Shown piece after piece: positions 1 through 22,577 of a stretch of 22,577 bases of DNA. Every line of letters starts with the position of its first letter. Position 1 is the stretch's first letter. The notes under the pieces are model-generated. The model ran no database searches and was not told the origin of the DNA. It saw nothing but the letters and a program-made list of their open reading frames with translations. The stretch comes from a virus, in the IMG/VR virus record IMGVR_UViG_3300043411_000276, positions 1-22,577 of that record; one strand, given 5' to 3'. The position numbers and the translations under genes are program-made.

Positions 1-224
1 AGATATACATTCACCAGCGCTGTGTTAATCTTATCTCCGAGATGGGGAATTACTGCTACAGGGTTGATCGTCATACCGACTTGCCGACCGATGTGATAGT
101 CGACGCGCACAATCACGGGATAGATGCGCTAAGGTATGCGGTCGGGAACAGAATACAAAGGAAACCACAAGCAACCACACCAAAAACAGCGGCAATCGTT
201 CCTGTTGTATCAAGATGGCGTTAG
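1..224 (+). CDS. Terminase large subunit, C-terminal end (partial)
   Basis: The frame is open from the left edge (first full codon at position 3) and gives 73 residues ending in SRWR. The stretch DAHNHGIDALRYAV matches the end of the nuclease domain of phage large terminases, where D-x-x-N-H-x-x-D-A-x-R-Y-A carries the last metal-binding aspartate. The enzyme pumps DNA into the prohead and cuts concatemers. The gene lies directly upstream of the portal gene, as in nearly all tailed phages. The tail after the motif (KPQATTPKTAAIVPVV) is probably the linker that contacts the portal. Only about a seventh of the protein is visible, so the terminase subtype cannot be judged. Confidence 0.85.
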   Translation, partial: IYIHQRCVNLISEMGNYCYRVDRHTDLPTDVIVDAHNHGIDALRYAVGNRIQRKPQATTPKTAAIVPVVSRWR

Positions 225-255
225 TGGTATAAGGCAAAATACTTGAGGGTAGGCG

Positions 256-2400
256 ATGGCGAGAAAGACAAAAGAAGTGTTGCACAGTGAAGTTTTCGAG
301 CGCGCTCGCAAGCAGTTCGGTGCAATCATGGGCGCTCAACGCGCAGAGCGTGAGTTGTGTCTATCTGATCGTCGCTTTTACTCGATTGCCGGCGCGCAGT
401 GGGAAGGTGCGCTGTCTGAGCAGTTCGAGAATCGTCCGCAATTTGAGTTTAATAAAATCCATTTGGCTGTAATTCGGATTATCAACGAATATCGCAACAA
501 CCGAATGAGCGTTGTTTTTGTTCCGAAGGACGGCGCACAAGAAAAAAGCAATGATGAAATTACCGGCATTTATCGTGCAGACATGAATATGTCATGCGGT
601 GAGGAAGCAAAGGATAATGCTTTTGAAGAGGCTGTAGGTGGCGGATTTGGCGCGTACAGATTGCGGAATGTTGAAGAAGATGAGTACGACAGCACAAACG
701 AAAAACAAAAAATAATTGCAGAACCGATCTATGATGCGGATAGTTGCGTGTTCTTTGACCTGTCCTCAAAACGACAAGACAAGTCTGACGCTAATCATGC
801 GTATGTGCTTCGCGGCGTTCCATACGATGAATATATTGCAGAATATAACGACAACCCTGCATCATGGCCTAAAGATGTAAGCATGGTCGAATTCGACTGG
901 CTGATTGGTAATGACACAGTTTACATTGCAGAGTATTACGAGAAAGAGTTTACAAAAGAAACTCTGCGCGTTTTCCGTGGTGTGGATGGCACAGAACAGA
1001 CTTATAGTGATGAAGAACTTGATGATGAACTTGATGAAATTCTTGAGGTAACTGGATTTCGTGAAGTTCGACAGCGCAAGATAAAAAAATGCCGCGTTCA
1101 TAAATATATTTTGTCCGGCGGCGGGATTATTGAGGATTGCGGTTACATTGCTGGCAGAGATATTCCTATCGTTCCTGTGTACGGCAAGCGTTGGATGGTT
1201 GATGGCGTAGAGCGTTGCATGGGTCATGTTCGCTTAGCTAAGGATGCGCAAAGATTAAAAAATCTACAACTCTCAAAACTTGGTGAAATATCTGCGCTGT
1301 CTAGTGTTGAAAAGCCGATCTTAACGCCAGAACAGGTTAGCGGTCACGAGGTGATGTGGGCAGAGGATAATGTTAAACAGTACCCTTATTTGCTAATAAA
1401 CCCGATCACAGACTCAAACGGCAATGCTACAGCAGTTCCTCCAACTGGATACACAAGACCGCCTGCTGTGCCGCCGGCGCTTGCCGCGCTACTGCAAACA
1501 ACAGAGCAGGATATCCGTGACATTCTTGGCAATCCTGAGCGCGCAGAGATTGTGTCGCCCAACGCTTCAGGTGTTGCGATCGAGTTGGCGCAATCCAAAG
1601 TAGATATGCAGACCTTTATCTACCTATCCAACTTTGCAAAGGCTGAAAAACGCTGTGCAGAAATTTGGTTGTGTATGGCGAAAGAAGTTTATGTCGAAGA
1701 AAACAGAAAGCTCCGGACGGTAAACGATGCTGGCGAACTTGGTGCTGTGGCGATCAATTCGCCTATGCTTAGTCCTGAAACTGGGGCGGTGGAATACAGC
1801 AATGATTTAAGTTCGCAGTCATTTGATGTTGTTGTCGATGTTGTGCCTTCAAGCGTTTCTCGACGCGCCGCCACTGTTCGCGCACTTACACAGATGATTG
1901 GAATGACACAGGATCCAGAAACGCAACAAGTGTTGTCCGCCACTGCCATGATGAACATGGATGCAGAGGGCGTTTCTGATATTCGCAAGTATTTCAGAAA
2001 CAAACTGCTACAGATTGGCGCGGTCGAACCAACGAATGAAGAAGCGGCGCAATTAGCGGCAGCGCAGCAAGCACAAAGCGCGCAGCCTGATGTACAAGCA
2101 GCGTTCTTTTTGGCTGAGGCAGAAAAGGCACAGGCGAACGCGGCGAAGGCAAGAGCTGAGACAGTGCTTACGATGGCGAAAGTTGACCAGACTAGAGCAG
2201 ACACTGTTTCCACGATGGCAGATATTGAGAAAACAAAACAAGAAACTCGGTCGAGCATTAAAAAAGACTACGCAGAAACGCTAGACCGATTGACAGAAAA
2301 CGGCAATGATTTATTGGTGACCGCTGAGCCACAAGTCAGCGAGCAAAAACCGGCACCCGCCCAGCCGGAAAGTTTGGGTGAGTTAGGAGTGATCCAATGA
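256..2400 (+). CDS. P22 gp1-like portal protein
   Basis: 714 aa, close to the roughly 725 aa of P22 gp1. The portal is a dodecameric ring at the unique capsid vertex through which DNA enters and leaves. Residues of about 70-200 (NEYRNNRMSVVF, DNAFEEAVGGGFGAYRL, EPIYDADSCVFFD, DKSDANHAY) follow the order I know from the P22 portal. ASGVAIELAQSKVDMQTF (about residues 437-455) fits the stem and clip region of the same family. The last 130 residues are rich in Ala, Gln and Lys and are predicted helical, consistent with the long barrel of P22-type portals. The start at ATG 256 has the upstream GAGGG at good spacing. The stop overlaps the scaffold start by ATGA. Confidence 0.95.
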   Translation: MARKTKEVLHSEVFERARKQFGAIMGAQRAERELCLSDRRFYSIAGAQWEGALSEQFENRPQFEFNKIHLAVIRIINEYRNNRMSVVFVPKDGAQEKSNDEITGIYRADMNMSCGEEAKDNAFEEAVGGGFGAYRLRNVEEDEYDSTNEKQKIIAEPIYDADSCVFFDLSSKRQDKSDANHAYVLRGVPYDEYIAEYNDNPASWPKDVSMVEFDWLIGNDTVYIAEYYEKEFTKETLRVFRGVDGTEQTYSDEELDDELDEILEVTGFREVRQRKIKKCRVHKYILSGGGIIEDCGYIAGRDIPIVPVYGKRWMVDGVERCMGHVRLAKDAQRLKNLQLSKLGEISALSSVEKPILTPEQVSGHEVMWAEDNVKQYPYLLINPITDSNGNATAVPPTGYTRPPAVPPALAALLQTTEQDIRDILGNPERAEIVSPNASGVAIELAQSKVDMQTFIYLSNFAKAEKRCAEIWLCMAKEVYVEENRKLRTVNDAGELGAVAINSPMLSPETGAVEYSNDLSSQSFDVVVDVVPSSVSRRAATVRALTQMIGMTQDPETQQVLSATAMMNMDAEGVSDIRKYFRNKLLQIGAVEPTNEEAAQLAAAQQAQSAQPDVQAAFFLAEAEKAQANAAKARAETVLTMAKVDQTRADTVSTMADIEKTKQETRSSIKKDYAETLDRLTENGNDLLVTAEPQVSEQKPAPAQPESLGELGVIQ

Positions 2401-3227
2401 GTGACGAAGAAAAGCAGTTGATTGATGATGTCGAGCATGATCCCGAGGTCGAACTGGAAACAGAAGAGACGGAAGATGAGGGCGAGATTGTTGTTAGTAT
2501 TGACGGCGAAGAAGCAAGCGAGAAAGAGGAAGCGGAGCCTGCGCCTGAATGGGTGAAGGATTTGCGAAAAAAGCACCGCGAGCTTGAGCGAGAAAACCGC
2601 GATCTGAGAGCCAAAGTATCTGCTGCGAATGGCATGGAAAATGCTCCTGCTATTTTGCCGAAGAAGCCAAGGCTTGATGATGACGGCATTGATTATGACC
2701 AAGACAAGTACGAAGCGGAGTTAGATGCTTGGTATGCCAAAAAAGCTGACTTTGACAGACAGGAGCGCGAGAACGAAAAAGCGGAAGCAGAGAAGCAAAA
2801 TAGCTTTAATGCCAAGCTGGAATCGTACAATCAAGCGCGAGAGAAAATCAGGGTTCCAGACTTCGATGATGCTGAGGGTAATCTAATCAATGCGCTTGAT
2901 AGAACCCAACAAGGTATTATCATTGATGCGTGCGAAAATCCTGCTTTGTTGGTGTATGCTCTCGGTCGAAATCAAGGCAAACTCAATGAGTTGGCGGCGA
3001 TTAAAAATCCTGTGCAGTTTGCTTATGCAGTCTCAAAATTGGAGAACACCATGAAAGTCACCAAAAAAACAGCAGCCGCAGAAGTGGAAAAAATGCCGCC
3101 ATCGTTTGGTGGTAAATCCGTTGCTTCGGCTGATAAAAACCTTGACCGCCTTCGCGCTGAAGCTGAAAAGACCGGCGATTATTCAAAGGTTATGCAGTAT
3201 AAAAAACAGCTCAAGGCTAAAAAATAA
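2397..3227 (+). CDS. Scaffolding protein, P22 gp8-like
   Basis: 276 aa, very charged. Residues 1-50 are strongly acidic, residues 55-135 are coiled coil rich in Glu, Arg and Lys, and the last residues are basic (MQYKKQLKAKK), which resembles the coat-binding C-terminal helix-turn-helix of P22 scaffold (303 aa). Scaffold directs coat assembly into the procapsid and then leaves. It lies between portal and coat, as in P22, and starts inside the portal stop codon (ATGA), suggesting translational coupling. Sequence similarity is weak, as is usual for scaffolds. The call rests on position, charge pattern and helical content. Confidence 0.85.
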   Translation: MSDEEKQLIDDVEHDPEVELETEETEDEGEIVVSIDGEEASEKEEAEPAPEWVKDLRKKHRELERENRDLRAKVSAANGMENAPAILPKKPRLDDDGIDYDQDKYEAELDAWYAKKADFDRQERENEKAEAEKQNSFNAKLESYNQAREKIRVPDFDDAEGNLINALDRTQQGIIIDACENPALLVYALGRNQGKLNELAAIKNPVQFAYAVSKLENTMKVTKKTAAAEVEKMPPSFGGKSVASADKNLDRLRAEAEKTGDYSKVMQYKKQLKAKK

Positions 3228-3242
3228 TTTAGGAGAAATACC

Positions 3243-4511
3243 ATGAGTAATGCATTTTCAAAAGAAGAACGCGTAGCGTTTGAAACGCTGCTAGAAGGCT
3301 TCAACGATGCGGAAGTAATGAGCCGCAATGTTGATAAATATACCACTGACGGCATGACGATGGCGCGCGCAAACGACACCATGTGGCTGCCTCAGCCATA
3401 TATCATGCAGTCGTTTTCCGGCATGGATCAGACCGCCAACTTCAAAGATGTAACGCAGCTTTCTGTGCCCGCAACTTTGGGTTACAGCAAGTCCGTTCCG
3501 TGGACAATGGACGCGAAAGAGCTGCGCGATGCGCTGCAAGAACAGCGTCTCGGCGATTCTGCGCGTCAAAAGCTGGCTTCTGACATTAATGTCGCCGTCT
3601 TGGCTGCCGCTGCCACGTACGGCGGCTTAGTTGTCAAGAAAGGAACTCCGACCGGCTTTGATGACATCGCAACTTGCGATGCTCTGATGAACGAGGTTGG
3701 TGTAGAGCAGTTTGATCGCAAACTCGCATTGTCTAGCCGCGACTACAACCGCATTGCTGGCAATTTGGCAGGCCGTCAAAATCTGGAAAACCGCACCGAG
3801 ACAGCGTATGACTACGCTCGCATCGGCATGGTGTCTGGGTTTGAGTCGTTCAAGCTGGATTATCCGAAGCGTTTACAGGCGGCTGGTGGTGGTGGCTCTA
3901 TCACTATTGATACTCGCGCGGCTGCTAATAACTTCTACACACCTCGCGCCACTAGCACTGCTGTAACGGGTGAAGTTAGCAATGTAGACAACCGTTTCCA
4001 GACCATAACCGTTAGCGCAACTGCTGGCGTTGTAGCTGGTGACTCGTTCACTATCAACGGCGTAACGCAATGCCACTTGATCAGCAAAGAAGATACGGCA
4101 CAGCCAAAAACCTTCCGCGTTGTTTCTGTCACTGACGGCACTCACTTGGTTATCACGCCACCGCTGATTTCAGCGCAGGGCGCGTCTGATGCAGAGAAGC
4201 AGTACCAGAACGCGAAAGTGGCTGGCACTGGTCTTGCAACCGCTGCGATTACTTGGCTGAACACCGTTGATTGTGCTATGAACCCGTTCTGGCACAAGGG
4301 CGCGATCAAGTTGTTGCCTGGCAGCTATGCGGTGGATAACAACACGGGCGCTTCTATCCTGCGCGGTAAAACCGATTCGGGTATTGAGGTTGTGTTGCAG
4401 AAGCAGTATGACATTGCGACAATGAAAACGCGCTTCCGCGTGGATACATTGTTCGGTGTTGTGAATGCTGCGCCTGAGCAGTCTGGCATTTTGTTGTTCG
4501 ATCAGACCTAA
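3243..4511 (+). CDS. Major coat protein, P22 gp5-like
   Basis: 422 aa, against 430 aa for P22 coat. The N-terminal part has TMWLPQPYIMQSFSG followed by SVPWTMDAKELRDALQEQRLGDSARQKL, corresponding to the N-arm and E-loop region of P22-type coat. Residues of about 235-300 (TITVSATAGVVAGDSFTING and following) form a beta-rich insertion where P22 coat carries its I-domain. A strong TAGGAGAAATACC leader precedes ATG 3243. The gene is followed at once by an intrinsic terminator, which would raise coat mRNA stability or reduce expression of downstream genes. Confidence 0.93.
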   Translation: MSNAFSKEERVAFETLLEGFNDAEVMSRNVDKYTTDGMTMARANDTMWLPQPYIMQSFSGMDQTANFKDVTQLSVPATLGYSKSVPWTMDAKELRDALQEQRLGDSARQKLASDINVAVLAAAATYGGLVVKKGTPTGFDDIATCDALMNEVGVEQFDRKLALSSRDYNRIAGNLAGRQNLENRTETAYDYARIGMVSGFESFKLDYPKRLQAAGGGGSITIDTRAAANNFYTPRATSTAVTGEVSNVDNRFQTITVSATAGVVAGDSFTINGVTQCHLISKEDTAQPKTFRVVSVTDGTHLVITPPLISAQGASDAEKQYQNAKVAGTGLATAAITWLNTVDCAMNPFWHKGAIKLLPGSYAVDNNTGASILRGKTDSGIEVVLQKQYDIATMKTRFRVDTLFGVVNAAPEQSGILLFDQT

Positions 4512-4517
4512 GTTTGC

Positions 4518-4546
4518 GGCGGGGGAAACCCCGCCCATTCTTTTTT
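4518..4546 (+). terminator. Intrinsic terminator after the coat gene
   Basis: A seven-base-pair GC stem (GGCGGGG at 4518-4524 with CCCCGCC at 4529-4535) and a GAAA tetraloop are followed by CATTC and six T residues. This has the form of a rho-independent terminator. It lies seven bases after the coat stop and just before the ribosome binding site of the next gene, so it probably attenuates transcription partially rather than ending it, since the late genes must be read through. Confidence 0.8.
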
Positions 4547-4555
4547 GGAGTTTGT

Positions 4556-5059
4556 ATGGGTTGGTCAAAGCGTCAATTTTGTGAAGCGGCTTATGAAGAG
4601 ATTGGTCTTGCTGGCTATGTTTTTAATTTGCAGCCGGAGCAATTGCAGATTGCCGTAAAGCGGCTTGATTCGATGATGGCGAGCTGGAATGCGCGCGGTA
4701 TTCGTCTTGGTTATCCAATTCCAGAAAATCCAAAGTTCACGGATTTAACGGCAGATACTAATGTGCCGGATTATGCTAACGAAGCTGTGTATAAAAACCT
4801 TGCGCTTAAAATTGCGCCGGTTCACGGCAAACAGATTGCAGGTGATCTTAGAGTTGATGCGAAGGTTGCCTATAACGCGATGCTGACCAAGTCGGTTGGT
4901 GTGCGTGAGATGGCGATAGGTAGATTGCCTGCGGGTGCAGGTGCAAAATGTCCTACTAGCCCGTTTATCGAGCGAGCTATTGATGATCTGCAATCAGGGC
5001 TTGATGGCTACATTGAATATGCAGGAAATGAAAACGCAAGCGGCGAGGATTTCAGCTAA
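4556..5059 (+). CDS. Tail accessory factor, P22 gp4-like
   Basis: 167 aa from ATG 4556, nearly the same as P22 gp4 (166 aa). A longer in-frame start at 4514 lies inside the terminator hairpin; TTTTTTGGAG places the ribosome site before 4556 instead. The N-terminal pattern (AAYEEIGLAGYVFNLQPEQLQIAVKRLDSMMASWNARGIRLGY) is typical of gp4-like proteins, which close the portal and join it to the gp10 hub in the head completion step. The end shares an A with the next start (TAATG). Confidence comes from pattern, length and position. Confidence 0.88.
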   Translation: MGWSKRQFCEAAYEEIGLAGYVFNLQPEQLQIAVKRLDSMMASWNARGIRLGYPIPENPKFTDLTADTNVPDYANEAVYKNLALKIAPVHGKQIAGDLRVDAKVAYNAMLTKSVGVREMAIGRLPAGAGAKCPTSPFIERAIDDLQSGLDGYIEYAGNENASGEDFS

Positions 5060-5571
5060 TGCCACAAATTAACCAACTACCCACGAGAAAATTACAGGCG
5101 GGTGATTTACTGCCGTTTTTTAGTTCCGCGAATGGCGATGCCGCAAAAACTTCCATGACGGCGATTGCTGCGCTTGTTGCTGAATTGAACGCGCAGAGCC
5201 CAGAGGCGTCACAAACGCGTTTTGGGTTGGCGGTTCAGCCTGCCAATGAGCTTGATTATTCAGAAGCGGAAACGGGCTTCTGGTTGATTCTTGCGATTGC
5301 TGGCAGTGGTACGCTTGAACTGCGTTTGCCTTCTGTGACTGACTTGTCAGAGGGCACAGAGATTCGTGTAGCTGTGATTGGGACAGGTATTACACAAACA
5401 ACATGGCTATCGACAGATGCTACATTTGATTCAGCGATACCTGTTGAATTGCAGAACGATCACAGGTTCACGATTAAATATACTGCGGTTGAGCAGAAGT
5501 GGTATTTGGTTGGCGCTGCTGCTGAAATGTTCATGCCAGAAAATCCATTCACTCCGTTACCATTACCATAG
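5059..5571 (+). CDS. Probable small virion structural protein
   Basis: 170 aa. The N-terminus (INQLPTRKLQAGDLLPFFSSANGDAAKTSM) follows a pattern common in phage structural proteins: an exposed linker and a GDLLP..S..NGD...S motif. The rest is beta-rich, ending in HRFTIKYTAVEQKWYLVG, like small tail decoration or fibre-associated domains. It starts by TAATG overlap with the gp4-like gene and is followed by the gp10-like gene. P22 itself has no gene at this position, so it is an addition relative to P22. I do not recognise a specific family. Confidence 0.65.
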   Translation: MPQINQLPTRKLQAGDLLPFFSSANGDAAKTSMTAIAALVAELNAQSPEASQTRFGLAVQPANELDYSEAETGFWLILAIAGSGTLELRLPSVTDLSEGTEIRVAVIGTGITQTTWLSTDATFDSAIPVELQNDHRFTIKYTAVEQKWYLVGAAAEMFMPENPFTPLPLP

Positions 5572-5584
5572 CAGGAGTGAGTGA

Positions 5585-6982
5585 ATGAAGATACCTATCC
5601 TGTCAGGTATTTACGCGGACAAGACTGGCAATGTCAGAGCCAGTTATCCGGTGAATATGCGCCCAGTGCCTATGCCTACAGGTGTGAATGACAGCTATTT
5701 GCAGCAGTGGTATGGGATAGACAAGATAACCGACACACTTGGGTTTGATCGCGGTGGAATCAATTGGAACGACACGCTTTATCGCGTGTTCGGGACAAAG
5801 TTGGTTAAAGTATCTGCCATTGGCAGCTTTGATATATTGGGCGATGTAGGCTCTGGCGGCAATGTGAAAATGACATACTCATTTGATCGTCTCGCAATCA
5901 ACTCCGGCGATCGTCTGTACTATTGGGATGGCTCAACATTCGAGCAGGTAACAGATCCAGATCTAGGCAAGGTTAATGATGTAGAGTGGGTCGATGGATA
6001 CTTCATGACTACCGATGGCGAGTTCATCGTGGTCACTGAATTAAATGATCCAATGAGTGTGAACCCGCTGAAATATGGCAGTGCTGAAAGCGATCCTGAT
6101 CCTATTCAGCGAGTGATCCGGCTGAACGGACAAATGTATGCAATAGGTCGGTATTCTACTGAGGTTTTCCGCAATGTTGGCGGCTCAAACTTTCCGTTTC
6201 AGGTTGTGCGCGGTGCAACTTCGGCGCGTGGTTGTGTTGGCAATCGTGCTGCCTGTGTGTACAACAATGTTATCTTCATGGTTGGCAGTGGTCGCAATGA
6301 GGATATCGGCGTGTATGCTGTTGGCGATGGCGGAAATCAAAAAATAAGCTCACAAGATATTGACAGAGAGCTAAACGCATATCCTCCTGATGTGTTAAAG
6401 AATTTGCTAGTAGAATCTTTCCAAAAAGATGGCGAATTGTTTTTTTTGATTCACCTACCTGATAAAACTTTTTGCTATGACATTGCGGCAACACAAATAC
6501 TTGGCTATCCGGCGTGGTTTGTGCTGTCTAGCGGTGTCAATGGCGCTGGGATTTATCGCGCAAGAAACCATGTGCGGTGCTATGGAAGATGGTGGGTTGG
6601 AGACCCGAAAGATTCCAAGCTAGGCGTTCTTACTGATAAAGCTACTCAATGGGGTGAAGTGTTTGGGTGGTCATTCTCTACGCAGATGCTATACCTTGAC
6701 GCGCACAACGGGCTGATCCATAAACTGGAATTGATTGCACAAAACGGCGCAGGAAATTATCAAAAAGACAACACCATCTATACGCAGTATTCCGATGATG
6801 GGATAAGCTGGAGCCAGCCAGCGTATGCGAACGCTGGAAGGTTTGGATCTACGCGCAAACGGATCATGTGGCTTCTGCAGGGCATGATTCGACAGATTCG
6901 CATTCAGCGATTCTATGGTAGCAGTGATGCGAATCTGACCGTGCATTGTTTAGATGTTGAGGTGGAGGCTCTGTATGTCTAA
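5585..6982 (+). CDS. Packaged DNA stabilisation protein, P22 gp10-like tail hub
   Basis: 465 aa, against 472 aa for P22 gp10. The opening MKIPILSGIYADKTGNVRASYPVNMRPVP and the later ERVIRLNGQ-like, YAIGRYSTEVFRNVGG and CVYNNVIFMVGSGRNEDIGVY patterns fit the gp10 beta-propeller family. It forms the hexameric hub below gp4 that keeps DNA in the head and anchors the tailspikes. GCAGGAGTGAGTG gives a strong ribosome site before ATG 5585. Its end overlaps the next gene by eight bases. Confidence 0.92.
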   Translation: MKIPILSGIYADKTGNVRASYPVNMRPVPMPTGVNDSYLQQWYGIDKITDTLGFDRGGINWNDTLYRVFGTKLVKVSAIGSFDILGDVGSGGNVKMTYSFDRLAINSGDRLYYWDGSTFEQVTDPDLGKVNDVEWVDGYFMTTDGEFIVVTELNDPMSVNPLKYGSAESDPDPIQRVIRLNGQMYAIGRYSTEVFRNVGGSNFPFQVVRGATSARGCVGNRAACVYNNVIFMVGSGRNEDIGVYAVGDGGNQKISSQDIDRELNAYPPDVLKNLLVESFQKDGELFFLIHLPDKTFCYDIAATQILGYPAWFVLSSGVNGAGIYRARNHVRCYGRWWVGDPKDSKLGVLTDKATQWGEVFGWSFSTQMLYLDAHNGLIHKLELIAQNGAGNYQKDNTIYTQYSDDGISWSQPAYANAGRFGSTRKRIMWLLQGMIRQIRIQRFYGSSDANLTVHCLDVEVEALYV

Positions 6983-7265
6983 TGCTTCTTTATCGCTTAA
7001 TCGTGAAACGCTGGCAAGATTCCTTCCGACAATGGAAGCGATTATTGCGTTTGAAGAATTATTTGATACGGTAAACATCGCGCAAGTTGATACAAATGAG
7101 GCATTAGAATCTGAGATTCTGGCTCTGTATTCTAGGGCTGCAGGACAGGCGCGAGATGTAAAAAATTCGTTTGATCTTCTGCTCTCTGAGCTAACGACAA
7201 GGCGGCAGAGTATTGATAGACTTCGGGCAGATATTGATTTGATAAAACATTATTTGGGGATATAA
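6975..7265 (+). CDS. Small coiled-coil protein, unknown
   Basis: 96 aa from ATG 6975, preceded by GGTGGAGG. An in-frame ATG at 6954 lies deeper in gp10 and lacks such a site. The sequence is almost entirely helical, with a C-terminal coiled coil (LLLSELTTRRQSIDRLRADIDLIKHYLGI). In P22 the trimeric coiled-coil tail needle gp26 (about 233 aa) occupies this position, so this short protein could be a needle substitute, a virion internal protein or an assembly factor. No motif settles it. Confidence 0.6.
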   Translation: MSNASLSLNRETLARFLPTMEAIIAFEELFDTVNIAQVDTNEALESEILALYSRAAGQARDVKNSFDLLLSELTTRRQSIDRLRADIDLIKHYLGI

Positions 7266-7610
7266 ATGGCGATCACATTCCTACAATTATTCGCTCCGAA
7301 TGTAGTTAATGACGCAGCGGTAGAAGTGTTGTACACGGTTCCAACTACACCAAGCAGCACAATCCTTCGCAATGGCAGGGTGCGCTTTTCTAATACGACC
7401 GCTGGAGCCGTGACTATAAAAGCATGGTCAGTTCCGCCATCTGGTTCTGCGTCAGAAAGCAATGTGTGTTTGCCAGTTACCAGCATATCAGCGAATGAGT
7501 ATCTTGATGTTGATGTTCCAACTATGTCAGCAGGGTATACTTTACGGGTACAGGCTGGCGCAGCTTCAAGTATCACAGCAACCAACCTAGACGGCTTTTT
7601 GCAGAGTTAA
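7266..7610 (+). CDS. Small beta-rich probable structural protein
   Basis: 114 aa, starting one base after the stop of the preceding gene. The sequence alternates short beta strands rich in Thr, Val and Ser (VEVLYTVPTTPSSTILRNGR, SNTTAGAVTIKAW, YTLRVQAGAASSITATNLDG). This is typical of small phage decoration or adaptor proteins with a jelly-roll or Ig-like fold. No catalytic motif and no signal peptide are visible. Its place in the tail module suggests a virion component. Confidence 0.6.
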   Translation: MAITFLQLFAPNVVNDAAVEVLYTVPTTPSSTILRNGRVRFSNTTAGAVTIKAWSVPPSGSASESNVCLPVTSISANEYLDVDVPTMSAGYTLRVQAGAASSITATNLDGFLQS

Positions 7611-7614
7611 AAAT

Positions 7615-8100
7615 ATGGATTTAGCTAATTTAACAGAAAAAGAAATTGCCGCGCTGAAAGTTGCTGCGTTTCGTGATCAGGTTTTCGACTTGCAGCAAGC
7701 GCTAACGGCTGCTGTTGCGGACAATGTATTGCAGCGCGATTCGTCAGAGTTGTTTAATCATTACGCTAAAGGCGTGTATGCGCGCACTCTGGCAATGCCT
7801 GCTGGTAGTTTGATTGTTGGGAAGATCCATAAATTTTCGCACCTAAATATCATTCATAAAGGCAGAATCCGCGTACAAACCGAGGACGGATATTGCATTT
7901 ATGATGCGACAGAGTTCCCTGTGTTTTTCGTATCGAAGGCTGGCACTAAGCGCGTGGTGTTTCCTGAGACCGACACGATATGGACAACAATCCACCCGAC
8001 CGGATGCGATGAAGTGATAGACGACTTGGAATATTTGGAGCGTAAGCTGTATGCGGGCAGCTACGATGAGATGCCGAAATTAGAGAGTGTGGGAGGTTGA
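7615..8100 (+). CDS. Cupin-like phage protein
   Basis: 161 aa. After a helical N-terminus the segment of about residues 48-130 reads as a small cupin or RmlC-like beta barrel: YARTLAMPAGSLIVGKIHKFSHLNIIHKGRIRV, then the pair FFVSKAGTKRVVFPETDTIWTTIHPT. The two His positions of a cupin metal site may be HKFSH and TIH. Cupin-like proteins of this sort sit among podovirus tail and ejection genes; their function is unknown to me. The ribosome site is weak (GAGTTAAAAAT). It ends one base before the next ATG. Confidence 0.65.
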   Translation: MDLANLTEKEIAALKVAAFRDQVFDLQQALTAAVADNVLQRDSSELFNHYAKGVYARTLAMPAGSLIVGKIHKFSHLNIIHKGRIRVQTEDGYCIYDATEFPVFFVSKAGTKRVVFPETDTIWTTIHPTGCDEVIDDLEYLERKLYAGSYDEMPKLESVGG

Positions 8101-8101
8101 T

Positions 8102-8815
8102 ATGTCGGTTTGGGCAGCAGGGGGAACAGTATTAGCGGCAGGGATTGGCTACGCATCAACACAGAGTGGAGCAGGTGCGGCGCAGGGCGCACAAGAAGAC
8201 GCTCTAATGCAGCAGCAAATGGCAATGCAGCAGATGATGAATATGCTGAAGCCTTACCGAAAAGCTGGGGTTGCTGGATTAAATGCGCAGCTTGATTTGC
8301 TTGGGCTTAATGGCACAAAACCGCAGCAGACCGCTATTGATGCGCTGGAAGCCTCGCCATATTTCACTTCGCAAGTTAAAGCAGGTGAGGAAGCGTTGTT
8401 ACAGAATGCCTCTGCTACCGGCGGTCTGAGAGGCGGGAATACAGCTGCGGCTCTGGCGCAATTCAGACCTCAAATGCTAACGCAGACAATCGAGAACCAG
8501 TATGGGAAGCTGGCTGGATTATCGGCAGCGGGTCAGAATGCGGCTGTAAATACAGGGGTTGGAACGCAGGGATATCAGAGCAATATCGCAAACATCATGG
8601 GAAACATAGGCAACATTGCCGCTCAGGGTGCGATTGCACAAGGGACAAACTTGACCAATTTAATTGGTGGTCTTGCTGGCGCGATTGGGCAGTACAAAGG
8701 CGGGAGCAGCACAGAGGGGTTGCTTGGTGGTGGATCAGGCTCTGGTGTGACGAATAACTATGCGCCGAGAGCAAATGTTGACGGCAGTTATACAAACCTT
8801 GGTGCGGGGTTCTGA
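8102..8815 (+). CDS. DNA ejection protein, P22 gp7-like
   Basis: 237 aa (P22 gp7 is 229 aa). The start at ATG 8102 has GGGAGGTTGAT directly upstream; an in-frame GTG at 8087 would place the ribosome site inside the gene. The N-terminus MSVWAAGGTVLAAGIGYASTQSGAGAAQ is Gly/Ala-rich and hydrophobic, followed by Gln/Met-rich helix and Gly-rich C-terminal repeats (NIANIMGNIGNIAAQGAIAQG). That composition and order fits gp7-type internal head proteins, which leave the virion with the DNA and help form the channel through the cell envelope. The two following genes complete the usual triplet. Confidence 0.82.
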   Translation: MSVWAAGGTVLAAGIGYASTQSGAGAAQGAQEDALMQQQMAMQQMMNMLKPYRKAGVAGLNAQLDLLGLNGTKPQQTAIDALEASPYFTSQVKAGEEALLQNASATGGLRGGNTAAALAQFRPQMLTQTIENQYGKLAGLSAAGQNAAVNTGVGTQGYQSNIANIMGNIGNIAAQGAIAQGTNLTNLIGGLAGAIGQYKGGSSTEGLLGGGSGSGVTNNYAPRANVDGSYTNLGAGF

Positions 8816-8817
8816 CA

Positions 8818-10134
8818 ATGGCGAGCAATCCTTTTCTAATCGACGCGCCGGATGTGGCGATGCGCTACAACCAAGGATTCGATATTGGTCGCCAGCGCGC
8901 AATGCAGGATCAGGCAATCAAGGATCAAGTAGCGGCGCAGCAAGCACAAGCGGCGATGATGCGGGATATAAATTCTGTCTCGCAAAATCCAGCGGCAACC
9001 GCAAAAGATTATGTCGGTCTTATGATGCGTTATCCTTCTATGGCGGGGAACATTAAGGATTCGCTATCGACGCTGAATACAGCACAGCAGCAGTCGATGA
9101 TGTCCGATATGTCTCAGATTTACGCAGCCGCACAAAACGGGCGCTCAGACATTGCCACTACACTTACGCAGCGACTCTATGATGTTGCTCAAAGCTCTGG
9201 TGATGAGCAGGGCGTTATGCGATATGGCGCAATGCTGGCAGGACAGCAGGCAGACCCGAATTATCTTAAGAACACCTCAGGGATTGCGATGTCGGCAGTG
9301 TATGGCGACAAGTTCGCTGATATGTTTCCAAAGGTTGTTGACGCGCAGCAGAAGGTAGATTTGATGCCTTACACCACGCAGGAAGCGGCAGGGAAAGGCG
9401 CAGAGGCAGAAGCTAAAGGCGCTCTGGCTTATGAAGCCGGTCTGACAGATATTGAAAGCAAAAAAGAAGAAGCGAAAAGTAGGGTTTTGCAGCGCAGTAT
9501 TGATGCAAAAAAACTACAACTGGAAGGCGAGAAAAACGAGATTGAACGCCAAAAACTCCAAAAAGAAATATCGAAAGGCGAAGCTGAGTTATCGAAAAAT
9601 AGAAAGACAGCATTTTCACAAGCGCAAGGAAAGATTGATGGCGTTCAAGATTCGATTGATACGATAGACAGACTGTATTCTCACAGCGGTTTTTCCAGTG
9701 CGGCAGGCACAGGCGCATCGTTAGAAGGCTACCTAAGCAGTAGTGAGGGCGCTGGAGCAAAAGCGATACTTGATACTGTTCGGTCGCAACAATTCTTGTC
9801 TAATTTGACGGCCGCGAAAGAAGGCGGTGCAACTTTTGGGGCGCTGACAGAAGGCGAGGCGAAGAAATTAGAAGAGAGCGTAGCGGCGGCAACATCGGCG
9901 CAAAGTGTCGGCGATTTGAAAGCAAACCTCGATGTGATTCGCGGCATAATGTTAAGACGCCGTCAGGATATTCTTGCGTCAGGCGATCTACCAACAACCG
10001 GCGGGCGTTATTTAGGCAAGAATCAAAAAACCGGAGCGGCTGTCACGCAGGGCATGGTAAACGCTGTGATGATGAAGCGCCCCGATCTGACGCAAGCGCA
10101 GGTTGTTAATGCTCTTCTGGGTTCAGCGCAATGA
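8818..10134 (+). CDS. DNA ejection protein, P22 gp20-like
   Basis: 438 aa (P22 gp20 is 471 aa). The protein is largely helical, rich in Ala, Gln and Met at the N-terminus (QAIKDQVAAQQAQAAMMRD) with a charged coiled coil of about residues 200-285 (ESKKEEAKSRVLQRSIDAKK and following). It lies in gp20 position, between the gp7- and gp16-like genes, and overlaps the latter by ATGA. It is carried in the head and ejected into the host. Family identity rests mainly on order and composition; motifs are few in this family. Confidence 0.78.
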   Translation: MASNPFLIDAPDVAMRYNQGFDIGRQRAMQDQAIKDQVAAQQAQAAMMRDINSVSQNPAATAKDYVGLMMRYPSMAGNIKDSLSTLNTAQQQSMMSDMSQIYAAAQNGRSDIATTLTQRLYDVAQSSGDEQGVMRYGAMLAGQQADPNYLKNTSGIAMSAVYGDKFADMFPKVVDAQQKVDLMPYTTQEAAGKGAEAEAKGALAYEAGLTDIESKKEEAKSRVLQRSIDAKKLQLEGEKNEIERQKLQKEISKGEAELSKNRKTAFSQAQGKIDGVQDSIDTIDRLYSHSGFSSAAGTGASLEGYLSSSEGAGAKAILDTVRSQQFLSNLTAAKEGGATFGALTEGEAKKLEESVAAATSAQSVGDLKANLDVIRGIMLRRRQDILASGDLPTTGGRYLGKNQKTGAAVTQGMVNAVMMKRPDLTQAQVVNALLGSAQ

Positions 10135-12956
10135 AGGGCTTTCCAACAAGCTACAAGGATCAGGCATACAATGATTTAGACGCTGCAACAGAGCAGCGTC
10201 TAGGTCTGCCGTCTGGGTCGGTGTCTGGGTTGCGGTTGTACGGCGAAAAGTCAAACGCCGATCAGGTTAGCTCGGTCGGCGCAAGAACGCCGTACCAATT
10301 CACGCCGACCACGAGAAAGTTAATTGTAAAAAAATACGGGGTGGATCCATATTTGTCGCCTGAAAACGCATCGGAGGCTGCTGGCTTGCTGATGAAAGAA
10401 TCGTTACAGCGCAATAAGGGCGACTTAGAGCAGGCAATTGGTGAATACCACGGCGGTACAAATCGCAAGGCGTGGGGTCCTGTTAATCACGCCTATCGTG
10501 CGCGTGTAATGTCTGGGATTAACAGCGGCGCAGCGCCAGCTGCTGAAGCTCCGGCGCAATCTGGAAGCGATGGTTACGATCTTGATGCCTTACTAGCACA
10601 GGTCGATGCCGTTGGGACAAGCCAAAAGGCAGAAGCGCAGAAAGAGCAGGGCGATGAATACGATCTCGATGCGCTGTTGGCTCAGGTGTCAGAAGCCGAA
10701 AGCAAGCCTGCGGCTGAAGGCGATGTGTCATTCTCGGACATAGGCAAGGCACCAGAAGTTGACACGCGCGGTATTTTTGAAAAATCAAAAGATGCCGCTG
10801 TGAACGCTGTAACCGGCAATGATAGAGAAGTGGAAAGCACAGAGGCGCTGCAAGATTGGACGGATATGCCAGAGATGCAGTTCGGCGGCAACGAAGGCAT
10901 ACTCCAGAAAATAAAAAACATACCCGCGCTTGGGATGACTGCTTTTACAGGCGGGGAAGAAACCGCAAAGATTCTCAAAAATGTCTATCCTGACATGCAG
11001 ATTTCGCAAGACGCGAAAGGCAATTATCTGTTTACTTCGCCAACAGATGGCAAGCAGTACGCATTCAAGCCCGGATTCAGAGCATCCGATATTCCTCGAG
11101 CTGTTGGACAAACGCTTGCTTACACCGCCGGCGCACCCGAAACTATTGCAGGCAGAGCATTGTTGTCGGCAGGCGTACAGGGCGCTATTGAGACGGGCGA
11201 GGCGGCGGCTGGCGGTGATTTTGATGCGGGGGAAGTTGCGCTTGCAGGTCTGTCTGTTCCGGCTATTGAAGCGCCAATAAAAGCGGCAGCGCCTGCTGTA
11301 AGGTCGCTTGCATCAAAAGTTTTGCCTAAAAAAGCCGCGCAGAATGTTGGTGATGTTGTTCCAGCTGCGCCTGATATTCCCGCTGCTGCGCCCGCTGTTG
11401 ATGTGCCAGTTAAGTCGATGGATGAGATAATCAACGCGGTAGAAGTTCCCGATGCAGATTTTGCCGGACTAGTTAAAAAAGCGCAGTCAAACACTATCGG
11501 ATCGACCGCCGCGAAGGAGAAGCTGGCAGATATTGTTGCCGTCAATACAGACGCTGCTGATGCCGCAAAAGCGCTTGGTCTTGATTTACCCACGGATATT
11601 CTGGCGGATTCTAGGCAGCTTTCCGAGGCTGCGGCTGCAGGTCGTGGCATACAGACAAGCCAAGACTCGAAGGCGTGGTTTGCCACCATGAAGGCAACAA
11701 ATGAGAAAATGGAGGAGACATTAAAAAAACTTGATGCGGTAGACGATATGTCTTTAGTTTCGCAAAAAGTGAAGGAATCGCTTGATGTGCAGACAAAAAC
11801 AGCGCGCGCCGATGCGGGGAAATTATACAAAGAAGTCGATGAAGCTGTTCCTCGTTCCAGCGTAGCCGATGTGACAGAAACGAAAAGGCTAATTGAAGAA
11901 ACGCTGGCAGAGGTTGGAGAAGCAAATCTTAGCAGTGGCGAGAAAAAGCTGCTGGAATTGGTACGCGATCCAGATACAACTATTGCCGCGATGAACCGTC
12001 AGCGCGAAGAAATAGGTGCTGCGCTGGCAGGGAAAGACAGCGCATACATGCAGGGCGGCAGGTCTGAATTGGGAACTCTTAAGCGTATGTATGGTGCGAT
12101 GGCGCAAGACAAGTACAACACGATTTTGCGGCAAGGCGGCGAAGATGCGGCAAATAAACTTCTTGCAGCTAACAAACTAAATGCCAATGCAGCGCGAATT
12201 GAGAAGCGCATAATTGAAGGCTTTGGCAAGGAAGGAGAAGGCAGTGTAGCCACAGCGATAAGAGCCGCATTAAAAACAGGCGCAAGTGCTGGTGATGTAA
12301 AGGCTATAAACAAGTTGATGCGCGTGGTTCCTGCAGAAAACAAGCGCGAAGTGCTAATGTCCGGCATTCTTTCATTGGCGACAACGAAAAGCGGGCATTT
12401 CAACACAAAAGCGTTTTCCGAGCTTTACCAAGGGTTACGCAAAAACTCCGATGTGTATAAGTCAATTTCGCAACACCTATCGCCTGCCGAGCAAAACATT
12501 CTGCGCGATATGTATGTCATATCGAAGCGCGTGAGTGCAGCCGAGCAGCTTATTAGCAAGACCGGCAAGGCTAATCAGCCGCTAATAAAAGCGCTGTCAG
12601 ACGGTTCTCTAATACAGAAACTAGCGGAATCGCAAGCCGGACAGATTGCGGCAAAAACTGCTGGGGCGGCGTCTGTTGGTATGGTGTCGCCTTCTACAAT
12701 CATTCAAGCCGTTGCCAAAACTCCTGAGAATAGGCTGCTTGCTGTCACTCAGTTTTTGGGTAGTGATGAGTTCGCAAATCTTGCCAGAAAACCGGCTGGC
12801 AGCAATGCAGAAAAGACGGCAATCAATAAGGTGGCTGCGTCGAAAAAATTTGCTACACTCGCGAAACAAATGAACGCCCGCGATTTTAGCGAAAGACAAA
12901 AGTTATTGTCTGGTATCTTGCAGACTATTGCAGCCGAACAAAGAGAGAGCGAATAA
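10131..12956 (+). CDS. DNA ejection protein with lytic transglycosylase domain, gp16-like
   Basis: 941 aa, much longer than P22 gp16 (609 aa). Residues 36-130 form an SLT-like lytic transglycosylase domain: the likely catalytic Glu is E39 in LYGEKS, followed by SSVGARTPYQFTP, NASEAAGLLM and EYHGGTNRKAWG. This would cut peptidoglycan during DNA entry. A low-complexity linker follows, with the decapeptide YDLDALLAQV twice (residues 149-158 and 177-186). A hydrophobic Ala/Gly-rich segment of about residues 325-380 may insert in membranes, and the rest is long helical coiled coil. The gene starts by ATGA overlap with the gp20-like gene. The enzyme domain call is good; the gp16 role follows from position. 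Confidence 0.83.
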   Translation: MKGFPTSYKDQAYNDLDAATEQRLGLPSGSVSGLRLYGEKSNADQVSSVGARTPYQFTPTTRKLIVKKYGVDPYLSPENASEAAGLLMKESLQRNKGDLEQAIGEYHGGTNRKAWGPVNHAYRARVMSGINSGAAPAAEAPAQSGSDGYDLDALLAQVDAVGTSQKAEAQKEQGDEYDLDALLAQVSEAESKPAAEGDVSFSDIGKAPEVDTRGIFEKSKDAAVNAVTGNDREVESTEALQDWTDMPEMQFGGNEGILQKIKNIPALGMTAFTGGEETAKILKNVYPDMQISQDAKGNYLFTSPTDGKQYAFKPGFRASDIPRAVGQTLAYTAGAPETIAGRALLSAGVQGAIETGEAAAGGDFDAGEVALAGLSVPAIEAPIKAAAPAVRSLASKVLPKKAAQNVGDVVPAAPDIPAAAPAVDVPVKSMDEIINAVEVPDADFAGLVKKAQSNTIGSTAAKEKLADIVAVNTDAADAAKALGLDLPTDILADSRQLSEAAAAGRGIQTSQDSKAWFATMKATNEKMEETLKKLDAVDDMSLVSQKVKESLDVQTKTARADAGKLYKEVDEAVPRSSVADVTETKRLIEETLAEVGEANLSSGEKKLLELVRDPDTTIAAMNRQREEIGAALAGKDSAYMQGGRSELGTLKRMYGAMAQDKYNTILRQGGEDAANKLLAANKLNANAARIEKRIIEGFGKEGEGSVATAIRAALKTGASAGDVKAINKLMRVVPAENKREVLMSGILSLATTKSGHFNTKAFSELYQGLRKNSDVYKSISQHLSPAEQNILRDMYVISKRVSAAEQLISKTGKANQPLIKALSDGSLIQKLAESQAGQIAAKTAGAASVGMVSPSTIIQAVAKTPENRLLAVTQFLGSDEFANLARKPAGSNAEKTAINKVAASKKFATLAKQMNARDFSERQKLLSGILQTIAAEQRESE

Positions 12957-14798
12957 ATGAGAGCGATACAGCAACCTTTTGAAATCTACTTTGATTTAGA
13001 TGGGTCACCTCTTGAAGGTGGTGCTATTTACATCGGCGAGGCGAACAAAAACCCAGAGCTGTATCCTGTGCAGGTTTTCACTGACAAAACAGGAATGCAG
13101 CCTATTGCACAACCGGTTGGCACGATTGGCGGGTATTTGTCGCGCAACGGATCGCCGTGCGCTCTGTTTACTGCAGGATCGTACTCTATGACGGTGAGGA
13201 ATAGTCGAGGCGAGATTGTCTACAATCTGCGCGACTCTGCTGAGGGTGGCAGTCAGGGAGGTGATGGAACAGAGAATGCTGTTGATGATTTTGGCGCTGT
13301 TGGCGATGGTGTAACAGACAACTTTTCTGCGCTGACGGATATTTTTTCCAGCACGGACAGTAAGGTTTTCGTTCCTGCAGGAATCTATAATCTTGAGTCG
13401 ATGGTTACGATCGACATTGAGAACATGGAGATTTGCGGTGTTCGCGGTCAAACAATTATCAGGTCGTCGAGCCTGTCGAAAATGTTTGATCTTGTTCGCA
13501 TGGTTAATTCCAAGATTTGCGGCATCACTTTCGTATCTGACTCTGCGCTCGTTGCTGCGGCAGACGGCGTTGTTTGCGGCGATGAAGCAGAGCTGACGAA
13601 CTCTGTCATTACATGGTGTCAGTTTGAGGCTCCTGTATGTAACGCAGGCGGGTTTGTTGTAAACGGGACAACAACAATTGACAGCTTTTTCTTTATTGAT
13701 AATGTTGTCAGAAATGTTGGAGCCAAGGGGGTTTTGTTTTCAGGTTCGGCGTGTTCTGGCTTGAAGCTGGACATGAATATCATAGAAAACACTGGATTGT
13801 TTGCATCGGCTGATGGTGATGGGTTGAGCATAGGCGGTGCAATGAATGATGCCGTTGCATCAAACACAACAGTAATCAACGCGAAAACAAACGCTTTTAA
13901 CTTGTACGACCATTCCCGCTCAACGATTGACGGTCTTAGCTGTCAGGCAAACTCAAGGGTTTGTGGCGCGAGAATATCCGGCACGACTGATGTTAAATTA
14001 GATGATTTGTTCCTGCCGCTGTCTGATTACTTCACGGTTAACGCTTCAACAAACATCCGCGCGTCAAATGTAAATATAAAATCAAGTGCTATTAACGCGC
14101 TGAGATTTACGGGGGCTTCGGAGTTCAACGAGTTTCATTTAGGCACATGGGACAACTCTGCGTCTGCTGATGATGTTAACGGTGCGGTGGTGCTGTCCGA
14201 TGGCGCTGACGCGAAGAACAACAGACTTTCTCATTTGCGTCTGGAGCCTCGCACTGGAAAGACAATGGTTAAGCAAATAAACACAGCAAAACAGCCAGAG
14301 ATTATACACTGTTACAACGCAGCGAGTGGAGATGTTGTATCGAGTGATCTGCTAGATTGGACAGGCTTTACTTTATCGACAGAAGCAGGTCTTGTCTTAG
14401 ACAAAGAAGCGAGGTACCAAATAAATAACGGCATTGTTACTTGCTACTTCCGCGTATTTGTTACCGAGGATGTTGGCGTTTTGTCACCGACAAAAACATT
14501 CAGAATTGACGGATTGCCGGTGGAACCAGATAGACGACTTCTTGGCGAGGATCCGGCGATAGCTGGCACTCTGTACGCGCTCACAGGTGCTGCAACAATA
14601 TACAATCCAGCCACTTTACCGAGTCCAACAAAAGGATACTGCGTCGTGCAATACCAAAATATATCCTCTCTTGATCCATCGCCCGCACAGGATCGTATTT
14701 TGTTAGAAATAATTGATGGCGATGGAAGTACCGACATGTCGACTTGGCGCGATAACGGTATATGCGCTGGCAGCTTTTCTTACCCATCGGGGGCATAA
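12957..14798 (+). CDS. Tailspike with P22-type head-binding domain
   Basis: 613 aa (P22 gp9 is 666 aa). Residues 1 to about 95 (QQPFEIYFDLDGSPLEGGAIYIGEANKNPELYPVQVFTDK, then GYLSRNGSP and YSMTVRNSRGEIVY) match the P22 tailspike head-binding domain, which docks on the tail hub. After a Gly-rich linker, NAVDDFGAVGDGVTDNFSAL is the usual start of a pectate-lyase-like beta helix. The remaining helix and C-terminal beta domain decide the receptor, probably a surface polysaccharide. No catalytic acidic pair can be assigned by eye. GAGAGAGCG precedes ATG 12957, directly after the gp16-like stop. Confidence 0.9.
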   Translation: MRAIQQPFEIYFDLDGSPLEGGAIYIGEANKNPELYPVQVFTDKTGMQPIAQPVGTIGGYLSRNGSPCALFTAGSYSMTVRNSRGEIVYNLRDSAEGGSQGGDGTENAVDDFGAVGDGVTDNFSALTDIFSSTDSKVFVPAGIYNLESMVTIDIENMEICGVRGQTIIRSSSLSKMFDLVRMVNSKICGITFVSDSALVAAADGVVCGDEAELTNSVITWCQFEAPVCNAGGFVVNGTTTIDSFFFIDNVVRNVGAKGVLFSGSACSGLKLDMNIIENTGLFASADGDGLSIGGAMNDAVASNTTVINAKTNAFNLYDHSRSTIDGLSCQANSRVCGARISGTTDVKLDDLFLPLSDYFTVNASTNIRASNVNIKSSAINALRFTGASEFNEFHLGTWDNSASADDVNGAVVLSDGADAKNNRLSHLRLEPRTGKTMVKQINTAKQPEIIHCYNAASGDVVSSDLLDWTGFTLSTEAGLVLDKEARYQINNGIVTCYFRVFVTEDVGVLSPTKTFRIDGLPVEPDRRLLGEDPAIAGTLYALTGAATIYNPATLPSPTKGYCVVQYQNISSLDPSPAQDRILLEIIDGDGSTDMSTWRDNGICAGSFSYPSGA

Positions 14799-14801
14799 AT
14801 T

Positions 14802-15491
14802 ATGACAATTTTAGCAGTAGAAAAAAACGACAAACTCACAGACGCAATCTGGAAACTGCAAGGACAAACATTGGCGGCGCGGGGTGTTGCAATTATCGAC
14901 ACAGGCGCAGGCTCTACTTACACCATGACCGCTGAAGAAAGCGCGGCGGCTTTGTGGACGTTCGTGGGCGGTACGGCTGATTGCGTGGTAACTCCTGTTA
15001 TCAACACGTTAACACAAGGGGTTAAATACGTTTCAACAATATTTAGTGGTTTTGACATTACCATAGGCGGGGTAAAGTTTAATAAAGCCGCTTATGGGTC
15101 TCAACCTGCGTTTATGTCAGAAGCCGCTGGTTTTATTTTGGCACCGCTCTCTGACGGTGCTGCAAACTCGCGTGTGTTTGAGCAAGACCAAGATTCGTAT
15201 TTTCTCGCTGATTTAATCAACGGAACCTACAATTATTTTTCCAACGCTTCTGCTGTAACTTTAACCGTGCAGCTAAACGCAACCGCTGCAATACCGGCCA
15301 ATGCCGAGTATCAAATTGAAGCGCGTGGTGCAGGTGGTTTGACGATTGTTGCGGGCACAGACGGTGTAGATACCGTAAACATCATTCCGCCAAAGGTCGG
15401 AAGTTTAGTTTTGGCGCAGGGAGATTTTGTGAAAATAAAAAGAACGGGTGTTGATGAGTTTAAGCTGATCGGAACTACAGCGTCCGAGTAG
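14802..15491 (+). CDS. Probable tail or virion-associated protein
   Basis: 229 aa, three bases after the tailspike stop. The C-terminal half (QIEARGAGGLTIVAGTDGVD, PPKVGSLVLAQGDFVKIKRTGVDEFKLIG) has the beta-strand pattern found at the ends of phage fibre and appendage proteins, where a small sandwich domain follows Gly-rich turns. Residues 1-60 are mixed helix and strand without known motifs. The position directly after the tailspike suggests a second appendage protein, a spike-associated factor or a superinfection-related product. I do not recognise the family with certainty. Confidence 0.6.
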   Translation: MTILAVEKNDKLTDAIWKLQGQTLAARGVAIIDTGAGSTYTMTAEESAAALWTFVGGTADCVVTPVINTLTQGVKYVSTIFSGFDITIGGVKFNKAAYGSQPAFMSEAAGFILAPLSDGAANSRVFEQDQDSYFLADLINGTYNYFSNASAVTLTVQLNATAAIPANAEYQIEARGAGGLTIVAGTDGVDTVNIIPPKVGSLVLAQGDFVKIKRTGVDEFKLIGTTASE

Positions 15492-15524
15492 ACAACTTTA
15501 ATTTTTAACAGAGGTAAAAACAAC

Positions 15525-15866
15525 ATGAACGCAGTCAATATCACAGTACCTTTTTTGTTTAATGGCGTACATTACCAAGGCATGTCAGTACACAACGGCG
15601 TAGATTTCGAGCTGCTTGATGTACCTTGCTCTGAGCCTGATCGTGCGATCACTTTGGAGGGTTCTATCTGTATAAACGGCGAGACTGTTCCGGTTTCGTT
15701 GTCCGGCGTTATCCCAGCCGTGCAGAAAAAACTACTTTCAATTACCGGCGCTGAAGAAGGCTCATACCCGAAAGGCGTGTTGGTCAACGGTTTTTCTGCC
15801 GTGAACCCCGACGAGCCAGCGCACCCGCTGTATTTGCAGATCGTGCCAGCGTCATCAGCGGAGTAA
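15525..15866 (+). CDS. Unknown small protein, beta-rich
   Basis: 113 aa, preceded by CAGAGGTAAAAACAAC, a good ribosome site. It begins NITVPFLFNGVHYQGMSVHN and is mostly predicted strand. There is no signal peptide, membrane segment, cysteine cluster or catalytic motif visible. It sits between the tail appendage genes and the endolysin, four bases from the latter, and ends with a sequence that also supplies the endolysin ribosome site (GCGGAG). A minor structural protein is a fair guess; nothing in the sequence proves it. Confidence 0.6.
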   Translation: MNAVNITVPFLFNGVHYQGMSVHNGVDFELLDVPCSEPDRAITLEGSICINGETVPVSLSGVIPAVQKKLLSITGAEEGSYPKGVLVNGFSAVNPDEPAHPLYLQIVPASSAE

Positions 15867-15870
15867 CACC

Positions 15871-16332
15871 GTGAACAAAAAAGCCGGGCTTGGTTTTTCT
15901 GCGATCCTATTAGCGTGCGGACTTGTAGCTAATTTTGAAGGTTATGTGCCGCGCACTTACAGTGATCCGGTAGGTATTCCAACAATATGTTATGGAGAAA
16001 CTGACAAGGAAGTTATCAGTTTCAACACGCTAAACCGCGAGCAATGCACGGTGCTGCTGGGAGCTTCGCTGGCAGAACATGCGAGGCTAGTAGCCCCATG
16101 TATTACCCGCGAGATCAAACCTTACGAGGCGGCTGCGGTGTTGTCGTGGTCATACAATGTTGGCTCAGGTGCAGCGTGTAAATCTACGCTAATTAAAAAG
16201 CTGAACGCTGGGCAGGAGTGGTGCAGCGAATTAAAGCGGTGGGATAAGGCGGGCGGGCAGGTGTTGAAAGGCTTAACAAAGCGCCGTGCTGCTGAGTATC
16301 AAATGTGTACGACAGGAAAATGGGATGCTTAA
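15871..16332 (+). CDS. Endolysin, GH24 lysozyme
   Basis: 153 aa with a GTG start at 15871 and GGAG eight bases upstream. FEGYVPRTYSDPVGIPT carries the complete GH24 catalytic triad in its family spacing: E23, D32 (E-x8-D) and T38 (D-x5-T). The enzyme hydrolyses the glycan strands of peptidoglycan at lysis. Residues 7-20 (LGFSAILLACGLVA) are hydrophobic and run directly into the catalytic Glu, so the protein may be a signal-anchor-release endolysin exported by the Sec system and not dependent on a large-hole holin. This last point is inference. The stop overlaps the Rz-like gene start. Confidence 0.92.
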   Translation: MNKKAGLGFSAILLACGLVANFEGYVPRTYSDPVGIPTICYGETDKEVISFNTLNREQCTVLLGASLAEHARLVAPCITREIKPYEAAAVLSWSYNVGSGAACKSTLIKKLNAGQEWCSELKRWDKAGGQVLKGLTKRRAAEYQMCTTGKWDA

Positions 16333-16708
16333 TTTTGCTGCTACATTGCTGAACAACTGGCGCGTGGTTTTGTTTGTCGCGCTGATCGGTTTTCTGACGC
16401 TGTTTTTTACCGTGCAGAAAGCGCGTTTGACTGCTGCACAACACAGTGCAGACGAAGCGCGTGCAGAGTTGTTGCAATACAAAACCGCAGCGCAATCATT
16501 GAGTGAAGAGCTGGAAAAAACAAACGCTCGCATACAGGAAACAGATAAGTTATTGGCGCAACGCGAACAAGAAAAAATAGCTGCTGAAAAAGTCGCCGCG
16601 ACTGCGCGGAAAAAATACCGATCAATTGTGGAGAAAAGCGATGATGCGTGTATGGGTAGCGCTGTGCCTGCTGATGTGCTTGTCTGGATGCACGACAACA
16701 CAAACTAA
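16325..16708 (+). CDS. Inner-membrane spanin, Rz-like
   Basis: 127 aa from ATG 16325 with AGGA upstream, overlapping the endolysin stop by eight bases. Residues of about 12-30 (WRVVLFVALIGFLTLFFTV) are a single N-terminal membrane anchor, followed by a long periplasmic coiled coil (about residues 35-105, rich in Ala, Glu and Lys). This is the architecture of Rz i-spanins, which pair with the Rz1 lipoprotein to fuse the two membranes in the last step of lysis. The nested reading frame of Rz1 in its 3' part supports the call. Confidence 0.88.
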   Translation: MLNFAATLLNNWRVVLFVALIGFLTLFFTVQKARLTAAQHSADEARAELLQYKTAAQSLSEELEKTNARIQETDKLLAQREQEKIAAEKVAATARKKYRSIVEKSDDACMGSAVPADVLVWMHDNTN

Positions 16709-16877
16709 AACCGTACATGCCGCGCCGCCTGCCGCGCTGCTGCAAGATTGCCCTGTGCCAGAGGTGGATGTAAAAAACTGGGGGGATTTGCCGCCTGCCG
16801 TAGTTGAGATGCGTAACGCGCTCGTAAGCTGCAACCGCGACAAGGATAAATTACGACAATGGGCAGAAATAAAATGA
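16641..16877 (+). CDS. Outer-membrane spanin lipoprotein, Rz1-like
   Basis: 78 aa in another frame inside and beyond the Rz gene (68 bases of overlap). ATG 16641 is preceded by GGAGAAAAGCG; a GTG at 16626 is less likely. The signal sequence MMRVWVALCLLMCLSGC ends in a lipobox (LSGC) with the lipidated Cys at residue 17. Pro-containing segments follow (HAAPPAAL, DCPVPEVD, GDLPPAV), as usual for Rz1. It sits in the outer membrane and contacts Rz across the periplasm. The end overlaps the next start by ATGA. Confidence 0.9.
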   Translation: MMRVWVALCLLMCLSGCTTTQTKTVHAAPPAALLQDCPVPEVDVKNWGDLPPAVVEMRNALVSCNRDKDKLRQWAEIK

Positions 16878-17221
16878 GCGGATGCGATAAAAAATTGTGC
16901 GAGGAAATTCAGGATAGATTGCGCGAAGTCGAGCATAACGATGTGCGTTTTGCCGAGGCACTGGAAGGCATCAAAAAAAACACGGACGAATTGTTGTCAG
17001 TTGCGCGCCAACAGGTGCGGCTGGAAGAGCGACAAATATCGCAAGGGCAAGCTATTGACCGTGCTTTCGCTGCAATTGAGAAGCTGTCGGCAGCGAGTGA
17101 CGCGCGATTGCGATTGCTTGAATCTAACGCGCCGACGAATAACCTGGCAACAAAATGGATTTTTGCCGGTGTTGCTGCCGCGATTTCTGCTGCTGTGACA
17201 TGGGTGGGGAAACATCTATGA
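16874..17221 (+). CDS. Coiled-coil protein with C-terminal membrane anchor, lysis module
   Basis: 115 aa from ATG 16874, coupled to the Rz1 stop by ATGA; an ATG at 16859 in frame is the alternative. Residues of about 5-85 are charged coiled coil (CEEIQDRLREVEHNDVRFAE and following). The final 20 residues (WIFAGVAAAISAAVTWVGKHL) form one transmembrane helix, so it is a tail-anchored inner membrane protein with its bulk in the cytoplasm. It could be a holin-like or antiholin-like factor, since no other holin is visible in the lysis module, but a single C-terminal helix is not a classical holin. Function unproven. Confidence 0.72.
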   Translation: MSGCDKKLCEEIQDRLREVEHNDVRFAEALEGIKKNTDELLSVARQQVRLEERQISQGQAIDRAFAAIEKLSAASDARLRLLESNAPTNNLATKWIFAGVAAAISAAVTWVGKHL

Positions 17222-17610
17222 TCAGAGCAATCCACTATCGTCGATACGACCACAAAAACTATCGGTTCATTCTGACCGCGCCGTTGACGCTGGACACGGG
17301 TATTATCAACCGCGCATGCAAAACGGATTGGATCGAGCTGGATCGCAACGGCGTGATGACGCTATCGGCTGGCTACGCATGGGACGGTGCAAGCGGTATT
17401 GCGATCAATACCGAAAACAGTGTGCGTGCGAGTTGCGGACACGATGCGCTGTATCAGTTGATCCGTTTGGGATTGCTGCCGCGCACCAAGCGACTGCAAG
17501 CGGATAGCGATTTGCGAAAGTGGCTCATCGAGGACGGAATGCTGGAGCTACGCGCTGGCATTTGGTTTCTCGCCGTGCGATTATTCGGAGAGCTGTATGA
17601 ACAACGATGA
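17218..17610 (+). CDS. DUF1353 family protein
   Basis: 130 aa from ATG 17218, coupled by ATGA to the preceding gene. The pattern LTLDTGIINRACKTDWIELDRNGVMTLSAGYAWDGASG, then SCGHDALYQLIRLGLLP and the charged C-terminal helix, is that of DUF1353, small proteins common near phage lysis genes and of unknown role. H and D of GHDALYQ are conserved in the family, which hints at a metal or catalytic site. It is the last rightward gene. Its 3' end overlaps a leftward gene fragment on the other strand by 86 bases. Confidence 0.85.
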   Translation: MIRAIHYRRYDHKNYRFILTAPLTLDTGIINRACKTDWIELDRNGVMTLSAGYAWDGASGIAINTENSVRASCGHDALYQLIRLGLLPRTKRLQADSDLRKWLIEDGMLELRAGIWFLAVRLFGELYEQR

Positions 17611-17725
17611 TGTTTCTGCGCAAGTAGTTCGCAATGTCAGCGCTGTCCCAAAGCTGATTCTGCACAGGCACTTGCGGCTGTAGTTTTTCCGCGATCATGT
17701 TTGCTATTTGTTCAATTCTGCTCAT
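17525..17725 (-). pseudogene. Truncated helix-turn-helix (excisionase-like) gene remnant
   Basis: 66 codons from ATG 17725. Residues 1-42 (MSRIEQIANMIAEKLQPQVP, then LWDSADIANYLRRN) look like small phage DNA-binding or AlpA/excisionase-type proteins, where W-x-x-x-D-I-A-x-Y-L opens a winged helix. In that family the frame continues with a recognition helix and a wing containing FP and R-P; here the sequence after residue 43 becomes unrelated and is simply the antisense of the DUF1353 gene end. I therefore read it as a gene that lost its 3' half at about 17611. A short functional protein is possible but less likely. The gene lies just past the cassette array, in the direction of the early operon. 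Confidence 0.5.
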
Positions 17726-17754
17726 GTCGTTTTCCACGCTGTCGGCGGAGTTAT

Positions 17755-17768
17755 ACCCCACTTGGGGT
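17755..17768. promoter_or_regulatory. Short perfect inverted repeat beside the array
   Basis: ACCCC at 17755-17759 pairs with GGGGT at 17764-17768 around ACTT. No T-run follows on either strand, so it is not a convincing terminator. It lies ten bases left of the array boundary core (17778) and overlaps a second core-like GTTATAC (17750-17756). It may be an operator, a weak transcription pause between the converging operons, or part of an attI-like target. Only the repeat itself is certain. Confidence 0.4.
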
Positions 17769-17778
17769 CTATTAGTAG

Positions 17779-18006
17779 TTATGCGTCACGCTCGTTCACC
17801 ATACGCAGCATGAACTCGTTTTCGTGTTTCAGCCGCATATTCTCCCCGCGCAGAATTGAAATCTCTCTGTCTAGGTTTTGCAGTTCTGTGAACATCTGGT
17901 GCATATCGCTAACAACCTGCTTTACATCATCACTACAATCTACTACCAGCTTCGCCGCAATTGCATACGGGAAATTTACTTTTCGGCCTTGCGCTGTTGT
18001 GTACAT
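17779..18006 (-). CDS. Cassette 1: small coiled-coil protein
   Basis: 75 aa. ATG 18006 follows AAGGGGAGTTT. The stop TAA lies inside the boundary core GTTATGC (17778-17784), and the protein ends in ERDA. Residues of about 30-72 form a leucine-zipper-like coiled coil (MFTELQNLDREISILRGENM and following), so it is probably an oligomer. The N-terminus FPYAIAAKLVVDCSDDVKQV is mixed. I do not recognise a family. It is the cassette nearest the left boundary and the last one reached by leftward transcription from the early operon. Confidence 0.8.
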   Translation of the reverse strand: MYTTAQGRKVNFPYAIAAKLVVDCSDDVKQVVSDMHQMFTELQNLDREISILRGENMRLKHENEFMLRMVNERDA

Positions 18007-18023
18007 AAACTCCCCTTAAAGAC

Positions 18024-18079
18024 GCATAACAAGTCATTCCAGCGGACGGCGTTGCCGCCGCTGAATTCCGTCGTTATAC
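18024..18079 (+). other. attC site 1
   Basis: Left core GCATAAC, right core GTTATAC, 56 bases. Arms ATTCCAGCGG and CCGCTGAATT pair with one extra C in the left arm; an inner hairpin of CGGCGTTGCCG follows. The two cores do not complement each other, but GCATAAC complements the start of cassette 1 (TTATGC). Confidence 0.9.
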
Positions 18080-18244
18080 GTCATTGCGAATGTACACTGT
18101 TGCCAGTACGAGCAAACATTTTGAGCAGCAAATATCTTTCCCGGCATAATTACCGGTTACGTCTTCATAGAACACCGAGTCAGTGACGCTCTGGTTTATT
18201 GATTTACAGTTGTGGCAGTATATATGCGTGAAATTACAAGACAT
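18074..18244 (-). CDS. Cassette 2: zinc-ribbon-like protein A
   Basis: 56 aa. Four cysteines in two CxxC pairs: YCHNC (residues 10 and 13) and CCSKC (40 and 43, with C39 beside), a small zinc ribbon. The paralogue at 19473-19643 keeps HIYC-NC, YED, AG-DICC--C and the last nine residues ATVYIRNDV, so the frame is under selection. The start ATG 18244 has AGGAG upstream inside the end of the preceding gene, three bases away, so the two genes of this cassette are coupled. The TAA stop lies in the right core of attC 1. Role unknown: RNA or protein binding is possible. Confidence 0.85.
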   Translation of the reverse strand: MSCNFTHIYCHNCKSINQSVTDSVFYEDVTGNYAGKDICCSKCLLVLATVYIRNDV

Positions 18245-18247
18245 AAC

Positions 18248-18574
18248 CTATGCTCCTTTTCTTGGTTTATGTATGCCGCAATACCTAGCTCCGCATCCTT
18301 GACACTGCGCATCATTCTCGCAAGTGCAAATAACACACCCGCAAGGCTGATTCTTAGCCCTCATAAAAGGCTCGCGTACAAGCTGTTCAACAGTATCAAC
18401 AAACGGCAAAGTCCGGCTTGGAGCTTGCATCAAGGAATTTTGCAGTCTTTCCCAGTCTGTAATTGGTATCTCTACATGCTCGCCCATATCAATATCACGA
18501 CACGCCACAAAAGCATCTACAACCTGTTTGCGCCATTCTTTGTGCCACTTCAAGTTTAATTTGTCAGCTAACAT
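18248..18574 (-). CDS. Cassette 2: protein with C-terminal cysteine cluster
   Basis: 108 aa from ATG 18574, with TTAGGAGTAATT upstream; a longer frame would start inside attC 2. The N-terminal 75 residues are helical and charged (LNLKWHKEWRKQVVDAFVAC). The C-terminus has CGCVICTCENDAQCQGCGAR followed by YCGIHKP: seven or more Cys and one His in 30 residues, a likely zinc-binding knuckle of a kind seen in other phage proteins. It is the only cassette with two genes. It ends TAG rather than in a core site, consistent with an internal position. Confidence 0.82.
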   Translation of the reverse strand: MLADKLNLKWHKEWRKQVVDAFVACRDIDMGEHVEIPITDWERLQNSLMQAPSRTLPFVDTVEQLVREPFMRAKNQPCGCVICTCENDAQCQGCGARYCGIHKPRKGA

Positions 18575-18590
18575 AATTACTCCTAATGGT

Positions 18591-18638
18591 ACATAACAAC
18601 GCAATCAAGCGGACTGGCCGCTTATTGCAGGGTTATAC
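18591..18638 (+). other. attC site 2
   Basis: Left core ACATAAC, right core GTTATAC, 48 bases, the shortest of the array. Arms AATCAAGCGG and CCGCTTATT pair with one extra C on the left; the loop is ACTGG. Confidence 0.9.
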
Positions 18639-18875
18639 GCCTTCTTTGCTGTTAGCTGCTTCCACAGATTGAGAAAGCGCGATTCGTGATTCATTCAGCA
18701 TTCCAATCAGCCCGCCAATAATCATATCTGCATTAAGCATCTGTGATTCAAGCGCATCTGCCTGCCTGCGAACATGGTCAGGGTATGGTCGCGTAACCTC
18801 TCTTGTTTTTTCTCGGCACTGGCGAATCATGTAAGCCAAGTCCATTAACCGCGTGTCGTATTGTTTAATTTCCAC
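18633..18875 (-). CDS. Cassette 3: helical protein
   Basis: 80 aa with GTG start at 18875, preceded by the very strong site CGGAGGTTACAA. It ends KEGV with the TAA in the right core of attC 2. All-helical by composition: DTRLMDLAYMIRQCREKTRE, then a linker RPYPDHVRR and a second helix pair with MIIGGLIGMLNESRIALS. A Gly/Ile/Leu patch (IIGGLIGML) is too short for a clear membrane segment. No known family recognised. Confidence 0.8.
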   Translation of the reverse strand: MEIKQYDTRLMDLAYMIRQCREKTREVTRPYPDHVRRQADALESQMLNADMIIGGLIGMLNESRIALSQSVEAANSKEGV

Positions 18876-18889
18876 TTGTAACCTCCGAC

Positions 18890-18946
18890 GTATAACAACG
18901 CCATGAATCGGACTCGTTTCACTCGCCGCTTATGGCAAGGTTATGC
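18890..18946 (+). other. attC site 3
   Basis: Left core GTATAAC, right core GTTATGC, 57 bases. Arms CATGAATCGG and CCGCTTATG, with an extra G on the left. The left core complements the start of cassette 3 (TTATAC), not its linear partner. Confidence 0.9.
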
Positions 18947-19111
18947 GTCATGTTCTACCATGTCGCGCTCTGTTCCTTTGTCTTTGCGAACATTGCCAAA
19001 ACCAGTTTTGTGTATCTTGCTTTTCAGTCCACCAGCACCATTCATCTTGTGTGGCTTGCACATCAGGCAGCCAGCTCTGCGGTTCTTTGGTCTTCCGCGT
19101 TTGTGGTTCAT
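18941..19111 (-). CDS. Cassette 4: basic protein with a CxxC motif
   Basis: 56 aa from ATG 19111, chosen because ACGGAGGAAAC lies directly upstream; a 76-codon frame from 19171 would begin inside attC 4. Very basic N-terminus with MNHKRGRPKNRRAGCLMCKP, including an AT-hook-like RGRP and a single CxxC, so nucleic acid binding is plausible. A similar RRAGCxxCKPxKxNG signature occurs in small proteins of many proteobacteria, function unknown to me. Ends EHDA with TAA in the right core of attC 3. Confidence 0.8.
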   Translation of the reverse strand: MNHKRGRPKNRRAGCLMCKPHKMNGAGGLKSKIHKTGFGNVRKDKGTERDMVEHDA

Positions 19112-19134
19112 GTTTCCTCCGTTAGTAGAATTAC

Positions 19135-19215
19135 GCATAACAAGTCGCTCAAAATCGTTCGCTTTGCTCACTGGACTCGGCCTGTCGGCCTCGCCCTTTA
19201 GCTTCAGCGTTAGGT
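19135..19215 (+). other. attC site 4
   Basis: Left core GCATAAC, right core GTTAGGT, 81 bases. Outer arms GCTCAAA and TTTAGC, with extra C on the left, then a longer inner region with the hairpin GGCCTGTCGGCC. The left core complements the start of cassette 4 (TTATGC). Confidence 0.88.
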
Positions 19216-19398
19216 TTCGCCAGTGACAAACTTCATTGCTACCGGAAAAATATCAACGGCATTGTCTGGCATCATTCCTTTCTGCAAAGCAATTAGCCGC
19301 CCAATTTTCATAAGCATGTCTTGTGGTATTTCCACTGTGAATCGCGGCAGCGTAATGCCTTCACCAGTAATGCCTTGCAGATCAACTTCTACCAGCAC
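19210..19398 (-). CDS. Cassette 5: small protein, unknown
   Basis: 62 aa from GTG 19398, six bases after AAGGGGA; an in-frame TTG at 19404 touches that site and is unlikely. Sequence begins (M)LVEVDLQGITGEGITLPRFT, a beta-rich N-terminus, then a helix (QDMLMKIGRLIALQKGMM). Ends TGET, with TAA in the right core of attC 4. The pattern recalls small ligand or DNA-binding domains, but no family can be named. Confidence 0.78.
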   Translation of the reverse strand: MLVEVDLQGITGEGITLPRFTVEIPQDMLMKIGRLIALQKGMMPDNAVDIFPVAMKFVTGET

Positions 19399-19414
19399 AA
19401 TCAATCCCCTTGAA

Positions 19415-19478
19415 ACCTAACTACTCGGTGAAGGCTCGACGCAGCTAACGCTGCGCGGCCTTACCTCGGATGTTATAC
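19415..19478 (+). other. attC site 5
   Basis: Left core ACCTAAC, right core GTTATAC, 64 bases. Arms GGTGAAGGC and GCCTTACC with an extra G on the left, then an inner hairpin GCAGCTAACGCTGC. The left core complements the start of cassette 5 (TTAGGT). Confidence 0.9.
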
Positions 19479-19643
19479 GTCATTCCGAATGTACACCGTG
19501 GCAATTACAAGAAAGCACGCTGCACAACAAATATCACCGCCTGCAAACTTACCGCTAGTATCCTCGTACAATTTATCATCCGACACGCACTCGGTTATCT
19601 TCTTGCAGTTATCGCAGTATATATGTGTGAAACTGTGCTGCAT
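19473..19643 (-). CDS. Cassette 6: zinc-ribbon-like protein B
   Basis: 56 aa from ATG 19643, with CAGAGGACAAACAAA upstream. Paralogue of the cassette 2 protein at 18074-18244, with the same length and the same layout: HIYCDNC, YEDTSGKFAGGDICCAAC, then ATVYIRNDV and TAA in the right core of attC 5. CxxC pairs at residues 10/13 and 40/43, with an extra Cys at 19. About 60 percent of aligned residues are identical by eye. The upstream leader, however, is shared with cassette 8 rather than with cassette 2. Confidence 0.87.
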   Translation of the reverse strand: MQHSFTHIYCDNCKKITECVSDDKLYEDTSGKFAGGDICCAACFLVIATVYIRNDV

Positions 19644-19651
19644 TTTGTTTG

Positions 19652-19696
19652 TCCTCTGTAGTTAAAATGCCGTATAACAACGCAATCAAGCTGGAC
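19652..19696 (+). repeat. 45-base exact direct repeat, copy 1
   Basis: Identical to 20228-20272. It covers the leader of the minus-strand gene (ribosome site region) and the left core, spacer and left arm of attC 6. The genes in front of the two copies are unrelated, so only the leader and site are shared. Confidence 0.9.
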
Positions 19697-19727
19697 GGCT
19701 ACGCCGCCGCTTATTGCAAGGTTAGGT
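19672..19727 (+). other. attC site 6
   Basis: Left core GTATAAC, right core GTTAGGT, 56 bases. Arms AATCAAGCTGG and CCGCTTATT with extra C and T on the left. The left half is identical to attC 8. The left core complements the start of cassette 6 (TTATAC). Confidence 0.92.
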
Positions 19728-19901
19728 GTCTTGTTCTGCATCCTTTATCAGCGCCTTGGCACAGCCAACTTCTGCCTTTGCAGCCGCCATCTGATGCTTG
19801 CAATGAAGCAGCGTAGTATGCGGGTGGCTAGTCGCTTTCATCGCTGCCTCGGCAGCCCTTTCCAGAGCAGCGGCGGCTTCTTTCAGTTTCTTGTAGTTCA
19901 T
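19722..19901 (-). CDS. Cassette 7: small Ala-rich helical protein
   Basis: 59 aa from ATG 19901, with CAGGAGAGAAGAAGC upstream. The sequence is MNYKKLKEAAAALERAAEAA, then MKATSHPHTTLLHCKHQM, then a second helix ending DAEQDT with TAA in the right core of attC 6. It looks like a helical hairpin with a central H-P-H-x4-H-C-K-H segment that could bind metal. No family recognised. The frame fills the cassette and has a proper ribosome site, so it is probably real despite its size. Confidence 0.75.
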   Translation of the reverse strand: MNYKKLKEAAAALERAAEAAMKATSHPHTTLLHCKHQMAAAKAEVGCAKALIKDAEQDT

Positions 19902-19927
19902 GCTTCTTCTCTCCTGGTGGTTCAGCC

Positions 19928-19994
19928 ACCTAACAATTCATTCAAGCCGACTCACTTCGCTTCGCTCGTTCACTGCTTAACTCCTGCGTTATGC
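19928..19994 (+). other. attC site 7, aadA-like
   Basis: Left core ACCTAAC, right core GTTATGC, 67 bases. The left part (TAAC, spacer AATTC, arm ATTCAAGCCGAC) is the same as the left part of the attC of aadA resistance cassettes as I know it, and the right arm GCTTAACTC also agrees. It fixes polarity as plus strand. The left core complements the start of cassette 7 (TTAGGT). Confidence 0.93.
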
Positions 19995-19995
19995 G

Positions 19996-20220
19996 TCATG
20001 CAAACTTCATCACGTCCATCAAATCCTGCGCGGCTTCCTCTGGGTCGGTAAACTCACCATTGGCGCACTTGCGTACAAAATCCTCTAGCTTTTCGTTTGT
20101 CTCGAAAATGTCGTAAAACGCAGCAGCAGAAACGTCTGTTTCATGCCCGCAAATGTTAATAGTGCGCGCTACACGTACATGCTCTGGTGCGTTTCTAAAA
20201 AGAAGTGCAATAGTTCCCAT
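19996..20220 (-). CDS. Cassette 8: small acidic protein, unknown
   Basis: 74 aa from ATG 20220, with CAGAGGATTAAACG upstream. It begins MGTIALLFRNAPEHVRVART and has an acidic helical second half (NEKLEDFVRKCANGEFTDPEEAAQDLMDVM). It is the only single-gene cassette whose stop (TGA at 19996-19998) lies just outside the core site, two bases before it. Size and charge would suit a small inhibitor or mimic protein, but this is only composition. Confidence 0.8.
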   Translation of the reverse strand: MGTIALLFRNAPEHVRVARTINICGHETDVSAAAFYDIFETNEKLEDFVRKCANGEFTDPEEAAQDLMDVMKFA

Positions 20221-20227
20221 CGTTTAA

Positions 20228-20272
20228 TCCTCTGTAGTTAAAATGCCGTATAACAACGCAATCAAGCTGGAC
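20228..20272 (+). repeat. 45-base exact direct repeat, copy 2
   Basis: Second copy of the repeat at 19652-19696, here in the leader of cassette 8 and the left half of attC 8. The right halves of the two attC sites then diverge in the loop and agree again in the right arm. Confidence 0.9.
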
Positions 20273-20306
20273 AGCCTTCGGCTGCCGCTTATTGCGGGCG
20301 TTAGGT
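20248..20306 (+). other. attC site 8
   Basis: Left core GTATAAC, right core GTTAGGT, 59 bases. Arms AATCAAGCTGG and CCGCTTATT, inner hairpin CAGCCTTCGGCTG. The left core differs by one base from the complement of the start of cassette 8 (TTATGC). Confidence 0.92.
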
Positions 20307-20504
20307 GTCAATCAGATACTCGCACTCGAATACAATTATAGGTGGCGGCAGCATATGAACTACCCTTTCACCAGTGGCAACAGAAAGTCGGCGCAGGCAA
20401 ACATCACACCCTTCGCGCCATCCTTCTTCATCGTTGCCGCTTCCGGCGCACCTTGCAACGTCATTCGGTAGCCGCCTAACATGTCGCTCAACCTCGTTCG
20501 TCAT
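20301..20504 (-). CDS. Cassette 9: cysteine-containing small protein
   Basis: 67 aa from ATG 20504, six bases after GTGAGGA; both ribosome site and start lie inside attC 9. The next in-frame ATG is only 15 codons from the end, and no alternative start codon exists between. The core pattern ARCAGSGNDEEGWREGCDVC plus LRRL, then PPPIIVFECEYLIDT, recalls small phage proteins with a C-x-G-x-G...EGWREGC-x2-C-x-RR motif, a probable zinc site. TAA in the right core of attC 8. A longer frame from about 20608, reading through attC 9, is possible. Confidence 0.72.
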   Translation of the reverse strand: MTNEVERHVRRLPNDVARCAGSGNDEEGWREGCDVCLRRLSVATGERVVHMLPPPIIVFECEYLIDT

Positions 20505-20553
20505 TTCATTCCTCACTGGACGCGCTACGCGCCCGTCAATTCCGGTGTTATAC
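20474..20553 (+). other. attC site 9, degenerate, right end of array
   Basis: Left core GCCTAAC, right core GTTATAC, 80 bases. The left part resembles attC 4 (GTCGCTCAA, TCGTTCG, CTCACTGGAC), and the inner hairpin GACGCGCTACGCGCC is good, but the right arm GTCAATTCC does not pair well with the left arm. It looks like a hybrid or decaying site. It is the last attC before the phage early operon. Confidence 0.75.
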
Positions 20554-20589
20554 GGCATATCCGTAATCACGCGCCAAAGACCGCCAGCG

Positions 20590-20880
20590 TCAAAACTGGA
20601 AGTCGCCATCATGAAAATACTCGCCTTCTGCTGCCATTTTCGCGCCTTCGATTTTCTCCAGCGTTTGCAGCACAGTATTTTGCAGGCTGGCAGAAATGTA
20701 AGCGTGATTGAGCCATTCCCCGTTTTCCAGTTTCGAGCTTGGCGGCGATACAAACTCGGTTCCATCAGCGCGTTTTGCTATCTTGCAATTTTTTATCACA
20801 AGATACGGCTTGTCGTTCTCATCCATCAGCGCAATGCCGAAGGTTTTACCTGACTGGCTTTTTTCTATGACCACTCTCAT
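20590..20880 (-). CDS. Small early protein, SpoVG-like fold possible
   Basis: 96 aa, ATG 20880 overlapping the stop of the upstream gene (TAATG). The pattern FGIALMDENDKPYLVIKNCK, then RADGTEFVSPPSSKLENGEW and a C-terminal helix, resembles SpoVG-type small nucleic-acid-binding proteins, where xFVxxPSxKxxDGxW is the hallmark. In phages such proteins sit beside recombination genes. The family call is tentative. It is the last early gene before the cassette array, and leftward transcription would run on from it into the cassettes. Confidence 0.65.
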   Translation of the reverse strand: MRVVIEKSQSGKTFGIALMDENDKPYLVIKNCKIAKRADGTEFVSPPSSKLENGEWLNHAYISASLQNTVLQTLEKIEGAKMAAEGEYFHDGDFQF

Positions 20881-21374
20881 TATTCAACCCTCAGTGTTTT
20901 CTTGTATTCCAAATGTGCGCCTTCGATGGCTTCGCCAGCTTCCAGCGCCTTTTTAACAGCAGCATTGTCAATAATCTCGTTGCTGACTACCGTCTTGTAT
21001 GTATCAGGTATCAATGCCGGATCGTCGATTTTCATGGATGCGCGAGGCTTTGGAATCTTGGCGCTATGCTCAAGTGTGCCAACGTGAGCAATATGCAGCT
21101 TTTCCATGCACATTAGCAGGTAATCCTTGAGCCTTTGCGCGTTATTTCCCAGCGATTTAGATTTAGCGCTGTGGCGCTTGGCAATCTCTGCATGGCCGCT
21201 AGCATCATGCTCTAGCTGCTTAATCACAGCAACCACTCTGGCGGCTTTTTCTGATATGGCTTGTTCGGATGACTCCAAGATGCTGTAAAGCTGCTCCTCC
21301 GGTATGTCATCTTCACCGCTCAGAATTTCGTACAGTTCAGCATCTTGTTCAATCAGATTGTATAGAGTAGTCAT
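20880..21374 (-). CDS. Gp157-like phage protein
   Basis: 164 aa. N-terminal acidic helices (MTTLYNLIEQDAELYEILSG), then EKAARVVAVIKQLEHDASGHAEIAKRHSAKSKSLGNNAQRLKDYLLMCM and a beta-rich C-terminus with IPDTYK and the final GAHLEYKKTLRVE. This is the layout of the siphovirus Gp157 family, found beside ERF, RecT or SSB genes, with a suspected recombination or replication helper role. ATG 21374 overlaps the ERF gene stop (ATGA). Confidence 0.85.
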   Translation of the reverse strand: MTTLYNLIEQDAELYEILSGEDDIPEEQLYSILESSEQAISEKAARVVAVIKQLEHDASGHAEIAKRHSAKSKSLGNNAQRLKDYLLMCMEKLHIAHVGTLEHSAKIPKPRASMKIDDPALIPDTYKTVVSNEIIDNAAVKKALEAGEAIEGAHLEYKKTLRVE

Positions 21375-22015
21375 TGTGGCGCTCCTGTTTTGGATTTAAG
21401 CATTGATACAGCCTGTGCATATTTAGCCAGCGGCAAAGCCGAAACACTGGGGATTTTGAAGTAGGCGCAAAATCCCGCCTTGTCGCTGTTGGTAGCGTCA
21501 AGCATTGCGTTGATTTCAGCGAATTCAACATCACCAATAGTTGCGTTTGACGGTGCATTTTTTGGCTGTGGCGCTGATTGTGGAGCTACTTGATGCGTTA
21601 CCGCGTCTGCATCATTGTCGCCCTCTGTCGGGATTGCAAAGGCCTGGAATGCTGCATACTTGTAAGCCGCGCTCATCGCCTTATTTGTTGCCTTGTCGCC
21701 GCTGTCCATCGCCTCGCCAAATGTGCGTACAGTGTGCTTGCTGCCATCCTCGGAGGATACAAAATCAAACTCCGCCTCAACTGTCACATAAAACAGCGCG
21801 TTACCTTTGGCGCTTGTGCGCTCTACGCAATTCCGGCTAACCATGCGAGGCAGTATGCACAGTCCATGCTCTGCCAATAGCGGGCTGATAGCGTTGTACA
21901 CGTCATCTATGCCACGAAACATAAAGCTAGCGCCTTGTGTACACTGTCTATCCTTTGTGATGCCATGCACTGACAGCGCTTTCTGCACTGCGTTGATTGC
22001 TTGATAAACTTTCAT
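21371..22015 (-). CDS. erf: ERF family single-strand DNA annealing protein
   Basis: 214 aa (P22 Erf is 204 aa). The family signatures FRGIDDVYNAISPLLAEHGL, then FGEAMDSGDKATNKAMSAAYKYA and AFQAFAIPTEG (about residues 35-155), are present. The C-terminal 60 residues are a Pro/Gln/Ala linker and a small helical tail (NAMLDATNSDKAGFCAYFKI). It anneals complementary single strands for recombination and genome circularisation. Overlaps neighbours on both sides by ATGA, so expression is coupled. Confidence 0.92.
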   Translation of the reverse strand: MKVYQAINAVQKALSVHGITKDRQCTQGASFMFRGIDDVYNAISPLLAEHGLCILPRMVSRNCVERTSAKGNALFYVTVEAEFDFVSSEDGSKHTVRTFGEAMDSGDKATNKAMSAAYKYAAFQAFAIPTEGDNDADAVTHQVAPQSAPQPKNAPSNATIGDVEFAEINAMLDATNSDKAGFCAYFKIPSVSALPLAKYAQAVSMLKSKTGAPQ

Positions 22016-22281
22016 AGTTTTGTTTCCTCTGTTGGTTTGTTTTCGCGCAAAAACTCAAAAAGCGCATCGTACAACTCATTAAGCTCTTTTGTATCGCTGT
22101 GCTCATACAGCGCCAGCTTAAAAAAAACAGAACCATCAGGGTCAAAAATAGACACGCTGGCAGTGCTGTATCCTGTAAGATTCGTTGTCGCGCTAAATGA
22201 GGAATCGAGACCAACAGACCAAAACTCCTGTGATAGCGCGAAAATGTCGCTTAATACTCTATCTGCCGGATAATCGTTCAT
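22012..22281 (-). CDS. Unknown early protein
   Basis: 89 aa, start ATG 22281 overlapping the upstream gene stop (ATGA) and stop overlapping the erf start in the same way. Beta-rich centre (FSATTNLTGYSTASVSIFDP, SVFFKLALYEH) and a helical C-terminus (KELNELYDALFEFLRENKP). No known family. Its place suggests a recombination accessory role. Confidence 0.75.
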   Translation of the reverse strand: MNDYPADRVLSDIFALSQEFWSVGLDSSFSATTNLTGYSTASVSIFDPDGSVFFKLALYEHSDTKELNELYDALFEFLRENKPTEETKL

Positions 22282-22502
22282 GCCATTTGCTCCTCAATAT
22301 AATCCCAATCTTTAGCCGTTAGCAGTCTCTCAATTTTTTCTCTGCGCTTGCCGGCACGGCTGAACAGGTGGATTTCACAGCCATCCAGATATTCGCGGCG
22401 GTCATCGCGCGACATGCGCGGTGGCATGTTGCCAATATCGCGGGATGCGAACATCGGCATGGGGCGCTCGAAGTTTCTACCGTATACAGTGACCGGATAC
22501 AT
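22278..22502 (-). CDS. Unknown early protein, basic
   Basis: 74 aa from ATG 22502, which overlaps the stop of the upstream gene (TAATG); an in-frame TTG at 22544 would lie within that gene and is unlikely. It contains VYGRNFERPMPMFASRD, then MSRDDRREYLDGCEIHLFSR and a charged C-terminal helix. No family recognised. Confidence 0.7.
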   Translation of the reverse strand: MYPVTVYGRNFERPMPMFASRDIGNMPPRMSRDDRREYLDGCEIHLFSRAGKRREKIERLLTAKDWDYIEEQMA

Positions 22503-22577
22503 TACCGCACAGCCTTGGCGCGGCGCGCGTCGATTGTGCGGCAAAACAAGCCAAGAGCATCGGCAAAAGTCTTGCCT
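22502..22577 (-). CDS. C-terminal end of an early gene (partial)
   Basis: The last 24 codons of a frame that enters from the right edge: GKTFADALGLFCRTIDARRA followed by KAVR and TAA. It is supported by the TAATG coupling with the following gene, matching the pattern of the whole operon. Too short to assign. Confidence 0.55.
   Translation of the reverse strand, partial: GKTFADALGLFCRTIDARRAKAVR

Follow-up and report, generated by a model that had tools for sequence, protein, structure and literature searches.

An integrase-less attC array in the early operon of a P22-like phage carries its genes against their recombination sites

Do the repeated hairpins between the small genes of a phage fragment represent integron recombination sites, and if so, how are the genes between them read and exchanged? 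The locus lies in IMG/VR record IMGVR_UViG_3300043411_000276, a linear fragment of 22.6 kb, whose full length of 22,577 nucleotides is called the window here. The initial annotation had proposed nine attC sites forming a cluster that lacks an integrase (CALIN) inside a P22-like phage genome. We scanned the whole window with a covariance model (R2) built from 18 attC sites of a class 1 integron, phage TJE1, Lysobacter, Arenimonas, Nitrospirae and Phycisphaerae, among them none of the window's own. All nine sites were recovered on the plus strand at the proposed positions, eight of them with E values from 5e-15 to 4e-6, the ninth (site I) being a weak match (15.7 bits, E 0.043, aligned from 20496); the lack of covariance matches that the annotation had named as counter-evidence was thus not observed. 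No match beyond these nine was obtained on either strand of the window at E values up to 10, nor did an Rfam scan of the window at gathering cut-offs give a match. The integron integrase (TIGR02249) is absent from the 22.6 kb record, which is a fragment of its genome.

18024..18079, plus strand: attC site A; R2 57.3 bits, E 5e-15; R1 55.5 bits; bottom-strand hairpin z -2.95
18591..18638, plus strand: attC site B; R2 38.4 bits; hairpin z -5.4
18890..18946, plus strand: attC site C; R2 32.3 bits
19135..19215, plus strand: attC site D; R2 28.6 bits; the gene on its left may alternatively start at a GTG within it
19415..19478, plus strand: attC site E; R2 34.4 bits; hairpin z -4.4
19672..19727, plus strand: attC site F; R2 37.2 bits; bulges on the L'' side
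19928..19994, plus strand: attC site G; R2 39.9 bits; very close to the class 1 type of attC
20248..20306, plus strand: attC site H; R2 42.5 bits; hairpin z -5.4
20474..20553, plus strand: attC site I, the promoter-proximal array end; R2 15.7 bits for 20496-20553; start at 20474 set by eye
17767..17784, plus strand: element with the terminal core box GTTATGC (17778-17784) and a second box, GTCTATT, inverted, degenerate and 4 nt away

Nine sites within 2.5 kb place the locus among CALINs, defined by at least two close sites, as judged with a covariance model other than that of IntegronFinder. The window attC model was validated on class 1, TJE1, Vibrio and Shewanella sites and on 50 of 60 Lysobacter-family genomes. 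In the sites the R''/R' and L''/L' boxes form inverted pairs, and extrahelical bases lie on the L'' side; the expected bulges appear in the bottom-strand folds of most of them, those of the G20''/T12'' type in the best, and for 5 of the 9 bottom strands the fold beats that of almost every shuffled sequence. At sites D to I, R'' pairs at 9-11 of 12 positions with the box on the opposite side of the gene, versus 6-8 of 12 with its own R', which is the mark of an integrated cassette; for sites A to C this comparison does not discriminate. A regular expression requiring near-full R''/R' complementarity recovered only two window sites and was dropped, because what R'' matches is the opposite end of its cassette. 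The core pair at 17767..17784 is, judged by its letters, a candidate attI-like core with a weak 5/7 match to the consensus; four arrays have a weak inverted core pair of this kind at their distal end.

The array is embedded in the leftward Erf/Gp157 early operon of a podovirus fragment that encodes portal, scaffold, coat and ejection proteins of the P22 type; its placement inside a P22-like phage genome agrees with the initial annotation.

256..4511, plus strand: P22-like portal, scaffold and coat genes (phrog_156, E 1e-135; phrog_648, E 2e-56; phrog_283, E 9e-70)
17525..17725, minus strand: possible last early-operon gene beyond the array; 66 aa; weak match to phrog_4996 (E 7e-4)
20590..20880, minus strand: early gene upstream of the array; 96 aa ORF with no PHROG match
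20880..21374, minus strand: Gp157/Gam-like early gene (phrog_253, E 1e-32)
21371..22015, minus strand: Erf single-strand annealing protein (phrog_155, E 2e-38)

The window being a metagenome contig, a bacterial CALIN could have been joined onto phage DNA during assembly, an outcome the initial annotation had itself raised against its reading. Such a join is most improbable, because the arrangement recurs in other contigs and in MW202573, a complete circular genome with an array at the same position and orientation, and because the array has the GC content of the phage (47.8% versus 48.7 and 48.9%); the gene direction described below is also unlike that of the sampled bacterial arrays. MW202573, one of the examples of Qi et al. 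2023 (PMC9892861), is likewise P22-like and carries its array beside gp157. The nearest portal relatives (MW202867, MW202475, G001 and G003) gave no attC match, and the 97% relative L005 stops before the array, with no attC match in its remainder (L073); hence no empty site was found for the window itself. Used as query, the plus-strand gene beside the array gave no relative.

All cassette genes of the window lie on the minus strand, against their attC sites. The initial annotation had correctly seen small genes between the sites and overlooked their orientation; there are about ten genes for nine sites because one interval holds two.

17779..18006, minus strand: cassette gene 1; 75 aa, coiled-coil-like by eye; Shine-Dalgarno sequence (SD) ggggag; stop TAA in the core box
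18074..18244, minus strand: cassette gene 2; 56 aa, Cys-rich; paralog of 19473-19643
18248..18574, minus strand: cassette gene 3, the second of its interval; SD AGGAG, ATG
18633..18875, minus strand: cassette gene 4; 80 aa; GTG start; SD GGAGG; stop in the core box
18941..19111, minus strand: cassette gene 5; 56 aa, or 76 aa from GTG 19171 in attC D; SD GGAGG; stop in the core box
19210..19404, minus strand: cassette gene 6; 64 aa; start uncertain; stop CCTAA in the core box
19473..19643, minus strand: cassette gene 7; 56 aa, Cys-rich; paralog of gene 2
19722..19901, minus strand: cassette gene 8; 59 aa; SD GGAG; stop in the core box
19996..20220, minus strand: cassette gene 9; 74 aa; SD GAGG; stop TGA adjoining the core box
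20301..20504, minus strand: cassette gene 10; 67 aa; start inside attC I; SD GAGG; stop in the core box

Genes 2 and 7 agree at 36 of 57 aligned positions (stop counted), and their differences fall 14/12/31 on the three codon positions. Family searches with all ten proteins gave no match, gene 1 having no significant one. The Cys-rich protein found no relative in phage records or, in a search run without a positive control, in 369 genomes from the class to which Lysobacter belongs, and the array DNA had no match among plasmids. In the phage arrays stop codons fall at the core site, and nearly every cassette gene of the window is preceded by a ribosome-binding site of its own, which some cassettes place within the attC hairpin; each cassette is therefore a self-contained translation unit. 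The genes run with the operon and appear to be transcribed by it. Some start codons also lie within the hairpin, as in site I for gene 10; a search of IMG/VR for this hairpin-start pattern returned no contig. One might then regard the hairpins mainly as RNA elements of the early operon, serving translation starts, processing or termination, with a secondary likeness to attC, and several of them do contain start codons and SDs. We consider this very improbable, as a bacterial-attC model recovers the sites with the right strand and bulges, stem sequence and length vary freely, and many genes begin after the hairpin.

How unusual is the reversal? Because long antisense frames made the longest ORF an ambiguous guide to gene direction in the window, that test was dropped, and SD-preceded genes ending at core sites were counted instead. 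Across ten phage contigs, picked partly by attC sequence or shared cassettes, 33 sites were antisense versus 3 sense, where sites of one array are not independent. Called by whole arrays, nine of these contigs are reversed (the window, MW202573 and seven others), and L065 could not be called. The same test gave 36 sense and 0 reversed sites for class 1, Vibrio, Shewanella, TJE1 and the first bacterial arrays, and 67 sense and 14 reversed for nine further bacterial loci; this pooled baseline of 14 reversed versus 103 sense is drawn mostly from one family and relies on SD and stop position, with many bacterial sites left undecided. The coding strand is supported by a cassette gene present in both arrays of phage contig L033, whose copies differ in 8 codons, all synonymously. 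The window thus departs from the canonical cassette, in which the gene runs along attC with attC downstream.

Sedentary chromosomal integrons and CALINs of bacteria (Lysobacter family, Vibrio, Shewanella) have the same attC family and core boxes, but their genes run mostly along attC, whereas those of the window lie reversed in a phage operon, which appears to read them in place of a Pc promoter, and no intI was found with them. The window model also detects at least five attC sites of the class 1 integron of the P1 transconjugant MH445380, which, in contrast to the window with its reversed genes and its record devoid of intI, holds gene-sense resistance cassettes with its own integrase and attI. 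Integrase-less cassette clusters in phages, virulent ones included, were described by Qi et al. 2023 (PMC9892861), the only literature on phage-borne attC that our search found; like the window they are attC clusters without intI in phage genomes, and IntI1 recombined phage attC sites (PMC9892861). Their typical examples, TJE1 and PH101, are described in the usual arrangement; TJE1, with 3 sites versus nine, is also gene-sense in our test, unlike the window. MW202573 is reversed by the same test, which the text of that paper does not mention, and our literature search found no report of a reversed array. The novelty that the initial annotation had left to a search therefore does not extend to CALINs in phages as such; the new part is the reversed gene orientation, which it had missed.

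Are the cassettes exchanged? Arrays of different content beside near-identical flanks, as the initial annotation had suggested looking for, do occur: a 2.5 kb stretch adjoining the array is 99.6% identical in contigs L026 and L033/L032, yet their cassettes differ. Conversely, L001 and L026 share a Lar cassette that agrees at 290 of 291 positions; the identity runs from one core box to the next and gives way outside to unrelated flanks (10/40 and 11/40), and the hairpins on both sides differ. The cassette gene found in both arrays of L033 likewise speaks for mobility. Lar scores above the Pfam cut-off in the L001 and L033 arrays, and the MW202573 array contains a methyltransferase (phrog_954). 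On these sequence comparisons, viruses appear to swap small genes, some putatively anti-defence, by means of integron recombination sites. Accessory genes of phage early operons are likewise small early genes, with Lar and methyltransferase found in the related arrays, and are usually not bounded by recombination sites.

A single capture of a bacterial array by transduction-like recombination might also have left the phages with a fossil whose sites no longer recombine. No integrase was found in the phage records tested, and Qi et al. (PMC9892861) suggested illegitimate capture for some phage arrays. We regard this as improbable: all nine informative phage contigs are reversed and bacterial arrays mostly gene-sense, no cassette gene common to phages and the sampled bacterial arrays was found, and sister phages with 99.6% flank identity differ in content.

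A further alternative retains exchange and dispenses with IntI: the hairpins would act as repeated homology, and a phage annealing recombinase would swap the genes between them through short homologies. Erf is encoded in the window, an exonuclease/SSB/recombinase operon with a RecT-like recombinase adjoins the array in L026 and L033, and there are recurrent hairpin halves and leaders, with GATTGCGTTGTTATACGGC as one such leader. In standard bottom-strand attC recombination one hairpin should travel with the cassette; as both differ around the shared Lar gene, top-strand events or later replacement of hairpins are needed, and annealing explains a unit moved without its hairpins as well as IntI does. 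However, the identity is bounded by 7-base core boxes with unrelated sequence beyond, which is very short for homologous exchange, and bulge and box features are retained across many unrelated sites. Annealing as the route of exchange is accordingly fairly unlikely.

We thus prefer, with a probability of roughly 0.7, to read the locus as a genuine CALIN in a P22-like early operon, with reversed cassettes of a phage type and a host IntI that swaps early genes. The early operon would supply transcription, and the reversed genes would be read along with it. No tyrosine recombinase (PF00589) was found in the phage records tested, which favours a host IntI in trans; most likely, a host-encoded integrase would recombine the attC sites of infecting phage DNA, so that small early genes, some of them Lar-type or DNA methyltransferase genes, may pass between phages. 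Both IntI as the enzyme and the host as its source are presumed, and the cassettes were presumably selected for counter-defence. More tentatively, and with somewhat less than an even chance in our estimate, phages may own a cassette pool distinct from the bacterial one, with reversed genes that bring their translation start and stop; the exchanged unit would be the gene between core boxes, hairpins would be reshuffled via both DNA strands, and arrays ending both divergent early operons would form interchangeable counter-defence banks run by the host integrase.

Bacterial integrons have recently been reported as banks of anti-phage defence genes, according to titles cited in PMC12444791. The phages studied here appear to use these same sites, in arrays with inverted genes, as a store for small early genes, part of which are of anti-restriction type. 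Cassette genes are, as a rule, read from the attI side; the reversed cassettes break with this, and these arrays offer a natural system for comparing top- and bottom-strand use of attC. If our reading is true, integron recombination would serve both sides of the arms race and would provide a gene-by-gene route of phage mosaicism.

Between the late genes, which encode portal, scaffold, coat, head-tail connectors, ejection proteins and endolysin of a P22-like podovirus on the plus strand, and the minus-strand early operon with Erf and a Gp157/Gam-like gene that lies beyond them, this 22.6-kb fragment, a linear IMG/VR record, carries nine imperfect inverted repeats with small genes in between (17778 to 20553). 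A covariance model (R2) was trained on 18 attC sites taken from other arrays and none of the window: the class 1 integron of a P1 record, phage TJE1, and Lysobacter, Arenimonas, Nitrospirae and Phycisphaerae loci. It is mildly dependent on the window because its training sites were found via a model of the nine repeats (R1); those of class 1 and TJE1 are published attC sites. R2 recovered all nine repeats on the plus strand, one of them, the ninth, weakly (E 0.043) and the others at E-values of 5e-15 to 4e-6. No further match was present on either strand of the window. R1 in turn detects attC sites, in gene orientation, in the P1 class 1 integron and in the arrays of TJE1, Vibrio and Shewanella. 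It works as a general attC detector: in the Lysobacter family (G012, G013, G390, G418 and others), 50 of 60 genomes gave matches, up to 82 in a single genome. Folded as single strands, the window sites give a stem that, in the bottom strand, is bulged on its L'' side; fold stability was clearly above that of shuffled sequences for five of the nine, and not for the long sites. In the six sites D to I, R'' can pair at 9–11 of 12 positions with the core box across the gene from it, compared with 6–8 of 12 for its hairpin partner. Such complementarity is the pattern left when a gene and its attC integrate as one cassette. The model matches, the folds and this complementarity confirm the nine plus-strand attC sites that the initial annotation had expected.

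All ten genes of the window array are on the minus strand, opposite to the attC orientation. Nearly all have a ribosome-binding motif ahead of the start, and their stop codons lie inside the core box (GCATAA, GTATAA, CCTAA then C) or a few bases off. Read on the minus strand, two copies of a 56-residue Cys-rich protein differ mainly at third codon positions (14/12/31). Each attC was scored by where an SD-preceded gene (minimum length 45 residues) ended: at the R'' box it counted as sense, at the R' box and on the opposite strand as reversed. Ten phage contigs gave 33 reversed and 3 sense calls, two of the latter being window sites at which a reversed gene is present too, compared with 36 sense and no reversed calls for class 1, Vibrio, Shewanella, TJE1, Lysobacter and other bacterial loci. 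Nine further bacterial loci, all of one family, gave 67 sense and 14 reversed calls; reversed cassettes are present in bacteria as a minority. The pooled Fisher p of ~5e-19 is overstated, as sites of one array are not independent; per contig, reversed genes are the majority in 9/9 informative phage contigs and sense genes in all informative bacterial loci. The phage contigs were gathered partly via attC motifs and shared cassettes, and the sample gives no frequency among phages.

In the complete circular P22-like genome MW202573, listed as a phage CALIN (cluster of attC sites lacking an integrase) by Qi et al. (PMC9892861), the attC strand is likewise opposite to the genes, directly after a gp157-like gene. 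The same arrangement was found in the IMG/VR contigs L001, L026, L033 (with its near copy L032), L063, L066, L069 and L070; L065 has a single attC site, and its gene direction could not be called. Arrays flank the early region on both sides in L026, L033 and L070, with opposite attC directions and reversed genes in both. L066 (IMGVR_UViG_3300032163_000059, 36.3 kb) also has attC arrays on either side of its early region and has a head of non-P22 type, with a portal T7-like by eye; reversed arrays probably extend beyond the P22-like phages.

Over the 2507 bp adjoining the array, L026 and L033 share 99.6% identity, and on the far flank they are essentially identical outward from ~20 bp past the last core box; between these flanks the cassette genes differ. 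A Lar-type cassette (PF14354, above the Pfam cut-off) is identical at 290/291 bases from core box to core box in L001 and L026, and the 40 bases outside each box match at 10 and 11 positions only. One gene occurs in both arrays of L033, its copies differing at 8 codons, all 8 synonymously; the gene is therefore under selection, and its strand was called correctly. In both pairs the hairpins differ, and what the copies have in common is the gene from one core box to the other, with neither hairpin complete. This is a puzzle, because standard bottom-strand recombination would take one hairpin along. Top-strand recombination would produce such a unit, and is lower but measurable for most phage sites of Qi et al. 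(PMC9892861). Alternatively, the phage annealing recombinase may replace the hairpins.

The promoter-distal array ends have an attI-like inverted core pair with a 4–5 nt spacer:

Inverted core pairs at distal array ends
L026 160-241, minus strand
L033 14455-14500
L001 7560-7610
window 17750-17784

Just past the pair, L026, L033 and L001 have TTGCGTCAG(G/T)TGAT in common. These ends, two of the four from sister phages, hint at a weak candidate for an attI-like core. No PF00589 tyrosine recombinase was matched in the reversed-array phage records, most of them fragments but including circular MW202573, and the integron integrase family had no match in the window fragment, in line with the initial annotation's expectation of no intI. 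The simplest reading is a putative host integrase that would act in trans on the phage attC sites.

The ten window cassette proteins had no significant family match. Related arrays encode DUF7446 and DUF1653 proteins and three proteins that are Lar-like in PHROG, two of which exceed the Pfam cut-off. MW202573 also has a DNA methyltransferase (phrog_954), of which a 47% relative lies next to the L033 array. A gene of L033 (MIHYHGTPMGGK..., 13380-14162), preceded by a half core site GTTGTTATGCGG, lies between the first attC and an HTH gene; this gene may be a further cassette gene that the sister phage L026 lacks. Several cassettes, in L001, L026 and MW202573 and with window gene 20301-20504, have both their ribosome-binding site and their start codon within the hairpin, and attC would then encode the N-terminus. 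A short leader from R'' box to start codon, TTAAC(C/T)TACAGAGG or ACTAACTACRGAGG, is common to unrelated cassette genes:

Positions of the shared leader
window 19652-19699
window 20228-20275
L026 876-1120
L026 6520-6550
L033 7155-7370
L033 7658-7910
L001 5957-5990
L069 380-412
L070 7970-8000

The genes look as if fused to a standard attC-leader-SD module.

Phage CALINs and IntI1 recombination of phage attC sites are already published (PMC9892861); the phage cassette array proposed in the initial annotation is real and, given these precedents, not new in kind. The open-access literature turned up neither arrays whose genes are all reversed, nor arrays flanking the early region on both sides, nor phages that share a cassette from box to box; no close relative of the window phage without the array was found. 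In integrons, the integrase selects the bottom strand and thereby ensures that cassettes are inserted in the direction in which Pc can express them (PMC11023631). In the phage arrays this orientation is turned round, and the phage operon stands in for Pc.
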